Part shown: one piece after another, positions 1 to 64,000 of the stretch
Layout: each line of letters begins with the position of its first letter
Numbering within the stretch: position 1 is the first letter of the stretch
NCBI RefSeq assembly: GCF_000443995.1
Contig: NZ_AUMC01000003.1
Span: 434,001 to 498,000 of the forward strand
Length of the DNA stretch: 64,000 bases
From: Bacteriovorax sp. BAL6_X
GTDB taxonomy: Bacteria; Bdellovibrionota; Bacteriovoracia; Bacteriovoracales; Bacteriovoracaceae
Reading direction: 5' to 3'
Translations under genes and position numbers: made by a program
The notes under the pieces: model-generated
Database searches by the model: none
The model's input: the letters and a program-made list of their open reading frames with translations, nothing else
Told to the model about the DNA's origin: nothing

Positions 1-1
1 A

Positions 2-682
2 TTTCGTAAAGAGAAGGGACTTGCAGAGACAAGTAATCTTTTCAAGAATTGTAATGATATTCTAAACGATTATATTATTCATACAGCAATGGATGAGTCT
101 ACTGGTTACCGATATGGTTGGATTTATAAAATTCCAGTTGAAATTATGAATAAGGTTTCTCAAAAGAGAACGGCACTAATGGAGTCGAAGAAACTAGATG
201 CTTATAATCTAATTGAAGATGAAGTATTTGGTAAGAGACTTAGTTGGATTAATAACAATTTGTCTCTTTCAGATTTTCTATATGCTGATGATTGCGTTCT
301 TTATTCAAATAGTAATGAAGCTAAGATGTTACTAAAAGACTTTGTAGAGCTTCTGTATGGTGTTTTAAACATGAAAACAGAAGAATCTCATTGCACAGTT
401 GAATTCTCTAGAGGAAAGAGCGGTTTACAAATTACAGGTGTTTTCTCTAATTTTAATTTCTCGGATGGTGACTTTCAGTCAAATATCAGTTGGCATGGAA
501 GAAAGATGCGCCTTAATGATATCTGTAAGGTAATGGAATCACGCTTACCTGATCTTTATACATCGATTTATGTAAAGAACTCTAAAGCTGATCATCAATC
601 AAAACTTAAAATTACTTTAAATGTAAACGATATCGATGGTGTTAGATGGCACGTATCAAGAGGGACTGCAGGTGGTCTTTAA
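2..682 (+). CDS. Hypothetical protein, 5' end outside window
   Basis: The reading frame is open from base 2, so the first Met inside the window (base 89) is probably internal and the gene starts upstream. The 226 visible codons encode a soluble-looking protein without a signal peptide or membrane segment and with no family I recognise. It ends 11 bases inside the next gene, which suggests translational coupling with the envelope-protein genes downstream. It may serve the same system as the FliF-FliG-like protein, but only by position. Confidence 0.6.
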   Translation, partial: FRKEKGLAETSNLFKNCNDILNDYIIHTAMDESTGYRYGWIYKIPVEIMNKVSQKRTALMESKKLDAYNLIEDEVFGKRLSWINNNLSLSDFLYADDCVLYSNSNEAKMLLKDFVELLYGVLNMKTEESHCTVEFSRGKSGLQITGVFSNFNFSDGDFQSNISWHGRKMRLNDICKVMESRLPDLYTSIYVKNSKADHQSKLKITLNVNDIDGVRWHVSRGTAGGL

Positions 683-1292
683 AAAGCTATTGATTCTTGG
701 GCTTCTAAGCTCAAGTTTACTTGCAAACGAAACATTCTATAACTCTGCTAGTATTTCACTAGGGATGATGAATTACTCTGTTACTCCTAATGAAAGTACT
801 CTTCAAAATACTGATGGTACTTCAACAGGTGAGGAAACTGCCGATGCAGCAGCTGCTGCTGTTTCTGCAATTTCAATTCAGGTAAATTGGGAATTCAAAT
901 CAGAGTTAAAGAAAAGTTACTATATTAGTGGTGTTCTTCCAATGATGTCAGCAGAAGGGACAGGTGTCTACTCAACTGTAGTCGGAATGAATTGGTACTT
1001 TGGTGATATTGGTACGAAATACTCGTATACAAGTAATGGCCAAAACTTAACGATTACACCAACAAGTAAGTATTACTGGGGTGCTTTTGTTGGCCCTGGT
1101 TACGTTATTTATAATACTGATTCTGCTAAATACTCAGATATTTTCTTTGATTTAGGCGTAAACCTAGGCGCTGGTTGGCGTTGGGGGAAGAATAGAACAA
1201 TTAAAGCTGAAGCGGCAGTTAGTCGTGCAACAGGAATTAAAACAACTGGAATTAAAATGGGGGTATTTGTAGGTATTAGCCAATATCTATAA
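672..1292 (+). CDS. Putative outer-membrane beta-barrel protein
   Basis: I start it at GTG 672, which has AGAGGG upstream and places a classic Sec signal peptide (KKLLILGLLSSSLLANE) at the N-terminus. A longer reading from 636 would bury the signal peptide. The mature part of about 190 aa has alternating aromatic/polar strands (e.g. SISLGMMNYSV, YYWGAFVGPGYVIY, MGVFVGISQYL), glycine-rich turns and a C-terminal aromatic-hydrophobic strand, as in small beta-barrels. It overlaps the previous stop by 11 bases and is 11 bases from the next gene. The family is not identified. Confidence 0.6.
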   Translation: MVFKKLLILGLLSSSLLANETFYNSASISLGMMNYSVTPNESTLQNTDGTSTGEETADAAAAAVSAISIQVNWEFKSELKKSYYISGVLPMMSAEGTGVYSTVVGMNWYFGDIGTKYSYTSNGQNLTITPTSKYYWGAFVGPGYVIYNTDSAKYSDIFFDLGVNLGAGWRWGKNRTIKAEAAVSRATGIKTTGIKMGVFVGISQYL

Positions 1293-1303
1293 ATAATTTT
1301 TTA

Positions 1304-1900
1304 ATGAAGTACTTATTACTATTATTACTATCTACATCTGTATTTGCTGCTAAGTTTAATGTTAAGTCTGATCCTAGTGATTGTGACGTATACGTTATTG
1401 ATAAAAATGGTAAAAGAGTTTCTCTTGGAAAAACACCATATGAAGCTGATGTCGAAACGATGCAAACAAATTATGGTGCAAATGGACCAATTCAAATTGA
1501 AGTTTTTAAGCCTGGATTTGAACCATATAGTTTATCTGTTCCAATTCTTGCAAAGTCGGATATAGATATCAGTGCTAATTTAAAGGTTGAGAAAAATATT
1601 GAATTAGCTCAGGACTTTGACTTTCTAGTTGGTGATTTATTTGATGTACTAAGGTTAATGAGAGGAAAGAACTTTGATCTTGCTTTTGCTAAGCTTGAAA
1701 AACTTGAAGTAAAATTTCCTCACTTTTCGATTATTCATGAAATGAAAGGTTCTATTTCATACTTAAAGAAAGATTTTAAAAACTCTCTTGCTTTCTATCG
1801 TAAAGCTTTTGGGATTAATCCTAAAAATAGAGAAGCATATAAGATGAAAATTTATTTAGAAAAGAAATTTAATGTTTCTAAGAATGAAGGAGGTAAATAA
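1304..1900 (+). CDS. Secreted PEGA-like / TPR-like protein
   Basis: The 198-aa product has a signal peptide (MKYLLLLLLSTSVFA). Residues about 18-95 resemble a PEGA domain: a short beta-rich module with the pattern 'SDPSDCDVYVID..GK..LGKTPYE' and later 'FKPGFEPY'. A helical C-terminal part (about 110-190) carries TPR-like repeats ending in 'AFYRKAFGINPKNREAYKMK'. PEGA domains are common in surface and periplasmic proteins. The stop overlaps the ATG of the FliF-FliG-like gene by one base (TAATG), so the two are probably made together. Periplasmic location is inferred. Confidence 0.6.
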   Translation: MKYLLLLLLSTSVFAAKFNVKSDPSDCDVYVIDKNGKRVSLGKTPYEADVETMQTNYGANGPIQIEVFKPGFEPYSLSVPILAKSDIDISANLKVEKNIELAQDFDFLVGDLFDVLRLMRGKNFDLAFAKLEKLEVKFPHFSIIHEMKGSISYLKKDFKNSLAFYRKAFGINPKNREAYKMKIYLEKKFNVSKNEGGK

Positions 1901-4023
1901 TGAAGAAGTTGGTATTTATCTCATTACTACTACTTTCTTCTGCGGCTATTTCAAATCCCAAAATGAATGTCCTGCCAAGTCTTGAGTGGCAAAAGAATGA
2001 ACTAGAAATGAAGGTTCATGATAAGTTACAAAGAGGTACTGAAGTTATTCTTGGCCATGAGCATTTCTTTGTTGATGTTGAAATCGTAACGAATACTCCT
2101 GAGACTCCAAACTTCAGTATTCCATTAAATCCTTCTTCTGAAGGAGATACTGGTAGTATTGACGGAAATGGACGAAAGGAATTAGATCTTACTGACGATT
2201 CTAAACAAGCTAAGGCAGCTGAAGATGATAAAACAAAATCTGATGCTGAAATTAAGTTTACTAATGATGTTCCGGAAACTGACTACGGTGAGAGTATTGT
2301 TTTTTCTCGTTTAGGTATGGAAGCGCCACTTATCGATGATTTTAATGACTTTTCTCCTTCTGGAAAAATCTTACTGACAATGGGGGATAACTCTAAGGAT
2401 AAAATCAATAAAATGAAAGAAGACTTCTCTAAAGAAAAAGAGAAGCTTGTTGATCAAATTAAAAAGTTAAGGGATGCATCTAAGGCCAAGCCTAGTATGA
2501 TTGAACAGATGTGGAAGTATAATACTTCTATTGATATTTTCAAAAATATCTCTGAGATTAATATCTCTGTTCGTCTTCCAAATGATATTGCTAAGGATGA
2601 AAGAGTTAGAATTGAGGGGCTTATTAAGTCAATCAAGCTTGGTGTAAATGATATTACTCCTAACTTTAAATTTTCTTATACGATTAATGTTCCTCAGAAA
2701 GAAGATATTATCTCAAAGAGTGACTTCCTAAAGGCATTAAGTAGCGTTTCAAATATTATTGCAATCGTTCTTGGTGTTTTACTGATTGGATTCGTTGGAA
2801 ATCGTCTTATATCTAAGTTCTTTGAACTTAATAGTGCTGCTCAAGCAGGTGGTAATTTTACAATGCAAAATGATCGTCCTGAGTCAGATGATGATGGGGG
2901 TGCAGGTGAGATGTTGGCCGCTGGTGGTGGCGGAGGAGATGGCCTTGGTGGCGTACACTCTCTTAATGGTATTGAAAGATTTAAGGTTTTTGCAGATAAC
3001 ACTCCTCAAGAAGCAATTCTATTAGTAAAGAAGTGGATTGCTCAAGATACAAAGAGTGGACATGCTGCCCTTAGAGCACTTGTTCAACAAATTGATAATA
3101 GTGCACTAACAGATATATTTAAAATGCTAAGTGAGCCAGAAAAGGCAAAGTGGAGAGAGCTGCTCAATAAGCCGCTGAATGCAAATGAGTTATCTCTTGC
3201 TAATGATTATATTAGTAATCAAATCGTACAAAGTGTTATTCTTCCTTCAGTTATTGAAGACCCAAATACTTATGATTTACTTCTTAAGCTTAATGCTGAA
3301 ATGATTAATCAGATCTATGAGAAAGATCCGTATATAGTTTCACTTGTTCTAAATGCTTTAAGTGATAGCTTTGTTGCTGAAGTTCTTTCAAGTTGCGAGT
3401 CAGAAACTGTTGATCAAATACTTATGTCTTCTGTTATCATTAAAGAGCAGGAGGTTAGAGATAATCAAGCACGTATTAAAGAAGTTCTTTCTCAATATGT
3501 TGAATCGAAATCGAAACTTCCATTCGTTGATAAATTATATGATATTCTTCCAAATGTTTCTGCGACAGTTGAAAAGAGTATTTTCAATACGCTTAAGCAG
3601 AATATTAATGTTGAAGAGTTTACAGAACTGAGCCAGAAGAACTTTCCTTCTGAGCTTGTAAGTGAGCTACCTTCTAAGTTCTTAAAGGAAGCACTTGCTA
3701 ATTACGACCTTGGAAAGAAAGTTTCATTACTTTTTGCTATGGAAGATTCTGAAAGATTGTACTATTTAGACTTATTTGCACCTGATGGAACTAAGGCGCG
3801 TGATCTTATGCAAATTGAATTCGATTCTGTTGAGCGAGATGAAATGAGAAAGAGTAAAATCATTGCTGGTAAAGATGATAGCTGGCGTGAGTTTGTTAAG
3901 TTCGTTCGTACCCGTATCACGAAAGAAAAAGATGAAAAGACTGAGATCGAAAACCTTGTCCATAACTGGGCGCAAGATTTATACGGCTCTGTCGAAACTA
4001 GACCAGATTTAAAAGTAGCGTAA
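1900..4023 (+). CDS. FliF-FliG-like chimeric envelope protein
   Basis: The 707-aa protein starts at ATG 1900 behind a perfect AAGGAGG. Residues 1-18 form a cleavable-type signal peptide. Residues about 33-65 and 205-270 look like the two halves of the FliF ring-building motif RBM3 ('ILGHEHFFVDVEI' and 'RVRIEGLIKSIKLGVND'), separated by an acidic insert as in FliF. A single TM helix follows at about 283-305, then a Gly/Asp-rich linker. The cytoplasmic part resembles FliG: 'TPQEAILLVKKWIAQD' near 368, a FliG-middle-like 'EKDPYIVSLVLNALSD' near 475, and a FliG-C-like region near 590-650. The first FliF TM and RBM1/2 are missing. It may form a flagellum-derived ring or scaffold in the inner membrane; the function is unknown. 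The domain reading is by eye. Confidence 0.55.
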   Translation: MKKLVFISLLLLSSAAISNPKMNVLPSLEWQKNELEMKVHDKLQRGTEVILGHEHFFVDVEIVTNTPETPNFSIPLNPSSEGDTGSIDGNGRKELDLTDDSKQAKAAEDDKTKSDAEIKFTNDVPETDYGESIVFSRLGMEAPLIDDFNDFSPSGKILLTMGDNSKDKINKMKEDFSKEKEKLVDQIKKLRDASKAKPSMIEQMWKYNTSIDIFKNISEINISVRLPNDIAKDERVRIEGLIKSIKLGVNDITPNFKFSYTINVPQKEDIISKSDFLKALSSVSNIIAIVLGVLLIGFVGNRLISKFFELNSAAQAGGNFTMQNDRPESDDDGGAGEMLAAGGGGGDGLGGVHSLNGIERFKVFADNTPQEAILLVKKWIAQDTKSGHAALRALVQQIDNSALTDIFKMLSEPEKAKWRELLNKPLNANELSLANDYISNQIVQSVILPSVIEDPNTYDLLLKLNAEMINQIYEKDPYIVSLVLNALSDSFVAEVLSSCESETVDQILMSSVIIKEQEVRDNQARIKEVLSQYVESKSKLPFVDKLYDILPNVSATVEKSIFNTLKQNINVEEFTELSQKNFPSELVSELPSKFLKEALANYDLGKKVSLLFAMEDSERLYYLDLFAPDGTKARDLMQIEFDSVERDEMRKSKIIAGKDDSWREFVKFVRTRITKEKDEKTEIENLVHNWAQDLYGSVETRPDLKVA

Positions 4024-4024
4024 T

Positions 4025-4054
4025 AAAAAAAGCAGCTCTAGAAGCTGCTTTTTT
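4025..4054. terminator. Bidirectional intrinsic terminator
   Basis: The stem AAAAAAGCAGCT / AGCTGCTTTTTT with loop CTAGA lies between the convergent FliF-FliG-like and acyl-CoA dehydrogenase genes. A/T tracts on both sides make it able to terminate transcription from either direction. Confidence 0.85.
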
Positions 4055-4076
4055 ATTTCTTAATTTGATTTTCTAT

Positions 4077-5219
4077 TTAGACTTGTGCAGCCTTTAACAA
4101 ATTCTTAGCAATGATCATAATCATTACTTCATTAGTTCCTGCACCAATTTCATTAAGTTTATTATCTCTCATCATACGCTCAACAGGGAACTCTCTTGAG
4201 TAACCGTATCCACCATGTAGTTGGATAGCATCAAGAGCGATCTTCGTTGCCATTTTTGGAATAGCAAGTTTAACTTGAGCTGCAACAACTGGCCCTTTCT
4301 CTCCTTGGTCGTAACGGTAAGCTACGTTGTAAAGGAAGTTTCTCATCATTTCTGTTTCAGTTGCCATTTCAGCGATCATCTTTTGGATCATTTGGTACTC
4401 ACCAATTGTTTTTCCAAATTGTGATCTTTCATTTGCATATTTAATACATTGATCAACACAAGCTTGCGCGATACCTAGAGAGATACCAGCAATCGTGATT
4501 CTTTCGATCTCAAGATTTTTCATCATGTGGTAAATTGAATCACCTTCGTTACCAACCAGTTGCTCTAGGCCTACTTTTGCGTTGTCAAAGATAAGCTCAC
4601 CTGTTGGTGAAGCACGCATACCCATCTTGTGGATTGGGCTACCAAAGTCAAAGTGACCTTTGTCTTTTTCTAAGATGAAAGTAGAAAGATTCTTTCTTTC
4701 TTTTCCTGTTCTTGTATAAACGTAAGCGATATCTGCGTATTGAGCATTTGTGATCCACATCTTCGTTCCATTTAGAAGGTAGTGATCATCTTTTTTCTCT
4801 GCTTTAGTTTGAATACCAACTGCATCTGAACCGTATTCTGGCTCAGACATCCCCATACAACCAATATGTTCACCAGTAATTAGTTTTGGTAGGTACTTTT
4901 CTTTTTGTTCTTTAGAAGCGTTATTTTCAATATTGTTAACACAAAGGATAGAGTGGGCAAGGTAAGAAAGTGTTGAAGAAGCACAGGCCTTTCCAAATTC
5001 TTCCATTACTATTGTTGCAGAAAGGGCACCCATTCCAGCACCACCGTATTCAGGATCTGCTGTAATTCCAAGAACTCCGATTTCACCCATTTTTTTGAAA
5101 GCATCCATGTTAAAGCTTTCTTCTGTATCATGCTTTTCCGCTACAGGAGCAAGCTCTTGTCTTGCAAAGTCACGACACATTTTTTGGATTTGTTTTTCTT
5201 CCTCTGTGAAATACCACAT
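4077..5219 (-). CDS. Acyl-CoA dehydrogenase, isovaleryl-CoA type
   Basis: This FAD flavoprotein of 380 aa oxidises an acyl-CoA to the 2-enoyl-CoA. Start MWYFTEEEKQ has AGGGGA eight bases upstream. Seen are the FAD/substrate motif 'CMGMSEPEYGSDAVG', 'KMWITNA', 'ERSQFGKTIGEYQMIQKMIA', and the C-terminal 'QLHGGYGYSREFPVERMMRD' and 'EIGAGTNEV'. The usual Glu of short/medium-chain enzymes (YEGT) is replaced by Gly, and a Glu is present in 'LEIERITIAG', the position of the catalytic base in isovaleryl-CoA dehydrogenases. This points to branched-chain (leucine) catabolism, although no other leucine-degradation gene is adjacent. Confidence 0.88.
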   Translation of the reverse strand: MWYFTEEEKQIQKMCRDFARQELAPVAEKHDTEESFNMDAFKKMGEIGVLGITADPEYGGAGMGALSATIVMEEFGKACASSTLSYLAHSILCVNNIENNASKEQKEKYLPKLITGEHIGCMGMSEPEYGSDAVGIQTKAEKKDDHYLLNGTKMWITNAQYADIAYVYTRTGKERKNLSTFILEKDKGHFDFGSPIHKMGMRASPTGELIFDNAKVGLEQLVGNEGDSIYHMMKNLEIERITIAGISLGIAQACVDQCIKYANERSQFGKTIGEYQMIQKMIAEMATETEMMRNFLYNVAYRYDQGEKGPVVAAQVKLAIPKMATKIALDAIQLHGGYGYSREFPVERMMRDNKLNEIGAGTNEVMIMIIAKNLLKAAQV

Positions 5220-5334
5220 ACTCTCGTCCCCTCTGTCATTTTTAATCAAAATAACTTACCGTGTCTTACATCCTATGGCAATAAAGCCTAAGATGTTTTT
5301 AGCCAATAGACTATATTTAGTAAGAACGTAAATT

Positions 5335-5379
5335 TTGTAAGTCCTTGAAATTGTCAAAGTGTTTTACATGACTTACAAT
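5335..5379 (+). promoter_or_regulatory. Sigma70-like promoter inside a 9-bp inverted repeat
   Basis: TTGTCA (5351-5356) and TACAAT (5374-5379) are separated by 17 bases and lie just upstream of the ribosome binding site of the gene at 5399. The promoter sits between two arms of a perfect inverted repeat, TTGTAAGTC (5335-5343) and GACTTACAA (5370-5378); the right arm covers most of the -10 box, as an operator would. Confidence 0.45.
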
Positions 5380-5398
5380 TTTTTTAAGGAGTCGATTG

Positions 5399-7126
5399 AT
5401 GCTTACAACACCTGTAGTCAAGGATGAGGACACGGTATTTCCAGGGGAGAATTGGTTTTTCTACTGGAAAACTTCAGCTTCTCTTTGGAAATCTAAAATT
5501 GAACAAACGTCTTTAACAGATAAGATTATCGTACCGATAAATTGGAGCTTCCATACGGACACTGGCGATAAGATTGATTTTGCAAAGCAAAAGCCTGAAA
5601 CGGACTTTAAGCGCCTATATGATATTTGCAAAGAACTTGATAAAGAAATTATTTTTCTCTTACCTGTTTCACCCGTACCATATCTGCCAAATGGAGGTAT
5701 TCCATATCTCTTAGCTAGAACTGCTAGTTGTGATCAGTATGGTTTAAACCGTGCCAGCGCAGATAGTGACGGAACAATTCATAATTTTTATAGTTTTTAT
5801 GATCCTCGAGTTTATAAAGGTTTTACACGTTTTTGTTCAGAACTAAATTCATACTTTCAAGAAAGTGGAATTAAGGCACCTTTATGGGCCGCCAACTGCG
5901 GTCATTACTCACATGGCCACTTCCATTCTTATGTATTCGATCGTTCGGTAGCGTTTCAAAGTGGCTTTAGCCGTTTTGTTGAAATGAAAAAGAGTGAACT
6001 TAAGCTTGAGAAGATTACGGCCGAGCAGGAGCATGAGTTTATTATAGAGTATAATGAAACGATTTCTCGTATCTATATCGATATTGTTAAGCAATCGATG
6101 GAAAAAAATTGGCAAGGTGTAAAGAACTTCTCTTTCTTAGAAGGTTCGATGAACTCAATAGAGAATCGAATGCTTGATCAAGTGAGTGACTCAAAGATCA
6201 TTGATGATGCCCTTAAGAGTTTAGACAACGGAGTTCTTCCGTCTTCTATTCTTCTTCCTAATCGCAATAAAAATGGGATTTATTCTGATTTAAAAAAACA
6301 AGTTATTAACTCTTCTCGTTTAGACGAGTTCTATAATGATAAGACGATAATCGCGGATAATGACTATATTTTTAAAACATCAAATGCAGTTAATATTTTT
6401 CATAATGTGAAGGACTTTAAGAGTAAGGAGCTTATCGCTTTTTCTGGCTTTATAGATTTCTGTAAAAATCAATTCAGTTGGAATTATAGCTATAGCGATA
6501 TTAATGAGTTTCATTGGGAAGACTACGTTGAAAGCCCATTTCAATTCTTCTATTTCAATGGAAAAGAGATCAATGCGGAACTTCTAGGAAAGGTCTTGAA
6601 ACTCTTTATGAGTGGTGGAAAGGTACTTATCGACATTGCATACCTTGAAAAGAACTTAAGAAGAAGACTTGAGTCTTTTTACCTAGAAAATGAATTAAGT
6701 GTTGAAAAGATCCGATTTGTAACAGAGATCAATACTGTTACAATGGGTGAGGGGCGACTGCTTATCTTTAACTCAAATGATTTTCAAGAATGTAGTGATG
6801 ACGAGCTAAGTACATTTTGGAATAAAGTAACCAAGAGTATTGGTTATATTGGATGTGAAATTTCTCAAAGCGGAGAAGTTCGCTACAAATGGCAAGAGAG
6901 GGCCATTGCTTCTTCTGATCTTAAATATGATAAGGTTAAGCGAATTAGTTTTTTTAATCCTTCAAGTTATAAACAAAAACTTAATATTAAATATCCATCG
7001 GAATACGTTTTCCAAAAGATGATCGATCAAAATCATGTAGAGATAAATAATACTCCACACGAGATTGAATTGAACTTCATGCCTAAGGGAAGTATTTCAT
7101 TAGATTTTGGGATAATTTCGGAGTAA
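5399..7126 (+). CDS. Glycoside hydrolase-like protein (GH42/GH-A clan-like)
   Basis: The 575-aa protein starts at ATG 5399 with AAGGAG at a good distance and has no signal peptide. Residues about 40-200 look like the N-terminal half of a TIM barrel of the beta-galactosidase type: 'IIVPINWSFHTDTGDKIDF', 'LYDICKELDKEIIFLLPVSP', 'FYDPRVYKGFTRFCSELNSYF'. Residues about 400-470 ('GKVLKLFMSGGKVLIDIAYL', 'EGRLLIFNSNDF') resemble the Rossmann-like domain that follows the barrel in GH42 enzymes. Where a GH42 acid/base Asn-Glu is expected I read 'PLWAANCGHYSHGH', so the catalytic Glu may be missing. The fold assignment is tentative. It is followed at 2 bases by a small gene. Confidence 0.4.
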   Translation: MLTTPVVKDEDTVFPGENWFFYWKTSASLWKSKIEQTSLTDKIIVPINWSFHTDTGDKIDFAKQKPETDFKRLYDICKELDKEIIFLLPVSPVPYLPNGGIPYLLARTASCDQYGLNRASADSDGTIHNFYSFYDPRVYKGFTRFCSELNSYFQESGIKAPLWAANCGHYSHGHFHSYVFDRSVAFQSGFSRFVEMKKSELKLEKITAEQEHEFIIEYNETISRIYIDIVKQSMEKNWQGVKNFSFLEGSMNSIENRMLDQVSDSKIIDDALKSLDNGVLPSSILLPNRNKNGIYSDLKKQVINSSRLDEFYNDKTIIADNDYIFKTSNAVNIFHNVKDFKSKELIAFSGFIDFCKNQFSWNYSYSDINEFHWEDYVESPFQFFYFNGKEINAELLGKVLKLFMSGGKVLIDIAYLEKNLRRRLESFYLENELSVEKIRFVTEINTVTMGEGRLLIFNSNDFQECSDDELSTFWNKVTKSIGYIGCEISQSGEVRYKWQERAIASSDLKYDKVKRISFFNPSSYKQKLNIKYPSEYVFQKMIDQNHVEINNTPHEIELNFMPKGSISLDFGIISE

Positions 7127-7128
7127 AG

Positions 7129-7506
7129 ATGGGTGCAAGTGATAAAGTTTTATATGTAAGTTTTGTCTATAGTGAAGAGCATAGTCTTTTCTTTATTCGT
7201 TCGATTTTTACGGCCAAATCGTCAATCGATTTTAGTGAAGTGGAACTAGGTCCAAGAATGGAGATAACTTCAGATGGGTACCTAAGTGGATTCTTTGATG
7301 AAGAAGAGTTAACGAAGTTTGCTTACGATCTTAGTGATCGTCTAAAGCAAGATAGAGTATGCTTAATTTCTCCTGATTGCTTCAATAAAGTTTTAGAAAC
7401 AACTAAGAAAATTGGTGGCTTACTTGAATCATTTATTGAGCATGGAAATGTTTTAGAAAATCCAGAAAGAGCAAAGAAAGGGTTCCTATCGAGTTTTATT
7501 CGATAG
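7129..7506 (+). CDS. Hypothetical protein
   Basis: A 125-aa soluble protein starting two bases after the glycosidase-like gene, with GGAG upstream of the ATG, so both are likely co-transcribed. It shows no signal peptide, TM helix or recognised motif. Its last 11 bases overlap the tail of the convergent EEP-family gene. Confidence 0.6.
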   Translation: MGASDKVLYVSFVYSEEHSLFFIRSIFTAKSSIDFSEVELGPRMEITSDGYLSGFFDEEELTKFAYDLSDRLKQDRVCLISPDCFNKVLETTKKIGGLLESFIEHGNVLENPERAKKGFLSSFIR

Positions 7507-8326
7507 GAACTCTGAAAATTGCCTGTAGAGGTTTATGATCCGAGCCCTCGATATCTCCGCGAACTCTAGCTTCAATTAGTTCAAGATCACGATACCAAAT
7601 GTAATCAAGTTTATTTCCAAGCCACTTCATTCGATCGTCACGACCTGTGTAGTTAACTTCTGTAAATCCTTCTTTATTTAAAATACCCCTCATCATTTTA
7701 ATTTTAGACTTTGAATTAGTATTAAAGTCACCTGCAAATACAACGGGGCCATTTGTCGTTCTTATATAGTTAACAACTTGAGTAATTTGTTTTTTAAGAG
7801 ATCTCTTTCTTACAAAGTTAATCGCATGAATATTAATAAAGGTAATACTGCGGCCATCTTCAAGTTTATATTGACTAGCAAGAGATAGTTTTGGTGTGCG
7901 GATAAATGGTTCTCTTACCTTGCTTCTAAGAGGTGTTATAGTTAGTGCCGGATATTTTGAAATATTAGTGACCCCTGTGTTGTACTTTCCCCAGCTAATA
8001 AATGAAGTGGCCAATATAATTTCTTCTTCTTCTGGAGAAAAGAGTCGCTCTTTCATTTTCCCTTTGAAACTAAACTCTTGTCCGAGAAGAATATCGCTTT
8101 CACTCATTAATACTTCAAAGTCTTCACGCCAGCTTTCATTCTTTCCTTTATACATATTCCAGGCAGTGACCGTGAATAGACTAGGGAATGAGCAGTCATT
8201 ACATGAAAGGCCTTGTTTTACTTGAATGATCTTATCTGGGCCTGGAATTTTATGAATGAATTTTTCTTGTGCAAAAGATGGAGTTACCAGTAAGGCAACA
8301 GCTAAGCTTATCATAAGCTTTTTCAT
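7496..8326 (-). CDS. Secreted endonuclease/exonuclease/phosphatase family protein
   Basis: A 276-aa protein with a signal peptide (MKKLMISLAVALLVTPSFAQ) and the full set of EEP-superfamily active-site motifs: Asn in 'TAWNMYKG', Glu in 'GQEF', His in 'INIHAINF', 'FAGDFNTN' and 'GSDHKPL'. Members are Mg-dependent DNases, phosphodiesterases or sphingomyelinases; I cannot tell which this is. A Cys pair (SCNDCSF, residues about 39-44) lies before the catalytic domain and is shared with the paralogue at 8449. Release outside the cytoplasm fits a role in digesting external or prey nucleic acid, which is inference. Confidence 0.8.
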   Translation of the reverse strand: MKKLMISLAVALLVTPSFAQEKFIHKIPGPDKIIQVKQGLSCNDCSFPSLFTVTAWNMYKGKNESWREDFEVLMSESDILLGQEFSFKGKMKERLFSPEEEEIILATSFISWGKYNTGVTNISKYPALTITPLRSKVREPFIRTPKLSLASQYKLEDGRSITFINIHAINFVRKRSLKKQITQVVNYIRTTNGPVVFAGDFNTNSKSKIKMMRGILNKEGFTEVNYTGRDDRMKWLGNKLDYIWYRDLELIEARVRGDIEGSDHKPLQAIFRVPIE

Positions 8327-8367
8327 AACAAATCCTTTTGTTTGAATCTAATCTTTTAATATATTTA

Positions 8368-8396
8368 ATTATCTATAAGAGAGAACGAATGTGCAA
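8368..8396 (-). promoter_or_regulatory. Sigma70-like promoter of the first EEP gene
   Basis: On the minus strand TTGCAC (8391-8396) and GATAAT (8368-8373) are separated by exactly 17 bases. They would start transcription about 35 bases upstream of the ATG at 8326. Confidence 0.5.
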
Positions 8397-8448
8397 AGAA
8401 ATGCAGCTAAAATTTTCCTTTTATAAGCTAAACTGTCAAAGCTAATAC

Positions 8449-9285
8449 CTAATCAATTAGCTCGAACTCTGCCTGAAGAGGAGTGTGATCGGATCCTTCA
8501 ACTTCTCCAAGAACTCTTGCTTCCACTAGATTTAGCCCACGATACCAAATATGATCTAGAGGTTGACCTAAAAACGTCATGCGGTCATCTGTTCCTGTGT
8601 AGTGGACCTGCATAAAGCCTTCTTTTTTTAATAGTATATTCATCAGAAGAGTTTTTGTTGGTGCATTTGTATTGAAGTCTCCTGCAAAGACAACTGGCCC
8701 TTTGATATTTTCGACAGTTTTAAGAAGTGTTACAATTTGAATCGTAAAAGGTTGAATACCAACAAAGTTAAGAGCGTGGATATTAACAAAGGTAACAATT
8801 TGTCCATTATCGGCCGGATATTGGGTTATTACAGCAAGTTTTGGTGTATTAACAATGGGTTCACGGTCGCTACTTTGAATTGCTTGTTTACCTATTGCCT
8901 TAACTATCGAACTTGTAAAAACACCAGTTGCTTGTCCATCTGTATTATAAAATGATGTTGCTAGCACACTTTCACGCTGACTATTTGAAAGAACTTCTCT
9001 CATTTCTCCTTGTAGTAGAAATTCTTGACCAAGTATAACTTCACTCTCGCTAGCTAGCTTTAGATAATCGCTTGCCCAAGAAGGCTCTTTTCCTTTGTAC
9101 ATATTCCAAACTGTCACATTAAAACGCGTCCCAAGCTTACATTCTGTGCAGTTAACTGAGCCCTTTGTGGAAAGTATTTTGTCTTTTGAAGGAATTTTAT
9201 AAATAAGATTGGCCATATTATTTGCGGCCAAGACAGATCCTTGAAGTAATAATAGGGATGTGATTAATAGGCCAAGCTTTCTCAT
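8449..9285 (-). CDS. Secreted endonuclease/exonuclease/phosphatase family protein, paralogue
   Basis: A 278-aa tandem paralogue of the gene at 7496, with a signal peptide (MRKLGLLITSLLLLQGSVLA) and AGGAA upstream of the ATG. The same catalytic motifs are intact: 'TVWNMYKGKEPSW', 'GQEF', 'NIHALNF', 'FAGDFNTN', 'GSDHTPL'. The paired cysteines are also kept (NCTECKLG). The two genes are in the same direction with 122 bases between them, and the downstream one has its own candidate promoter, so they may be expressed differently. A gene duplication followed by divergence is the simplest origin. Confidence 0.8.
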   Translation of the reverse strand: MRKLGLLITSLLLLQGSVLAANNMANLIYKIPSKDKILSTKGSVNCTECKLGTRFNVTVWNMYKGKEPSWASDYLKLASESEVILGQEFLLQGEMREVLSNSQRESVLATSFYNTDGQATGVFTSSIVKAIGKQAIQSSDREPIVNTPKLAVITQYPADNGQIVTFVNIHALNFVGIQPFTIQIVTLLKTVENIKGPVVFAGDFNTNAPTKTLLMNILLKKEGFMQVHYTGTDDRMTFLGQPLDHIWYRGLNLVEARVLGEVEGSDHTPLQAEFELID

Positions 9286-9382
9286 TTTTGTTCCTAATTA
9301 GTCTGACTTCACCAGATTTTGTTGTTATTTAGGTTTAATAGATCAAAGAATAGGCTAAATAGCAAAAAATCTACAGAGGAGC

Positions 9383-9411
9383 TTGTAATATTTAGTCCCT
9401 GACCATATAAA
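9383..9411 (+). promoter_or_regulatory. Sigma70-like promoter of rlmN
   Basis: TTGTAA (9383-9388), a 17-base spacer and TATAAA (9406-9411) place the transcript start about 18 bases before the ATG at 9436. Confidence 0.55.
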
Positions 9412-9435
9412 TGTCACCTAATATTGGAGAATTAT

Positions 9436-10500
9436 ATGCAAAAGCAGCTTTTTTACTCGCTTTCACCTAAGACTTTGAAATCATTCCTTATTGAGAATGG
9501 TCAGAAGCCTTTTGTGGCAAATCAAATTCTTCAATGGGTCTATGAGAAACACGAGTACACACCTGAGGGGTGGTCAAATATTTCTAAGAACCTTAAAGAG
9601 TTATTAGAAGAAAACTTTGATTTCACACTTCCTAAAATTGTATGGAATGGCCTTTCTAAAGATGGAACGAGAAAATTTCTTGTTGCTATGAGAGATGGAA
9701 AAACTGTTGAAACTGTTATGATTCCGGCTCGATCTAATCGAAAAACTCTTTGTGTTTCTTCTCAAGTAGGGTGTGCTATTGGTTGTACTTTTTGTCATAC
9801 AGGAACAATGGGACTTATGCGCCACCTTGAGGCCGGTGAGATTATTGGCCAATTTTTAGCTGTAACAAAATTTTTAAGAGAGAAGGTTGGACCAGAAGAG
9901 CGACTTTCTAATGTTGTTTTTATGGGCCAAGGTGAGCCTCTTCATAATTTTGAACAAGTTAAGGCCGCAACAGAACTTATGGTTGATGAAAAGGCCTTAG
10001 GCCTCTCTCAGAGGAGAGTAACAATATCAACCTCGGGACTAGTTCCTGCAATTAAGAAGCTAGAAGAGTTCCCATCTGTTAATATTGCTATCTCTTTGCA
10101 TGCTGCCCATAATGAGATTCGTACAGAGCTTATGCCTATTAATAAGGCGTATGATCTAGATAGACTTCTGACTGCGATTAAGGAAATCCCACTTAAGGCC
10201 CATCGCTATATCACATATGAGTATCTTCTTATTGATCAATATAATGATCGTGCCGAAGACGTGGAGGCTCTCTTAAAACTACTTCCTAAGAAGGTATCAA
10301 AAGTGAACCTGATTCCTTTTAATGAGTATCCTGAGTCGAATTTTAAACGTCCAAGTGTTAGCCGTATTAACTGGTTTAAGAACCAACTTGATAATGGCGG
10401 AGTTACGACAACTATTCGTACGACAAAGGGGAGCGATATCTTAGCTGCTTGTGGTCAGCTTAAGAGTGAGCTAGAAAAAGACTTAAATCTTTGGAAATAA
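9436..10500 (+). CDS. rlmN: RlmN, 23S rRNA (A2503-C2)/tRNA (A37-C2) methyltransferase
   Basis: A radical-SAM dual-specificity RNA methyltransferase of 354 aa that makes 2-methyladenosine in 23S rRNA and tRNA. The [4Fe-4S]/SAM cluster motif CxxxCxxC is 'CAIGCTFC', followed by 'FMGQGEPLHN'. The C-terminal Cys in 'AACGQL' is the residue that RlmN methylates transiently. ATG 9436 follows TTGGAGA at the right spacing and was preferred to an upstream in-frame TTG at 9424. It is monocistronic, with its own promoter and a convergent neighbour two bases after its stop. Confidence 0.95.
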   Translation: MQKQLFYSLSPKTLKSFLIENGQKPFVANQILQWVYEKHEYTPEGWSNISKNLKELLEENFDFTLPKIVWNGLSKDGTRKFLVAMRDGKTVETVMIPARSNRKTLCVSSQVGCAIGCTFCHTGTMGLMRHLEAGEIIGQFLAVTKFLREKVGPEERLSNVVFMGQGEPLHNFEQVKAATELMVDEKALGLSQRRVTISTSGLVPAIKKLEEFPSVNIAISLHAAHNEIRTELMPINKAYDLDRLLTAIKEIPLKAHRYITYEYLLIDQYNDRAEDVEALLKLLPKKVSKVNLIPFNEYPESNFKRPSVSRINWFKNQLDNGGVTTTIRTTKGSDILAACGQLKSELEKDLNLWK

Positions 10501-10502
10501 GG

Positions 10503-10772
10503 TTACTTCTTATTTTCGTAATCCCAATACTTAACTTTTGTATTCTTGGAAGATGGAAGACGCTTTGACTTCTCTGATTTAGAATCGTCTTCGACTTGAT
10601 ATGAATCCTCCCAAGATTCTTGAGTCTTGTGGTGGACTACTTTCTTTTTAAATGAAATTGGCTTTTTCGCTTCTTGATAAAATGAAGGAGCTTCATACTT
10701 CTCAGCATAAACAAAGCTAGACTGAATTACTAGAGTAATTATGGCAATTGTCTTAACGCTGAAACCTTTCAT
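10503..10772 (-). CDS. Small secreted hypothetical protein
   Basis: An 89-aa product with a signal peptide ending near 'SFVYA' and a highly charged Lys/Glu/Ser-rich mature part. I chose ATG 10772, behind GAGGGATAT, over an in-frame ATG six codons upstream. No family is recognised. It converges on rlmN and is divergent from sppA. Confidence 0.6.
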   Translation of the reverse strand: MKGFSVKTIAIITLVIQSSFVYAEKYEAPSFYQEAKKPISFKKKVVHHKTQESWEDSYQVEDDSKSEKSKRLPSSKNTKVKYWDYENKK

Positions 10773-10885
10773 ATATCCCTCACTTCGCATTTGCGGTTTT
10801 ATTCCTATATCTTTTCGGATAGGGACAAAATTACTTTAATCGGCAAGTTTGTAACATGTTAAAAAGTTTACGAAATCCAATATTT

Positions 10886-10914
10886 TTGGGAAGATAGAAG
10901 GGTAGATTTATAAG
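10886..10914 (+). promoter_or_regulatory. Sigma70-like promoter of the sppA-lapB-tol operon
   Basis: TTGGGA (10886-10891), a 17-base spacer and TATAAG (10909-10914) lie directly before the GGGAGG ribosome binding site of sppA. Genes from here to 18394 are tightly packed in one direction. Confidence 0.45.
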
Positions 10915-10929
10915 CTCAGGGAGGATGCT

Positions 10930-11877
10930 TTGTCGAATACAAAATCAAAAGATCGTGCGGTCATAGGCCTTATGGCAATGGTTGCAGTTTTCTTCGTTGT
11001 ACTAATATTATTTTCTGCTTATACCGTGACAATTTTCAAAGGAAATAACGATATTGCTTCGTCGAGTAAGAAGTCTAAAGACAAGATTGCCCTAATTGAA
11101 GTTGAAGGTGTCATCATGGACGCTAAGAAAACAATCCAACTTCTTCACCGTGCTGAAGCGGATGAAGCGGTTAAAGGGATTATCTTAAGAGTTAACTCAC
11201 CAGGAGGTGCAGTTGCTCCAACTCAAGAAATTTATCAAGAAATTTTAAGAATTAGAGGGGCGGGAAGTTACGCTGAAGTAACGAAGAATCCTAAGCCAAT
11301 CTATGCATCATTCTCATCAATCGCTGCAAGCGGTGGTTACTATATTGGTGCAGCGACAGAGAAAATTTGTTCATCACCTGGAACACTAACAGGTTCAATT
11401 GGTGTAATTATGCAATTTGTTGACCTTTCTGAATTATATAAATTTGCAATGGTTAACCCACAAACTATCAAAGCAGGTCGTTACAAAGATATTGGTCAAC
11501 CAAATCGTTCGATGACAAAAGAAGAAAGAGCACTTATGACTGAGATGACTCTTGATGTTCATAAGCAATTTAAAGACGATGTAGCAGCACAGCGTAGTGA
11601 AAGAATTACTGTTGAAATAGATGACGTTGCACAAGGGCAAGTCTTCTCGGGTGCGCAAGCAAAGAAGCTTGGTCTTGTTGATGAACTCATTGGGCTTTGG
11701 CCATGCGCTCGCGAGCTTCATGCGAAGTTAGAGCTTGAAGGGGACCTAAACCTTTCAGAAATGAAGATTAAGAAGAAAGCGAATTTCTTTTCAATCATTG
11801 AAGACTTAGAAGATGTTAAAGGTGCAGTTAAGAATTTTGTAAAAGCTAACAGCTCGACAACTTTAATGTACAAATAA
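10930..11877 (+). CDS. sppA: Signal peptide peptidase SppA (S49), short form
   Basis: A membrane-anchored serine protease that degrades cleaved signal peptides. The 315-aa protein starts at TTG 10930 behind GGGAGG. It has one TM helix at about 12-34, then one S49 domain of the short SppA type (E. coli SppA has two repeats). The nucleophile Ser is in 'SIAASGGYYIG' and the catalytic Lys in 'AGRYKDIG'; 'RVNSPGGAV' and 'GTLTGSIGVI' are also typical. It opens a long envelope operon. Confidence 0.88.
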   Translation: MSNTKSKDRAVIGLMAMVAVFFVVLILFSAYTVTIFKGNNDIASSSKKSKDKIALIEVEGVIMDAKKTIQLLHRAEADEAVKGIILRVNSPGGAVAPTQEIYQEILRIRGAGSYAEVTKNPKPIYASFSSIAASGGYYIGAATEKICSSPGTLTGSIGVIMQFVDLSELYKFAMVNPQTIKAGRYKDIGQPNRSMTKEERALMTEMTLDVHKQFKDDVAAQRSERITVEIDDVAQGQVFSGAQAKKLGLVDELIGLWPCARELHAKLELEGDLNLSEMKIKKKANFFSIIEDLEDVKGAVKNFVKANSSTTLMYK

Positions 11878-11887
11878 TAGAGGCATA

Positions 11888-13117
11888 ATGCATATATACT
11901 TAAATTGGCTACAAGATCATATACTAGCAGTTGTAGCATTCGTATTTACACTAATTCTCATCTATCACTACTTCAGTGAGAAAGACACAGGTGTAAAACT
12001 TTCTAAACGATATCGTAACTCGATCTTTGAAGCTCAATCGAAAGTATTCCTAAATGCAACACAATACCTCATTTCTGGAAATCGTGATCTTGCGATTAAA
12101 GAATTCTTAAGTGCTGTTGATATTAATAGAGAAACAATTGATACATATTTTGCTCTTGGTGGATTATTTAGAAGTAATGGTGAAATAGAGAAGGCCATCA
12201 GTATTCATCGCTCACTTATTGCAAGAGATAATATTTCTGAATCTCACCGCATTCGTGCTCTGAAAGAGTTAGCCATCGATTTCGATAAGGGAGGCTTTGT
12301 TGATAAGGCCATTGAAACTTATAAAGACGTCTTAAAAATCAATCGTGATGAATATGATGTGATTCAGTCACTTTGTCGTATTTATGAAGATATTGGTGAC
12401 TGGGATCAAGCTTATAATTATCGCATGATGCTTTCCAAAGTAGGGCATGAAAATCAGTCTGAAACGATTTCACATATTCTTGTTCAAAAGGCCAAAAAGT
12501 TTTTTGAAAATGGACAGCTTTCTAAGGCGATTGAAGATCTAGAAGATGGATTTCGTTTTGCACCCTCTGTATCAGCAAAGATTTTGAAACTTAGAATTCT
12601 TCTTCATGAAGGCAATATTGATGAAGCGAAGTTCTACCTAGTAGAACTTTTAAAAGAGCAACCAATGTATGCTTCTTTTGCTTTTGAATCACTAGAAGAA
12701 GGGTTCAAAGGAAGTGAAGAAGAAAAAGAGAAGTACTTTAAAAGATTAAATCTTTTAATTGAATATTTTTTAGAAATGAAAGATGAAGAATTACTTTCTA
12801 ATGAGTCGATAATTCTTACTAAAATTAGGCTTTTTAAACAACAGCATCAGTTACACAAGGCTTACGAGTTACTAAGTGAATGGGATAAGAACTCTAATGC
12901 TACTTCAGAAGCCTTAAAGTCTGAATATATTAAAATTTTAATTGAGCTAGGTAAGAAAGAAGAAGCGGTTTCACAAACAAAAGATCTTCTTGAGAATATG
13001 CACCAAACTCTAACAAAGCACTACTGTCGTGAATGTGGTTATAACTCAGATGAAATTTTTTGGCGTTGTCCGCAATGTCACGAGTGGGAAACAATACAGT
13101 TTAGATGGAAAGTATAA
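11888..13117 (+). CDS. lapB: LapB (YciM)-like LPS assembly protein
   Basis: A 409-aa protein with an N-terminal TM helix (about 10-27), a long array of TPR repeats (about 55-375) and a C-terminal rubredoxin-type metal site, 'CRECGYNSDEIFWRCPQC'. That order is diagnostic of LapB/YciM. In E. coli LapB sits in the inner membrane and controls LPS synthesis through FtsH-dependent LpxC turnover. The start follows AGAGG. The last base of its stop codon is the first base of the next ATG. Confidence 0.85.
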   Translation: MHIYLNWLQDHILAVVAFVFTLILIYHYFSEKDTGVKLSKRYRNSIFEAQSKVFLNATQYLISGNRDLAIKEFLSAVDINRETIDTYFALGGLFRSNGEIEKAISIHRSLIARDNISESHRIRALKELAIDFDKGGFVDKAIETYKDVLKINRDEYDVIQSLCRIYEDIGDWDQAYNYRMMLSKVGHENQSETISHILVQKAKKFFENGQLSKAIEDLEDGFRFAPSVSAKILKLRILLHEGNIDEAKFYLVELLKEQPMYASFAFESLEEGFKGSEEEKEKYFKRLNLLIEYFLEMKDEELLSNESIILTKIRLFKQQHQLHKAYELLSEWDKNSNATSEALKSEYIKILIELGKKEEAVSQTKDLLENMHQTLTKHYCRECGYNSDEIFWRCPQCHEWETIQFRWKV

Positions 13118-13506
13118 TGAGAATATTTCTAGTATTTTTTCTTCTTTTGCCGGTCTTTGCTCAAACAAAGTCTCAGTCTAGTAATGATCAGAAGAAGACA
13201 ATTTACTATGTGCAGTCTGTATATTCTCAACTGCACCAAAACCCTTCAAAATTTTCTCGTGTATTATCTACATTTGAATGTGGACAGCCTTTCTATGTTT
13301 TAAGTTCACCAATATCTGAGTTCTATCAAGTTGAGTACTCAAATTATAAAGGATTTATGAGTACGAATGTACTTTCTAAAAGAAAACCAGATGGTTGTTG
13401 GCAAGATATGTATCGTCGTTTCTTTGATCAAATTGAAATAGGGGTTACTGAGATACACTATTGGGGAAGGCTACAAGATCTTCTCATCAAAGGGGAGAGT
13501 AAGTAA
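13117..13506 (+). CDS. Secreted SH3-like domain protein
   Basis: A 129-aa protein with signal peptide 'MRIFLVFFLLLPVFAQ'. I use ATG 13117, which overlaps the lapB stop by one base (TAATG), not the in-frame ATG at 13105. Residues about 30-95 look like a bacterial SH3 fold ('VYSQLHQNPSKFSRVLSTFECGQ' pattern cut short here to its features: paired hydrophobics, a central Gly, and 'VEYSNYKGFMSTNVL'). Such domains bind peptidoglycan or other proteins. Its stop overlaps the next ATG by one base. Confidence 0.6.
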   Translation: MRIFLVFFLLLPVFAQTKSQSSNDQKKTIYYVQSVYSQLHQNPSKFSRVLSTFECGQPFYVLSSPISEFYQVEYSNYKGFMSTNVLSKRKPDGCWQDMYRRFFDQIEIGVTEIHYWGRLQDLLIKGESK

Positions 13507-14360
13507 TGAAGTACTTCTTAGCATTTCTCCTCGTATTTAATACTTATACTCAAGAAAACCTTCCGGTAGAGAATGAATTTGTGAACTTTAATAAAATTCA
13601 AAAAGTTCTTAAGAAGGATGGGCTTGAGAAGGCGGCAAAAGAAAAAGCTAAGAAAGCTAAGAAGAAGCAAGTTGATGTTGATGCTGCAAAAAAAGCGTTC
13701 TATAACACTCCTGCTGGTAAAGATTTTTGGCATATTATGACTCAGTACTGGCTTGTTAAAAATGTAGGGATACTAAAATGGGATTTTCATAAGCCTGATT
13801 TTGGTGTTCGTGAATATTACGCTAAGTTTTTAAAAGAGGTTGGCTACTTTGGTATCAAGTTTGATATTTTATACCTAAACTCACCAAATGTGACCCACTT
13901 CGGATTTCCTCTGTCGACCAATCACTACCTATTTGTCATTAGTGTTCCGTTTATAAGAGCAATGGACTTATCGAAGTTACAAATTTCACTTCTTTTATTT
14001 GAAGATTTATTGCGGTTAGAGGATCAACAATTTATTAAAAAATTTGATGATGAAACACTTTTAAAATTAATGAATAATAATTTTTATAAAAAAGAATTCC
14101 CGAAAGAAGAATTTCATAAGGTTTTAACTCGTTTTAGTGATGTCGTTTTTAATTCTGGTTTTACTTTCAAAGATCAGTTTAAGACAACAAAGAAAATGGA
14201 TACTATTTTAAAGAATAATCCAAAGTATTGGAAAAACTATTATCACTTACTAGAGAAGATTGATTCTTTAACAAAAGGAAATTTACTTTATAAGAATTAT
14301 TCAAAGATTTATCCAGCGCCTGAACTACAGTTGAATTGGATAAACCCAACGACGAATTAG
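13506..14360 (+). CDS. Hypothetical secreted protein, possible inactive M48-like peptidase
   Basis: A 284-aa protein with a short hydrophobic N-terminus (MKYFLAFLLVFNTYTQ) and a Lys/Ala-rich helical stretch at about 40-60. Residues about 125-175 ('FGFPLSTNHYLFVIS' then 'MDLSKLQISLLLFEDLLRLE') recall the M48 pattern in which a 'NAFALPGG.IFV' strand precedes the HExxH helix, but here HExxH is absent (FEDLLRLE). It lies between an SH3 protein and a membrane protein in the tol operon. The M48 relation is a guess from layout; otherwise unknown. Confidence 0.5.
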   Translation: MKYFLAFLLVFNTYTQENLPVENEFVNFNKIQKVLKKDGLEKAAKEKAKKAKKKQVDVDAAKKAFYNTPAGKDFWHIMTQYWLVKNVGILKWDFHKPDFGVREYYAKFLKEVGYFGIKFDILYLNSPNVTHFGFPLSTNHYLFVISVPFIRAMDLSKLQISLLLFEDLLRLEDQQFIKKFDDETLLKLMNNNFYKKEFPKEEFHKVLTRFSDVVFNSGFTFKDQFKTTKKMDTILKNNPKYWKNYYHLLEKIDSLTKGNLLYKNYSKIYPAPELQLNWINPTTN

Positions 14361-14361
14361 T

Positions 14362-15162
14362 ATGAAGTTATTCGCCAAAGAAAAATCTATTTATCTGGCA
14401 AAGTATGCCACTTCGACAATAATATATTGGATTATTTACTTTATTCTTGTCTCAATTATTACGTTCTTTCACTTTAGGCTAGGTCATAAGCTTATCATTG
14501 TTGAGAATTGGCTATACGATTTCTCTTGGCAAGTGCTGGTTACTGCAAGAATTTTAGGATACCTTGTTTCAATTTACTTCTTCTCAGATATGAAGTTTAG
14601 AGATATTAAAGGCCAGTTATCTTTTGACTGGTACAATAGTGTTAACATTCCAACTTATTTAATCTCACTTGGAACACTCATTGTATTTATTTTCTTTAGT
14701 CGTCCGTCTCATATGGAAAATGTGCAATTCAGCTTCTGGCAACTAGTTGTTCATAATGTACTTATTTTTACATTTTTCTTTTTTGAGTTCTTAAATTCAA
14801 AAATTTTTTTAAAGTCGAGACGTGTAGGAAAGGTTTTTCGTATTTTAATAGAGGGCTCTCTCTTGTATCTTTCCCTATTGGTTTTATTTCCAAGGAATAC
14901 AAGTTTAGAAATAGGTCATATGTTTTTATTTTACTTAGCTTATGCTCATCTCTATTTATTTAATTATTCCGTACTTAAAGGTATGATTTTTATTTCAATT
15001 GTTTTTGTACCTCTTTTTGCCTTCTTGGGTCACGATCCATTATGGGGTACATATTACTCAATATTTTTTTCAAAGCTTGGTAATCTTTTGGTTCCAGCTA
15101 TAAGTTTATTAATTGTTACATCCGCATATTCATATATTTTAAAAAAGCAAGGAGAAGTATAG
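14362..15162 (+). CDS. Hypothetical polytopic membrane protein
   Basis: A 266-aa protein with about seven hydrophobic segments (near 18-38, 55-75, 95-110, 125-145, 158-178, 183-200, 205-222, 240-258). No family is recognised. It starts one base after the upstream stop, and its own stop overlaps the tolQ GTG by one base, so it is translationally coupled to tolQ and probably works with the Tol complex or the preceding periplasmic proteins. Confidence 0.6.
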   Translation: MKLFAKEKSIYLAKYATSTIIYWIIYFILVSIITFFHFRLGHKLIIVENWLYDFSWQVLVTARILGYLVSIYFFSDMKFRDIKGQLSFDWYNSVNIPTYLISLGTLIVFIFFSRPSHMENVQFSFWQLVVHNVLIFTFFFFEFLNSKIFLKSRRVGKVFRILIEGSLLYLSLLVLFPRNTSLEIGHMFLFYLAYAHLYLFNYSVLKGMIFISIVFVPLFAFLGHDPLWGTYYSIFFSKLGNLLVPAISLLIVTSAYSYILKKQGEV

Positions 15163-15860
15163 TGGAAGGTCATAACTTAGATATTTTCCAAATCCTCTTA
15201 GACTCAAGTATTGTCGTAAAATTAGACTTACTTCTTTTAATATTAGCATCAGTGCTTTCATGGACGATCATTTTCCAAAAGAGATCACTTTTTAATAAAA
15301 CTGAAAAGGCCAATAGTGAATTTAAAAACTTCTTTAGCGGAGTGGCCTCCCTTGAAGAAGCATATCATGATGCTCAGACAATTGAAGATAGTCCGTTGAA
15401 GAAGTTATTTCTTTCTGGTTACCGAGAGCTTAAGAAAACAGAAATTGCTCTAGGCGAAGATTATGGACTTATTAAAGAGCATTATTCTTCAATTGCTAAT
15501 CAATCAATGGAGCGTGCTTTATCAAACGAAGCAGTAGAAGTTGATCAGCAAATGAGCAATGGATTAACAACTTTGGCATCAATCGGTTCAATTACACCAT
15601 TCGTAGGTTTATTTGGAACCGTTTGGGGGATCATTGATTCATTTTCAGGCCTTGCTAGTGGTGGTGCAACACTTGAAACTGTTGCTCCGGGGATTGCCGA
15701 AGCACTTGTTGCGACTGCTGTAGGTCTAGTGGCTGCAATTCCTGCAACTTGGTATTTTAATAAATTTGGACAAAGAAGAAATAAACTTAAAGAGCAACTT
15801 CATATCTTTGGTAATCAATTTATCAATGAAGTTGAAAGATATATTTCTTCAAAATCATAA
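15162..15860 (+). CDS. tolQ: TolQ/ExbB proton channel subunit
   Basis: A 232-aa inner-membrane protein of the MotA/TolQ/ExbB family with three TM helices. The conserved core 'SIGSITPFVGLFGTVWGI' and 'TVAPGIAEALVATAVGLVAA' is present. With TolR it uses the proton gradient to energise TolA. It starts at GTG 15162 with AAGGAG upstream, overlapping the previous stop. Placement with tolR, a TonB/TolA-type gene and tolB supports Tol rather than Exb. Confidence 0.9.
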   Translation: MEGHNLDIFQILLDSSIVVKLDLLLLILASVLSWTIIFQKRSLFNKTEKANSEFKNFFSGVASLEEAYHDAQTIEDSPLKKLFLSGYRELKKTEIALGEDYGLIKEHYSSIANQSMERALSNEAVEVDQQMSNGLTTLASIGSITPFVGLFGTVWGIIDSFSGLASGGATLETVAPGIAEALVATAVGLVAAIPATWYFNKFGQRRNKLKEQLHIFGNQFINEVERYISSKS

Positions 15861-15874
15861 TTTAGGGGTTAGTT

Positions 15875-16291
15875 ATGGGTATGAATTCTGGTGGCAATGG
15901 AGATGGACCGGTATCAGAGATTAACGTAACACCACTTGTTGATGTTATGTTAGTTCTACTTGTTATCTTCATGATTACAGCGCCCTTGATGTTAAATGGG
16001 ATTGAATTGACTTTACCAAAGACTAAGGAAGTTAATGTGATGAGCTTAAGCTCTTCCCAAGTTGTTCTTAGTTTTACTAACTCTGAAGAGTTCTATGTGG
16101 GTAAGGATAAAATTCTACTAACTGAACTTATTGCTGTTGTTTCAAATAAGCTAAAAGAAACGAAGTCACAGACTCTATTTCTAAGAGCAGACTACCAGCT
16201 AGAGTACGGTAAAGTTGCTAAATTAATGTCTTATTTAAAATCAAATAATATAAATGATATCGCTCTGGTTACAGAGCTAGAGGATAAGTAG
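15875..16291 (+). CDS. tolR: TolR/ExbD biopolymer transport protein
   Basis: A 138-aa single-TM protein. '[20 protein letters not shown]' contains the conserved proton-carrying Asp of TolR/ExbD, followed by a periplasmic domain. It starts at ATG 15875 after AGGGG. Its TAG stop (16289-16291) is two bases before the proposed tolA start. Confidence 0.9.
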
Positions 16292-16292
16292 T

Positions 16293-17063
16293 ATCGAAAA
16301 GAGTTTTAACAAATACATTTCTATCTCATTAGGAGCACATGCTGTCCTAATTTTGGGACTGTATCTTCTATCGATCTTTAAACTTGGGACACCTTTTGAT
16401 CCAAAGAGGGCCAATCTCGATAAGGTTCGTGTTATAGGAAAGGCCATTAAGGTTGATGTTGTGGCGATGCCTAAGATGACTTATCAAGAACTTAAAAAAA
16501 TGACTCCTCCAAAAGAGCAAGTAGAAGTGGTTAAGGAGAAAGCCAAGGATACTGGTGGAAGTGATAAGGCAATTCTTGAGAAGGCAACTCAGCAAAAGTC
16601 TTTAAAGGATATGCTATCTAAGTTTGCTAATCGCAATGTGAAAACAGATACAAAAACAAAACAAAAGGCTAGACCAAAAAAGATTACTGAAGACACAACA
16701 GACTATAGCAATATTATTGCTGCAGGAAATAAGTTAAGTGATGGTTCTTCTTATACTGGCACTGGTAGTGCCCAGGCCCAGGGGGACTTTGATAATTATG
16801 TTATCTCTGTGATGGAAGCTGTTCGTAAGCACTGGAGACTTCCGGCCTATCTAGCAAACCTTGAGTTATCTTGTCATGTTCAGGTTTTCATTAATTCGCA
16901 GGGAAAATTATTAGAATATAAAATTATAAAATCGAGTGGGAACGCGGAATATGATAGTAAGGCAGTGGGATCAATTCGCGCTGTTGGATCATTTCCTCGT
17001 CCGAAAAAAGAAATTACTAATAGGCTAGTGGCCGGAGAACTCGTTCTTGCCTTTCCTATATAG
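16293..17063 (+). CDS. tolA: TolA/TonB-like protein, apparent non-canonical ATC start
   Basis: The energy-transducing Tol component: an N-terminal TM helix, a Lys-rich linker (about 45-140) and a C-terminal TonB/TolA domain ('VMEAVRKHWRLP', 'VQVFINSQGKLLEYKIIKSS'). Between the in-frame stop at 16278 and TTG 16353 there is no ATG, GTG or TTG, yet this stretch encodes the cytosolic head and most of the TM helix (EKSFNKYISISLGAHAVLIL). TTG 16353 would cut the helix. ATC 16293 has AGAGGA nine bases upstream and gives a normal TolA N-terminus, so I place the start there (256 aa). ATT 16317 or a sequence error are alternatives. The gene identity is firm; the start is not. Confidence 0.75.
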   Translation: MEKSFNKYISISLGAHAVLILGLYLLSIFKLGTPFDPKRANLDKVRVIGKAIKVDVVAMPKMTYQELKKMTPPKEQVEVVKEKAKDTGGSDKAILEKATQQKSLKDMLSKFANRNVKTDTKTKQKARPKKITEDTTDYSNIIAAGNKLSDGSSYTGTGSAQAQGDFDNYVISVMEAVRKHWRLPAYLANLELSCHVQVFINSQGKLLEYKIIKSSGNAEYDSKAVGSIRAVGSFPRPKKEITNRLVAGELVLAFPI

Positions 17064-17071
17064 GAGTTTTT

Positions 17072-18394
17072 ATGAAGTATTTAGTATTATTACTTATATG
17101 TTTAAACGTTGTTGCTGATGGTGGTCTGACTGTTGTCTCTGTAGGGGATGCTGAAGTTGTTAAAGAAAGTTTACTAGTGGAAAAGATTTTTTCAGAGGGA
17201 GTCTTTACTCCTAATGAAGTTGAGGAGTCTGAGAATTATATTAATATCGTACGAAACGATTTTAAATTCTATCAGAATTACTTTAATGTTCTACCTCGTC
17301 GTATCTCGCAGACTTCTTTTGATAATGTACGATTTACGAATTACAAAACGAAAGAAACTAATTTCTTAGTTCGTTTTAAAATTGTAAGAACCGCAACACA
17401 AACATCTCTCTCTTATAAGCTTTGGAATATTGCGGCCGAGCAAGAGCTTATTTCAAAAACAATTCCATATGATGCTAATAATCGAGCGGCCATTCACGCA
17501 GTATCAGATGAAATCTACCGCGCCATTGTCGGGAAGCCCTCAATCTTTAAAGATAAGATAGTCTTTGTTTCTGATTATAAGATGCCAGATGGAAAGAAAG
17601 AGCTTTTTATCATGGACTTTGATGGGGCAAACCCAAAGAGACTAACATGGCACAATGGTGTTGTTCTTTCTCCTGCTGTATCACATGATGGCTCAAAGAT
17701 TGTTTACAGTCTGATTGATGAGTCTGTTAAGGGCGCAAAGAAGAATGTAAATCTAATGCTCTATGATGTGGCCACAAAGAAATCGACAGTACTATCTAAG
17801 AGAAAGGGCCTAAACTCTGGTGCTATCTTTACTAATAATGGTGATGAAATCATTTTAACTCTTTCACATCAAGGTAATGCGGAATTATATCGCATGAACT
17901 TAAAGACTCGTGCAATTACACGCCTAACGAAAAGCTATGCTCCCGATGTTGATCCATCCTTAAGTGCCGACGGCTCAATCCTAACATTTCTATCTGGACG
18001 CCCAGGAAAGCCTATGATCTATACAATGGATCCAAATGGTTTAGAGAAGGATGTTAAGCGTATTAGCTACGTTGGTAAGTACAACGCCACTCCACGTTTT
18101 CACCCAAGTGCTTCAGAAATTGTTTTCTCAAGCTGGTTAGATAATCGCTTTGACCTCTTTAAAGTAGGATCGGATGGCCAAAACCTTCATCGTCTAACGA
18201 AGGATTTCGGTTCAAATGAGGATCCAGAGTATTCAAAAGATGGACAGTTCATTATTTTTACAAGTTTGAGGGTTCTTTCACAATCGAGGGCCACTCAAAG
18301 TGTCTATATTATGGACACTTGGGGCAAAATCCTAGGCCCACTGACCTCAAATTTTGGAAAGTGTACAAGTGGTAGATGGCTTAAGTCGTTATAA
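17072..18394 (+). CDS. tolB: TolB periplasmic beta-propeller
   Basis: A 440-aa protein with a signal peptide, a TolB N-terminal domain (about 20-155) and a six-bladed PD40-type propeller with repeats such as 'SPAVSHDGSKIVY', 'DPSLSADGSILTF', 'TPRFHPSASEIVF' and 'DPEYSKDGQFIIF'. TolB links TolA and Pal in the outer-membrane constriction system. It starts after AGGAG, 8 bases downstream of tolA. No pal or cpoB follows; the next gene is an unrelated regulator. Confidence 0.92.
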   Translation: MKYLVLLLICLNVVADGGLTVVSVGDAEVVKESLLVEKIFSEGVFTPNEVEESENYINIVRNDFKFYQNYFNVLPRRISQTSFDNVRFTNYKTKETNFLVRFKIVRTATQTSLSYKLWNIAAEQELISKTIPYDANNRAAIHAVSDEIYRAIVGKPSIFKDKIVFVSDYKMPDGKKELFIMDFDGANPKRLTWHNGVVLSPAVSHDGSKIVYSLIDESVKGAKKNVNLMLYDVATKKSTVLSKRKGLNSGAIFTNNGDEIILTLSHQGNAELYRMNLKTRAITRLTKSYAPDVDPSLSADGSILTFLSGRPGKPMIYTMDPNGLEKDVKRISYVGKYNATPRFHPSASEIVFSSWLDNRFDLFKVGSDGQNLHRLTKDFGSNEDPEYSKDGQFIIFTSLRVLSQSRATQSVYIMDTWGKILGPLTSNFGKCTSGRWLKSL

Positions 18395-18439
18395 TCACAG
18401 TAAAAGTATATTTTTTTTGAACAACCGAGTGTTTTAGTC

Positions 18440-18468
18440 TTGTAAAAAATTCAGACGCGCTGTATCAT
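18440..18468 (+). promoter_or_regulatory. Sigma70-like promoter of the NtrC-family gene
   Basis: TTGTAA (18440-18445), a 17-base spacer and TATCAT (18463-18468) leave a leader of about 50 bases before ATG 18525. Confidence 0.5.
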
Positions 18469-18524
18469 GAGTTTAGTTTAACGCTTTGCAGAATACGCAT
18501 TGAAAAATACACGGGAGTTTACGC

Positions 18525-20072
18525 ATGACAATCGAAATGAAAAAAGAATCAACAAAAATTGAAAATCTACTGTCTACACTTCTTACGACTTTAGATGAGC
18601 AGGTTTTCTTTTCTGAACTATCAAAATTCTTTAAGTCAGAAATCGTTTGTGATGAAATCATCGTAAATATTGCACATGAAGACGGAAGCTGTCGCATGGT
18701 TGCTAAGAATGCTCGCGCTGTAAAGAACGCACAGAGAATTTCAAAAGGTCTAGGTGCTGTAGGACACGTAATCAAAACTAAGCGTGCTTACTTCTCAAAC
18801 AACGTACAAAGAGATCCTCTATTTGCTTCGACAAAAACAGAAGCTTCTCACTCTGAACTGTGTGTTCCAATGATTATCGACGGTGTAATTATCGGTACTA
18901 TTTCTTTCAAAGGAAATAGCGAAGAAGTTAACTTTAAGAAAGAAGACATTAATATGGTTATCGATAGCTTAAATGCTATCCAAAAGCCACTTAAGAATAT
19001 GAAAATGTACCTATCTGCTAAGTTCCTAAATGAGTCACTTAAGCAGAAGATCGAAGAAAAAGAAAATGAACTAAAGAATTCTGTACCAGGTGTAACTCTT
19101 TCTCGTTCAACAACTCAAGAGAAAGAAATCATCGGTAAGTCAGAAATTATGCAAGAGCTTCTAGTTGCAGTTGATCGTGTAGCTGCATCAGATGTTAACT
19201 CTTATATGGCAGGTGAGACTGGTGTTGGTAAAGAGATGATCGCTAGAAGAATTCACTGTCGTTCAGAAAGAAAGAATCACGCTTTCATCGTAGTAGACTG
19301 CTCAATGGGTAACGATGAGTACCTTGAGTCAGAAATTTTCGGGAAAGAAGAAGTTGATGCTGTAAGAGGTTTCAGAATTAAGAAGGGTGCTCTAGAAGCA
19401 GCTAACGGTGGAACAATCTTCATCAACAATATTGATAAAATGCCAGTTAAAGTACAGGCGAGACTAATGAGCTTTATCAACGACCTTGCTTACTCAAGAG
19501 TTGGTACTCATGAAAAACTAAGATCAAACGTAAGAATTATTGCAGCTTCTTCAATCAATATGAAAGAAAGTGTTGCTCAAGGTACTTTTAGAGAAGATCT
19601 ATTCTACAACCTATCAACAATTGGTTTAAGGATTCCTTCACTAAGAGAAAGAAAGTCAGATATTGAAATTCTAGCTAACCACTTCCTAAACCTAGGAAAG
19701 TTACCAGAAGCTCAAAAGTCGATGTCTCCAGGTGTTGTTAAGCTTCTTGAAGATTACAACTGGCCAGGAAACGTAAGAGAACTTCACTCAATCATGGAGA
19801 GAGCATATGTTCTATCTCCAGGAATGATTGTTGAAAGAGATCACCTTGCTGATAGCATCAAAGTTGAGCAAGCTGAAATCTCTGAAGAAAAAGAAGAAAT
19901 CAGAGTGTTTAGAGAAATGACGCTAGGTGAAATCGAAAGAGAGCACATCTGCCAAACTCTAGATCACTTAGGTGGTAATAAGACTAAGACTGCTAAAGTT
20001 CTTGGGATTACAGTTAAGACTCTTTATAACAAGCTGCACAGCTACGGTATGATTGAAGCAAAAGAAGCTTAA
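18525..20072 (+). CDS. NtrC-family regulator with degenerate AAA+ domain (GAF-AAA-Fis)
   Basis: The 515-aa protein has a GAF domain (about 15-165), a coiled linker, an AAA+ domain (about 200-430) and a Fis-type helix-turn-helix ('GGNKTKTAKVLGITVKTLYN'). Walker A is intact (GETGVGKE). The sigma54-contact loop GAFTGA is missing: the region between 'SEIFG' and 'GALEAANGG' reads 'KEEVDAVRGFRIKK'. Walker B has lost both acidic residues ('GGTIFINNID' where family members have 'GGTLFLDEI'). The second arginine finger is Asn ('FREDLFYNL'). It therefore probably does not remodel sigma54 holoenzyme and may act as a DNA-binding regulator, as TyrR-type proteins do. Codon choice resembles the ribosomal genes at 37.7-40 kb, suggesting abundant expression. 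Confidence 0.88.
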   Translation: MTIEMKKESTKIENLLSTLLTTLDEQVFFSELSKFFKSEIVCDEIIVNIAHEDGSCRMVAKNARAVKNAQRISKGLGAVGHVIKTKRAYFSNNVQRDPLFASTKTEASHSELCVPMIIDGVIIGTISFKGNSEEVNFKKEDINMVIDSLNAIQKPLKNMKMYLSAKFLNESLKQKIEEKENELKNSVPGVTLSRSTTQEKEIIGKSEIMQELLVAVDRVAASDVNSYMAGETGVGKEMIARRIHCRSERKNHAFIVVDCSMGNDEYLESEIFGKEEVDAVRGFRIKKGALEAANGGTIFINNIDKMPVKVQARLMSFINDLAYSRVGTHEKLRSNVRIIAASSINMKESVAQGTFREDLFYNLSTIGLRIPSLRERKSDIEILANHFLNLGKLPEAQKSMSPGVVKLLEDYNWPGNVRELHSIMERAYVLSPGMIVERDHLADSIKVEQAEISEEKEEIRVFREMTLGEIEREHICQTLDHLGGNKTKTAKVLGITVKTLYNKLHSYGMIEAKEA

Positions 20073-20078
20073 AGAAAA

Positions 20079-20107
20079 TTGATAAAGCGTAATTTTGAAG
20101 TTATTAT
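20079..20107 (+). promoter_or_regulatory. Sigma70-like promoter of the 56-aa gene
   Basis: TTGATA (20079-20084), a 17-base spacer and TATTAT (20102-20107) lie between the regulator stop and the small gene at 20129. Confidence 0.5.
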
Positions 20108-20128
20108 GACAGTCTAAAAGGAGAGCCC

Positions 20129-20299
20129 ATGTCAGAAGACAATAGACTACCAAAGAACTTCAGAAGTTCACCAGATTTAGAGAACTTCTACCGCTTTATT
20201 TATGAAAATAACTTAAGAAGTGAAGCGAAGAAAATTTTTGAAGCGTTAAAAGTCGCTACAACTCCTGTAAAGAAAAGAGGAAGAAAGAAAAAGTCTTAA
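20129..20299 (+). CDS. Small basic protein, 56 aa
   Basis: ATG 20129 follows AAGGAG with good spacing, and a 17-spaced promoter lies just upstream. The product has a short acidic/polar N-terminus (MSEDNRLPKN), a helical middle (DLENFYRFIYENN) and a very basic end, 'KKRGRKKK', that resembles an AT-hook. Start signals, own promoter and a following terminator support a real gene. The function is unknown; DNA or RNA binding is a guess from the tail. Confidence 0.7.
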   Translation: MSEDNRLPKNFRSSPDLENFYRFIYENNLRSEAKKIFEALKVATTPVKKRGRKKKS

Positions 20300-20304
20300 C
20301 TCTC

Positions 20305-20332
20305 TTGTAACTATCAACAAATTCATTATAAA
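20305..20332 (+). promoter_or_regulatory. Possible promoter of the HD-domain gene
   Basis: TTGTAA (20305-20310), a 16-base spacer and TATAAA (20327-20332) would start RNA only a few bases before the hairpin at 20342. Confidence 0.35.
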
Positions 20333-20341
20333 ATATAAGAT

Positions 20342-20365
20342 GCCCGTTAATTAACGGGCTTTCTT
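20342..20365 (+). terminator. Intrinsic terminator
   Basis: Perfect stem GCCCGTT / AACGGGC with loop AATT, followed by TTTCTT. It ends the 56-aa gene transcript, but could also form at the very 5' end of the HD-gene mRNA. Confidence 0.7.
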
Positions 20366-20385
20366 ATATATACCAAAGGATCAAC

Positions 20386-21816
20386 ATGGAAGTTGTCTCA
20401 AACGCTAAATTAGGTCTAAAAGTTTATGATCCATTATATGGATTCATCGACTTAACTCCACTTGAGATGGAGATCATTCACAGCCCATTCTTTCAAAGGC
20501 TGCGCTGGATTAAACAATTAGGATTTTCATTCTACGTCTTTCACGGAGCAGAGCACTCTCGCTACGGCCACTCAATTGGTGTACTAAATAATGCTCACCA
20601 TATTCTAAGGTCAGTTGGCCGCGGTGTGGAAGATGGTGAATTATTTCAAAAAGTTCAAAAGACAAAAGAGGCCAAATATCATCAGGCCATTCGCGTCTCG
20701 GCCCTTCTTCACGATATTGGAACATTCTGTTTTTCTCACACTACAGAGATGGCCTATATCAAAATAGGGGAGACGACAAATAAGAAAGGTGGCAAAGGCT
20801 TACAAGACGATCATGAAAACCTTGGCTCTTTCATTATTAAGAATACTGACTACGAAGGTGGACTTACTCGAATTCTAAAAGATCATGGAATTGATCCACA
20901 GGAAGTTTCTGACCTTGTTAAGGGTACGCACTCGTCAATTCTTGCCAATCAAATTCTTCACTCGGAAATTGACTGTGACCGCATGGACTATCTTTTAAGA
21001 GATGCTCACTATACAGGTCTTAAATATGGAACTTACGATAGAGAATATCTTCTACACCATTTCACGACAGAGAAAGTTGCAGGTCATGATATTTTAGCAA
21101 TTAAAGAAAATGCTCTTCACTGTGTTGAAGACTTTTTAAGCGCGCGCTTTGCTTGGTACTCACAGGTAATTCGATCACCACGTGGATCAAAGTATGATGC
21201 CATTGCAGATGCCCTTTGTTACCACATGCTAGAGAAAGGCCATATTTATCGCTATAGTGATTTACTTGATATTATCAGCAATGATCCAATGCGCTTTTAC
21301 GGTTTTAATGATTCATACTTTATGAATACAATTCACAAGCTACTTGTCGATGGCCAATTCGATAAATATGCAGATATTAAAGATATGGCACGTATCCTTC
21401 TTCTTCGTCATGGTGCAAAGAATATTGATACGAGTGACTTCTCACAGTCTCTTCTTGAACAAGATAATATTGGTTTTAATGACAAGCTCTTTAAAAAGAC
21501 AAGTAATAAGGCCAATGACATTGTTAACTTTGTGAAAGAGAAGGGAAGTGATGCTGATTGGGTTATTCCAGATATTCCTAAGAAGAAAATTATCTTTGTT
21601 AAGAGTCCAAGAGAACTTGCAAAGAAGACAACACTTGCTAATCTTCTCTTAGAAAGAGATCCAGTTAAGATTCGTTTAGATGATGGGCAAGTTAAACTAC
21701 TAGCTGATGTTGAAAATTCAATCATTTCAAAACTTTCAAATACAATGAGTTACACGCCAAATTGCTTCTGCTCTGACGGAGCATATAAATTACTTAAAGA
21801 GCAAGGTGTGATTTAA
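20386..21816 (+). CDS. HD-superfamily phosphohydrolase (SAMHD1/dNTPase-like)
   Basis: A 476-aa protein with the HD metal site: 'HGAEHSRYGHSIGV' (first His), 'ALLHDIGTFCFSHTTE' (HD pair) and 'SEIDCDRMDYLLRDA' (final Asp). This is the pattern of the COG1078 family, related to SAMHD1 and bacterial dGTPases, so hydrolysis of (d)NTPs is likely. The N-terminal 'YDPLYGFIDLTPLEMEIIHS' is typical. ATG 20386 follows AAAGGA. The 3' end overlaps the convergent gene by 23 bases. Confidence 0.85.
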   Translation: MEVVSNAKLGLKVYDPLYGFIDLTPLEMEIIHSPFFQRLRWIKQLGFSFYVFHGAEHSRYGHSIGVLNNAHHILRSVGRGVEDGELFQKVQKTKEAKYHQAIRVSALLHDIGTFCFSHTTEMAYIKIGETTNKKGGKGLQDDHENLGSFIIKNTDYEGGLTRILKDHGIDPQEVSDLVKGTHSSILANQILHSEIDCDRMDYLLRDAHYTGLKYGTYDREYLLHHFTTEKVAGHDILAIKENALHCVEDFLSARFAWYSQVIRSPRGSKYDAIADALCYHMLEKGHIYRYSDLLDIISNDPMRFYGFNDSYFMNTIHKLLVDGQFDKYADIKDMARILLLRHGAKNIDTSDFSQSLLEQDNIGFNDKLFKKTSNKANDIVNFVKEKGSDADWVIPDIPKKKIIFVKSPRELAKKTTLANLLLERDPVKIRLDDGQVKLLADVENSIISKLSNTMSYTPNCFCSDGAYKLLKEQGVI

Positions 21817-22618
21817 GTTTTTTGGCCCTTTCGATTAGGGGTAAGTAGATACCTTCTAAACTTGCCCCATCGTATTCGATTCTCGTTAGGTTTCCTGTGA
21901 GTAGCTCGAGGTTAGAGTTTACAAAGAGCACTTCTGTATAGCCCTCAAATGTTGGGTAGTCCCTCACAAACGCCTTTTCTTCAATCGAATTTTCTAGATT
22001 TAAAAGTAGGCAGATGATATTTGCACTCCCTCTTCTTTGAGGAATACGAGGAATGATAAAGCTTAAATTCTCAATGAGATTATTGAGGTACTCATCTCTT
22101 TGTCCTTGCCCAAAAGTAACCATGGTCTTATTCGTAATAGAAAAGAAAGTTGCTTCAACTCCCATAAAGCGATGAGATTCATTATCAATTGATAAGAGAG
22201 ATATCGTTTCGTCACGAGGGGAGAGAATATACTGACAAGTTAGCTTGTCATAGGGAGGCACAAAAATGAACTCTTCAAAGCGGCCTGACGAATTTCGATT
22301 TAATCCAATGACCTCAATGAAATTAGACTCGACCTCGCCACACAGCATACCAACAGTGATTGCACGTATGCGACTATTTTGCTCAAGATATTCATTACAA
22401 AGAACTTTATCTGTAAAGGCCAGGGTGACATTGACTCCGGCCTCGTCAATTTTATTTGTTTTAAAACGAGGGCCAATATCGACAGGTGTATCGATGACAT
22501 AGATGATGTCATAAAATGAAAGATTTCTACTTTCCCTGTCTCCATCAACACTACTATCTTGTAAGAGGGAAGATAGTAGGTGAGCATCGATTTGCTTTCC
22601 ATTAATTTTTTCAAGCAC
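21794..22618 (-). CDS. Hypothetical protein
   Basis: A 274-aa protein starting at GTG 22618 with AGAGG upstream and a 17-spaced promoter (22649-22677). It has no signal peptide or TM helix and a mixed alpha/beta composition ('IIYVIDTPVDIGPRF', 'GSANIICLLLNLE', 'YTEVLFVNSNLELL'). No known family is recognised. It converges with the HD gene. Confidence 0.6.
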   Translation of the reverse strand: MLEKINGKQIDAHLLSSLLQDSSVDGDRESRNLSFYDIIYVIDTPVDIGPRFKTNKIDEAGVNVTLAFTDKVLCNEYLEQNSRIRAITVGMLCGEVESNFIEVIGLNRNSSGRFEEFIFVPPYDKLTCQYILSPRDETISLLSIDNESHRFMGVEATFFSITNKTMVTFGQGQRDEYLNNLIENLSFIIPRIPQRRGSANIICLLLNLENSIEEKAFVRDYPTFEGYTEVLFVNSNLELLTGNLTRIEYDGASLEGIYLPLIERAKKLKSHLAL

Positions 22619-22648
22619 TTTGACCTCTCTTTTTCAGATTTGCAGCTG

Positions 22649-22677
22649 ATTCTACGTAGAAAATTTGCTTCCATCAA
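22649..22677 (-). promoter_or_regulatory. Sigma70-like promoter
   Basis: On the minus strand TTGATG (22672-22677), a 17-base spacer and TAGAAT (22649-22654) drive the gene starting at 22618. Confidence 0.5.
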
Positions 22678-22735
22678 CAGCTGAAATATTAAGATTTACT
22701 TATTTGATGCAGGTGGTCGGTCTTTTTATCTACCT

Positions 22736-22762
22736 TTGCTTAAAATCTGATTTTGTTATAAA
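22736..22762 (+). promoter_or_regulatory. Candidate promoter of ftsEX-envC-ctpA
   Basis: TTGCTT (22736-22741), a 15-base spacer and TATAAA (22757-22762). A transcript from here would begin at about 22769, which favours ATG 22840 over GTG 22771 as the ftsE start. Confidence 0.35.
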
Positions 22763-22839
22763 ATTAGAGAGTGGCAAAGAGGATTTTTGCCCAATTCAAG
22801 TTAGGAAGATTTGAATATAGAAATGAAGGACTCATATCA

Positions 22840-23544
22840 ATGATCTCAAGCAGTTACGCGAATCAAGCAAGTAATTTATTTGGAAACCAGAATTTGAATA
22901 CAAATATGTATTTTACCCTGGAAAATGTCACTGTTGATTACAACGGTATCAAGGCCATCTCCAATATTAATTTGCAAATCAGAAAAGGTGAAATTGTCTT
23001 TGTTACAGGTGCTTCTGGAGCAGGGAAGACAACTCTTTTAAATGTTCTCGCTGGAAATGTTTCACCAACTGGTGGAACGATCAAAATTGAAGATCGCATT
23101 TTTACAACACAAGTTTTTCAAGATCTAAGACTTATTGAAAATATGAGTCTTATTGATAATTTACAATTTGCATTTGATCCAAGTGTTTACCGCTCTCGTA
23201 AAGAATTTGAGAGCGATCTAAACGAACTAATTAAAATTCTAGGAATTAAAAATCGCGTAAATCTTAAGGCCAAGGATGCTAATGGGGGACTAAGACAAAA
23301 GGTTGCCATTATTCGCGCCCTGCTTGCTAAGCCAGATGTATTTATTGCTGATGAGCCATCAAGCTCTCTAGACTTTGATAATACAAAAAGACTTTTTGAT
23401 TTATTAAATATCTATAATGCGAAAAGAGGAACAACAATTATTTGGGCCTCTCACAATCGCGAATTAGTTCAACGTTTCACGGGACGTATTATCCACTTAG
23501 ATAACTCTCGTCTAATCCACTCGGGGCATGCATGTTTTATTTAA
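22840..23544 (+). CDS. ftsE: FtsE-like ABC ATPase of cell division
   Basis: The cytoplasmic ATPase of the FtsEX complex, which signals peptidoglycan hydrolases at the septum. Walker A 'GASGAGKTTLLN', signature 'NGGLRQKVAIIRALL' and Walker B 'VFIADEP' are present. I use ATG 22840, preceded by AAGGA. The core starts at 'YFTLENVTVDYNG', so the N-terminal 22 residues are extra relative to typical FtsE. It overlaps ftsX by 13 bases. Confidence 0.85.
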   Translation: MISSSYANQASNLFGNQNLNTNMYFTLENVTVDYNGIKAISNINLQIRKGEIVFVTGASGAGKTTLLNVLAGNVSPTGGTIKIEDRIFTTQVFQDLRLIENMSLIDNLQFAFDPSVYRSRKEFESDLNELIKILGIKNRVNLKAKDANGGLRQKVAIIRALLAKPDVFIADEPSSSLDFDNTKRLFDLLNIYNAKRGTTIIWASHNRELVQRFTGRIIHLDNSRLIHSGHACFI

Positions 23545-24329
23545 AAGAATTAGCTCGTTTCACAAAAAACAATCTTTTTGGGCAAGCGCTTTTCTCTCTT
23601 TTAACAATCTCTCTTGTTATTTCTGTTTCAAATTATGACAGTTTCAAGAAGAAGATTTCAAATGCACTTCCGGCCATTCAAAATGAGTATTACTTCAATG
23701 CTCTTGTCGATGGGGACTTAAATACAAATAGTATTTCAAGAAAGATTAAGGGATTACCTGGCGTAAAGGGTGTTGAGGCCATTAGTGCGACAAAGAGTAT
23801 GGCCGTGACAAACGAGCTTAAAGACGTTCTTGAACTTGGTAAAGATGAAATCACATCAATTATTTCAATGAAGGGACTAAAAATCATCTTAGATGAAAAA
23901 GTTTCGGAGAGTTCGACAAATCTTATTAGAGAGTACTTAGTACGTCTTACTGGTAAGGATAATGTTGTTCTTGGAAGCATTAGAAAGAAAATTTCAAATA
24001 CTCAATCGTGGAAAAATGTTATGACAGAACTAAAGAGGAGACCTCTTCAAGTTCTAATCACGGTTCTTTCTCTTTTTTGGGTTGTTGCATTTATGACAAT
24101 AAGAAGAAACTTGAAGCAGGTTTCTTATCTTGTTGAAAAGTTCCAAAGAAAGAAGAATGTTGCTTTCAAAATGTATACAGTAAATATCGTTACATCAATT
24201 CTAATTGGTTGTGCTCTTTCATTTGCATTCTTCTCACCAAATGAAGTATTTGCATTAATTGTAAGTGGAGCATTATTAACAACTTCTGCGTGGTACACGA
24301 TCGGGAAACTTGAATGGCAAAAAGCTTAG
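23532..24329 (+). CDS. ftsX: FtsX-like membrane protein
   Basis: A 265-aa protein with a TM helix near residue 15-35, a periplasmic domain (about 40-150) and three C-terminal TM helices (about 172-192, 218-235, 238-256), as in FtsX. The periplasmic loop of FtsX contacts EnvC. It overlaps ftsE at its start and envC at its end, consistent with a translationally coupled complex. Confidence 0.8.
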   Translation: MFYLKELARFTKNNLFGQALFSLLTISLVISVSNYDSFKKKISNALPAIQNEYYFNALVDGDLNTNSISRKIKGLPGVKGVEAISATKSMAVTNELKDVLELGKDEITSIISMKGLKIILDEKVSESSTNLIREYLVRLTGKDNVVLGSIRKKISNTQSWKNVMTELKRRPLQVLITVLSLFWVVAFMTIRRNLKQVSYLVEKFQRKKNVAFKMYTVNIVTSILIGCALSFAFFSPNEVFALIVSGALLTTSAWYTIGKLEWQKA

Positions 24330-25366
24330 TTCTTTTCACAGTACTATTAATCTCTTCTGTTTCAATGAAGGCGCAGGCCGCTCCAAGTCTTAAGGCGATT
24401 AAGGGGAAGGTTACAGACTCACGTACTAAGATTGATAATTATAAGAAATCAATCCAGTCTATTGAAACAAAGCTTCAAACTAAGAATGAAGACTACCTTC
24501 AGGCGATGAAATCTAGGCAAGACCTTGATTATCAAATATTTGAACTAGAAAAAAATCTTAACCAATCACTTTTTGATCTAGAAGCAGATAAGGTGAGAGT
24601 AAAGAAGACAATTCGCCATGTGGCCCTAAGCTATATGGAAAACTCAACACATGAGGATCTTATCAAAAGTCAGCTTCTCTTAAGATCACTTAAGAATGAG
24701 AAGAAAGAAATTCAATCAAAGATCGATTACTGTACAAATTTAAAGAAAAAAACTTTTGAGCTTAGAACTCGTTTAACTGAAACAGTAAAAATTGAAAGAG
24801 AACTTTATACATTACTACAAGAGCTTGAGACTCGTAAAAATTCAACTGTTCAAGAGTTTTTAACTGAAAAAGAAAATCACGAAAAATTAAAATCAGAATA
24901 TAGTAAGATAAGAAAATCTCAGCGCTTAGCAAAGAAGAAGGCCCAAGCCAAACTAAAAGCAAGAAAAGCAAAGAGTAAGGGGACTTCAACTAAGCTCGTT
25001 GCAAACTTCGCTGTTCCAGTTAAGAAGTATATCTCTACTGAAAATGGTAAGAAGGGGATAACTTATACTGTTAAGAGTGGACAAGAAATCTATGCAACAA
25101 AGGCCGGAAAGGTTGAATACGTAGGCTCGCTTGCAAATGTTGGTAATGTTATTATGGTTGATCATGGAAATGATATCCGTAGTATTTATCTTGGAGACTT
25201 TGCTTCAAGTGTAAAGAAGGGACAGGCCGTCGATCTTGGCTCTTCTGTTGCTAAAACGAGATTCTCAATTAAGAAGGGGAATCTAAGTAAGGTTTATTTT
25301 GAAATTAGAAAGAAAAATACAGCTCAAAATACAGCTCAATTAATTAATACTAAAATTAATATTTAA
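24314..25366 (+). CDS. envC: EnvC-like murein hydrolase activator
   Basis: A 350-aa protein with a signal peptide (cleavage near 'MKAQA'), a long coiled coil (about 25-215, Lys-rich toward its end) and a C-terminal LytM/M23-like domain (about 230-345). The Zn ligands of active M23 peptidases are missing: HxH is replaced in 'SKVYFEIRKK', and 'VDHGNDIRSIY' is kept only as fold. This matches EnvC, whose LytM domain activates amidases but does not cut. Gene order ftsE-ftsX-envC supports the call. Confidence 0.85.
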   Translation: MAKSLVLFTVLLISSVSMKAQAAPSLKAIKGKVTDSRTKIDNYKKSIQSIETKLQTKNEDYLQAMKSRQDLDYQIFELEKNLNQSLFDLEADKVRVKKTIRHVALSYMENSTHEDLIKSQLLLRSLKNEKKEIQSKIDYCTNLKKKTFELRTRLTETVKIERELYTLLQELETRKNSTVQEFLTEKENHEKLKSEYSKIRKSQRLAKKKAQAKLKARKAKSKGTSTKLVANFAVPVKKYISTENGKKGITYTVKSGQEIYATKAGKVEYVGSLANVGNVIMVDHGNDIRSIYLGDFASSVKKGQAVDLGSSVAKTRFSIKKGNLSKVYFEIRKKNTAQNTAQLINTKINI

Positions 25367-25380
25367 AATTAGGAATAATA

Positions 25381-26718
25381 ATGAAAAAGCTATTTGTTGC
25401 TCTCATGCTGACGGCATTTGTAGCACCTGTACAAGCAAAAGAAACGACGAAGTCGCGTTTCGAAAAACTCGAACTCTTCAATAAAGTTATTCATATCATT
25501 GAAACAAATTACTACCGTAAGGTTGATATTGATAAGCTCATTGATGGAGCACTAAAAGGAATGTTCCAAACACTTGACCCTCACTCTGCATTCTTAGATG
25601 AAGAAGTCTTTAAGAAGATGCAAGAAGACACAAGCGGGGAGTACGGTGGACTCGGGATCGAAGTAACACAAAAAGATGGTGTTCTTGTCATCACAACTCC
25701 AATTGAGGATTCACCAGCAGAGAAAGCAGGACTACTTCCTGGAGATAAAATTGTTGAAATCAACAATGAATCTACAATTGGTATTACTCTAGATGAAGCA
25801 GTTGATCGTATGAAAGGTGAGCTAGGAACAGTTATTAATCTAGGTATCCTAAGAGCTGGCGAAAAAGATATTCGCAACTTCAAGGTAAAGCGCCAAAAGA
25901 TTAAAACAAAACCTGTTAAGTCATTTGCTGTAAATAATTATGCAGTTATTCGTTTAAGCCAATTCCAAAAAGATGCTTCGGCCTATGTTGTAAAAGCACT
26001 TAAGAAAGAAAAGAAGAAACTTGGTAAGAATTTTAGAGGTGTTGTTCTTGACCTTCGATCAAATCCAGGTGGTCTTTTAAATGAGGCCGTAAACCTTTCT
26101 TCAATCTTTCTAAATGATGGTGTCGTGGTTTCAACTGAAGGACGCGATCCAAAGAATAAAGAAATTCGCTACGTAAAAAAGAGTGGCCATAAAGAATTAG
26201 ATATTCCTCTTGCTGTTCTTATAAATGGTTCAAGTGCTTCAGCTTCAGAAATTGTTGCAGGTGCCCTACAAGACCATAAACGTGCCCTTATTGTGGGAAC
26301 AAACTCATTTGGAAAGGGAAGTGTACAAACTGTTTCTCAAATTTCTGAAGAACAGGGTATCAAGCTTACGATTGCTCAGTATATGACACCAAAAGGTCGA
26401 AAAATTCAGGCACTTGGAATTAAGCCAGATGTGCAAGTTTCTCAGGTTGAAGGAGAGTTTGTTGAAGAGCATATGTATGACGATGGTGGGGTAAGAGAAG
26501 TTGATCTTAGAAACCACTTAACAGCAACAGTTGAAACAGAAGAAGAAAAGCAGGCCCGCCTTAAGCGTGAAAAAGCAGCTCGTCTAAAGAGAATTGAAAG
26601 AGCTAAGGAAATCAATAAAAAGAAAGAGGAATCACCTGTTCACAGAAAGTATGCAGCAGATAAGGACTACCAAGTTCTGCAAGCGATTAAATTCCTAAAC
26701 GCAGTCAATAAATTTTAA
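25381..26718 (+). CDS. ctpA: Carboxy-terminal processing protease CtpA (S41)
   Basis: A periplasmic 445-aa protease with a signal peptide, an N-terminal helical domain, a PDZ domain (about 85-170, 'YGGLGIEV') and the S41 catalytic domain. The catalytic Ser is in 'NGSSASASEIVAGALQD' and the Lys in 'GTNSFGKGSVQT'. The C-terminal tail from about 380 is rich in Lys/Glu. It starts after AGGAA, 14 bases from envC, so a partner protease for septal hydrolase control is a fair inference. It is followed by a terminator. Confidence 0.93.
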   Translation: MKKLFVALMLTAFVAPVQAKETTKSRFEKLELFNKVIHIIETNYYRKVDIDKLIDGALKGMFQTLDPHSAFLDEEVFKKMQEDTSGEYGGLGIEVTQKDGVLVITTPIEDSPAEKAGLLPGDKIVEINNESTIGITLDEAVDRMKGELGTVINLGILRAGEKDIRNFKVKRQKIKTKPVKSFAVNNYAVIRLSQFQKDASAYVVKALKKEKKKLGKNFRGVVLDLRSNPGGLLNEAVNLSSIFLNDGVVVSTEGRDPKNKEIRYVKKSGHKELDIPLAVLINGSSASASEIVAGALQDHKRALIVGTNSFGKGSVQTVSQISEEQGIKLTIAQYMTPKGRKIQALGIKPDVQVSQVEGEFVEEHMYDDGGVREVDLRNHLTATVETEEEKQARLKREKAARLKRIERAKEINKKKEESPVHRKYAADKDYQVLQAIKFLNAVNKF

Positions 26719-26737
26719 AATATCTAGTTGAAATCAC

Positions 26738-26779
26738 AGTGGGATGACGCTCTTCGTCTTCCCACTTTGTCCCTTTTTT
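26738..26779 (+). terminator. Intrinsic terminator after ctpA
   Basis: An interrupted stem AGTGGGA..GACG / CGTC..TCCCACT (26738-26766) is followed by TTGTCCC and a six-T run ending at 26779. Confidence 0.6.
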
Positions 26780-26793
26780 AACATCATAAAGGG

Positions 26794-28092
26794 ATGAATA
26801 ATAAAGTCCCATCAGTCTCACAACTCGTTAATCACATAAAGAAAAATCTCGAGTCTAATTACCAAAATATTAGTGTAACAGGAGAGGTTTCAAACCTTAG
26901 CTCCTCTGGTGCTGGACATTGGTATTTCTCTCTTGGTGATGGTAGTGCCCTCATGCAAATGGCCCTCTTTAAAATGGATGCCATGAGAAATCCGATTATT
27001 AAAAATATTCGAGCAGGAGATAAAGTTATTGTCTCTGGCTCTGTTTCTGTTTACCCAACTCGCGGTACCTTTCAGTTAATAGTGAAGAGAATCGTTCCTG
27101 CTGGAAAAGGTGACCTTCAGGAACAATTTGAATTACTAAAGAAGAAGCTACAGGCCGAAGGCCTTTTTGATATGAGTTCAAAGCAGCCAATTCCGACGAT
27201 GCCAAAACGCATCGGTGTAATTACGGCAAAGGGAGCCGCGGCCCTGCAAGACTTCTTAAATGTATCTCAAAGACGATCTGAGTATCATCAGGTACTTCTT
27301 TCTCCGGCCCTAGTTCAAGGAGTCAATGCTCCAGCTTCAATTCGTAAGGCCCTTGAGAAACTTATTGCTTATCATTTAAAGGCAAAAGAAGAGGGGCGTA
27401 CCAAAGATATGCTAGATGTTATCGTTCTCACTCGTGGTGGTGGTTCGATGGAAGACCTTTGGGCATTCAACGATGAGGCCCTGGCCTGGGATATCTATAA
27501 TTGTCCAATTCCAACTATTAGTGCCGTTGGACACCAAGTGGACTTCACGATTTCTGATTATGTGGCCGATCTTAGAATGGAGACACCTTCGGCAGCAGCT
27601 GAAGTTCTAACTCAAAAATTTATGGCGTTAGATTCTGACATGAATCGCATTCGTAAGGATTTAAAAGGTGCCATGAATATGGAACTTCGTCGTCGCTATG
27701 ATATTCTTTCTGAAACGTCACCGAAGAGTTTCCTCATTGCTCTTAAATCGAAAATTTCAGATTATAAACATGAGCTTGAAAAGCTAAATCTAATTAAGAG
27801 AAAAGAACAGATCCTTTCTCTTTATGAATATACATTTGAGCTAGATCGCCTAAGCCGTGATCTTGTGAAAGCTATTCAAAATAAAATTGTGAATTATAAA
27901 AATAAGAATATGGAATTTGAGAAGATCCTAGGGGCCTTAAATCCAAAAAACGTTCTGACTCGAGGCTATGCTTACACGCAGATTGGTGACAAGGTCATTA
28001 GCTCTGCCAAAGACATGGCAAAGCTTGAAAATGTCGATGTGGATATTCACTACGCTGACGGTAAGGTGACTCTTCACAAGGGAGCTAACTAG
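26794..28092 (+). CDS. xseA: Exodeoxyribonuclease VII large subunit
   Basis: A 432-aa XseA. It has an N-terminal OB fold ('VTGEVSNLSSSGAGHWYFSL'), the central 'KRIGVITAKGAAALQDFLNV', the active-site region 'VIVLTRGGGSMEDLWAFND', 'ISAVGHQVDFTISDYVADL' and a C-terminal coiled coil. It degrades single-stranded DNA with XseB. No xseB is adjacent; instead the stop overlaps the GTG of a kinase-like gene by one base. AAAGGG sits unusually close to the ATG. Confidence 0.95.
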   Translation: MNNKVPSVSQLVNHIKKNLESNYQNISVTGEVSNLSSSGAGHWYFSLGDGSALMQMALFKMDAMRNPIIKNIRAGDKVIVSGSVSVYPTRGTFQLIVKRIVPAGKGDLQEQFELLKKKLQAEGLFDMSSKQPIPTMPKRIGVITAKGAAALQDFLNVSQRRSEYHQVLLSPALVQGVNAPASIRKALEKLIAYHLKAKEEGRTKDMLDVIVLTRGGGSMEDLWAFNDEALAWDIYNCPIPTISAVGHQVDFTISDYVADLRMETPSAAAEVLTQKFMALDSDMNRIRKDLKGAMNMELRRRYDILSETSPKSFLIALKSKISDYKHELEKLNLIKRKEQILSLYEYTFELDRLSRDLVKAIQNKIVNYKNKNMEFEKILGALNPKNVLTRGYAYTQIGDKVISSAKDMAKLENVDVDIHYADGKVTLHKGAN

Positions 28093-29528
28093 TGAGTGCA
28101 TCTCTTGGGTTTCAAGATAGTGAAGTAAATTCACCTAAGCAAAATTTTTACTATCACTCAAATATCGAAATTGATGAAGAGCTAGAGCGCAATTTAAATT
28201 ATTCTGGATTTAGCTCTAGTGATTATGATTTCGATTTTTCAATTGAATCGAGTATCCCTCTGATTGTTAAATTAGATGATCACATTATTGAAATTGAGAC
28301 GATTGAAAATCTTAAAGAGCTTCTGCACTTTAAAAGAGAGCTTGCTAGAGTTTTTAAACTAAACTCAAGTATGGCCAGTGCTGATCTCGATGAAATGGAA
28401 GTTGCGGGCCTTTATCTTGAGAAGGTATACCAAGACAACGACGAAAATTTCATTCCTGAACTTTTTAAAATTTCAGAAGTAAAAAATGAATTCAATATCA
28501 AGGTAATCGATAAGGCCGATTCACATCTTTACCCTGTTAAAGAAGACTACTGCTTTGAAGATACAGCTTCTTATTATCTACTTACGATAAAAGGGGAGAA
28601 GGAAGAGGCCCAGAAGGCAGCTCTGGCCATTGCTAATGTGATCCAACTAATTAATGCAAATGAAGAAGAACTCTCAAGTGAACAGCTTGGTGTGACTGAC
28701 TTGATTAACAAGCTAACTTATCCAGTTGTTATCATTAGTGATGATGGTATCGTACACTATCATAATGACCACTTTCTAAAGCTTGGAATCACACCAAATA
28801 ATCTCATCAAAAATCTTGAGTCCGGTTGGATTGATATTGATGATCAAAAATATAAGATCCTCTCAAGTACGACTTCAAATCTAAGAACGATCTGCCTTGT
28901 AAAGCAGGAATTCAATTATACAAAGTCTCACTCTGAACTTGGCATTATCACAAGCTCCATTGCCCACGAACTCAATAATCCTCTTGCGGGAATTCTTGCG
29001 GCCATTAACATGCTTGAGCTTGAAGAGTGGGAAGAAGATGATTTAACAATTTTAAATGAAATGAAGGCGTCAGCAAATCGTTGCAAGAGCCTAATCAATA
29101 CTTTTCTTGGTTTTGCCAAGGTCAATGATCAGCTAAGTCGTCAAAGTACATTTGAGAGTATCCTTCAACAGGCAATCTCTCTACTGAGCAATCGAAAAAT
29201 CGAATCGGGAATATCAATTCAAACAAAAATTTCAAATGATCTCAAAGAACATGCCATCAGTGGTGCGAGTCTTCCAATCATTCTCTACTTAATCCTAAGT
29301 GAGATGATGACGCTTAAAAATCACGAACTCTTAATTGATGCTAGCTCTAACTCAATCGATTGTAACTTCTATCGTAGTGAACACGACATCATTCTTACGG
29401 TAAAGAATCTCAATATCGAAGGACAAAAGAGCAAGATCTTAAACCGCTTAATTATCCACTTACTTGCACTTGAAAATTCACGGGTTGAAATTCATGGGCA
29501 GGATATTGTGATTTATAATTTGGTCTAA
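28092..29528 (+). CDS. Degenerate sensor histidine kinase-like protein
   Basis: The 478-aa soluble protein starts at GTG 28092. Residues about 210-270 form a PAS-like segment ('YPVVIISDDGIVHYHNDHFL'). A convincing HisKA H-box is at about 287-310 ('ITSSIAHELNNPLAGILAAI'). The ATP-binding part that should follow (about 360-478) lacks the N box Asn and the DxGxG/G boxes; 'LPIILYLILSEMMT' stands where the N box belongs. It may therefore be a phosphotransfer-type or pseudo-kinase. It is coupled to xseA, and its stop is adjacent to the convergent exonuclease stop. Confidence 0.7.
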   Translation: MSASLGFQDSEVNSPKQNFYYHSNIEIDEELERNLNYSGFSSSDYDFDFSIESSIPLIVKLDDHIIEIETIENLKELLHFKRELARVFKLNSSMASADLDEMEVAGLYLEKVYQDNDENFIPELFKISEVKNEFNIKVIDKADSHLYPVKEDYCFEDTASYYLLTIKGEKEEAQKAALAIANVIQLINANEEELSSEQLGVTDLINKLTYPVVIISDDGIVHYHNDHFLKLGITPNNLIKNLESGWIDIDDQKYKILSSTTSNLRTICLVKQEFNYTKSHSELGIITSSIAHELNNPLAGILAAINMLELEEWEEDDLTILNEMKASANRCKSLINTFLGFAKVNDQLSRQSTFESILQQAISLLSNRKIESGISIQTKISNDLKEHAISGASLPIILYLILSEMMTLKNHELLIDASSNSIDCNFYRSEHDIILTVKNLNIEGQKSKILNRLIIHLLALENSRVEIHGQDIVIYNLV

Positions 29529-30857
29529 TTAAATAAACGCTTCCGGATAATTATACTTATTCGGATTGGTCTCAATGAATTTATCAAGTTGAGTAAAGAA
29601 GAAGTCCTTATTTTTTAGGGCAAAAGAATCCTTAAAAATCATAAGTTCGCGCTCTTGGCGTAGGTTCTTTGCCATATAAAGATTAACAAGGTCTTGTAGC
29701 AATTCAGGGAAGTGAATTTCTTTAAGCTTCTGCGCTTTCTTGCGATTAGACTTTGAATTGATATATTGAATTAGTTTCTTGTCGTGACCAGGGTAGCGAA
29801 AGATTAGTCCTTGTCTAATGCCTAGGGCGCCAAGAGGGTAGATTGTAAATTGCTCTGGCACAAGGTGATTCATAAGAACGAAGTCAGCTTGCTTGATTTT
29901 TTGAAGCTCTTCTTTGTACTCGGCCTTTAGTTCTTCTTTCGTACCGTCTCCAATCAAATTTTGACGAAGCATTGTGATGGCCTCTTCTTGATCGGCTTCA
30001 TCCATTTTATTAAATGAATGATTAAAGCGAATTAGGGCCTCAAGAATTGGTCCACTAAGTTTAATGGAAATAGTTTGCCATTCGAGATCTTTGATACGCT
30101 CGCTAATGAATTGAATTTCATTTTCTTTATTCGTGCACGGAAAAGAGAAGAGGATGATTCCGTTTTGTCCTTTTACTGTAATAACAAAAGGAGCAAAAAT
30201 CTTTTTCATCTTTGCCACAATCTCATCGTGCTCACTTGTATCTTTTTTAAAGTTACAAAGATCAAGCTCGTAGCGATTCTTAGGGTAGTAAAGATGATTG
30301 ATCTTCTTAATGTCTTTTTCAATAAAGATATTGAGATAGTTTAAGAAGAGTTGCGCCGTCGCGATAGCATCATCAAGGGCACGGTGTGCCTTTTGGTGAG
30401 AGATATTAAAAATACGCGACATATAGTTTAGATTCGAGTTCATTAGAGTTGGAATAAGATACTTTGTCATAAGGTTTGTACATAGACCTTTATTCTCAAG
30501 TTGCTTTCTTCCAAGCCTTTCTAACACTGAATTTAAAAATGGAATATCAAATGAAGAGTTGTGAGCGATAAGAACTCGGTCACCAATAAACTCTAGAACT
30601 TCATCAATAACTGCATCAATTGTTGGAGCGTCTTCAACTTCATCTTGTGTAATAGAAGTTAGCTTTTGAATAAAGTCTGGGATTTTTCTTTCTGGATTGA
30701 TGAGGAAGCTTTTCTTCGCTCCTACTTCCAGGTTATCAATTTGGACGAGGCCAATTTCAATGATTTTATCTTTTTTCTGGTTTCCACCAGTTGTCTCTAA
30801 ATCGAAGACGCAGAAGCTCATGTCTGCTAGCATTTTCTTTGAAGAATATGTTTCCAT
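29529..30857 (-). CDS. DEDDh 3'-5' exonuclease domain protein (PolC/DnaQ-like)
   Basis: A 442-aa protein with an N-terminal DEDDh domain (about 12-175): Exo I 'FDLETTGG', Exo II 'IAHNSSFDIPFL' and Exo III 'HRALDDAIATAQLF' with all acidic residues and the His. The C-terminal 260 aa have no family I recognise and are rich in Lys, Glu and aromatics. The size and layout resemble epsilon-like exonucleases fused to an accessory region. ATG 30857 was chosen; an extended -10 promoter lies about 50 bases upstream. Confidence 0.82.
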   Translation of the reverse strand: METYSSKKMLADMSFCVFDLETTGGNQKKDKIIEIGLVQIDNLEVGAKKSFLINPERKIPDFIQKLTSITQDEVEDAPTIDAVIDEVLEFIGDRVLIAHNSSFDIPFLNSVLERLGRKQLENKGLCTNLMTKYLIPTLMNSNLNYMSRIFNISHQKAHRALDDAIATAQLFLNYLNIFIEKDIKKINHLYYPKNRYELDLCNFKKDTSEHDEIVAKMKKIFAPFVITVKGQNGIILFSFPCTNKENEIQFISERIKDLEWQTISIKLSGPILEALIRFNHSFNKMDEADQEEAITMLRQNLIGDGTKEELKAEYKEELQKIKQADFVLMNHLVPEQFTIYPLGALGIRQGLIFRYPGHDKKLIQYINSKSNRKKAQKLKEIHFPELLQDLVNLYMAKNLRQERELMIFKDSFALKNKDFFFTQLDKFIETNPNKYNYPEAFI

Positions 30858-30906
30858 CAATAATCCATGAAAGCCGAGTATTCACTCGTGGTTAGGTATT
30901 GAATAG

Positions 30907-30915
30907 ATTATAGCA
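30907..30915 (-). promoter_or_regulatory. Extended -10 promoter of the exonuclease gene
   Basis: The minus strand reads TGCTATAAT, a perfect extended -10 (TGnTATAAT), with no clear -35. Just upstream lies an imperfect hairpin (TCTCCC..GGGGAGA) that may mark the end of the pnp transcript. Confidence 0.5.
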
Positions 30916-30954
30916 AAGATCTCCCCACCGAGGTAGGGAGAAAATATGATTTTT

Positions 30955-31779
30955 TTATTTGATATTTGAGATAACTTCTTCAAGAAGCTCTAGGAACTTC
31001 TTCATAACACGTGCGGCCTCGTGCTTAATATCATCGTGATTTAGTTTAGTATTCTCAATTCCTGCGGCCATATTTGTCACACAAGAGATACCAAGAACAT
31101 CAAGTCCCATGTGGTTTGCAGCAATACACTCTTGTACTGTCGACATTCCAACAAGGTCTCCACCGAAGTTACGATACATGCGAATTTCAGCAGGCGTTTC
31201 ATAAGTTGGCCCCATAACACCAACGTAAACACCTTCTTTAAGATCATATGAAATATTCTTTGCCGAAGCATAAGCGATCTCTTGAAGAGCAGGTGACCAT
31301 GCATATGTCATATCTGGAAAACGAGTTCCTAGTTCTTCAATATTTTCACCAACTAGACAATTTTCGCCTGTTAGGTTTAGGTGATCCTTAATTAGAACAA
31401 GCGAGCCAGAGCTGTAGTCTAAATTGATTCCACCAGCAGCATTTGTGATGATTAGATTTTTGATTCCAAGAGTTTTTAAAACGCGAACAGGGAAAACAAC
31501 TTCATCAAGAGAGTGGCCTTCATAGCGGTGGATACGTCCTTGCATAACTGCAACAACTTTTCCTCCAAGTTCACCCATAACAAGCTGACCTTTGTGGCCA
31601 ATAACTTTTGTCCTCTTAAAACCTGGAATTTCTTCGTATGGAATTTCAACTTTGTTTTCCAAAAGGTTTGCAAATTCACCAAGTCCTGAACCTAGGATCA
31701 CTCCAATTTCAGGTGCTTTGTCATACTTGCTTTGAATATAGCTCTTTGATTCTTCTAGTCTCTTAAATATCGCGTGCAT
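30955..31779 (-). CDS. Purine nucleoside phosphorylase
   Basis: A 274-aa PNP of the trimeric inosine/guanosine type, which splits purine nucleosides to base and (deoxy)ribose-1-phosphate. Seen are 'VILGSGLGEFA', 'VIGHKGQLVMGE', 'MQGRIHRYEGHS', 'ITNAAGGIN', 'GVYVGVMGPTYETPAEIRM' and 'VGMSTVQECIAA'. The ATG overlaps the stop of the thymidine/pyrimidine phosphorylase gene by one base (TAATG), with AAGGAAA upstream. Confidence 0.94.
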   Translation of the reverse strand: MHAIFKRLEESKSYIQSKYDKAPEIGVILGSGLGEFANLLENKVEIPYEEIPGFKRTKVIGHKGQLVMGELGGKVVAVMQGRIHRYEGHSLDEVVFPVRVLKTLGIKNLIITNAAGGINLDYSSGSLVLIKDHLNLTGENCLVGENIEELGTRFPDMTYAWSPALQEIAYASAKNISYDLKEGVYVGVMGPTYETPAEIRMYRNFGGDLVGMSTVQECIAANHMGLDVLGISCVTNMAAGIENTKLNHDDIKHEAARVMKKFLELLEEVISNIK

Positions 31780-33098
31780 TAGATTTCCTTTACATCAAAG
31801 ATTAACTTGCTTGCTTTAGGCTTAGCAGTTGTTACTTTGATATCTTTCTTTAAGTCAGCAAGGATAGCTTCAACTTGTTTCTTCTGGTTTTTATTGTGAT
31901 AGATCTCAACAAGAGCTTCACCTTTAGAAACCTTGTCACCAACTTTCTTATTAAGAACAAATCCAACACCAAAATCGATTTTATCAGTTGCCTTTGCACG
32001 TCCACCACCAAGGCTTACACAGTGAAGGCCCATATTCTTACAAGCGATAGCTGAAACATAACCATTCTTAGTTGCGCTAAATACAGTCTTCTCTTTTGCT
32101 AGTGGTAGGCGAGAGTAGTCATCACATACTTTCTCATCTCCGCCTTGAACCTTTATAAGGTTTTTGAAAACTTTGAGAGCTTTTCCATTATCAATTACAG
32201 CTTGAGCTTTCTTTTCACCTTCTTTAAGTGAGTCTGCTTTTCCTGCAATATAGATCATGGCACCAGCAAGCTTAACACTGATATCAGTTAAGTCTTTTGG
32301 GCCATTACCTTTTAGTGTTTCAATTGATTCAATAATCTCAAGTGAGTTACCAATATACTGACCAAGTGGTTGGTTCATATCTGTAATCATTGTGATCATA
32401 CGCTTATCAAAACGTTTTGAAGTATCACGAAGACTCTTTGCTAGTGCTTTTGCATCCTTGATATTATCCATGAATGCACCGTCACCAACTTTAATATCCA
32501 TAACGATTCCATTAGCACCTTCTGCTAATTTCTTACTCATGATTGAAGCTGTAATTAATGGGATTGATTCAACTGTACCCGTAACATCTCTTAGGCCGTA
32601 GATGATCTTGTCAGCAGGAGCGATGTCCTTTGTTTGACCGATAAGTACGATTTTTTCTTTATTAAGTTGTTTCTTAAATTGTTCAAGCGTTAGTGATGTC
32701 TTAAACCCTTTAATCGATTCAACTTTATCAACTGTTCCGCCTGTGTGGCCTAGACCACGTCCGGCCATCATTGGAACCTTTACTCCACATGCCGTTGCAA
32801 TTGGTCCAAGAATGAACGATGCCTTATCTCCAACACCACCAGTTGAGTGCTTGTCGATCACGTTCACGCCTTTGAATTTTAGCGTTTTTCCAGAGTAGAG
32901 CATGGCATCTGTTAGAGCTGCAGTCTCTTTCACACTCATTCCATTTAAGTAGATGGCCATAAGAAGTGCAGACATTTGATAATCGGCTACATCACCATTT
33001 GTAATTCCATTAATGAACCACTTAATCTCTTCGTCTGTTAATTTTTTACCATCTCTTTTTTTTGAGATGATCTGATATGCGCTAAAATTTTCCGACAT
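31779..33098 (-). CDS. deoA: Thymidine/pyrimidine nucleoside phosphorylase
   Basis: A 439-aa enzyme for phosphorolysis of pyrimidine (deoxy)nucleosides. The family signature region 'DKHSTGGVGDKASFILGP', 'MMAGRGLGHTGGTVDK', 'DITASIMSKK'-like 'PLITASIMSKKLAEG' and 'MDIKVGDGAFM' is present. Sequence alone does not separate deoA from pdp. With pnp, and nupC divergent, it forms a nucleoside-scavenging unit. AAAGGAA precedes the ATG, and an excellent promoter lies about 90 bases upstream. Confidence 0.9.
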   Translation of the reverse strand: MSENFSAYQIISKKRDGKKLTDEEIKWFINGITNGDVADYQMSALLMAIYLNGMSVKETAALTDAMLYSGKTLKFKGVNVIDKHSTGGVGDKASFILGPIATACGVKVPMMAGRGLGHTGGTVDKVESIKGFKTSLTLEQFKKQLNKEKIVLIGQTKDIAPADKIIYGLRDVTGTVESIPLITASIMSKKLAEGANGIVMDIKVGDGAFMDNIKDAKALAKSLRDTSKRFDKRMITMITDMNQPLGQYIGNSLEIIESIETLKGNGPKDLTDISVKLAGAMIYIAGKADSLKEGEKKAQAVIDNGKALKVFKNLIKVQGGDEKVCDDYSRLPLAKEKTVFSATKNGYVSAIACKNMGLHCVSLGGGRAKATDKIDFGVGFVLNKKVGDKVSKGEALVEIYHNKNQKKQVEAILADLKKDIKVTTAKPKASKLIFDVKEI

Positions 33099-33145
33099 AG
33101 TATTCCTTTTAAAAATTTAATTCCCTAATAATTTCTGTGCATTTA

Positions 33146-33174
33146 TTGCATCAAATTACTTATGCGTATAGAAT
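33146..33174 (+). promoter_or_regulatory. Sigma70-like promoter facing right
   Basis: TTGCAT (33146-33151), a 17-base spacer and TAGAAT (33169-33174) would start RNA at about 33181 toward the gene at 33260. It faces the promoter at 33187-33215. Confidence 0.5.
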
Positions 33175-33186
33175 AGTAAAAGGGTC

Positions 33187-33215
33187 ATTATAGACACGGC
33201 CATTAGAGGTGGCAA
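33187..33215 (-). promoter_or_regulatory. Strong sigma70-like promoter of deoA-pnp
   Basis: On the minus strand TTGCCA (33210-33215), a 17-base spacer and a perfect TATAAT (33187-33192). RNA would start near 33180, the same place as the opposing promoter. Confidence 0.65.
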
Positions 33216-33259
33216 TGATGAAACTTAATGCGTAGCGCAGGGATTTTAAGGTTTTAGAA

Positions 33260-33655
33260 ATGTTCAAAAAAATTATCATTATATGTTTAGCTCTTACATT
33301 TTCATTCTCTTCAGTTGCACAAACAAATTTTAAAGAAGAGGGATTACGCGACTTAACTACAGTTGCGGGACTTGGTCTTGGTGGTGCTATTCTTGGTCTT
33401 TCAACATTATCATTTGTTGAGGAGCCAAAAGATCACCTAAAAAATATCCTTGTTGGTGCTGCTCTAGGGATCGTCGTTGGTGTTGGTGTTGTGGCCTATA
33501 ACCAAGCGGCAAAGTCTCAGGCAACAATTCGCCAAACTGGCTTCCGCGACTTTGATACGACTAGTCGTTTAAATTGGCATGCGTCAAATACGGCACAAGA
33601 TATCAAAGAGTTTAATGCTGCAAACCCAAATGTTGGTTGGTCGTTTAACTTCTAA
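33260..33655 (+). CDS. Small secreted or membrane protein with glycine-rich helices
   Basis: A 131-aa protein with a signal peptide (cleavage near 'SSVAQ') and two glycine-rich hydrophobic segments at about 33-52 ('VAGLGLGGAILGLSTL') and 62-82 ('ILVGAALGIVVGVGVVAY'), which could be paired TM helices. The polar C-terminus ends 'NPNVGWSFNF'. No family is recognised. It lies between deoA and nupC and has its own promoter. Confidence 0.6.
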   Translation: MFKKIIIICLALTFSFSSVAQTNFKEEGLRDLTTVAGLGLGGAILGLSTLSFVEEPKDHLKNILVGAALGIVVGVGVVAYNQAAKSQATIRQTGFRDFDTTSRLNWHASNTAQDIKEFNAANPNVGWSFNF

Positions 33656-33690
33656 TTATTCTTTTTTATTGTCCATTTATGCTCAAAGCT

Positions 33691-33737
33691 ATACCCTAAG
33701 GCTGTTTTAGAATCTATTTATTTTAGTTATAGGGTAT
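33691..33737 (+). promoter_or_regulatory. Possible RBS-sequestering hairpin before nupC
   Basis: ATACCCTA (33691-33698) is the exact reverse complement of TAGGGTAT (33730-33737), which contains the AGGG ribosome binding site of nupC (ATG 33741). Pairing would hide the site. Confidence 0.35.
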
Positions 33738-33740
33738 TCC

Positions 33741-34955
33741 ATGGAAAGAGTTATTTCGGCATTTGGTTTAATCGTTATGGTTGGTGTTGCTTTTGCACTA
33801 TCAAATAACCGTAAGAAAATTAACTGGCGCTTAGTTCTATCTGGCCTAGCTCTACAGATCTTCTTTGGTCTAATTATTTTAAAAACAGACGTTGGTCAAA
33901 ACTTCTTTGAAGGTGCCCGTGGATTTTTCACAGCAATTCTAAATTACACAAATGAAGGTTCTAGCTTTATATTTGGTCCACTCTCTGATGTACCAAAACT
34001 CGGTTTTATCTTCTTTGTTATGGTTCTTCCGACAATTATTTTCATGTCTTCTTTAATGAGTGTATTTTACCACTTAGGTATCATGCAGATTATTATTAAA
34101 GCTTTTGCGAAAGTTATGTCAGTTGTCATGGGGACTTCTGGTGCAGAATCTCTTGCAGCTGCAGCAAATATTTTCGCGGGTCAAACAGAGGCGCCGCTTG
34201 TTGTTAAGCCACTTGTGTCAAAAATGACGAAGTCTGAGCTTATGGCCCTTATGACTGGTGGGATGGCCACTGTTGCAGGGGGAGTTCTTGCTTCATATGT
34301 TGGGTTTGGAATTGATGCTGCTCACTTACTTTCAGCATCGGTTATGTCTGCTCCGGCGGCACTTGTTTGTGCTAAGCTTATGGTGCCTGAGACAGAAGAG
34401 TCTCTAACTCAAGGTGATTTAAAATTAGATTTAACAGATAACAGTGTAAACTTAATTGATGCTGCGGCCAATGGAGCAAGTGAAGGTGTGAAGCTTGCTA
34501 TTAATGTTGGTGCAATGTTGATTGCTATCATTGCTCTTGTGGCAATGTTTAACGGCGCCCTTGGACTAGTAACTGGTTGGTTTGGTTTCGAAGGGATTAC
34601 TCTTGAGCTCATTATGGGGAAATTATTTTCACCATTTGCGTGGCTTTTAGGAGTTGAATGGAAGGATGCTGAAATTGTAGGAATGCTTCTTGGTAAGAAG
34701 TTAGTACTAAATGAATTCGTGGCCTACCTAGACCTTAAAGCAAATATGGGTAACCTATCAGAGCGCTCAATTACTATTGCAACTTACGCCCTTTGTGGTT
34801 TTGCCAATTTTTCATCAATTGGAATTCAAATTGGTGGAATCGGTGGGATCGCTGAAAATCGTAAACAAGATCTTGCAAAATTAGGTGTGAAATCACTTAT
34901 TGCTGGGACTCTTGCATGTTTCATGACGGCCTGTATCGCTGGAATCTTCATTTAA
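33741..34955 (+). CDS. nupC: Concentrative nucleoside transporter (NupC/CNT family)
   Basis: A 404-aa inner-membrane protein with the CNT pattern of many TM helices and re-entrant loops. 'IFAGQTEAPLVVKPLV' is the family core with the Gln-Thr-Glu nucleoside-binding loop; 'ALMTGGMATVAGGVLASYVG', 'SAPAALVCAKLMVPE', 'NEFVAYLDL' and 'TYALCGFANFSSIGIQIGG' are also typical. It imports nucleosides with H+ or Na+ and feeds the adjacent PNP and pyrimidine phosphorylase. Confidence 0.93.
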   Translation: MERVISAFGLIVMVGVAFALSNNRKKINWRLVLSGLALQIFFGLIILKTDVGQNFFEGARGFFTAILNYTNEGSSFIFGPLSDVPKLGFIFFVMVLPTIIFMSSLMSVFYHLGIMQIIIKAFAKVMSVVMGTSGAESLAAAANIFAGQTEAPLVVKPLVSKMTKSELMALMTGGMATVAGGVLASYVGFGIDAAHLLSASVMSAPAALVCAKLMVPETEESLTQGDLKLDLTDNSVNLIDAAANGASEGVKLAINVGAMLIAIIALVAMFNGALGLVTGWFGFEGITLELIMGKLFSPFAWLLGVEWKDAEIVGMLLGKKLVLNEFVAYLDLKANMGNLSERSITIATYALCGFANFSSIGIQIGGIGGIAENRKQDLAKLGVKSLIAGTLACFMTACIAGIFI

Positions 34956-35136
34956 TTCTAATTTATTTTAATGATTGATTAGTTGAGTAGGGTAACGCGG
35001 AATATTATATCTTCTAGCGCAAAACCTTGCCCACACGTACAATTATTAGTAGGTTAAAGTCTTTGGCTTGAGCGATGCTCGCCGACTTGCCTCGCGTTTT
35101 TATTTCGTATTTCGATTTAGTTTAAAAGGAATATAT

Positions 35137-36708
35137 ATGTCTAAAGATTTAATTATTAACAAAACAGTTAACGAGTGGCGTGCTGTTTTGATGGAGAATG
35201 GTGAAATTCTCGACTTTCTTATGGAGAGAACCAAACCAACTGCAACGCCACACCCACGCCTTGGAAATATCTACCGCGGAAAAGTTTTAAGAGTGTTACC
35301 TGGAATGCAGTCTGCATTCGTTGACATTGGTTACTCAAAAGCAGCTTTCCTCTATGTAGACGATGCCTATCTTCCAACTCTTGATGAGCAAAGAGAGATG
35401 GCCAAAAAGGCCGAGGTTATTAAAAAAGAAAAGAAAGAAAATGGCCTAGTGATTCCTGATGAATTAGCAACTCTATCTGAGTCAATGGATATGAAGATGC
35501 GTCCAGAATCAGCAACAATCGAATCATTTCTAAAAGAAGGGGATGAGATCATTGTTCAGGTTGCCAAAGAGCCGATCTCAACAAAAGGGCCACGTGTTAC
35601 TCGTCATGTGACAATCCCAGGCCGCTATGTTGTTTATATGCCATTTATTGAGCACACTGGTGTTTCTCGTCGTATCGAAAATGAAGAAGAACGTGATCGT
35701 CTAAAAGAGATGCTAGAGACAATTCGTCCAGAAGGTAAGGGTGTTATTGCTCGTACTGTTGCTGAAGGAAGCTCATACAAAACTCTTAAGTCTGACTACG
35801 ATATGCTGACAAAGATTTGGAAAGAGGTGCAAAAGAAATCTGAAAAAGAGAAAGCACCGGCCCTTTGTTATGAAGACTTAACTTTTATTCAACGAGTTTT
35901 AAGAGATATTACGGATGAAGACGTTGATAATATTATTATCGACGATAAAGACGGTGTAAAAGAAGTCGAGAAATTTGCAACGAAGTACCTTCCTCAAATT
36001 AAAGGGAAGGCAAAATTCTTTGATGAAACAAATCCGATCTTTGAAAAATTTAATGTTGATATCGAAATTGAAAGAGGACTAAGTAACAAAGTTTATCTTC
36101 GTTCAGGTGGTTCTCTAAATATCGACCAAACGGAGGCCCTGGTTTCAATTGACGTTAACACGGGAAAATTTGTAGGACGAAAAACATTAGAAGAAACTAT
36201 TCTTCGCACAAACCTTGAAGCAGTTAAAGAGATCGCTTATCAGCTAAGACTTAGAAACTGTGGTGGGATTATCATTATCGACTTTATCGATATGGAAAAA
36301 GTTGAAAATCGCGAAGCTGTTTATAACTCACTTGTGGACGCTCTTAAAAAAGACCGTTCAAAAACAAAAGTACTTCCAATCTCTGAGCTTGGACTTGTTG
36401 AGATGACTCGTAAGAGAACTCGTGACACGCTAACACGTATCATGTGCGAGCCTTGTCCGTATTGTGAAGGAAATGGAATTGTAAAAACAGTTAATACGAT
36501 TTGTTATGAGATTGTACGTGAACTTGGAAAGAAGATTCGCAACAATCCAGAATCGAAGAAGATATCAATTTATGCTCACCCAGAGGTGACAGCATCTCTT
36601 TGTGGTGAAGAGCTTGATATCATCGAAACGATGGAAGAAGTCTTTAGTGTCAATCTTCAGATTCGCTCGGAGAACTCTTACCACGTTGAACAATACGAAA
36701 TTTTTTAG
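35137..36708 (+). CDS. rng: Ribonuclease G/E family
   Basis: A 523-aa single-strand RNA endonuclease. It has an S1 domain (about 35-160) with an acidic insert of about 50 aa, the RNase H-like/DNase I-like catalytic region with Asp in 'VSIDVNTGKFVG' and 'GGIIIIDFIDME', and the Zn-link 'CEPCPYC'. It has no long C-terminal scaffold, so it is RNase G-like in size. ATG 35137 follows AAAAGGA. The 180-base leader contains a short GC-rich hairpin segment (GAGCGATGCTC near 35070), which could serve feedback control as known for rne leaders. Confidence 0.92.
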   Translation: MSKDLIINKTVNEWRAVLMENGEILDFLMERTKPTATPHPRLGNIYRGKVLRVLPGMQSAFVDIGYSKAAFLYVDDAYLPTLDEQREMAKKAEVIKKEKKENGLVIPDELATLSESMDMKMRPESATIESFLKEGDEIIVQVAKEPISTKGPRVTRHVTIPGRYVVYMPFIEHTGVSRRIENEEERDRLKEMLETIRPEGKGVIARTVAEGSSYKTLKSDYDMLTKIWKEVQKKSEKEKAPALCYEDLTFIQRVLRDITDEDVDNIIIDDKDGVKEVEKFATKYLPQIKGKAKFFDETNPIFEKFNVDIEIERGLSNKVYLRSGGSLNIDQTEALVSIDVNTGKFVGRKTLEETILRTNLEAVKEIAYQLRLRNCGGIIIIDFIDMEKVENREAVYNSLVDALKKDRSKTKVLPISELGLVEMTRKRTRDTLTRIMCEPCPYCEGNGIVKTVNTICYEIVRELGKKIRNNPESKKISIYAHPEVTASLCGEELDIIETMEEVFSVNLQIRSENSYHVEQYEIF

Positions 36709-36713
36709 CCGCC

Positions 36714-36732
36714 TGGGTGCTTAAGGCACCCA
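36714..36732 (+). terminator. Hairpin after rng, weak terminator
   Basis: Perfect 7-bp stem TGGGTGC / GCACCCA with loop TTAAG, followed only by TGCTTGCTTTTA. Readthrough into the LON-domain gene is likely. Confidence 0.4.
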
Positions 36733-36757
36733 TGCTTGCTTTTAGGGTTTAACTGAT

Positions 36758-37369
36758 ATGAGAGCACTTCTATTCCCATTACATAAAGTTTCATATCAGG
36801 CGATCTTAAAGAAGCCCCTCAATATTTTTGAACCACGCTATATTCATATGATTCACGAAGCAGAGAAGACTAACACTCCCGTTGCTTTGGCCTATGCGAC
36901 TTTGCAAGATGCTGATGATGAAGCTGATACGATTGCCATCAATCACGAAAAGTATCATGCAGTGAAGCGCATGGTAGGGCTTGGCCGTGTTCAAATTTTA
37001 CAAAAATCAAAAGACGGCACCATGCTTGTTGTTCTCGAGCCGTTATTTAAGGGACTCATTATGGATGTCTATAATGAAGAGCTTCCGTATAATACCATCG
37101 AAGTTGATCCCATTACTGAATTCTTAACAGTGATGCCGGAGCATATGATTTCACTGCAAAGACTTGGCCTACTCTTTCGTCACTGGGCAAAGTCATTCTT
37201 TAAGAACCAAGTGGAGTACGATGCCTTGATGGAGGCAACTCAAGACCCCGTCGTTTTAGTTGGTGCCATCACTGAATTTGTTGTGACTTCCCCCGATCTC
37301 AAGCAGGGGATTCTCGAAATCGATGACATCAATGCCAAAATCGATGTCCTTCTCGAATGGCTCGACTAG
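36758..37369 (+). CDS. LON substrate-binding domain protein
   Basis: A 203-aa protein that matches the N-terminal domain of Lon protease without the ATPase: 'LFPLHKVSYQAILKKPLNIF' and 'EPRYIHMI' near the start and a helical C-terminal half. Stand-alone LON-domain proteins are widespread, and their role is poorly known. It lies 49 bases after rng. Its stop codon is one base away from an inverted-repeat element. Confidence 0.8.
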   Translation: MRALLFPLHKVSYQAILKKPLNIFEPRYIHMIHEAEKTNTPVALAYATLQDADDEADTIAINHEKYHAVKRMVGLGRVQILQKSKDGTMLVVLEPLFKGLIMDVYNEELPYNTIEVDPITEFLTVMPEHMISLQRLGLLFRHWAKSFFKNQVEYDALMEATQDPVVLVGAITEFVVTSPDLKQGILEIDDINAKIDVLLEWLD

Positions 37370-37370
37370 C

Positions 37371-37573
37371 GGTACGCGCCACCTTTTCGAGAATTCAGTA
37401 ACTTAGAAGTCTTACTCGACAAAAAATTGAAAAAAATTCGCGTATTTAGCCTATTTTGACTTGAGTTGGGGGATATTATTCCCATACTTAATATATAAGG
37501 TGTTGAAATCACGTATTGTGTATTCAGCAGTTCTTACCCAACTATTTGTAATCACGTAAAGGTGGCGCGTACC
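37371..37573. repeat. Inverted-repeat element A
   Basis: Two 16-bp arms, GGTACGCGCCACCTTT (37371-37386) and its exact reverse complement (37558-37573), enclose about 170 bases without coding capacity. Inside are nested complements (AGTTGGG / CCCAACT) and two copies of AATCACGTA. The segment next to the left arm (TCGAGAATTCAGTAACTTAG) is nearly identical to the inner end of element B at 62155-62349 read on the other strand. The element begins one base after the LON-gene stop. Confidence 0.75.
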
Positions 37574-37582
37574 CGAACTTCC

Positions 37583-37611
37583 TTTACACAAAGCACAGTT
37601 ACTGATAGATT
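37583..37611 (+). promoter_or_regulatory. Candidate promoter of the S6-S18 / dnaB cluster
   Basis: TTTACA (37583-37588), a 17-base spacer and TAGATT (37606-37611), just downstream of repeat element A. The -10 is a modest match, so another start site further upstream is possible. Confidence 0.35.
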
Positions 37612-37613
37612 AG

Positions 37614-37658
37614 CACCACATTTGACCGTTAATTTACTCGCTTCCCTGTGGTGGGGAG
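37614..37658 (+). promoter_or_regulatory. Structured leader of the S6-S18 gene, possible r-protein autoregulatory site
   Basis: CACCACA (37614-37620) can pair with TGTGGTG (37647-37653), enclosing a loop with a CCG triplet (37626-37628). An alternative hairpin, CTTCCC / GGGGAG (37641-37658), follows the CCG. Leaders upstream of rpsF in many bacteria carry a CCG-containing motif bound by the S6:S18 complex. The first stem forms only if transcription starts upstream of 37614. Confidence 0.35.
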
Positions 37659-37690
37659 GCCAATAATAACTATTGTCCAGGAGATAAAGT

Positions 37691-38308
37691 ATGATTTATG
37701 AGTTAGCATTAGTAGCTCACGCGGGCGCAACAGAAGATCAGCAAACAGCTCTTAAGAACCTAGTAGCTGAAGTTGCAAAAAATTACGAAGGTGAAGTCCT
37801 TTTAACTGATGATTGGGGAATGAGAACATTTGCTCAAACTGCCAAAAACGGTTCAAAAACAGGTAACTACATCTATTTCATCGTTTCAGGTAACAAAGAC
37901 CTAAACACAGAACTTCAAAGACGTTTCAAAATCAACGAAGACGTTCACAAGTACCTTATCATTAAATTAGCTGATAACAACGAAGCTGCTGAAGCAGTTG
38001 TTAAAGGTTACAAAACTCCATTCTCAAAAGCTCACCCAGGTTCACAAACTGATGAACTAGAAAAAGGTGCAGAAAAAGATAAGAGAAGATTTGCTAAGAG
38101 AAAGAACTGTTGGTTCAAAGCAAACAGCATCACTGCAGACTGGAAAGATCCAAAGACTTATAACTGGCTAATCAACGAATTTGGTAAGATTCAACCATCA
38201 AGAGTTACTGGTGTTTCAACTAAGCACCACAGATGGGCACAATCTGCAATTAAGAGAGCAAGAAATATTGGTCTAGTTTCTCACGTTAGAGGTGACTTCG
38301 CTCACTAA
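37691..38308 (+). CDS. rpsF-rpsR: Ribosomal protein S6-S18 natural fusion
   Basis: One uninterrupted 205-aa frame. Residues about 1-100 are S6 ('MIYELALVAHAG', 'WGMRTFAQTAKNG', 'GNYIYFIVSGN', 'INEDVHKYLIIKL'), then a linker of about 30 aa, then S18 (about 129-205): 'KRRFAKRKNCWFK', 'DWKDPKTYNWLINEFGKIQP', 'SRVTGVSTKHHRWAQSAIKR', 'ARNIGLVSHV'. There is no stop and no in-frame ATG, GTG or TTG near the junction, so S18 cannot be made separately in the usual way. S6 and S18 are neighbours as a heterodimer on the 30S platform, which makes a fusion sterically plausible. AGGAG precedes ATG 37691. Confidence 0.93.
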   Translation: MIYELALVAHAGATEDQQTALKNLVAEVAKNYEGEVLLTDDWGMRTFAQTAKNGSKTGNYIYFIVSGNKDLNTELQRRFKINEDVHKYLIIKLADNNEAAEAVVKGYKTPFSKAHPGSQTDELEKGAEKDKRRFAKRKNCWFKANSITADWKDPKTYNWLINEFGKIQPSRVTGVSTKHHRWAQSAIKRARNIGLVSHVRGDFAH

Positions 38309-38349
38309 GAGTGTTGAGAACTTAGTCTTAAGGGAATTAGAAAAAGATA

Positions 38350-39360
38350 ATGAACGATAAGAAACCAAACACATTTACACTTATCTCAAAAGATAACTTC
38401 ACAATTGGGAAGTTGCTCTTCTTATGTGTTGTGAGTTTGATCTTAAGCGTTGCTTATCCACTAGGTGTATTTTCACCGCTTCCAGTGGCATTTGCTTTCT
38501 TGATCTATGGAAACTTAAAGACGCTTGTGACTTTCGGTGTAACGATTGTTTTCTGCTTTATTGCTGCTCAATCGAGCGACTCTTTCTTAATCCTTGCTAA
38601 CTCGGCGTATGTTTTATTCTACGCTGTTATCATTGGTTACTTAAGTGCTGCGACTATTTTGCGCAATGAAGATCCTGTAAAAGGACTATTAAAGAGAGGA
38701 CTTATCTTACTACTCGTAATCTTCGGAATCATGGGGGCGATTGAAGTGATTTTTCCTTCAACAATCTCAACGACGATTACAACTTCAGTAAATGAAGGTT
38801 TGTCACAATTAAAGAATTCGCCAGATTATAAAGAACTTATTGCTCGCGGTGGAGAAGTCGCAGCAACTTATCAAAGTGTTTTCGAGAACCCTGATGATAT
38901 CATTAAGAGAATCTATCAGTGGGGATTCGCTGTTATCTTTGTAAGTACATTCTTTATTCTATGGCTAACGGTTTTCATGCTTTTAAGAAATGCAAAGTTA
39001 TGGAAAATGCTTCATGGCTACAAATATGGTCTAAAGCACTTTGTGCGCTTTCAAGTGCCTGAGTACTTTGCCCTTATAGTAGTTGTTGGGCTAGCTCTCT
39101 TCTTAGGTGGAGAGTATATCGGTGGTGAGATTATTGAGGTTATTGGCCTTAATATCTTACTTTGCTTAGGAATATTCTATTTCTTTCAAGGAATGGGTGT
39201 TTACTTAGACTTCTTAAAATATATTAAGGTGACTGGGTTTGTTCGCTCAATTCTTGCGATTATGACTATTTTCTTTGCTCATCGTTTTATTGCGATTGTT
39301 GGCCTTTTAGATTATTGGGTCAACTTTAGAAGATTTTTTAAAAATAATAAGGAGATATAA
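38350..39360 (+). CDS. DUF2232/YybS-like membrane protein
   Basis: A 336-aa polytopic membrane protein with about eight TM helices, including pairs near 25-70, 75-105, 118-140 and 198-220, and four toward the end. It sits between rps and rplI/dnaB, the place where DUF2232 (YybS-like) proteins are found in many bacteria, and its N-terminal layout fits. The function is unknown. It is two bases from rplI. Confidence 0.65.
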   Translation: MNDKKPNTFTLISKDNFTIGKLLFLCVVSLILSVAYPLGVFSPLPVAFAFLIYGNLKTLVTFGVTIVFCFIAAQSSDSFLILANSAYVLFYAVIIGYLSAATILRNEDPVKGLLKRGLILLLVIFGIMGAIEVIFPSTISTTITTSVNEGLSQLKNSPDYKELIARGGEVAATYQSVFENPDDIIKRIYQWGFAVIFVSTFFILWLTVFMLLRNAKLWKMLHGYKYGLKHFVRFQVPEYFALIVVVGLALFLGGEYIGGEIIEVIGLNILLCLGIFYFFQGMGVYLDFLKYIKVTGFVRSILAIMTIFFAHRFIAIVGLLDYWVNFRRFFKNNKEI

Positions 39361-39361
39361 A

Positions 39362-39976
39362 ATGAAAGTTATTCTTAAAGAAACTGTAAAGTCTCTTGGT
39401 AACGTTGGTGAGATCGTTAACGTTTCAGCTGGTTATGCAAGAAACTTCCTAATACCAAATGGTGCTGCAGTTCTTGCTGATGAATCAAACACAGCTCAAG
39501 TTAAGCACTTTGAAAAACTACTTGCTAAGCAAGTTGCTGCTGATAAAGCAGAAGCAACAAAAGTTGCTGGTACAATCAATGGTCTAAACATTGAACTAAT
39601 CAAAAGAGTTGGTACTAACGGTAAACTATTTGGTTCTGTTACTACTCACGAGCTTTCTCTTGAACTAGGTAAACTAGGTCACAACGTAGAAAGAAGACAC
39701 CTTCTTCTTGAAAACCCAATCCGTGCGGTTGGTAGCTACGATGTTAAAGCTAAGATCTTCAATGGTGTTGAAGCTGCTTTTACAGTAACTGTAAAAATGG
39801 ATCCAGCACAAGAAGAAGAAAACAAGAAAAAAGCAGAAGAGCTAGCTGCAATGAAAGCTGCTCAAGAACTACTTGCTAAAGAGCAAGCAGAAGCTGCTGC
39901 TTCAGGTGACACTTCTGGTGAAATGACTGAAGAAGAAAAGTTAAAAATGGAAGCTAATAGAATTCTAAGAAGCTAA
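39362..39976 (+). CDS. rplI: Ribosomal protein L9 with C-terminal extension
   Basis: A 204-aa L9. The N-terminal rRNA-binding domain has 'MKVILKETVKSLGNVGEIVN', then 'GYARNFLIPNG', followed by the connecting helix and the C-terminal domain ('NGKLFGSVTTHEL', 'GSYDVKAKIFNGVEA'). Typical L9 ends near residue 150; here about 55 extra residues follow, rich in Glu, Ala and Lys, probably a charged helix ending 'EEEKLKMEANRILRS'. AAGGAG precedes the ATG. A terminator follows. Confidence 0.95.
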   Translation: MKVILKETVKSLGNVGEIVNVSAGYARNFLIPNGAAVLADESNTAQVKHFEKLLAKQVAADKAEATKVAGTINGLNIELIKRVGTNGKLFGSVTTHELSLELGKLGHNVERRHLLLENPIRAVGSYDVKAKIFNGVEAAFTVTVKMDPAQEEENKKKAEELAAMKAAQELLAKEQAEAAASGDTSGEMTEEEKLKMEANRILRS

Positions 39977-39994
39977 TTTTTTTCTTATATTAAA

Positions 39995-40021
39995 GAGGGG
40001 GGGCCTTGAGCCTCCCTTTTT
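39995..40021 (+). terminator. Intrinsic terminator after rplI
   Basis: GGGGGGC / GCCTCCC stem (one G-U pair) with loop CTTGA, followed by TTTTT. It separates rplI from dnaB, so dnaB is at least partly uncoupled. Confidence 0.7.
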
Positions 40022-40048
40022 ATTTCTAATCATATTATGGGGCAGAAT

Positions 40049-41410
40049 ATGGTTGAGCAAAACAACTCGAACAACGCAAGAACACTTCCAAACGATACTC
40101 TTTCTGAGAAATCTCTACTTTCATGTTTAATTCTAGATAGTATGTCTTTTGACGAAATTTCTGACTTAAAGTTAGAAGGGAAGGACTTTTATAATCCGAA
40201 GTATGGAATTGTATTCGATGCCATTAAAGATATGGTTCACTCGAATAACCCAGTTGATTACGTTACAATTTGTTCATACCTTTCAGATCACAATCGCCTG
40301 GAAGAAATTGGTGGTCAAAACTTTATTCTCGATATTACTGAAGATCAAGTATCGAGTGCCAACCTTCGCCATTACGCAAAGACTGTAAAGGATAAGGCGT
40401 CTCTTAGAGACCTCGTTCGTCAAGCTAGAAAAGTAGCGGACAAAGGTGCAACTTTCTCAGGAAATGCACAAGACTTCATTCAGGAAGTAGAATCAATCTT
40501 CTTTGGTCTTACAAACGAGGCCAAGCAAGGAAGTATGGTTAAGCTTAATGAATGTCTAAAAGAAAATATAAAAGAAATTGAAGATACATCTCGCATCGCT
40601 GGTGAGATTCATGGTGTACCAACTGGTTATGGTGCTCTTGATAAATTATTACTTGGGATGCAACCAGGTCAGCTCATTATTCTAGCGGCCCGTCCTGCCA
40701 TGGGTAAGACAGCTCTTGCTCTTAACGTTGCACAAAATGCATGTGAGTTCTCAAAACTTCCTGTAGCGCTTTTCTCTCTGGAGATGATGGCCAAGGAACT
40801 TTCAATGAGACTTCTAACTCAACGTGCGAAGATCGATTCGAAAAGAATTCGTACGAAAGAGTTTCTTGAAACAGATTTAAGAAAGATTGGGCAGGGGATT
40901 CAGCAGCTTGCTGATATGCCAATTTATATTAATGATAATGCTGGGACGAACCTTCTCGATATTCAGTCTGCTTGTCGTAAGATTAAAGCTTCTGAAGGCC
41001 TAGGCTTAGTTGTTATCGACTACCTTCAGCTAATGAGTTCTCACAATAAGATGCTTCCTCGTGAACAGCAGATTGCTGAAATTTCAAGGGGCCTAAAGAA
41101 TATGGCCAAAGAACTTGAGTGTCCGGTTATTGCTCTTTCACAGCTTAACCGTGGGGTTGAATCTCGACCGAATAAGCGTCCAATGACGTCTGACCTTCGT
41201 GAATCTGGTTCAATTGAGCAGGATGCGGATATTATCATGTTCGTATACCGTGATGAATACTATAACCCAGATACAAAAGATCAAGGGATTGCAGAAGTTA
41301 TCGTTGGTAAAAACCGTGGTGGTGAAGTTGGAACTGCAAAACTAACATTCGTTGGTGCTCACACTAGTTTCGAAAATATCGCTTATGCACAAGACGATGG
41401 AAGAAGTTAA
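40049..41410 (+). CDS. dnaB: Replicative DNA helicase DnaB
   Basis: The 453-aa hexameric replication-fork helicase. It has an N-terminal DnaB domain (about 15-120) and a RecA-like domain with Walker A 'AARPAMGKTALALN', 'FSLEMMAKELSMRLL', Walker B 'LVVIDYLQLM', and 'SQLNRGVESRPNKRPMTSDL' with 'ESGSIEQDAD'. I use ATG 40049, which has GGGG at good spacing, not ATG 40037, which has none. Its 3' end overlaps pabB by 14 bases. Confidence 0.96.
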   Translation: MVEQNNSNNARTLPNDTLSEKSLLSCLILDSMSFDEISDLKLEGKDFYNPKYGIVFDAIKDMVHSNNPVDYVTICSYLSDHNRLEEIGGQNFILDITEDQVSSANLRHYAKTVKDKASLRDLVRQARKVADKGATFSGNAQDFIQEVESIFFGLTNEAKQGSMVKLNECLKENIKEIEDTSRIAGEIHGVPTGYGALDKLLLGMQPGQLIILAARPAMGKTALALNVAQNACEFSKLPVALFSLEMMAKELSMRLLTQRAKIDSKRIRTKEFLETDLRKIGQGIQQLADMPIYINDNAGTNLLDIQSACRKIKASEGLGLVVIDYLQLMSSHNKMLPREQQIAEISRGLKNMAKELECPVIALSQLNRGVESRPNKRPMTSDLRESGSIEQDADIIMFVYRDEYYNPDTKDQGIAEVIVGKNRGGEVGTAKLTFVGAHTSFENIAYAQDDGRS

Positions 41411-42545
41411 GCAATCTGCTTACGCAATCTTTAAACATAAAGAAGGCTTCTTAAAATTTGAGAGGCCTTCAAAATACCTTCATATAACAAATAAGAAAAT
41501 TTATGACCGCTTAAATGAAACAGAACAGGACTTCTCTGTTACTGTTTTAAAAGAGCTATTAGGGCACTCCTGGCATGTGCAATCTCTTCACTATGAATTA
41601 GGCCACTATTTCTTATTAGAAGGCCCATATTTCGAAAATGAAGTTAGTCTTGCAACTCTTATTCATTTTGAAGAGAAAAGCTTTATAGGGCCATTAGAAG
41701 GCTTCAAAATGCCAACGGCAATAGTTGAGAAGATTATCTCTAAAGACGAATACGAAAATCTTTTTGATAAGACCTTTGAAAACTTACTGGCAGGAAATTG
41801 TTATCAACTTAATCTAACTTCACTTATCGAAATGAAGATCTCAAATACAGACGATCTCATTAATACATTTCTCAGCAAGAAGCTTTTCTCTAAGCTTGGC
41901 GAGTTTGCTCATATTCTTAATTTTCCATTTGAAGATCGCCTTGTCATTAGCAACTCACCAGAGTGTCTCTATGAATACGATCAAGCTACAAAGAAGTTAG
42001 TAACTAGGCCCATCAAGGGAACAGTTACACAAGAACTAGGTGAAGAATTTCTCATTAATGATGTTAAGAATACAAGTGAACTCAATATTATTACGGATCT
42101 TTTAAGGCATGACTTGTCTGCGATCGGACAGAATTACTCAAAAGTAGAGTCACTTCGTGAATTCTTTCGTGTACCAGGGCTTATTCACCAATACTCAAGA
42201 ATTAGTGTCAAATTAGAAGAATACAACCTATTGTCGCTTACGCAGTCCCTGTTTCCTGGTGGAAGCATCACTGGAGCACCAAAAAAAAGAGTCGTTGAGC
42301 TAATCAAACAGACTGAAGAAAAAAACCGAGGGATTTACACAGGTTCTACCATTTTAAATTTTAACACTATCTCTAAAGCATCTATAAATATTCGTACTTT
42401 AGATATTGCATCATCTTCTAACCATGCAGTATACGGGGCCGGAGGAGGAATAACTTTACTGAGTGACGCTCAGAGTGAATTCCAAGAGCTAAAAGCCAAG
42501 GCTAATAGCTTTCTTAAGGTTTTCTTTAAGGATGTAAAAATCTAA
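41397..42545 (+). CDS. pabB: Aminodeoxychorismate synthase component I (PabB-like)
   Basis: A 382-aa chorismate-binding enzyme that aminates chorismate for p-aminobenzoate and folate. Seen are 'SNSPECLYEYD' and 'VTRPIKGTVTQ' (active-site Lys of PabB), 'LLRHDLSAIG', 'FPGGSITGAPKKRVVELI', 'RGIYTGS' and 'YGAGGGITLLSD'. The 'PIKGT' motif favours PabB over anthranilate synthase TrpE. The start is uncertain: ATG 41397 or ATG 41385, both inside the dnaB end and without a clear ribosome binding site. No pabA or pabC is adjacent. Confidence 0.88.
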   Translation: MEEVKQSAYAIFKHKEGFLKFERPSKYLHITNKKIYDRLNETEQDFSVTVLKELLGHSWHVQSLHYELGHYFLLEGPYFENEVSLATLIHFEEKSFIGPLEGFKMPTAIVEKIISKDEYENLFDKTFENLLAGNCYQLNLTSLIEMKISNTDDLINTFLSKKLFSKLGEFAHILNFPFEDRLVISNSPECLYEYDQATKKLVTRPIKGTVTQELGEEFLINDVKNTSELNIITDLLRHDLSAIGQNYSKVESLREFFRVPGLIHQYSRISVKLEEYNLLSLTQSLFPGGSITGAPKKRVVELIKQTEEKNRGIYTGSTILNFNTISKASINIRTLDIASSSNHAVYGAGGGITLLSDAQSEFQELKAKANSFLKVFFKDVKI

Positions 42546-42572
42546 TAATTTCTTACATGTTATTTGATACTT

Positions 42573-42602
42573 TTGACATTCAAATCTATCGCTAGATATG
42601 AT
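42573..42602 (+). promoter_or_regulatory. Strong sigma70-like promoter
   Basis: A perfect TTGACA (42573-42578), an 18-base spacer and TATGAT (42597-42602), with a leader of about 70 bases before the 77-aa gene. This is the only exact consensus -35 I found, so high expression is likely. Confidence 0.6.
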
Positions 42603-42677
42603 TTTTTTGTGACAAAGTGAAGCAAAGGATTGCTCCAACATGGATCGTTGAAAATTTGTCGCAGGAGAGGGAAGTCA

Positions 42678-42911
42678 ATGGATATGACAAACAACACAAC
42701 ACAGACAACACAGAACAAAGATACTCACAACAAGGACGTTATGGTGCAATTAAATGATTTAGTTGAAATCTCAGGTGTACCAACTGATTTCATTAAGAAA
42801 GAGTTAATGCTTGATGATACTGTTTCAATGGATGAATTGAGATCAAAAATGCTTAAATTTCTCGACACAACTTTTCAAGAGAATGGTGTCGATACTTCTA
42901 AAGTAAAATAG
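42678..42911 (+). CDS. Small acidic hypothetical protein, 77 aa
   Basis: ATG 42678 is preceded by GGAGAGGG; an in-frame upstream TTG extension lacks these signals. The product has an Asn/Thr-rich N-terminus (MDMTNNTTQTTQNKDTHNKD) and a helical acidic remainder ('LNDLVEISGVPTDFIKKELM'). A consensus promoter and a terminator frame it as a monocistronic, probably well-expressed gene. The function is unknown. Confidence 0.7.
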   Translation: MDMTNNTTQTTQNKDTHNKDVMVQLNDLVEISGVPTDFIKKELMLDDTVSMDELRSKMLKFLDTTFQENGVDTSKVK

Positions 42912-42959
42912 TCAGTTAATCTTTTGGAAACATAGGACTTGTTTCTCAATAATCTCCTT

Positions 42960-43008
42960 AATGCCCTTCTTATTAAGCTTAGGTTTAGCAAGAGGGGCAT
43001 TTTTATTT
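42960..43008 (+). terminator. Intrinsic terminator
   Basis: The stem TGCCCTTCTT / AAGAGGGGCA (one G-U pair), with a loop of about 19 bases, is followed by TTTTTATTTC. Confidence 0.6.
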
Positions 43009-43082
43009 CTTCCTCGCTGAACATCTTCAATCGGTAGAAATTTCCACAACTATGCAATTTAAAGTGCTTACTAAATTTTTGT

Positions 43083-43109
43083 TAAGGTAGTCCGTCTCAT
43101 TTCCGATAC
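43083..43109 (+). promoter_or_regulatory. FliA (sigma28)-like promoter of motAB
   Basis: TAAG (43083-43086), 15 bases and TCCGATAC (43102-43109) resemble the sigma28 consensus TAAA-N15-GCCGATAA. No good sigma70 site is seen. A closely similar site precedes the gene at 46256. Confidence 0.5.
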
Positions 43110-43146
43110 TTAGAATGAAATAGGAAAATTTTCATAGGAATGTTGT

Positions 43147-43914
43147 ATGGATATAGCATCAGTCATAGGATTAGTATTAGCAGTAGGTGGAATCATGGGT
43201 TCCATTATGTCAGGTGGGGCAATCTCAATTTTCATTGATGTGCCGTCTGTACTCGTTGTTGGTCTAGGTCTAGTTGGAGTAACACTTTATCGTTGGCCAA
43301 TGGAAGTCGTAAAAGGTCTTGTTGCAATTGCAATGAAATCAATCTTCTTCACACCAGTTGATCCGAAAGACAAAATTAACAAAATTAAAGAGCTAGCAGA
43401 ACTTGCCAGGAGAGAATCAGTTTTTGCATTAGAAAAAGCAGAAATTGATGACGCATTTATGAAGAAGGCCATGACTCTAGCTGCAGATAACAGACCTCCT
43501 GAAGTCATTGCTTCAATTCTGCAAATGGATATTGATTCAATGGAGTCACGCCATAAGACTGGTGCTGATGTTTTTGATGGTGTTGCAGCCGATGGCCCAG
43601 CGATGGGAATGATCGGGACTCTGATTGGTCTGGTACAGATGCTTCAGAACCTTTCAGATCCTTCAGCGATTGGTCCTGCCATGGCCGTTGCCCTTTTAAC
43701 AACGTTCTATGGTGCTATTATTGCCAACGTTTTTGCAGGGCCTGTTAAGAATAAAATTTCATATCGATCTCAAATGGAGCTTATGTCTATGAGTATCGTT
43801 GTTGCGGGAACACTTGGAATTGTAGCAGGTGAGAACCCACGTATGATTATTGAAAAACTTAATTCATTCCTTCCACCAAGTGAAAGATCTGCTTCAGACG
43901 AAGGTGAGGAATAA
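43147..43914 (+). CDS. motA: Flagellar stator subunit MotA/PomA
   Basis: A 255-aa inner-membrane protein with four TM helices; the channel motif 'DGPAMGMIGTLIGLVQML' and 'PAMAVALLTTFYGAIIANV' are in the C-terminal half. The N-terminus 'MDIASVIGLVLAVGGIMGSI' with 'FIDVPSVLVV' is closest in style to PomA, the sodium-type stator. AGGA precedes the ATG, and a FliA-like promoter lies 38 bases upstream. It is followed by motB after 69 bases. Confidence 0.93.
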   Translation: MDIASVIGLVLAVGGIMGSIMSGGAISIFIDVPSVLVVGLGLVGVTLYRWPMEVVKGLVAIAMKSIFFTPVDPKDKINKIKELAELARRESVFALEKAEIDDAFMKKAMTLAADNRPPEVIASILQMDIDSMESRHKTGADVFDGVAADGPAMGMIGTLIGLVQMLQNLSDPSAIGPAMAVALLTTFYGAIIANVFAGPVKNKISYRSQMELMSMSIVVAGTLGIVAGENPRMIIEKLNSFLPPSERSASDEGEE

Positions 43915-43983
43915 GAATTAGTTTAAACAAATTTATAAAGAGTATTTGAGGAATAAATACTAAGGGTAATCAAGGAGTAAGAA

Positions 43984-44829
43984 ATGGCAGATGATAGTGC
44001 TGCAGTAGTTGATGAAGGTGGAAACGCGAAGTGTCCTGAGTGTGTTCCGGGCCTTCCCGGTTGGATGGCAACGTTCTCTGACCTTGTAACGCTTCTACTT
44101 ACATTCTTCGTACTACTTCTTTCTTTTGCAAAGACTGAAACGGCCAAATATGAAGCGGCCCTTGGTTCAATTCGCAATGCCTTTGGTGGTAACGTTCTTC
44201 AACAGGGTGAAGTTATTCAAAAGGGGAAGTCTCCAGATAACTTTCCAACGATGATGGAATCTCAAACACCAATTAAACCTTTTCCTATTGAGTTTTTAAC
44301 AATGGAAGGGATTCTTGATAAGCACGAAATCAACCGTGGTTCAGAAGAAGTTCTTAAAAATATGCGTCATGACTTAAAAGAATTTAACTTAAGTGAGAAC
44401 GTAACAGTATATGAACAGGCCGAAGGTATTGTCGTTCGTGTTAAAGACAAGATTTACTTTAAGCGTGGCTCTGTTGAAATTGAATCGACGAAAATAGCTG
44501 TTTCATCATATCAACGTATGATTGATCTTCTTAAAAAGCGTAATTGGAAAGTCTTTGTTATGGGTTATGCCGCTCGCGGTGAAGTATCTAATGATGGAAA
44601 GAGTGATGCACTTGAGTTATCATCCGCCCGTGCCACTGCGGCCACTAAATCTCTTATTAGAAGAGGAATTAATCCAGAAAGAATTTCAACGGTATTCTAT
44701 GGTGATACTCGTTTAACTGACCTTCCGGGACGATCTCAAATGGAGATTGATAACGAAAATCGTAAAGTTGAATTTATGATTAGAAAACGTGATCTTGAAG
44801 ATAATGGCCACAAAGTTGAAGCACAATAA
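43984..44829 (+). CDS. motB: Flagellar stator subunit MotB/PomB
   Basis: A 281-aa protein with a short cytosolic tail, one TM helix, 'GWMATFSDLVTLLLTFFVLL' containing the ion-binding Asp, a linker, and a C-terminal OmpA-like peptidoglycan-binding domain (about 135-265). 'PGLPGWMATFSDL' is PomB-like, pointing to Na+ coupling. Two Cys in 'KCPEC' precede the helix. AAGGAG precedes the ATG. It overlaps the next gene. Confidence 0.93.
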   Translation: MADDSAAVVDEGGNAKCPECVPGLPGWMATFSDLVTLLLTFFVLLLSFAKTETAKYEAALGSIRNAFGGNVLQQGEVIQKGKSPDNFPTMMESQTPIKPFPIEFLTMEGILDKHEINRGSEEVLKNMRHDLKEFNLSENVTVYEQAEGIVVRVKDKIYFKRGSVEIESTKIAVSSYQRMIDLLKKRNWKVFVMGYAARGEVSNDGKSDALELSSARATAATKSLIRRGINPERISTVFYGDTRLTDLPGRSQMEIDNENRKVEFMIRKRDLEDNGHKVEAQ

Positions 44830-45718
44830 GAATTTTTGTAATCTCACTGAAAAAGATAGTTTAAAGGAGTTCCTTAAAGGGGAGCTCCATTTTTCTAATA
44901 AAGCAATTAAGACCTCATATATTTCAAAGGTTGCGCTACAATCTTATCTCGCTCCAAAAAGTGAACTATACCTACCGAGGGATCTTCTAAACCGTTTTCA
45001 TGTCAATCCTATTTACACTGGGCCGGAAATTGAAGTGATTCATGAGGACGATATTTTTATCGTCTTAAATAAGCCGCAAGCTATTCACGGTCACCCAATG
45101 GATTATAGTGAAACAGATACTGTGTTAAATTTCATGCGCTCGCATTTTAATCTCCAAAGTCTCGGAAACTCTCGCTCTGATTATGAGAAGGGCCTTCTGT
45201 ATCGTCTCGATCAATTAACGAGTGGTGTTCTTATCTATATCAAAGATGAGCTTATTCACGAAAATCTTAGAAACTCCTTTTCTCAAATCGCTAAGGAGAA
45301 AACCTACCTCGCTATTGTAAAAGGAAAGGTTAAAGAGAGTATGGATTTAATTGATCGCCTTGTCTCAAGTGGTATCAAAGGTGAGAAGATGATCGTCAAT
45401 GAAATTGGAGTTGAAGCGACTTTACGAGTTGAGCCTATTTTCTATCATGAAAAGAAGAATCTCTCTTTAGTTAAGATCACTTTAAATGAAGGCCATCGTC
45501 ATCAAATACGCGTTCAGCTTTCACATGCTGGTTTTCCAATTGTAGGTGACCCTCTTTATAACGATGACTACAACGAGAAAGAGGACAAGCGACTGTATCT
45601 CCACGCCTTTCAATACTGCTTAGATGTTAATGGTCATACGACTTGTTTTAAGGCCGAGAAGGCAGATTTATTCTGTGACCTCTTGGACCTGGATAGTCTG
45701 ATGGATGTGGCGAGCTAG
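44804..45718 (+). CDS. RluA-family pseudouridine synthase
   Basis: A 304-aa RNA pseudouridine synthase. The catalytic Asp lies in 'LLYRLDQLTSGVLIY' (family form HRLDxxTSGVL), and 'EGHRHQIRVQLSHAGFPIVG' plus 'DPLY' are conserved. There is no clear S4 domain at the N-terminus. ATG 44804 lies 25 bases inside motB; GTG 44789 is an alternative. The substrate (rRNA or tRNA) cannot be told from sequence. The 3' end overlaps a convergent gene by 51 bases. Confidence 0.88.
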   Translation: MATKLKHNKNFCNLTEKDSLKEFLKGELHFSNKAIKTSYISKVALQSYLAPKSELYLPRDLLNRFHVNPIYTGPEIEVIHEDDIFIVLNKPQAIHGHPMDYSETDTVLNFMRSHFNLQSLGNSRSDYEKGLLYRLDQLTSGVLIYIKDELIHENLRNSFSQIAKEKTYLAIVKGKVKESMDLIDRLVSSGIKGEKMIVNEIGVEATLRVEPIFYHEKKNLSLVKITLNEGHRHQIRVQLSHAGFPIVGDPLYNDDYNEKEDKRLYLHAFQYCLDVNGHTTCFKAEKADLFCDLLDLDSLMDVAS

Positions 45719-46165
45719 GTTATTCTTATTCTTTAGTGTCTTTAGCTTCACAACATACTTTCCTTCAGAAAGAGATGAGAGAATCATCTTTGGATGAACA
45801 AGTTTCACAACAACCATCATCGTTCGCTCAAGACTTTCTTCCATAGCATAACGAGAAATTGAAATATAAGAATTGGCCAAGGCCTTGTACATTTCACGAC
45901 GTAGAATCTCTTTTTCTGTACCTTCAGGTACGATCTTTTCATCCACTGGTATTGTCACTTCTAGATTATTCTTATTACACTCAATCTTCCAAGAAGGGTG
46001 CATATACTTATCAAGACGCACTTTTACTGAACGACATGATGTCGCTAACATACGATCAGCACGCTTTTGGAAAGCTCCGTTCTCTCTTAGCTGAAAGATA
46101 AAGATTATAAATATTAATATTCCGAAGCCTAGTACCGGATTCCTAAGTAGTGATTTCAATACCAT
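45668..46165 (-). CDS. Membrane-anchored hypothetical protein
   Basis: A 165-aa protein with one N-terminal TM helix (about 10-26, 'PVLGFGILIFIIFIF') and a soluble, Lys/Arg-rich remainder with two cysteines. No family is recognised. The convergent overlap of 51 bases with the pseudouridine synthase gene is unusually long for this window; an annotation artefact is possible, but the TM-plus-domain pattern looks real. Confidence 0.55.
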   Translation of the reverse strand: MVLKSLLRNPVLGFGILIFIIFIFQLRENGAFQKRADRMLATSCRSVKVRLDKYMHPSWKIECNKNNLEVTIPVDEKIVPEGTEKEILRREMYKALANSYISISRYAMEESLERTMMVVVKLVHPKMILSSLSEGKYVVKLKTLKNKNNLARHIHQTIQVQEVTE

Positions 46166-46200
46166 AGCATTATTATCGCATTAAATTTTATAAAAATCAC

Positions 46201-46228
46201 TAAAGGAAATGAAGGCCATATCCGATAA
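46201..46228 (+). promoter_or_regulatory. FliA (sigma28)-like promoter of the WYL-kinase operon
   Basis: TAAAGG (46201-46206), 14 bases and TCCGATAA (46221-46228). Compared with the motA site, both read T(A/T)AAGG, 14 bases, TCCGATA. The -10 matches the sigma28 consensus GCCGATAA at 7 of 8 positions. Confidence 0.5.
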
Positions 46229-46255
46229 ATATAGTAGGTTATTTAAGGAGCTGTA

Positions 46256-47041
46256 ATGACGTCATTTTCGTCTATGGAAGATCAAAATTTTTGGAATATT
46301 TTATTTAATTTAGAAGAAATTAGAAAGCCAATTAGTTTGGTTTCATTCCTAAGAAAAAATCATATTAATCGCGATGAATTTTATATGTTCTATGAGAAGT
46401 CTCACTTCTACGGACTATCGATTGACCTACGTCCTAAGGACGATGAGTTCTTACTGATGCCACTTTCATGGCGCAGGGACTATGGTGATATCTTACTTGA
46501 AAATACTTCACATCGTGAACTTATTAAAGATATTCAGACCGCTTGTAAAGATGGCCGTGTCTGTGAGTTTACATTCTTAGATCACTCCAAGAAGAAGGTT
46601 CGACCGTGGAGGGTTGTTCTTTCCCAAAATCTTTATAAAGTCATTAGTGAAGATGTTGTGACGAAGAAATTAATCACAATTGATATGAACGAAGTTGATG
46701 ATATTGAATTTCAAGATTTTGATTACGCTTCAATGTATTCAAGATTTGAAATTGAAGAGTATATCAATGCGCTAAGGCATATTGATGGCAGCGACCAGCG
46801 TTTAGTTTTAAAGCTAAACTATGGATTTGAGTTAACGCCAATTAGTAATTTAATCTTTCTAGGTCATCCATACTCAACAACGAATCAATATGGGGAAATC
46901 ATTTGGGCCGCATCTGTTGAAAAGTCTCTTTATTTATTTGATTGGCTATATTCAATGCGCGACCAAATTGAAATTCTTGAACCGAGTTGTATAAAAGAAG
47001 AATTTGAGGAGTTTTGCCAGAAAAGAAGAAATGCTGCATAA
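46256..47041 (+). CDS. WYL-domain protein, putative transcriptional regulator
   Basis: A 261-aa protein. The N-terminus resembles a winged HTH ('LEEIRKPISLVSFLRKNHIN'). Residues about 100-155 look like a WYL domain ('CEFTFLDHSKKKVRPWRVVL', 'KLITIDMNEVDDIEF'), and the end ('WLYSMRDQIEILEPSCIKEE') matches the C-terminal extension of WYL regulators. Such proteins bind nucleotides or nucleic acid and control DNA-damage, phage-defence or stress genes. AAGGAG precedes the ATG. It heads a four-gene operon. Confidence 0.6.
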   Translation: MTSFSSMEDQNFWNILFNLEEIRKPISLVSFLRKNHINRDEFYMFYEKSHFYGLSIDLRPKDDEFLLMPLSWRRDYGDILLENTSHRELIKDIQTACKDGRVCEFTFLDHSKKKVRPWRVVLSQNLYKVISEDVVTKKLITIDMNEVDDIEFQDFDYASMYSRFEIEEYINALRHIDGSDQRLVLKLNYGFELTPISNLIFLGHPYSTTNQYGEIIWAASVEKSLYLFDWLYSMRDQIEILEPSCIKEEFEEFCQKRRNAA

Positions 47042-47052
47042 TCCGACGTGAG

Positions 47053-47664
47053 ATGAAAAAGAATAACTTATTTCTGATATCGTTTCTTCCTGCTCTGCTG
47101 TACTGGTATCTTGAAGAAACACAGACAGTGGAGATTGCCATTATCGGCGGTCTTTCGCTGGCGATTTTAGAAATCATTTTTGAAAAGGTATTCTTTAAGC
47201 ATATTCATTCAATTTCTAAATTAAATTTTATCATTATTCTAATTCTTGGCCCAATCTCCTTGATTGGCCATGATGGAGTTTGGTTTAAGTTACAGCCATT
47301 CTTTACAGGACTTTTTTTAAGCGGATTCCTTATCTTTAATCTAAATCAGGGCAAGAGTCTTATGCTTACGATGATGGAAGATATGGAAAAGAAGGCCAAT
47401 GTACCAGAAGAGATAATGACAAAGATTGAGTACCACTTGGCCTACTTTCTTTTATTCAATGGTATTTTTATGGGTTACTTGGCCATCTATGAATCGACTT
47501 CACGTTGGGCCTTTTTTAAGTCTATTGGATTCTATATTGTTTTTGCGGTCTTTTTAGTTTTAGAAATTATTTTAATTAGACGTGAAGTAAAGAAGATTAT
47601 GCTTGAGCAAATGCAGGCCCAAGCCGATATGATTCAAACACACCACGGAGGCCAAATTGACTAA
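47053..47664 (+). CDS. YciB/septation protein A-like membrane protein
   Basis: A 203-aa protein with five or six TM helices. The order of motifs fits YciB/IspZ (intracellular septation protein A): 'LISFLPALLYWYLEE', then 'GPISLIGHDGVWFKLQP', and a long C-terminal part with 'YHLAYFLLFNGIFMGYLAIY' and 'FFKSIGFYIVFAVFLVL'. YciB affects envelope synthesis and septation in enterics. ATG 47053 was chosen over an upstream TTG. Its end overlaps the kinase start by 8 bases. Confidence 0.65.
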   Translation: MKKNNLFLISFLPALLYWYLEETQTVEIAIIGGLSLAILEIIFEKVFFKHIHSISKLNFIIILILGPISLIGHDGVWFKLQPFFTGLFLSGFLIFNLNQGKSLMLTMMEDMEKKANVPEEIMTKIEYHLAYFLLFNGIFMGYLAIYESTSRWAFFKSIGFYIVFAVFLVLEIILIRREVKKIMLEQMQAQADMIQTHHGGQID

Positions 47665-48403
47665 GGCAAGCGATATTGTTGAAATTGAAGAGTTTGATAT
47701 TTCTCCAGGAAGAACAATTGCAAATCGCTATGTGGTTCTCGAAAAACTAGGTTCGGGATATGAAGGTGAGGTTTACCGCGTAAGGGAGAAACACACCAAT
47801 ATAGAAAGGGCCATTAAGATCTATTTCCCACAAAGAAATAAGAAATTTAAAGTGAGCACAAGATATGCTCTTAAACTTGAAAAACTCAGTCATAGTCCAA
47901 TTGTGATGGACTGTATTTCACATGAGCTAGTGACATTAAAAGGTCAGAAAGTTGCATGTTTAACTTCTGAGTTTATTGAAGGAGAGATGCTTGGAGAGTT
48001 TATCCAAAAGCAAAAAGGTAAGCGCCTTGAGATTTTCTCTGCCATTCATTTGCTTTATTCAATTGTCGTAGGAGTTGAGTCTATTCACCTTGAAGGTGAG
48101 TATCACGGAGATCTTCATACTGAAAATATTATCATTCGCCGCTTTGGGTTAGAGTTTGATTTAAAGATTATCGATCTTCACCACTGGGGAGATTCTAAAA
48201 AAGATAATCGCGACGAAGATATTATTAAAATCATCAGAATTTTCTATGATATCCTAGGAGGACAGAAGCATTATAAGAAATTATCTCCTTCCATTAAGTA
48301 CATCATATGTGGACTTAAGCGTGGGATCATTCTTAAACGATTTAAAAATATCAGTATGCTTCGTTACCACCTAGAAACCATGGATTGGTCAGATGCCGTT
48401 TAA
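47657..48403 (+). CDS. Ser/Thr protein kinase (Hanks-type), short
   Basis: A 248-aa cytosolic kinase without a membrane segment or sensor domain. Gly loop 'LGSGYEGEVY', Lys in 'ERAIKIY', catalytic loop 'HGDLHTENII' (HRD replaced by HGD, Asp and Asn kept), and DFG replaced by 'IIDLHHWG' with the Mg-binding Asp kept. It begins at TTG 47657 after a strong GGAGG, overlapping the upstream stop. It overlaps the PP2C gene by 11 bases, a typical kinase/phosphatase pair. Confidence 0.85.
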   Translation: MTKASDIVEIEEFDISPGRTIANRYVVLEKLGSGYEGEVYRVREKHTNIERAIKIYFPQRNKKFKVSTRYALKLEKLSHSPIVMDCISHELVTLKGQKVACLTSEFIEGEMLGEFIQKQKGKRLEIFSAIHLLYSIVVGVESIHLEGEYHGDLHTENIIIRRFGLEFDLKIIDLHHWGDSKKDNRDEDIIKIIRIFYDILGGQKHYKKLSPSIKYIICGLKRGIILKRFKNISMLRYHLETMDWSDAV

Positions 48404-49166
48404 GAAAATTATTTGTGACATAAATGAATTTGAAAGTGATCTCTTTGATTTTGGAGATTACCGTATTGGTTATTTTATCTCTCGTCATAAGTATAAAGAG
48501 GGTGCTGATAATAATGAAGACTCTCTCTTTATTAGTGGAGAGGAGAAGGCTTTTGTCTTTGGTGTTGCTGATGGTGCAGGTGGACACCCTCGTGGACGAG
48601 ATGCATCTGTTGCTATTAGTGAGGAATTGGCCACTTATAAGGAAAGTATTAATTGTCTTGAGATTATTGAATCGGCCAATCAGAAGGTCAATGATTTAAA
48701 GGCCGGGGCAAGATCGACCCTTGCATTTGCTGAAATAAAGAATGACTTTATTCGATTCTTTCATGTTGGGGACTCTGAAATTCTTTATTGGAATGCCCAC
48801 GGAAATGAAATCTATACTTCAACTCCACACTCTGGTGTTGGCCATATGGTTAAGGCCGGGGTCCTCGGTCAGGAAGAATCTCTTGCTCACCCCGAAAGAA
48901 ATTATGTGAATAACCTGATGGGGGATGATCTCATTAAGATCGAATCAACATCAGCATCAGCTATTAAGAAAGGTCACACTATCTTAATTGGCAGTGATGG
49001 CCTCTTTGATAATATCCCTCACGATTCTCTAACTGAACTTATTGGCCAAGGTATTTTTGATAAATCATTTGAGGCCCTTGTTGAATTCTGTAAGAATCAA
49101 ACCGAAGATCGCTGGCTCAAGTACGATGATACGTCTTTTATTGTGATTCGAAAGATTAAAGCCTAG
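48393..49166 (+). CDS. PP2C-family Ser/Thr phosphatase
   Basis: A 257-aa metal-dependent phosphatase. Metal-binding acidic residues are in 'NNEDSLF', 'FGVADGAGGHPRG', 'FHVGDSEILYW', 'LIGSDGLFDNIP' and 'KYDDTSFIVI'. It is translationally coupled to the kinase and very likely reverses its phosphorylation. It is the last gene of the operon that starts at 46256. Confidence 0.9.
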   Translation: MPFKKIICDINEFESDLFDFGDYRIGYFISRHKYKEGADNNEDSLFISGEEKAFVFGVADGAGGHPRGRDASVAISEELATYKESINCLEIIESANQKVNDLKAGARSTLAFAEIKNDFIRFFHVGDSEILYWNAHGNEIYTSTPHSGVGHMVKAGVLGQEESLAHPERNYVNNLMGDDLIKIESTSASAIKKGHTILIGSDGLFDNIPHDSLTELIGQGIFDKSFEALVEFCKNQTEDRWLKYDDTSFIVIRKIKA

Positions 49167-49204
49167 TCTAAGTAATTAAAATTAATAATCGGGTGCCAAA
49201 TCAG

Positions 49205-49254
49205 GTGCCATGCACGTTTGGTTTCGCAAGTGCGTAACCAAACGTGCATGGCAC
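49205..49254. repeat. Perfect 19-bp palindromic hairpin
   Basis: GTGCCATGCACGTTTGGTT (49205-49223) and its exact complement (49236-49254) flank a 12-base loop that can itself pair (CGCA/TGCG). A partial extra copy of the head (GGTGCCA) lies ten bases upstream. It lies between the convergent PP2C and pheA stops. With no T tract it is not a classic terminator; it looks like a REP-type palindrome. Confidence 0.7.
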
Positions 49255-49273
49255 TTAGGCTTATATTTTACTC

Positions 49274-50095
49274 CTAAAACGTTCCTGCGGGATAACTTCC
49301 AAGTATCTTAATATCATTGGCATCGCGCTTTAATTCCTTAAGGCATTCTTGTACTTTTTTATCATGAAGAGCACCCATGAAATCAACATAGAAGATATAC
49401 TTAAATGGTTGATGAGGAATAGGACGAGACTCTAGTTTTGTTAAGTTGATATCGTAGCTTGCAAATACTTGAAGACAGCCAAGAAGAGCACCAGGGTGGT
49501 GTTTCGTGGTAAAGGCAATTGATGTCTTTTCTTTTCCTATTCCTGTTGGAATATTCTTTTCTTTTACAAAAATGAGAAAGCGTGTGTAATTATCTGCTTC
49601 ATCTTGAATTTTTTCTTGGATGATATTGAGACCGTAGTACTCAGCACACAGGCGTGATCCAACGCAGGCTTCATTATTTGATTTTGACTCTGAAATGATT
49701 TTAGCAGAGCCTGCCGTGTCGAATTCTGCAACAGGCTTAAGGTTATGCTTTTTGAAATGCCCATGGCATTGGGCCAAAGCAATCGGGTGTGAATAGACAG
49801 CGTTAATGTCGCTTGTCTCCACACCCGGATTTGCCATGAGGCAATGGTTAATTTCTAGGTAGAGTTCGCCAATGGCAAAGAAGTCATGTTTAAAAATTAA
49901 ATCCATATTGATATCGACGTTTCCGACGATGCTATTTTCGATAGGGAGGATGGCACAAGCGACTTCTTCATTTTCAAGGGCGCTACATACGTCTTCACTT
50001 AGGGCGATTCCCACAGCTTCAACATCTTTACCAAAGTATTTATAAAGGGCCTCTTCCGAATAAGAGCCTTTAGTTCCTTGAAAAGCTACTTTCAA
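49274..50095 (-). CDS. pheA: Prephenate dehydratase with ACT domain
   Basis: A 273-aa enzyme converting prephenate to phenylpyruvate. The PDT domain has 'AFQGTKGSYSEEA', 'LPIENSIVGNV' and 'EADNYTRFLIF' (catalytic Thr-Arg-Phe). The C-terminal ACT domain, with 'LTKLESRP', is the Phe feedback site. There is no fused chorismate mutase; that activity is on the DAHP synthase in the same operon. It starts at TTG 50095, overlapping the tyrA TGA. Confidence 0.94.
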   Translation of the reverse strand: MKVAFQGTKGSYSEEALYKYFGKDVEAVGIALSEDVCSALENEEVACAILPIENSIVGNVDINMDLIFKHDFFAIGELYLEINHCLMANPGVETSDINAVYSHPIALAQCHGHFKKHNLKPVAEFDTAGSAKIISESKSNNEACVGSRLCAEYYGLNIIQEKIQDEADNYTRFLIFVKEKNIPTGIGKEKTSIAFTTKHHPGALLGCLQVFASYDINLTKLESRPIPHQPFKYIFYVDFMGALHDKKVQECLKELKRDANDIKILGSYPAGTF

Positions 50096-50823
50096 TCTTC
50101 AAGCCTTTTTATTACTTTATTAAATGATTGGAGAAAGTCCTCACGAGTTTGCTTGGCATATTGATTATGCTCATTCATATCAGCGAATAACTCCCATGAA
50201 TCATTTTCGACAGTCTTTAGAATTTTTAAAAGTCTACGGTAACCTTTTGTGTCGATCGGAAGTTTTTTCGCATCCATATCCATTAGCGTTCTTCCAATCA
50301 TGTGAGTGAGTAGAAGAGAGTGGGAGATCTGTTTATCGTGCTCGGCCGCAGTTGTCTCTATTACCTTGATTCCATGAAAGCGCATAAAGGCACAAATCTT
50401 TTGATAGTATTTATCTTCAATGCGAACAGGGCAAACAGCTATTTTGGTCCCAAATAATGTTTCACCAGCTGAATCTGGCCCAAACATTGGGTGAGTAGCA
50501 AGAATACTCACTGTTTCAGGAAGATGCTTCTTCATAACGTTGACAGGCATCTCTTTTACGGAACAAACATCAACAATTAGTGCATCTTTAGATAGCAGTG
50601 GTGCGATCTCTTCAATAACAGATTCAAATTTATTCATTGGAACAAAAGGAATGACGATTGGATTTTTACAAACTTCTTCAAGAGGCTTGAAGTGACACCC
50701 CATGGCCTCAACTTCTGCTTTTACACTTTCGTTTATATCATAAATTTCAACTGTAAAATCTTCTTCTAGGTATTTTGAAATTAATTTTCCTAAACGTCCG
50801 AACCCAATAATTCCAACTTTCAT
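50092..50823 (-). CDS. tyrA: Prephenate dehydrogenase (TyrA family)
   Basis: A 243-aa NAD(P)-dependent enzyme for tyrosine synthesis. The Rossmann motif 'GIIGFGRLGKLISKYL', 'VDVCSVKEMPV', 'ATHPMFGPDSAGE' (catalytic His) and 'EHDKQISHSLLLTHMIGR' are present. There is no chorismate mutase or ACT domain. ATG 50823 overlaps the aminotransferase stop by one base. Confidence 0.92.
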   Translation of the reverse strand: MKVGIIGFGRLGKLISKYLEEDFTVEIYDINESVKAEVEAMGCHFKPLEEVCKNPIVIPFVPMNKFESVIEEIAPLLSKDALIVDVCSVKEMPVNVMKKHLPETVSILATHPMFGPDSAGETLFGTKIAVCPVRIEDKYYQKICAFMRFHGIKVIETTAAEHDKQISHSLLLTHMIGRTLMDMDAKKLPIDTKGYRRLLKILKTVENDSWELFADMNEHNQYAKQTREDFLQSFNKVIKRLED

Positions 50824-51980
50824 TAACAAAGAACCTTTTTTATATTTTTGTAAGCTTGTTCAATTCGTTCTACTGAATCAGTAAATGCGAGACGGATATA
50901 ATCATCTTGTCCAAAGAACTTTCCAGGAACAAGGGCAACGCCAGCTTCTTCAATTAGCTTTTGCACCATCTCAACTGAGTCATTCACAATACCTTTCTCA
51001 ATAAATGGTTTGATATCAAGAAAAAGGTAGAAGGCACCTTGAGGTTGAGTTACTTTAAAGATTTGAGAGAATAACTCATAAGCACGTTCTTTACGTACCG
51101 TCATTGTCTCTAACATATCTCCAATGATTTCATCACTATGCTCGATGGCATTGATGGCACCATATTGTGTAAATGGTGGAATATTTCCACATAGATGGCC
51201 TTGGAAGCTATCTACTTTCTTAATGAACTCTTCCTTGGCAATCATGTAACCGACGCGAAAGCCTGTCATACAAAATGATTTTGAGAAACTTTGAATCGAA
51301 ATTGATCGATCGGCAATTTCTTTACCAAGCATAAGAGGTGAGACGAATTCACAGTCATAAGTAAGAGCTTCATAGGCTTCATCACTAACGATAATCAAAT
51401 CGTGTGCAATGGCCATTTCTCCAAGTTTTGTTAGTTCTTGCCTTGTATAAACAGCACCAGATGGATTATTTGGTGTGTTGATATAGATTGCTTTTGTTCT
51501 TTCTGTAATTGCATTTTTGATTGCATCCAAGTCTAGGTGAAAATCTTCTTGTGAATTAACAAAGACTGACTTTCCTCCAGCAAGCTTGATACTCTCTGGA
51601 ATTGTGACCCAGTATGGAATAGGAACGATAACTTCATCGCCCTCATCTAGTATTGACTGAAATGAATTGAAGATAATTTGTTTTGAGCCGTTTCCAACTA
51701 AGATATTTTGAGGTTTTATTTGAGTCTTACAACGATGATTAAAGTAGCTTGCAATGGCCTGCCTTAATTCAGGCTCACCACTGACAGAAGAGTACTTAGT
51801 TTTCCCTTTCTTAAGGGCCTCATAAATTGCCTCAAGAATGCTTTTCTTTGGCAAAAAGTCAGGCTCACCAATATTAAGACCGATGATGTCCTTTCCTTGG
51901 CTTCTAAGGTTCGTGATTTGTGCCGAGATCTGGATACTACCAGACGGAGCAATTCCCTCTACTCTTTCAGATACTTTCAT
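50823..51980 (-). CDS. Class I aminotransferase (aspartate/aromatic/prephenate)
   Basis: A 385-aa PLP enzyme. The PLP Lys is in 'SFSKSFCMTGFRVGYMIA'; 'NTPNNPSGAVYTRQEL', 'VSDEAYEALTYD' and 'VPIPYWVTIPES' are typical of the aspartate/prephenate aminotransferase subgroup. In this operon it should catalyse the transamination step of Phe/Tyr synthesis. It is 18 bases downstream of the DAHP synthase gene. Confidence 0.92.
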   Translation of the reverse strand: MKVSERVEGIAPSGSIQISAQITNLRSQGKDIIGLNIGEPDFLPKKSILEAIYEALKKGKTKYSSVSGEPELRQAIASYFNHRCKTQIKPQNILVGNGSKQIIFNSFQSILDEGDEVIVPIPYWVTIPESIKLAGGKSVFVNSQEDFHLDLDAIKNAITERTKAIYINTPNNPSGAVYTRQELTKLGEMAIAHDLIIVSDEAYEALTYDCEFVSPLMLGKEIADRSISIQSFSKSFCMTGFRVGYMIAKEEFIKKVDSFQGHLCGNIPPFTQYGAINAIEHSDEIIGDMLETMTVRKERAYELFSQIFKVTQPQGAFYLFLDIKPFIEKGIVNDSVEMVQKLIEEAGVALVPGKFFGQDDYIRLAFTDSVERIEQAYKNIKKVLC

Positions 51981-51998
51981 AACTTTATTATATCACTT

Positions 51999-53090
51999 TT
52001 ATGATTCTTTTTTAAAATCATTCATCATACGAGTTTGTTCTCTAACAGATTCAGTGTGGATTGCATGGTAAAGCTCTTCAACAAATCTGCGATCTAGTGA
52101 AAGCTTTTCTCCCTTAGCAATACGATCATTCATTAGAGCATCCATTCTTCCAACTTGAAGTGGAGTGACGTTATTTGCACTCTTCAGAGCTCCAATTTGT
52201 TTAACGATATTCATACGCATATGCATGAATTCAAGGATATCATTATCAATTTGATCGATTTTATTTCTAAGCTTGTTTAGTTCATCTTCAAAACCATCAT
52301 TATGCCCAACGGCATCTCTAACTTGAAGGTGAGTGATGATTTCGTGAAGCATCTTTGGTGTAACCTGTTGAGCAGCATCACTAAGTGCTTTTTCTGGAGT
52401 GATATGAGTTTCAACCATCACACCGTCCATATTCATATCCATGGCCTTCTGACAAACTTCTCCAATTAGATTTCTGTTACCGGCAATGTGTGAAGGGTCA
52501 CAGATAATTGGAAGGTCCGGCATTAATCTTTTAAGTTCGATTGGAATGGCCCAGTATGGCTTATTTCTGTACTTTGTTTTTTCTGCACTTGAAAAACCTC
52601 TGTGAATTGCAGCAAGTTTATCTAGGCCTACATTTGAAAATCTTTCAATTGCACCCATCCAAAGCGCAAGATCTAGGTTGATTGGGTTTTTAACCATGAC
52701 TGGAATATCCACACCTTTAAGGGCTTCAGCGATTTCTTGAACAGCAAAAGGTGAAACCGTCGTACGTGCTCCAATCCAAAGAATATCCACATTGTGCTTT
52801 AGAGCTAATTCAACGTGAGAAGCATTAGCAACTTCTGTTGTAATAGGAATATTAAAATCTTTTCTAACTTGTTCCATCCAAGGAAGGCCAACTAGTCCTA
52901 CACCTTCAAATGTATTTGGGCGAGTTCTTGGCTTCCAGATACCTGCACGAAAGGCGTCCACTTTGCCATTTTCAACTAGCTCTTTTGCAATCTGATAAAC
53001 TTGCTCTTCACTTTCTGCTGAACATGGCCCAGCGATAACAAGAGGCTTTTCATCAATTTTAATCCAAGAGTTTAGTGGCGCAATTTTCAT
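51999..53090 (-). CDS. DAHP synthase fused to chorismate mutase
   Basis: A 363-aa bifunctional enzyme. Residues 1-260 are a type I-beta DAHP synthase ('VIAGPCSAESEEQV', 'DAFRAGIWKPRTRPNTFEG', 'KNPINLDLALWMGAIERF', 'IICDPSHIAGNR', 'DGVMVETHITPEKALSDAAQ'). Residues about 275-355 are an AroQ chorismate mutase ('LRNKIDQIDNDILEFMHMRM'). It catalyses both the first committed step and the branch to prephenate. This domain order is well known from Bacteroidetes. A promoter lies about 50 bases upstream. Confidence 0.93.
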   Translation of the reverse strand: MKIAPLNSWIKIDEKPLVIAGPCSAESEEQVYQIAKELVENGKVDAFRAGIWKPRTRPNTFEGVGLVGLPWMEQVRKDFNIPITTEVANASHVELALKHNVDILWIGARTTVSPFAVQEIAEALKGVDIPVMVKNPINLDLALWMGAIERFSNVGLDKLAAIHRGFSSAEKTKYRNKPYWAIPIELKRLMPDLPIICDPSHIAGNRNLIGEVCQKAMDMNMDGVMVETHITPEKALSDAAQQVTPKMLHEIITHLQVRDAVGHNDGFEDELNKLRNKIDQIDNDILEFMHMRMNIVKQIGALKSANNVTPLQVGRMDALMNDRIAKGEKLSLDRRFVEELYHAIHTESVREQTRMMNDFKKES

Positions 53091-53138
53091 GTGATATCCT
53101 TTTTTAGGCTTTCTTTTTTGGTCAAGTATTAAGATAAA

Positions 53139-53167
53139 TTTATATTACTCAATACAATACTATTCAA
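53139..53167 (-). promoter_or_regulatory. Sigma70-like promoter of the Phe/Tyr operon
   Basis: On the minus strand TTGAAT (53162-53167), a 17-base spacer and TATAAA (53139-53144). The leader of about 40 bases is too short for a peptide attenuator. Further upstream, a GGGCC / GGCCC hairpin (53258-53288) may mark the end of the queD transcript. Confidence 0.5.
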
Positions 53168-53298
53168 GTCTTTAACTCATCGAAATTGACTTATATTTTC
53201 TTAATTTATTCAGGTTTTATTTGTTGTAAATGGAATTATTTGCTTAGGGAAAGTTATGGGCCAAAATATCGCTAAGTATATCAGGCCCACCATAAGAA

Positions 53299-53736
53299 TT
53301 ATGGAATATAAATTGCTGAGTTCTTTTCGTTCTCTTTAACTTCAAGACGTGAAATCCATACGCGACCGTCAGTTTTCTTCTTAATAAGTTCAGACATTTT
53401 TTCGTAAACGAATTCTGCCGTTCCTTCCATTCCTGCATTTGGAAGAACGCGAAGTTGAACGACACCTGCTTCATCAAGTTTTTTAAACTCTTCCATAAAT
53501 GGATCATCTTGTGATGCAAGAAAAGTGTGGTCGAACATATCATCAAGCCAGGCCTTTACATCTTTAAGATCACCGAAGTCCATAACCCACATTTCCTTTG
53601 TCAACTCTGAGCATTCAAATTCAAAGTGAAATGAGCGAGAGTATCCGTGAACAAAGCGACAGTGAGAATCTGCTTTCCATTGGCGGTGTGTACATGGGAA
53701 ACCATAGAAGTGTTTTGTTGATTTGAAAGTGGCCAT
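53299..53736 (-). CDS. queD: QueD-like 6-carboxytetrahydropterin synthase family
   Basis: A 145-aa protein of the 6-pyruvoyltetrahydropterin synthase fold. 'CRFVHGYSRSFHFEFE' corresponds to the Zn/active-site C-x3-HGH stretch, with Tyr for the second His; I recall the same HGY in a QueD subgroup of alphaproteobacteria. 'WVMDFGDLKDVKAWLDDMFD' and 'DHTFL' are also conserved. The role in queuosine precursor synthesis is inferred; no other que gene is nearby and no preQ1 riboswitch is visible. Confidence 0.75.
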   Translation of the reverse strand: MATFKSTKHFYGFPCTHRQWKADSHCRFVHGYSRSFHFEFECSELTKEMWVMDFGDLKDVKAWLDDMFDHTFLASQDDPFMEEFKKLDEAGVVQLRVLPNAGMEGTAEFVYEKMSELIKKKTDGRVWISRLEVKENEKNSAIYIP

Positions 53737-53812
53737 AATTATCTCCGTTTAAGTACCTACACACTAGCATAGATCGGCTAATCATGGCCACATGATCTAG
53801 TCCCAGAAGGGA

Positions 53813-54310
53813 CTATAACTTGATAGTTTTGATATCTTCATTAAGTTCTTTAGTAGCTTTTTTGGTAAAGATGAGGGTAGGGGAATACTTTAAAGCTACA
53901 CCCAGAACTAGAAGAGTTTGGATAATGAAGATATTGCGATTAATATCCTGTCCTCCTTCTGCTGCCACGAGATTTCCAGCAGAGGGAAACCATCTTAAGG
54001 CAATAAAGTAAATCGCAACTGGTAAGAGCATATTCACTAGACCATTGTAGACTCTCTCTTTTGAGTTCTTAGGGGGATTTAAGAACTCATTTAATAGAGC
54101 GAATCCTAAAGATAGTAGAGATAGTGCTGTAAATACCACGCTCATTACAGGGTTTTGGAAAACTTGAATGGATAAGAGTGCCAAGACTCCAAAGAACATA
54201 TAGCTCAGTAAGCGATACTTCTTGCCCTTGTCATCCTTTTCCGAAAAGAAATCCACTAAAAAAACTAAATTGAATACTGTGAATACGATTGTTATTGTCA
54301 TGCCCTGCAT
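53813..54310 (-). CDS. Hypothetical membrane protein
   Basis: A 165-aa protein with about five TM helices. The frame is open further upstream, but that part overlaps polB and lacks start signals, so I begin at ATG 54310 (ATG 54301 is an alternative); neither has a good ribosome binding site. The last TM is followed by a Lys/Glu-rich tail. The stop lies in a small hairpin, AGTCCC / GGGACT (53799-53814). No family is recognised. Confidence 0.5.
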   Translation of the reverse strand: MQGMTITIVFTVFNLVFLVDFFSEKDDKGKKYRLLSYMFFGVLALLSIQVFQNPVMSVVFTALSLLSLGFALLNEFLNPPKNSKERVYNGLVNMLLPVAIYFIALRWFPSAGNLVAAEGGQDINRNIFIIQTLLVLGVALKYSPTLIFTKKATKELNEDIKTIKL

Positions 54311-54403
54311 ATCGGGGCTTTTGCCAATGTCTAAACTTAAGAAAATGCTAAAAAAGGCTAAATCCTCTTTAACAAATTGGTCTAAATAAGCTACGCTCTG
54401 TCC

Positions 54404-56743
54404 ATGACGAATATCATAAGTACACAGGGTTTTATTATTCAAGATCAAGTTATTGATCAGGCCAATCATATGGAGCTTATCTTTTGGATTAAAACACCAG
54501 AAGATGTTGTTAAGGTTATTATTTCAAACGAGCGCCCTCTCTTTTTTATTGAAAGTGATGCCAACTTAAATATTAGCTTTCAAGGAGAGAGAAAGAAGTT
54601 AAACCTAAAGGCCTTCAATGGTAGAACCTTAGATGGTATTTATTTTAATCGTCATAAAGATCTCATGGATACAAGAGAGCATTTTCATAAAAATGGAATC
54701 CGTACCTATGAAAGTGATGTTAGACCAAATGAACGGTTTTTGATGGAGAGATTCATTAATGGTGAAGTTCTAATTCAAGGACAAGCTCAAGTGATGGGGA
54801 ATGTACGTGTTTTTCATAACCCACAAATGAAGGCCCTGGGAATTCACGAGTCTGCACAAAAGTCTACGCCTAATTTTAATATTATGTCCTTAGATATTGA
54901 AACGAGTATGGGAAATGACCTTTACTCAATTGCAATTCATCAAATAGGTGATCGCGATATTAAAAAAGTTTATATGGTTGATGAAAGTGGCCAGTACTCA
55001 AATGATGAGTTAACAACTTTCTATCGCAGTGAAAAAGAGTTAATGATTTCATTCATTAACGATTTTCCTAATTATGATCCAGACTTTATTGTGGGCTGGC
55101 ACGTTATTGGTTTTGATCTAAAGTTCTTAGAACGCAAGTGCCAACAATTTGGTATTAAATTTAATCTTGGGCGCGATGGCTCTCAAGTTCGTTTGAGAGA
55201 AAGAAAGGGCGCAGGTTGGTTTTCAACGATTATTGGTCGCCAAGTCATCGATGGTCCTCCAACTTTAAGAGCAGCTTTTTATCAATTTGAAAACTTTAAG
55301 CTTGATACTGTTGCTACTGCCGTTCTTGGTGCTAATAAAGATATAACTGAGACAGGAATGGATAAAGTTGAAGAGATCACAAGACGCTTCTTAGAAGAGA
55401 AGCACTCTCTTGCAAAATATAATATTCTCGACTGTACTCTCGTTCTTGATATTTATAAGAAATTAGAAATTATAGATCATCTTTATCGCCGTGTACAACT
55501 TAGTGGAATGCTTATTGATCGTCTCTCTGGTTCAACTCGTGCATTTGATCATATCTATCTACCTCGACTTCACCGCAAGGGATTTATTGCAGGAAATACC
55601 TTAGATATTGATAAGGAAAGTGCATCTCTTGGTGGACTGGTTATTGAAGGAACCAAGGGATTACATGAAAACGTTGTGGTTCTAGATTTTAAGTCACTGT
55701 ATCCAACGATCATTAAAACTTTTAAAATAGACCCTCTTTCTCGTTTAAAAGGTGATGTAAATTCAACAATTCTTAAAAATGGTGTTGCCTTCTCTAAATC
55801 GGAGCATATTCTTCCTGAGCAAATTGACTTTCTTTTAAAACAGAGAGAAATTGCAAAGACGAGACAAGATAAGAACTTATCACAAGCAGTAAAGATTTTA
55901 ATGAATTCATTTTACGGTGTGATGGGATCTGGTGGTTGTCGCTTCTATCATGCGGATCTTGCAACCTCGATAACTTCAACAGGGCAATGGCTTTTAAATG
56001 AGTCTATGAACTATGCCCGCTCACTTGGTTATGAAGTTGTTTACGGTGATACTGACTCTGTTTTTATCAAACTAAAATTCTTAGAAACTTCTCAAAAGGA
56101 TAAAGCTGGTACAGAACTAGCACGTAAAATAACAACTCATTTAACAGAATTGATTGAAAGAGATTATAATCTTGAGTCACATCTTGAAATGGAATATGAA
56201 AAGTGTTTTAAAAAGCTTTTTATTCCCGAATCACGAAGTTCTGAAGTAGGGGCGAAGAAGCGCTATGCCGGTATTTTTGATAACGGTGAATTGTATTTTT
56301 CTGGAATGGAATTTGTTCGCTCCGATTGGACGAAGGCCGCAAAGAGTTTTCAATATGAGATTTATAAAAGATTCTTTAATGCGGAATCTTTAAATGAATA
56401 TATTAAGAATTATGTAAATGATCTTAAATGTGGCCTATTTGATAAAGAACTGATTTATTCAAAGAGGTTATCAAAAGATATTAGTGAATATACAAAGACA
56501 AACCCTCCTCATGTAAAGGCCGCAAGGTTATTACAAGAAAAGGAGCCTGATAAGAATATCAGAAAAATCGACTACTTAATAACGATGCATGGCCCAGTTC
56601 CTCTGGACTTTGCTCCGAAAGATATCGATTATCAACACTATATTGATAAACAACTGTCTCCAGTGGCAACAGATGTGCTAAAATTTATGGGTATCTCCTT
56701 TGACGATATTGTCATGGGTTCACAAATGAGTTTATTTGAATGA
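54404..56743 (+). CDS. polB: DNA polymerase II (family B)
   Basis: A 779-aa family B polymerase with proofreading. Exonuclease: 'MSLDIETS', 'GWHVIGFDLKFLERK' and 'YNILDCTLVLD'. Polymerase motif A 'VVLDFKSLYPTIIKTF', motif B 'AVKILMNSFYGVMGSGG', motif C 'VYGDTDSVFIKL'. The C-terminus 'QMSLFE' is a sliding-clamp-binding peptide. In E. coli PolB is SOS-regulated; I see no LexA-type box here. Its stop overlaps the next ATG (ATGA). Confidence 0.95.
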   Translation: MTNIISTQGFIIQDQVIDQANHMELIFWIKTPEDVVKVIISNERPLFFIESDANLNISFQGERKKLNLKAFNGRTLDGIYFNRHKDLMDTREHFHKNGIRTYESDVRPNERFLMERFINGEVLIQGQAQVMGNVRVFHNPQMKALGIHESAQKSTPNFNIMSLDIETSMGNDLYSIAIHQIGDRDIKKVYMVDESGQYSNDELTTFYRSEKELMISFINDFPNYDPDFIVGWHVIGFDLKFLERKCQQFGIKFNLGRDGSQVRLRERKGAGWFSTIIGRQVIDGPPTLRAAFYQFENFKLDTVATAVLGANKDITETGMDKVEEITRRFLEEKHSLAKYNILDCTLVLDIYKKLEIIDHLYRRVQLSGMLIDRLSGSTRAFDHIYLPRLHRKGFIAGNTLDIDKESASLGGLVIEGTKGLHENVVVLDFKSLYPTIIKTFKIDPLSRLKGDVNSTILKNGVAFSKSEHILPEQIDFLLKQREIAKTRQDKNLSQAVKILMNSFYGVMGSGGCRFYHADLATSITSTGQWLLNESMNYARSLGYEVVYGDTDSVFIKLKFLETSQKDKAGTELARKITTHLTELIERDYNLESHLEMEYEKCFKKLFIPESRSSEVGAKKRYAGIFDNGELYFSGMEFVRSDWTKAAKSFQYEIYKRFFNAESLNEYIKNYVNDLKCGLFDKELIYSKRLSKDISEYTKTNPPHVKAARLLQEKEPDKNIRKIDYLITMHGPVPLDFAPKDIDYQHYIDKQLSPVATDVLKFMGISFDDIVMGSQMSLFE

Positions 56744-57033
56744 GTGATCAAGAATATACTGTACCAAAAAGAAGCTATAAGAAGAACTGGGCCTTCATGG
56801 GCTCTGCTTTTTTTATTATGGCCATTTTCTACTTATTTTTTAAACGTGACTTCTACTTATATGTCTGTGAACAAGAGAATAATGCCCCGGCCTGTTTCTT
56901 ATTATCTGATATTTATCAGGATGACGGGGAGCATGCAAAGGCGCAAAAATATCTTGAGCTATCTTGTCAGAATAAATACGAAATTGCTTGTACTAAGCTG
57001 GGGAAGGTAATTCCGGCCACTGTTGTGAAATAG
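56740..57033 (+). CDS. Small membrane protein with Sel1/TPR-like repeat
   Basis: A 97-aa protein with one TM helix (about 17-34), then a Cys-containing repeat unit ('APACFLLSDIYQDDGEHAKA', 'ACTKLGKV') resembling Sel1-like repeats. It is coupled to polB through ATGA. The function is unknown. Confidence 0.6.
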   Translation: MSDQEYTVPKRSYKKNWAFMGSAFFIMAIFYLFFKRDFYLYVCEQENNAPACFLLSDIYQDDGEHAKAQKYLELSCQNKYEIACTKLGKVIPATVVK

Positions 57034-57114
57034 TCTCCCTTTTATTTCCTTACCATCGCTTGAACTTTTTTTGCTTCTTATATATTCTATTGAGCAGTTC
57101 AAAGGGGTTCTGTT

Positions 57115-57339
57115 TTGATTCGAACATTAATTGATATTTATATTTTTATTCTCATTATTGATGTGATTATTTCTTATATTCCTCAATATAAGTCACATCC
57201 AATTTGTGTAAGAATTAAGCAGCTCTCAGACTACACGTGTGGACCCGTTCGTCGTATGTTACCTGAAATGGATATACCTTTTGATATTTCTCCCATGATC
57301 GTCATTTTATTTTTAAAGATTTTTGTCGCAGTTTTTTAG
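57115..57339 (+). CDS. YggT-family membrane protein
   Basis: A 74-aa protein with two TM helices and the YggT signature between them: 'IISYIPQYKSHPICVRIKQL' and 'CGPVRRMLPEMDIPFDISPM'. YggT proteins are linked to osmotic shock or cell division in some bacteria. It starts at TTG 57115 behind AAGGGG. Confidence 0.8.
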   Translation: MIRTLIDIYIFILIIDVIISYIPQYKSHPICVRIKQLSDYTCGPVRRMLPEMDIPFDISPMIVILFLKIFVAVF

Positions 57340-57389
57340 TTTCTTTGTAATTTCAAATTCTTGCCAATACGTATCAAAAGTTATTAAAC

Positions 57390-57395
57390 TATAAT
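57390..57395 (+). promoter_or_regulatory. Consensus -10 box
   Basis: A perfect TATAAT 27 bases before GTG 57422. No matching -35 at normal spacing was found; TTGCCA is 24 bases upstream. Confidence 0.3.
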
Positions 57396-57421
57396 CATAT
57401 GTATTGCCTATGGAGGGGTTA

Positions 57422-58258
57422 GTGCACAACGAGTTTGATTTTCTTACACAAGAGACTTTTAATCTAAATACACAAGATACTTTTTTGGCCGATGAGGATT
57501 TTCGAAATGAATTTCTTTTTGGCTCAGATAGTTTAGAGTCTAAATCAGAGTCGAGAGCTGAATATCCACAAACTCCTGGCTTTGTTTACAATATCGTTAA
57601 GAGTAGCTCAACATTCTCAATTCGCGGTGTAATTTCGGACAATATAGGTGAAACATTCGAGTTGGCCAACTCAGGTGATCTGACAACGCTAAAGTCATTA
57701 AGAATCGATGAGAGTGAAGTGGCCGCAACTCTTTACTATGAAATATCAAACTTAGATCTTGCCCAAGTTATTTACGATCAAATTTTTAATAAGCGCTTCC
57801 CTTTAGAGGAAGACTTAATTTGCAATATCTCTGACCCTGGCTTTAGCTGGTGGTATCAAAGAAGTGATGATGCTATTCGAATTAACTTCAAAAGCCATAA
57901 GCTTGAGGGCAGTGGAGAAAGACTGAAATTAGGACCTATTGGTGATGTTTGTATTGCAAGTATCCTATTTACACGTCTGGAAAATGCCATTGAAGAGAAG
58001 ATGAGTCTCTTAGAATTTAGCATCTCCGAAAAGCATTTTATTATTAAACCAAAAGATCGCTTTCACCGAGTTTTTGAAGAATTGTCTCGTATTTTTGAAG
58101 AAGGAGAGCTTGATAACAATGCTCAAATTCTTAGAGGACTAGACGACACTTTAAAATTATATCTAATTGAGTTGGCAACAATCAGAAAGTTTTGGCTTCA
58201 TATCGAAGCTTTAAATACAAATTTTGATTATTCAACAACTCAGAATCTTCTGTCGTAG
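57422..58258 (+). CDS. Hypothetical protein
   Basis: A 278-aa soluble acidic protein. GTG 57422 has GGAGGGG just upstream and is preferred to TTG 57404. The first 50 residues are Asp/Glu/Ser-rich and look disordered. The middle ('VVSSSTFSIRG'-like beta region near 65-80) and helical end ('LDDTLKLYLIELATIRKFWL') match no family I know. Residues near 75-185 could be a PilZ-like barrel, but I cannot support it. Confidence 0.6.
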   Translation: MHNEFDFLTQETFNLNTQDTFLADEDFRNEFLFGSDSLESKSESRAEYPQTPGFVYNIVKSSSTFSIRGVISDNIGETFELANSGDLTTLKSLRIDESEVAATLYYEISNLDLAQVIYDQIFNKRFPLEEDLICNISDPGFSWWYQRSDDAIRINFKSHKLEGSGERLKLGPIGDVCIASILFTRLENAIEEKMSLLEFSISEKHFIIKPKDRFHRVFEELSRIFEEGELDNNAQILRGLDDTLKLYLIELATIRKFWLHIEALNTNFDYSTTQNLLS

Positions 58259-58386
58259 TCGTTAATAAAACGGCCGAAACGCCTTTGTGCGACTCGTCAC
58301 GACAAGTTTTCCGTGAGAAAACTACTTGTGCGAAATTTTGAAACGCATTAAAATATTGATATTGGGAAAAAAAGTATTCATGAGGA

Positions 58387-59271
58387 ATGCTTCGCAAAAA
58401 ACAGGATGTAAGTTTGCAGTTTTCACTAGGAAGAAATCGTGGACCTTCTGCGTCAGGGTCTGCATCGAAGACTAATAGTAGTTCAGAGCAAAATTCAAGA
58501 AGTGCAGCAATGCAAAAGGCGATTGAGAGAAATCGTGCAAAGATGGCCTCTAGAGGCACTTCTAGATCGATGGGAACTCCACCTCCAACTCCTGGTGCAT
58601 CAGCGACAGCTCGTCCAAGACCAAGACCGATGTCTGCTCCATCACGTGATGAGGGAGAGTCTAGTGAATCGGGCTCTTCTGTTTTAGCAAAACTTCGTGC
58701 TCAACGCGCTCAACGAGAGGCCAGTGGTAATCCAAAGCCGGCCGCTACACCATCTCCCTCTGCTTCGGTAAGTGGGACGCCAACAAGAAAACCAATTACT
58801 CAAGCTGATAATATTGAGATGTCTTCTCCGCTAAGAAAGAAGGCGACTGCGCCGGCAGCTGTTAACTATGCTGATCAAACTCCGGCCAAAGCAATCACCA
58901 AGGCCAAAGCGGCCGTTAGTGCAAAGAGAAAAGTTAAATCTAAATCAAAGAAGAAAGGTGAGCTTACACATTGGGGTGTGAAGCTTTGCTGGGGGTTTTG
59001 CTTATTCCTACTTGGACGTTTAGTATTTTCTCAAGGTGGAGTTATTGAGTACTTTGATAAGAAGTCTACACTTGATCAAGCCTATCATGAAGTAACTTTA
59101 CTTAAAGCAGAGAATGATGGCCTAATGAAAGAACTGGATCTAATTAGAAATAATCACCGCTACAAGAAAAAGCTTGTGCGTGATCACCTTGGTTATATCG
59201 CACGTGATGAATATCTTATTTTATTCCCAGAGACTTCTGAAACTTCTGGGGCAGGGCTTTCTTCCATTTAA
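58387..59271 (+). CDS. DivIC/FtsB-like septum formation initiator with long disordered N-terminus
   Basis: A 294-aa protein. Residues 1-195 are low complexity, rich in Ser, Pro, Ala, Arg and Lys. A TM helix follows (about 203-220), then a coiled coil (about 230-262) and the FtsB/DivIC end 'VRDHLGYIARDEYLILFPE'. FtsB-type proteins form the FtsQLB divisome complex; typical members have only about 100 aa. The cytosolic extension is therefore unusual. The SD-like GAGGA touches the ATG. The 3' end overlaps the convergent DUF192 gene by 56 bases. Confidence 0.75.
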   Translation: MLRKKQDVSLQFSLGRNRGPSASGSASKTNSSSEQNSRSAAMQKAIERNRAKMASRGTSRSMGTPPPTPGASATARPRPRPMSAPSRDEGESSESGSSVLAKLRAQRAQREASGNPKPAATPSPSASVSGTPTRKPITQADNIEMSSPLRKKATAPAAVNYADQTPAKAITKAKAAVSAKRKVKSKSKKKGELTHWGVKLCWGFCLFLLGRLVFSQGGVIEYFDKKSTLDQAYHEVTLLKAENDGLMKELDLIRNNHRYKKKLVRDHLGYIARDEYLILFPETSETSGAGLSSI

Positions 59272-59740
59272 GTTGGGAGCCCTTGGAAATTCCATACTTC
59301 TTTGCCATTCTGGCATGTAGTTCTAGTACAAATTGGGCCTGATAAACCTTTGTCGTGGGTATGAGTTGAGGTTTATTACGACTCGGATAATTGGGTAGTG
59401 TTTCAATTGCTACTACTTTAAAATTCTTATCTAAAAAAATAATATCGAGATCAAAATGAGTATCAGGCATCCAAAACTTTAGGGGCATCTCTTTTGGATA
59501 AACAAAGACAAGGCCTTCATTCTTTTTCATTTTGCTGGGCTTGAGTCCACTTAATCCCTGTTGCTTCTCTTCTTCTGAGACGGCCCAAGAGACTTTTATC
59601 TCACTATTCTTTGGTGTGATTAGGATTTTCTCAGGCCACTTCTTATTTATGAATTGAGCATGGGAACTTGTGCCTAGCGTTAATGTAAGAAAGACAAAAA
59701 ATGTACTGAGAATATGTGAAGAATTTGTTATAAATTTCAT
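59216..59740 (-). CDS. Secreted DUF192-family protein
   Basis: A 174-aa protein with a signal peptide (cleavage near 'SSHAQ') and the DUF192 core: 'EIKVSWAVSEEEKQQGLSGL', 'MKKNEGLVFVYPKEMPLKFW', 'MPDTHFDLDIIFLDKNF' and 'KVVAIET'. The family is widespread and its function is unknown. It is divergent from aspS, with 30 bases between starts. Confidence 0.82.
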   Translation of the reverse strand: MKFITNSSHILSTFFVFLTLTLGTSSHAQFINKKWPEKILITPKNSEIKVSWAVSEEEKQQGLSGLKPSKMKKNEGLVFVYPKEMPLKFWMPDTHFDLDIIFLDKNFKVVAIETLPNYPSRNKPQLIPTTKVYQAQFVLELHARMAKKYGISKGSQLKWKKALPQKFQKSLGIK

Positions 59741-59770
59741 ACCAAAAAACTATATATCAAGAGGATTAGC

Positions 59771-61561
59771 ATGTCACAGATTAAGGGTTTGATGAGAACT
59801 CACAATTTAGGAGAATTAAGGGCCGAGCACATCGGAAATGAAGTAACACTATGCGGTTGGGTAAATAAAAACCGTGACCTTGGTGGTCTAACTTTTATCG
59901 ATTTACGAGATAAGTTTGGTGTAACTCAACTTAACTTCACAAACTTCAAGGGCGATGCTGATCTTCTTAAAAAATGCCACCTTGAATCAGTTATTAAAGT
60001 TGTTGGGACAGTTGCAGGCCGTCCTGAAGATGCACTAAATAAGAATATGCCAACAGGTGAAGTTGAGGTTCATGTAACAGACCTTCAAGTTCTATCTGAA
60101 TGTGATATTAACAATATTCCATTTCTTCCGTACGGTGCTACGGAAGCAACAGAAGATAATAAACTTAAGTATCGCTACCTAGATCTTAGAACAAAGAAGC
60201 TTCAAGATATTTTAAAGCTTCGTTCTAAAATCACGCTAGACGTAAGAAATACAATGAGTGCAAATGACTTCATCGAAGTTGAGACGCCAATTCTTTATAA
60301 GTCGACACCTGAAGGTGCTCGTGACTATGTTGTTCCATCTCGTGTTCACCCAGGGCATGTTTATGCACTTCCACAGTCACCACAAACGCTAAAGCAGCTT
60401 CTTATGATTGGTGGAACAGATAAGTACTTCCAAATCTGTAAGTGTTTTCGTGACGAGGACTTAAGAGCTGATCGTCAGCCTGAATTTACTCAAATCGATA
60501 TTGAAGTTTCGTTCGCTACTGAAGAGTATATGAAAAACCTTGCTACAGATCTTATGAGAAATATTTTTGAGCTTGGTGCTGACTTTGAAATTCCTGTGAT
60601 GAATTATAACGATGCCATGAGAGACTACGGTTCGGATAAACCAGATGTACGTTTTGGTTTAAAGCACCATGTTGTTTCAGACATTTTTAAAGATACTGAC
60701 TTCGGAGTTTTCAAATCAGCTATCGAAAATGGTGGCATGGTTAAGACGATGTTCGTACCTGCTACGATGGGAACTTTCTCTCGCAAGATCCTTGATGGAT
60801 TTGTTGATGTGGTTAAGCCATTTGGTGGAAAAGGTGTGGCCTTCTTTAAAGTTGAAGAGGGGAAAGCATCTGGTGGTATTTCAAAATTCATCACTAATGA
60901 AGTTCTGACTTCACTTTCTAATCTTTCTGACCTAGATGGAGATGCTGCAAACGGAACATGGCTATTCTTTGCTGACCAAGAGGGAATTGTACACGATAGT
61001 GCAGATGCTCTTCGTCGTCACCTAGGACGCGAACTTGGTCTTATTAAAGATGGTTATGCATTCCTATGGGTAAATGACTTCCCATGTTTTGAAACAGATG
61101 AAGAAAGGTTTTATGCAAAACACCACCCATTCACTTCTCCTAAGATTAGTGAAATGGATAAATTCATGAATGAAGAAGTTAATGTGAATAATAAAACTCT
61201 TCGTGACCTACCTGCTCAAGCTTACGACCTTGTTTGTAACGGATACGAGCTTGGTGGTGGATCGATCAGAATTCACAACGGTGCAGTTCAAGAGAGAATG
61301 TTTGAAGTTCTTGGAATGAGTGAAGAAGAAGTTTCTAGTCAATTTGGATTCTTCGTAAATGCACTTAAGTACGGAACTCCTCCACACGGAGGGATTGCTC
61401 TAGGTCTAGACCGTATCACTATGGTTAAGGCCGGAACTGATAATATCCGTGACGTTATCGCCTTCCCAAAAACAACGACAGCAAGTGATATGATGTCGAA
61501 TGCACCATCAGTACCTGCAAAAGAGCAGACTGATGAATTACACTTTGGTTTCTTAAAATAA
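59771..61561 (+). CDS. aspS: Aspartyl-tRNA synthetase
   Basis: A 596-aa bacterial-type AspRS. It has an N-terminal anticodon-binding OB fold ('VTLCGWVNKNRDLGGLTFID'), class II motif 1 ('FIEVETPILYKSTPEGARDY'), motif 2 ('FRDEDLRADRQPEFTQIDIE'), a GAD insertion domain (about 290-410), and motif 3 ('GIALGLDRITMV'). AGAGGA precedes the ATG. Confidence 0.97.
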   Translation: MSQIKGLMRTHNLGELRAEHIGNEVTLCGWVNKNRDLGGLTFIDLRDKFGVTQLNFTNFKGDADLLKKCHLESVIKVVGTVAGRPEDALNKNMPTGEVEVHVTDLQVLSECDINNIPFLPYGATEATEDNKLKYRYLDLRTKKLQDILKLRSKITLDVRNTMSANDFIEVETPILYKSTPEGARDYVVPSRVHPGHVYALPQSPQTLKQLLMIGGTDKYFQICKCFRDEDLRADRQPEFTQIDIEVSFATEEYMKNLATDLMRNIFELGADFEIPVMNYNDAMRDYGSDKPDVRFGLKHHVVSDIFKDTDFGVFKSAIENGGMVKTMFVPATMGTFSRKILDGFVDVVKPFGGKGVAFFKVEEGKASGGISKFITNEVLTSLSNLSDLDGDAANGTWLFFADQEGIVHDSADALRRHLGRELGLIKDGYAFLWVNDFPCFETDEERFYAKHHPFTSPKISEMDKFMNEEVNVNNKTLRDLPAQAYDLVCNGYELGGGSIRIHNGAVQERMFEVLGMSEEEVSSQFGFFVNALKYGTPPHGGIALGLDRITMVKAGTDNIRDVIAFPKTTTASDMMSNAPSVPAKEQTDELHFGFLK

Positions 61562-61577
61562 ATTTTAAAAATATAAT

Positions 61578-61600
61578 AGGTCCTCCGACATGGAGGACCT
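61578..61600 (+). terminator. Hairpin after aspS
   Basis: Perfect 9-bp stem AGGTCCTCC / GGAGGACCT with a 5-base loop, but no T tract, so a Rho-type end or RNA-stabilising hairpin is likely. The rest of the gap to 61778 has a small TTAATC / GATTAA dyad at 61611-61627 and nothing else clear. Confidence 0.45.
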
Positions 61601-61777
61601 CCTTACCAATTTAATCGTCCTGATTAAATATTGCCGAATAGAGCGTGAGAAAATAGTGAAGAAGTGATTCTTAAGACAAAGAGTATGGAGAAGCCAAAGG
61701 CCAGTATTAAAGAGCTTTACGGCGATATGTAAGTTCTTTGTTGCACGAAATCATAGGGGCAGATACAATAGAATATT

Positions 61778-62152
61778 ATGGCCCTAAGTTTAGAAAAAAC
61801 TTTTATTAAAACGACAAAGAATAAGATTAAAAATCGTATTGATAATTCTGATGAGTCTTTGCTTGAGATTATCCTTGATCATAAAGAGGAGCGTTCTCGT
61901 CGTACTCAAAAGGGTGAGAATAAAGCTTGTGTGAAAAGACCATGGGATTCAGGTGATAGTTCTCAGCGTGATCTCTTTAATGGAAGTAGCGAAGGATATA
62001 ATAAGTCTAAGGTTGCAAATAAAACGGTCATGAAGCCGTATCAAAAAGAGAGTGAGGGCAGTCGTTCGAATAAGTCTGCAAGCTGTGACGAAAAGCTAAA
62101 GTCACGAGTGCTTAGTCGTGCTAGCGAGATCTTCGCCAACCTTGATCTTTAG
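61778..62152 (+). CDS. Hypothetical basic, low-complexity protein
   Basis: A 124-aa protein rich in Lys, Ser, Asn, Glu and Arg, with a helical start ('MALSLEKTFIKTTKNKIKN') and end ('LKSRVLSRASEIFANLDL') around a disordered middle. There is no good ribosome binding site. It resembles no family I know. Its stop lies two bases before inverted-repeat element B. Confidence 0.5.
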   Translation: MALSLEKTFIKTTKNKIKNRIDNSDESLLEIILDHKEERSRRTQKGENKACVKRPWDSGDSSQRDLFNGSSEGYNKSKVANKTVMKPYQKESEGSRSNKSASCDEKLKSRVLSRASEIFANLDL

Positions 62153-62154
62153 TT

Positions 62155-62349
62155 TTAGGGGCGCGGGTACCAATCGAGAATTCAAATACATAGAAGATAT
62201 AATCGTATCTTATTCGCAGTTTTTCATGAAAATTTTATGAATTAGCTTCAAAGAATCGCTTTTTGTAGAGATTTTTTTAAAAATCAGTGAATTTTAACAA
62301 AAATAGTTAACTAAGTACTGGAATTCTCGATTGGTACCCGCGCCCCTAA
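62155..62349. repeat. Inverted-repeat element B
   Basis: Two perfect 29-bp arms (62155-62183 and 62321-62349), containing GGGGCGCGGGTACC and TCGAGAATTC, flank 137 AT-rich bases without coding capacity. An inner hairpin AAGATA/TATCTT is visible near 62192-62211. On the minus strand the inner end reads TCGAGAATTCCAGTACTTAG, matching element A at 37371. The element fills the whole gap between two convergent stop codons. Confidence 0.8.
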
Positions 62350-62352
62350 CCG

Positions 62353-62946
62353 CTAACCGAATAGGCTGATTTGTTCGATCTCGTCGAGAGGTTTTGCTTC
62401 AGCCTGAATTTCTGCAAGTGCATAAGCGAACTCTTCAGTACTGATTACATGAGTTTGTGAGATGAAATCTTGCACACCCTTCTGATCATGCCTTAAGAAA
62501 TTGATCACTAGAGGTAGGAAGAAAAGAAGATTAGCGAAAACATAACCAATTGATCGACCAAAGCAATCAAGAGCACTTAATGGCTCAGTTACATCGTTTG
62601 ACTTCACAACTTTTAGCTTAAAAAATGCTTTCCCTAGAGTCTGTCCATTTCCTAAGTAGTAAGAAAAGAAGAAGTAGCTAAAGAACATGATTGCAAGTGA
62701 TAGCTGTGTCGTTTGGCTTTGAAAGGCCATCGATGAAACTTTTGGTGAAGTTGAAATATTTGAAATGAAATTATTTACAAATGATAGCCAAATAAAAGTG
62801 AGCGCCTTATTTGCGAAAACAACAAGATAGATATCTAAGATGAAAGCATAGAATCTCTTTCTAAGACGGTCTTGTCGAACCTTCTTAGCTGCTTTGCTCT
62901 TTTTATAGTAGTCGAAAATTTCAGATAGCTTATTATTCGTGCTCAT
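62353..62946 (-). CDS. RDD-family membrane protein
   Basis: A 197-aa protein with an Arg/Lys-rich N-terminus, then TM helices at about 32-58, 78-97 and 125-150. RDD signature elements are 'RKRFYAFILDIYLVVFANKA', 'GNGQTLGKAFFKLKVVKS' and 'KGVQDFISQTHVI'. The role is unknown (transport or envelope). The ATG has no SD sequence and lies only 8 bases after a perfect sigma28-type -10, so the mRNA may be leaderless. Confidence 0.8.
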   Translation of the reverse strand: MSTNNKLSEIFDYYKKSKAAKKVRQDRLRKRFYAFILDIYLVVFANKALTFIWLSFVNNFISNISTSPKVSSMAFQSQTTQLSLAIMFFSYFFFSYYLGNGQTLGKAFFKLKVVKSNDVTEPLSALDCFGRSIGYVFANLLFFLPLVINFLRHDQKGVQDFISQTHVISTEEFAYALAEIQAEAKPLDEIEQISLFG

Positions 62947-62953
62947 ACAGTAT

Positions 62954-62980
62954 TTATCGGCATGAACAGGGGAGATTAAA
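62954..62980 (-). promoter_or_regulatory. Possible FliA-like promoter of the RDD gene
   Basis: On the minus strand TTTA, 15 bases, then GCCGATAA (62954-62961), identical to the sigma28 -10 consensus. It overlaps the T tract of the mutS terminator. Confidence 0.35.
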
Positions 62981-63003
62981 AAAAAGGCGCTTAAGAAAGC
63001 GCC
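62978..63003 (-). terminator. Intrinsic terminator of mutS
   Basis: On the minus strand the stem GGCGCTT / AAGCGCC with loop TCTT is followed by eight T. Confidence 0.85.
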
Positions 63004-63017
63004 CTTGGAAATTATTT

Positions 63018-64000
63018 CTAGTTTAAAGTAATTTGATCAACTAATTCATTTAGCTTATTTAAGGCCTGAATTGGAGTTAAGTTGTTGATATCAACTTTTG
63101 ATAAGTGATCTTCAACTTGTTTTAAGTACTCAGGTATTTCTGCAGGTGTTTGTACACTAAAGAAATCTAGTTGTTCGCTATGGTCACTATCAAGTAGTGC
63201 TTGAGATACGCTTGATTCCTTTTCCATGCTCTTAAGAATTGATTGTGAGCGCTTAAGAACAGTTGGAGGAAGCCCCGCAAGCTTCGCAACATAAATACCA
63301 AATGATTGTGAAGCCGCTTGTTCAACAAGACGGTATAGGAATTTTACATTTCCTCTATGGTTCTGTGTTTCAACTGTAAGGTTCTTTGCCTGTGGGTAGC
63401 GATCCGCAAGATCAATTAACTCATGGTAGTGAGTTGCAAAGAGACAAAGTGCTTTTGTATTTTCAATGAAGTGCTCAACCAGTGCCCATGCGATTGAAAG
63501 GCCATCATAAGTAGAAGTTCCGCGACCAACTTCATCAAGAATAATAAGAGACTTATCTGTTGCGTGTCTTAGGATCTCTGCTGTTTCGGCCATCTCAACC
63601 ATGAAAGTCGATTGACCTTTTAAGATATCATCACTTGCGCCAAGGCGACTAAATAAGAAATCGCAAATACTAACCTTTGCGTTTTCAGCAGGAACGTATG
63701 AGCCAATTTGAGTGAGAAGTTGGATAATGGCAATCTCACGCATAACAGTTGTCTTACCGGCCATGTTTGGACCTGTGATAAGACCAAAGTATGTTTCATC
63801 ATTAAGTTTTAAATCATGTGGAATAAACTGGTCCTTGATGGCCGCTTTTATTAGTGGGTGCCATGCACCTCGAATATCCATGTCACGAGACTTATCTGAA
63901 ATTGTAGGTCTTGAGAATTCTTCGTTACGAGCAATCCAAGCTAGAGACTGTAGAGTATCTGTTGCCGATAAGATATTTGCTAGTGTTTGAATGGCCAAGC
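63018..64000 (-). CDS. mutS: DNA mismatch repair protein MutS, C-terminal part
   Basis: The gene runs off the right edge of the window; about 327 C-terminal residues are visible. The ATPase domain is complete: Walker A 'TGPNMAGKTTVMREIA', 'SRLGASDDILKGQSTFMVEM', Walker B 'LIILDEVGRGTSTYDGLS' and 'FATHYHEL'. The region after 'ASQSFGIYVAKLAGLP' ends with 'QLDFF', a likely clamp-binding peptide, and a short helical tetramerisation-type tail. Confidence 0.96.
   Translation of the reverse strand, partial: LAIQTLANILSATDTLQSLAWIARNEEFSRPTISDKSRDMDIRGAWHPLIKAAIKDQFIPHDLKLNDETYFGLITGPNMAGKTTVMREIAIIQLLTQIGSYVPAENAKVSICDFLFSRLGASDDILKGQSTFMVEMAETAEILRHATDKSLIILDEVGRGTSTYDGLSIAWALVEHFIENTKALCLFATHYHELIDLADRYPQAKNLTVETQNHRGNVKFLYRLVEQAASQSFGIYVAKLAGLPPTVLKRSQSILKSMEKESSVSQALLDSDHSEQLDFFSVQTPAEIPEYLKQVEDHLSKVDINNLTPIQALNKLNELVDQITLN

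Follow-up and report, generated by a model that had tools for sequence, protein, structure and literature searches.

To our knowledge, no use of FliG, or of MotA/MotB working against FliG, is known outside the flagellum, and none of the other 5:2-motor systems that we know of has a FliG-like rotor. A search of the open literature, outside which most subscription journals and preprints fall, returned no description of a non-flagellar FliG or of a natural FliF-FliG fusion. Here we analyzed a 64,000-nucleotide stretch of the Bacteriovorax sp. BAL6_X genome (the window) that carries a predicted fusion of this kind. We read the fusion gene, with a probability of about 0.7 and without any experiment, as encoding the rotor of a MotA/MotB-driven rotary machine that does not depend on the flagellum. 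These predatory-type bacteria would thus probably carry a second rotary machine made of flagellar motor parts, with proton-driven stator proteins of its own. If this is true, a MotAB-FliG machine exists outside the flagellum, and the motor can be separated from the rest of the flagellum as a module.

With the flagellar motor the locus shares a probable RBM3-like periplasmic domain, a transmembrane (TM) helix and a FliG-like torque domain, as well as a MotA with the conserved prolines and a MotB with the TM Asp motif and the plug and OmpA peptidoglycan domains. However, the FliF and FliG parts are combined in one protein, in which a signal peptide takes the place of RBM1, RBM2 and the first FliF TM. 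The linked MotA belongs to a distinct clade, and the module persists without FlhA/FliG. No export, rod, hook, filament or FliM/FliN gene was recognized in the fusion clusters across the neighborhoods of homologues. The machine fails the tests that define a flagellum: the export apparatus is not needed, the FliM motif is missing and FliF is reduced.

The engineered FliF-FliG fusions (8z4d/8z4g) also carry FliF followed by FliG in one chain and gave the best PDB profile match. In contrast to them, the fusion in the window is natural, its FliF part is much reduced, and it has its own operon and stators. The E-ring and other MgtE_N ARM proteins (MotE, FlgY, FlbB) have a FliG-like ARM helical domain, but no RBM3, no FliG_C torque domain and no known linked MotAB.

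Two gliding systems are also comparable. The Myxococcus Agl-Glt system couples an ion-driven stator to envelope-spanning and surface proteins (PMC13104615), and its adhesin CglB has a VWA domain, as does a protein in the fusion cluster of Bdellovibrio bacteriovorus HD100. However, AglRQS is of the TolQR type, no FliF/FliG-like rotor is known in Glt, and the fusion-linked stator carries the plug and OmpA domain of MotB instead. The Bacteroidota T9SS/GldLM system likewise has an inner-membrane rotary motor, which is thought to move outer-membrane adhesins, but no FliG rotor is known in it. GldLM resemble MotAB without being homologous to them (PMC13104615).

Domain composition of the fusion protein

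The 707-aa open reading frame was found exactly where the original prediction had placed it (Table 1). Its N-terminus, MKKLVFISLLLLSSAAISNP, was read by eye as the Sec-type signal peptide that had been predicted; an uncleaved first TM in its place would leave the topology unchanged. As a single phmmer query against all PDB chains, the protein gave one match, to the FliG 3ajc (E=1.4e-5). A profile of 16 relatives matched FliG as well as, at E=8e-8, the FliF-FliG fusion chain 8z4d. The 8z4d match covers the first half of FliF RBM3, the 'VK.W' motif of the FliF TM/C-terminal region and FliG, while the separate FliF pieces are weak. In the profile, the invariant W379 of the fusion (LVKKWI) was aligned with FliF VKNWM. 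The near-invariant residues in the 44 homologues are P583, W379, K137, R670 and W690.

The overall identity of the fusion to FliF/FliG is low. The window protein itself showed no Pfam match to FliG or to YscJ_FliF, no RBM1/RBM2/two-TM region was present in its AlphaFold model, and hhalign of its N-terminal half to five native FliF was unsuccessful. The protein lacks the EHPQ motif that binds FliM, the native EHPQTIAL being aligned to EKDPYIVSL of the window protein.

In AlphaFold (44 sequences, pLDDT 78), the periplasmic part of the window protein is modeled as a helix (28-48), a strand (57-64), a long and weak insert that contains a hairpin (132-143), and then a strand (217-227), a helix (232-244) and a strand (255-261). 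A single membrane-spanning helix lies within 274-318 and is followed by an all-helical region at 357-695. This agrees with the split RBM3-like halves and the one TM of the original prediction. In Foldseek against the PDB the first 12 matches of the model were all FliG, whereas the FliF matches were weak (probability 0.38-0.63). FliF RBM3 was clearer in a second model, of a 616-aa Bdellovibrionaceae relative (locus L077, pLDDT 68). This relative matched FliG at E 5e-5. It also matched many chains of FliF RBM3/MS-ring structures at a probability near 1.00, but with an E value of 0.2 or worse and a TM score (target) of ~0.5. The RBM3-TM2-C-terminal segment order of FliF agrees with the model topology; the sequence-profile pieces are weak. 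The proposed FliF-FliG chimera was thus supported, strongly for FliG and more weakly for FliF. We regard the FliG half as demonstrated at the level of sequence and predicted fold. The RBM3 half is, on the same grounds, only well supported, because the FliF matches are weaker in both models, and for the window protein itself the FliF evidence is weak.

To place the putative torque helix, we used the stator-contact residues of E. coli FliG (PMC12505986) for comparison. K632 and E640 of the fusion fall on the FliG counterparts of E. coli R281 and D289, respectively. In the profile alignment of 44 homologues the first position is basic in 86% and the second acidic in 100%. The acidic residue at the E. 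coli D288 equivalent is not kept, and the position is hydrophobic. This loss and the weak FliF evidence count against our reading.

MgtE_N gave weak matches in 13 of the 16 fusion members. An MgtE-type transporter was rejected: the protein has no CBS or transporter TM domains, its MgtE_N match is sub-threshold, and there is one TM besides the signal peptide.

Operon structure in the window

The ATG of the fusion gene overlaps the stop codon of the PEGA/TPR-like gene, so the two genes are translationally coupled. The predicted coupling therefore stood on the start/stop overlap, but the PEGA assignment of the upstream partner did not reach the Pfam cut-off. In Bdellovibrionaceae the PEGA/TPR protein is a lipoprotein. 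The small barrel candidate showed no Pfam match, and a signal peptide within its open reading frame suggests a true start near 675. The operon gene before it encodes 297 aa in the window's genome, compared to 500-650 aa in relatives. Judged from the sequence, the hairpin directly 3' of the fusion gene is the apparent end of the operon.

Table 1. Positions of features in the window, with residue ranges for the predicted parts of the fusion protein.
Feature	Position	Strand	Remarks
Conserved operon gene, function unknown, 3' part	89..682	+	starts upstream of window
Small outer-membrane beta-barrel candidate	636..1292	+	218-aa ORF; conserved in 38/44 loci
PEGA/TPR-like periplasmic protein gene	1304..1900	+	198 aa, signal peptide
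FliF/FliG fusion protein gene	1900..4023	+	707 aa; ORF, FliG match, fusion-chain match, model, Foldseek
Predicted signal peptide of fusion	residues ~1-19
Predicted split RBM3-like domain of fusion	residues 28-64 and 217-261		around insert
Predicted TM of fusion	residues ~280-300
Predicted cytoplasmic FliG-like region of fusion	residues 357-695
Putative torque-helix segment of fusion, residues 632-640	3793..3819	+	aligned to FliG
Intrinsic-terminator-like hairpin and T run, directly 3' of fusion gene	4027..4058	+	AAGCAGCTCTAGAAGCTGCTTTTTT, read from sequence
Flagellar-type MotA and MotB of the window's genome	43147-43914 and 43984-44829	+	separate clade from linked pair

Conservation of the module and its linked MotA/MotB

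We compared the gene neighborhoods of homologues, as the original prediction had proposed, and found a conserved Bdellovibrionota module: PEGA/TPR protein, FliF/FliG fusion, small barrel candidate, MotA and MotB. By profiles built from these loci, the PEGA/TPR gene lies directly upstream of the fusion gene on the same strand in all 44 strong fusion loci, with a gap of -23 to +36 bases. Clustering of gene neighbors in 16 homologous loci gave a recurring pair of ~265-aa genes, which Pfam confirmed as MotA and MotB. This linked pair, which the original prediction had missed, was found within the fetched stretch (MotA) in 28 of the 44 loci and 16-20 kb away in six more. In the window's genome it lies outside the window at G000:C3:417.8-419.3 kb, divergent from the fusion gene and 16 kb upstream of it. 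The claim that no flagellar gene stands beside the fusion thus holds inside the window but not for the cluster. The interval between the linked pair and the fusion holds Fn3 and HYDIN-Ig lipoproteins (~630-1700 aa), a beta-barrel candidate that has an additional N-terminal domain, and genes running into the window.

Among 116 genomes of the window's family, 42 had both the fusion and the linked MotA, none had the fusion only, two had the linked MotA only and 72 had neither (Fisher p=1.3e-29). These counts are for genomes at least 80% complete, with at least 290 bits for the linked MotA and E <1e-20 for the fusion. The p-value overstates independence because the genomes are related. However, presence and absence both occur within several genera; the fusion is present in the window's genome (G000) but not in its congeners G001 and G003. 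Two exceptions were seen. G127 has MotAB without the fusion, at a contig end, and G104 keeps a linked MotAB-PilZ without a detectable fusion beside it, which is a point against our reading.

The linked MotA and the flagellar MotA are separate lineages. In a tree of 63 rows, a 100/99 branch split the linked MotA from four flagellar MotA; the linked side includes two MotA proteins of unknown linkage. We used a protein query and alignment, MotA_N (PF20560) being too insensitive for the linked clade. Ordinary fliF and fliG, for which a check had been suggested with the prediction, lie ~105 kb upstream of the fusion in the window's genome, whose only YscJ_FliF domain match is the ordinary FliF.

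Genome G150 (Bdellovibrionaceae) has three clusters of PEGA, a 575-585-aa protein and MotA/MotB (L152, L153 and L154), each with a very large protein nearby. In six genomes a ~190-aa one-TM gene follows the linked MotB (L123 13244-13816; same position in L124-L128) and showed no Pfam match.

The fusion cluster of Bdellovibrio bacteriovorus HD100

We take genome G146 to be B. bacteriovorus HD100, which its three motA genes fit. It has, at about 2,913,420-2,915,153 and downstream of motB2, a second-type fusion of 577 aa in which Pfam FliG_C (4.6e-10), FliG_M and FliG_N all scored above their cut-offs. The cluster comprises MotA, MotB, a PEGA/TPR lipoprotein, barrel candidates and the VWA protein. 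The three motA copies map to 128 kb, 2.919 Mb and 3.172 Mb. The one at 128 kb is presumably Bd0144, and by order those at 2.919 and 3.172 Mb are Bd3021 and Bd3254, respectively; the fusion-linked pair is motAB2 (Bd3021/3020). In a 2026 paper the three motAB pairs of HD100 are all still taken to be stators of the flagellum (PMC12827227). If our reading is true, the Bd3021/3020 pair needs to be re-assigned.

The VWA-domain protein (L146, 13917-15326) and a SpoIIE-type phosphatase (3673-5424) flank the fusion/MotAB2 cluster.

Persistence of the module without FlhA and FliG

FlhA was present in 74 of the 76 genomes with fusion hits; most hosts are therefore flagellated. Of the other two, G080 (88% complete) retains FliG, and G103 (94% complete) has neither FlhA nor FliG. 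FliG is absent from all four species of genus g61, G103 and its three sister species. G103 keeps two clusters of fusion, PEGA and MotAB, and these hold its sole MotA matches. For INDEPENDENCE from the flagellum, these clusters are the strongest argument that the machine needs no flagellum.

They bear directly on the alternative that the fusion is an accessory flagellar part, an extra ring or stator dock around the MS/C-ring at which the linked MotAB add torque. A 2011 study by Morehouse reportedly states in its title that all three motAB pairs of HD100 serve the motility of its one flagellum, and FlhA is found in most fusion-bearing genomes. E-rings have been seen by cryo-ET in other species and an E-ring-like ring in Bdellovibrio, and where their composition is known, E-rings consist of FliG/MgtE-like ARM domains (PMC13023049). 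However, E-ring proteins are not known to combine RBM3 with a full FliG. A flagellar accessory would also have to explain why G103, of the FliG-less genus g61, keeps two fusion and MotAB clusters without FlhA, why no flagellar structural gene was recognized in the clusters, and why the fusion is patchy when FliF/FliG were present in every flagellated relative tested. In HD100 two-hybrid assays, FliL-Bd1076 bound MotB3, and not MotA2 or MotB2 (PMC11323537). We consider an auxiliary flagellar role unlikely. It remains in contention because of the Morehouse title, the mostly flagellated hosts and the lack of a bench test.

In the FliG-less genus a PilZ-domain gene directly follows the linked MotB (L157 10113-11177; L105 6264-7328), and at the corresponding position of L157 neither the PEGA gene nor the fusion gene is present. 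PilZ beside the linked MotAB, the arrangement in one of the G103 clusters, suggests c-di-GMP control.

Proposed mechanism

If the fusion acts as the rotor in a machine independent of the flagellum, its FliG-like domain would be joined to a single RBM3 domain, the second TM and the C-terminal FliG-contact segment, all from FliF. With these parts in one chain, a single protein would make a simplified MS-ring plus C-ring, with the ring, whose assembly is inferred, put together through RBM3. The linked MotA/MotB would be the stator and the OmpA domain of MotB would hold the peptidoglycan. Ion flow would turn MotA, which would drive the ring via the conserved torque-helix charges; rotation is likewise an inference. 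The periplasmic RBM3 ring may then move the coupled PEGA/TPR protein and, next, the small outer-membrane barrel candidate. In many genomes this inferred path could lead on to the large Fn3/HYDIN-Ig lipoproteins or to a VWA protein, which resemble surface adhesins. The likely use would be surface motility (gliding) or adhesin movement.

The same parts could also work without rotation. In this alternative MotAB would act like ExbBD/TolQR, and the fusion, as a static scaffold, would transmit force by way of the PEGA/TPR protein and the barrel to the outer membrane. Nearly every locus has the barrel candidate and the PEGA/TPR partner that such a transducer would use, and several MotAB-like systems energize the outer membrane without a large rotor. 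However, it is not obvious what an ExbBD/Tol-type device would do with a full FliG-like domain whose torque-helix charges are conserved, and the linked MotB has the stator plug and OmpA peptidoglycan domains. We consider a non-rotating transducer distinctly improbable. The rotary machine is favored over a scaffold because the dedicated MotAB co-occurs with the fusion and persists without FliG or FlhA.

An accidental fusion of decayed fliF and fliG fragments with no machine behind it, to which only the low overall identity lends anything, was rejected because of deep conservation: stop-free frames in 44 homologues from several families, a constant gene order, near-invariant residues and paralogous copies.

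The originally proposed base of an envelope-spanning rotary or scaffold machine derived from the MS-ring/C-ring is therefore supported, with its rotation and function unproven. A role of the rotary machine in driving gliding or surface adhesins is plausible, though without proof. The more specific proposal, that it is the gliding motor of Bdellovibrionota, in which MotAB and a one-protein ring act via PEGA/TPR and the barrel on adhesins, is an inference that we put forward tentatively, at somewhat less than even odds. The injectisome kept the export half of the flagellum, not the motor; such a gliding motor would be its mirror image. What powers Bdellovibrio gliding and why HD100 has three motAB pairs would both become testable questions. 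A 2026 review describes the gliding machinery of Bdellovibrio as still unidentified and a major open challenge (PMC13104615).

Other genes in the window

Two tandem paralogues with signal peptides lie on the reverse strand at 7496-8326 and 8449-9285. By eye they resemble the endonuclease/exonuclease/phosphatase (DNase I-like) family and are possible secreted nucleases. A 232-aa protein at 15162-15860 (+) is MotA/TolQ/ExbB-like by eye and is preceded by two genes of unknown function.

Follow-up and report, generated by a model that had tools for sequence, protein, structure and literature searches.

The ribosomal proteins bS6 and bS18 of Bacteriovorax sp. BAL6_X are encoded as one polypeptide by a fused rpsF-rpsR gene, and this S6-S18 fusion is real, present as a single copy, conserved, and subject to selection. 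Quite probably, both the bS6 and the bS18 site of each 30S subunit are occupied by this one polypeptide, which would also repress its mRNA with S6 and S18 already joined. The gene was found in the window, the whole stretch of 64,000 nucleotides that was analyzed, with the following parts and downstream neighbors:

37691..38308, plus strand: fused rpsF-rpsR gene (bS6-bS18), 205 amino acids, a single open frame from ATG to TAA, stop codon included
37691..37972, plus strand: bS6 domain, residues 1–94 (PF01250 at residues 3–92; AlphaFold model)
37973..38083, plus strand: linker, residues 95–131, approximately 37 residues, with no in-frame ATG, GTG or TTG
38084..38305, plus strand: bS18 domain, residues 132–205 (PF01084 at residues 147–195; includes K188 and R191)
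38350..39360, plus strand: next gene of the operon, DUF2232 membrane protein (PF09991, E-value 2.9e-13)
39362..39976, plus strand: rplI, ribosomal protein bL9 (PF01281 and PF03948)

Both domains were detected with Pfam. Ribosomal_S6 (PF01250) matched residues 3–92 with an E-value of 5.1e-16 (59.1 bits against a cut-off of 27, profile positions 2–90 of 90), and Ribosomal_S18 (PF01084) matched residues 147–195 with an E-value of 1.3e-15 (57.7 bits against a cut-off of 21, profile positions 3–51 of 52). These matches and the 205-codon open reading frame bear out the initial annotation, which had read complete S6 and S18 signatures in one frame. The NCBIfam model for S18 (TIGR00165) matched residues 134–199 with 53.5 bits, above its cut-off of 38.75, and the model for S6 (TIGR00166) matched residues 1–93 with 40.1 bits, slightly below its cut-off of 42.9. 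Because the S6 half falls just below this cut-off, a pipeline that depends on TIGR00166 alone would label the protein as S18 and list S6 as absent. Codon reading of the window gene from the end of S6 (approximately residue 94) to the start of S18 (approximately residue 132) revealed neither a stop codon nor an ATG, GTG or TTG, in agreement with what had been noticed at the junction. The in-frame link that had been proposed also holds, but not its length of about 30 residues, since the domain boundaries give approximately 37.

Whole-genome searches (3.23 Mb in 10 contigs, 99.98% complete) found one S6 match and one S18 match, both in the fused gene, so the presence of a separate rpsR or rpsF elsewhere in the genome, raised at the outset, is excluded. 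Because these are the only copies, the fused bS6/bS18 would be expected in the 30S subunit. The bS21 protein, which adjoins bS18 on the 30S platform, is encoded by a separate gene in this genome.

The distribution of the fusion was analyzed in 129 genomes of the class, which comprise one family and 48 genera. An S18 match was obtained in 118 of these genomes and an S6 match in 119, and in 110 of the 118 genomes with an S18 match both domains were in the same open frame on one contig. These fused frames have 203 to 252 codons and occur in approximately 40 of 46 genera, and S18 is present, once each, in all 73 good-quality genomes of the class. Among named relatives, the fusion was found in Bacteriovorax sp. 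DB6_IX (74% identity), Bacteriovorax sp. BSW11_IV and a Halobacteriovorax marinus isolate. A scan of the named genomes with the single fused protein as query gave no match, and an alignment query of these genomes returned 80 loci. The matches listed for the remainder of the phylum included no fused frame, their S18 frames having 74 to 162 codons, and S6 has a frame of its own in 16 outgroup genomes, often on a different contig from S18. The fusion is thus a trait of almost the whole class, with some split members.

Outside the class, rpsF lies on another contig than rpsR or distant from it in G129, G132, G244, G181 and G205 (families f2–f10), families in which the rpsF/rpsR operon is broken up, whereas in the class of the window the two genes are fused. 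In a distant member of the phylum (G264, L032), an S6 frame (1145–1435) and an S18 frame (1432–1680) on the minus strand overlap by a few bases, an arrangement that might represent a precursor state for the fusion.

The S18 match lies outside an S6-S18 frame in 8 genomes of the class. Truly split genes, in which a stop follows S6 and the start codon of S18 is located downstream, were found in four genera: in G058 and G059 (g21), G060 (g22), G064 (g26), and G020 (g6). In G071 (g30), a fusion-type linker contains one in-frame TAA (L062, minus strand, 1701–1703), and there is no ATG, GTG or TTG between this linker TAA and the S18 domain; the stop is either an assembly error, the mark of a recent split or a case of recoding. 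G110 and G120 were rejected as splits because contig breaks lie inside the fused gene, as indicated by overlapping contig ends (L064 and L009) and by an S6 frame that enters the S18 start at the end of the contig (L097). A second S6 in G074 (L098, G074:C102) was rejected as a native copy because it is closest to S6 proteins of other families of the phylum, and it is probably on a contaminating foreign contig. The occurrence of four split genera and one with a linker stop in the same class indicates that the covalent S6-S18 link is not indispensable.

The split members also bear on the origin of the linker. The first part of the linker matches the S6 tail that precedes the stop in these members (KNYKSPF, KNYKCPL or KNYRSPF), and its last part matches the N-terminus of their S18 (DKDRRMFSR). 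The conserved linker positions belong mainly to the old S6 tail (Lys-x-Tyr-x-x-Pro) and to the old S18 N-terminus. These matches suggest that the linker is built from two older pieces, an S6 tail and an S18 N-terminal extension.

Trees were built from rpoB alone and from rpoB combined with proteins encoded in the main ribosomal operon (multi-gene), and in both the split genera are near the base of the class. In the multi-gene trees, g21 and g22 form a group with the window clade (support 100), G071 is next to them, branching outside the group formed by g21, g22 and the window clade (support 81), and G064 is basal or beside the other main clade. Either one early fusion was undone by later splits in a few of the genera, or two fusions arose from tightly linked, long-tailed genes. 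That fusion occurred separately in each of the two main clades, which would be compatible with the mechanism proposed below, is a real possibility, though somewhat less likely than not. Parallel fusion would need little, given that split members already have both the KNYKSPF tail of S6 and the DKDRRMF extension at the N-terminus of S18. On the multi-gene tree, a minimum of 2 changes is required if the genome with a stop in its linker is not counted. A single clade of all fused genomes is rejected by the concatenated proteins under LG+G4, but it is allowed by rpoB alone (p-AU 0.56). The position of G071 and its fusion-type linker with a single TAA suggest an ancestor in which the two genes were fused, followed by a split. 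Because this is a lone stop in an otherwise fused linker, G071 favors splitting, and it does so as well if the TAA is an assembly error, in which case G071 is fused.

The structure of the fused chain was predicted with AlphaFold2 from 52 aligned fusions (mean pLDDT 85.9, pTM 0.80). Residues 1–117 of the model align to S6 chains of E. coli and Vibrio, with Z-scores of up to 16.3 and an rmsd of 1.6 over 104 residues, suggesting that the S6 half folds as a normal S6. The structure-search listing was filled by S6 chains alone; the S18 half matches solved S18 chains by sequence. Among the best 60 of 126 matched PDB sequences, none spans the two halves, each covering S6 or S18 alone. In our proposed mechanism, the S6 half and the S18 half of the single chain would each fold normally, and the flexible linker would let them take their usual neighboring sites on the 30S platform, so that S6 and S18 would always be made and assembled 1:1. 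The fused chain would also act as the S6:S18 repressor by binding a hairpin and a CC in its own leader and blocking the Shine-Dalgarno. We infer that the chain remains intact in the ribosome, which would force 1:1 assembly of S6 and S18.

The main alternative to this uncleaved chain is that the fusion is translated whole and a protease then cuts the linker, which would yield a ribosome with ordinary S6 and S18 and equalize only their synthesis. In the AlphaFold2 model, confidence is low in the linker (pLDDT 61–66 at residues 121–140), and the linker is charged and varies in length between 30 and 45 residues across 56 fusion genes, features that speak in favor of cleavage. However, dN/dS in 11 close pairs was 0.141 in the linker, 0.146 in S6 and 0.049 in S18, which indicates that the linker codons are under purifying selection, as strongly as S6. 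As in addition no single sequence motif stands out in the linkers as a cut site, we regard cleavage as unlikely. Far less probable is that S18 is produced also, or only, by internal initiation in the fused frame. An in-frame ATG is found near the beginning of S18 in some relatives, in a few of them preceded by a weak Shine-Dalgarno-like stretch, but 36 of the 56 linkers, that of the window gene included, contain no ATG, GTG or TTG, and the candidate starts in the remaining linkers are almost all without a suitably spaced Shine-Dalgarno. Internal initiation thus does not account for S18 in general. The chance that a sequencing or assembly error hides a stop and a start in the window genome, which the initial annotation had named as a possible refutation, is negligible because the open in-frame junction is repeated in 110 genomes of approximately 40 genera from independent assemblies.

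Autorepression by the fused chain, the second part of the proposed mechanism, would act on the region upstream of the gene, where we located the following elements:

37603..37611, plus strand: extended -10-like element TGATAGATT, by inspection only
37636..37683, plus strand: rpsF-leader-like RNA, with ACTC at 37636–37639 and a 9-bp hairpin formed by 37640–37648 with 37652–37660
37677..37683, plus strand: 3' part of the leader, with CC at 37677–37678 and the Shine-Dalgarno AGGAG at 37679–37683, conserved across the leaders of the class

In E. coli, repression of the rpsF leader requires both S6 and S18, which form a heterodimer before binding rRNA (PMC4647458). The class leaders are located approximately 50 bases 5' of the start codon and consist of (A)CUC, a hairpin closed by GC...GC, a spacer, CC and the Shine-Dalgarno, the latter two reading CCAGGAGG or CCGGGAGG; in the window, the Shine-Dalgarno AGGAG is 7 bases 5' of the ATG of the fused gene. 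When compared by script and by eye, the leader of the E. coli control showed the same layout, with CCUUGCCUCC, hairpin, GGAGGC, spacer, CCG and UAAGGAG. Common to the E. coli rpsF leader (PMC4647458) and the window are thus the hairpin just 5' of the Shine-Dalgarno, the upstream strand complementary to the Shine-Dalgarno, and the conserved CC. Pairing with the Shine-Dalgarno differs, with CUC facing GAG in the class of the window and CCUU facing AAGG in E. coli, and for the window leader binding is a prediction. In 57 class leaders, the stem had a mean of 7.5 bp compared with 3.5 bp in shuffles that preserved base composition only, and all six standard pair types occurred at stem positions 5–8, a strong covariation. 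A scan that covered the window and 12 relatives gave only chance matches in Rfam, which may lack an rpsF_leader model.

On the protein side, K188 and R191 of the S18 half are invariant in 52 fusions and equivalent to Lys60 and Arg63 of E. coli S18, which contact rRNA and the conserved leader cytosines (PMC4647458). Judged from sequence, the regulatory leader of the S6:S18 pair is retained in front of the fusion, and the fused protein would be expected to bind this leader. Among split members, the leader layout is still seen in g26. In g21 and g22 (L019 in G059, L017 in G058, and L065 in G060), the rpsF-leader layout upstream of S6 is no longer recognizable, other hairpins are present (e.g., CACACAATA...TATTGTG) and the Shine-Dalgarno is further downstream. 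Extended -10-like elements of the TGNTA type are located some tens of bases 5' of the leader hairpin in many relatives of the class, and this element is a likely candidate for the operon promoter.

Compared with the E. coli operon rpsF-(priB)-rpsR-(rplI), the window has the same two protein families, the same order of genes, rplI downstream, the leader layout and the S18 Lys/Arg pair, but it has one polypeptide, no priB between the two halves, and the DUF2232 gene between the fusion and rplI. Fusions of rpoB and rpoC occur in Helicobacter and Wolbachia. Like the S6-S18 fusion, they join in frame, across a lineage, adjacent operon genes that encode touching subunits of a universal machine, which in their case is RNA polymerase and not the ribosome. 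The fusions of ubiquitin with S27a and L40 are cut, releasing ubiquitin. In these eukaryotic proteins (e.g., PMC10296562), a ribosomal protein is likewise made within a natural fusion, but two ribosomal proteins are not joined to each other. The initial annotation knew of no standard description of an S6-S18 fusion, and we likewise found no earlier description in the open-access literature searched, a coverage that mostly leaves out subscription journals. The fusion is therefore apparently an undescribed ribosome variant.

Few parts of bacterial gene content are as rigid as the ribosomal proteins, and natural fusions of two of them seem to be rare. Marker-gene sets that count S6 and S18 separately would miscount in these genomes. 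On balance, we lean towards the view that across the class, Bacteriovorax-type predators included, ribosomes carry bS6-bS18 as one protein that is loaded on the 30S platform as one unit, and that a one-chain autorepressor replaces the heterodimer regulator of other bacteria. The fusion would make the S6:S18 heterodimer obligatory, and the class would thus offer a natural experiment in the order of assembly, in stoichiometry and in feedback control.
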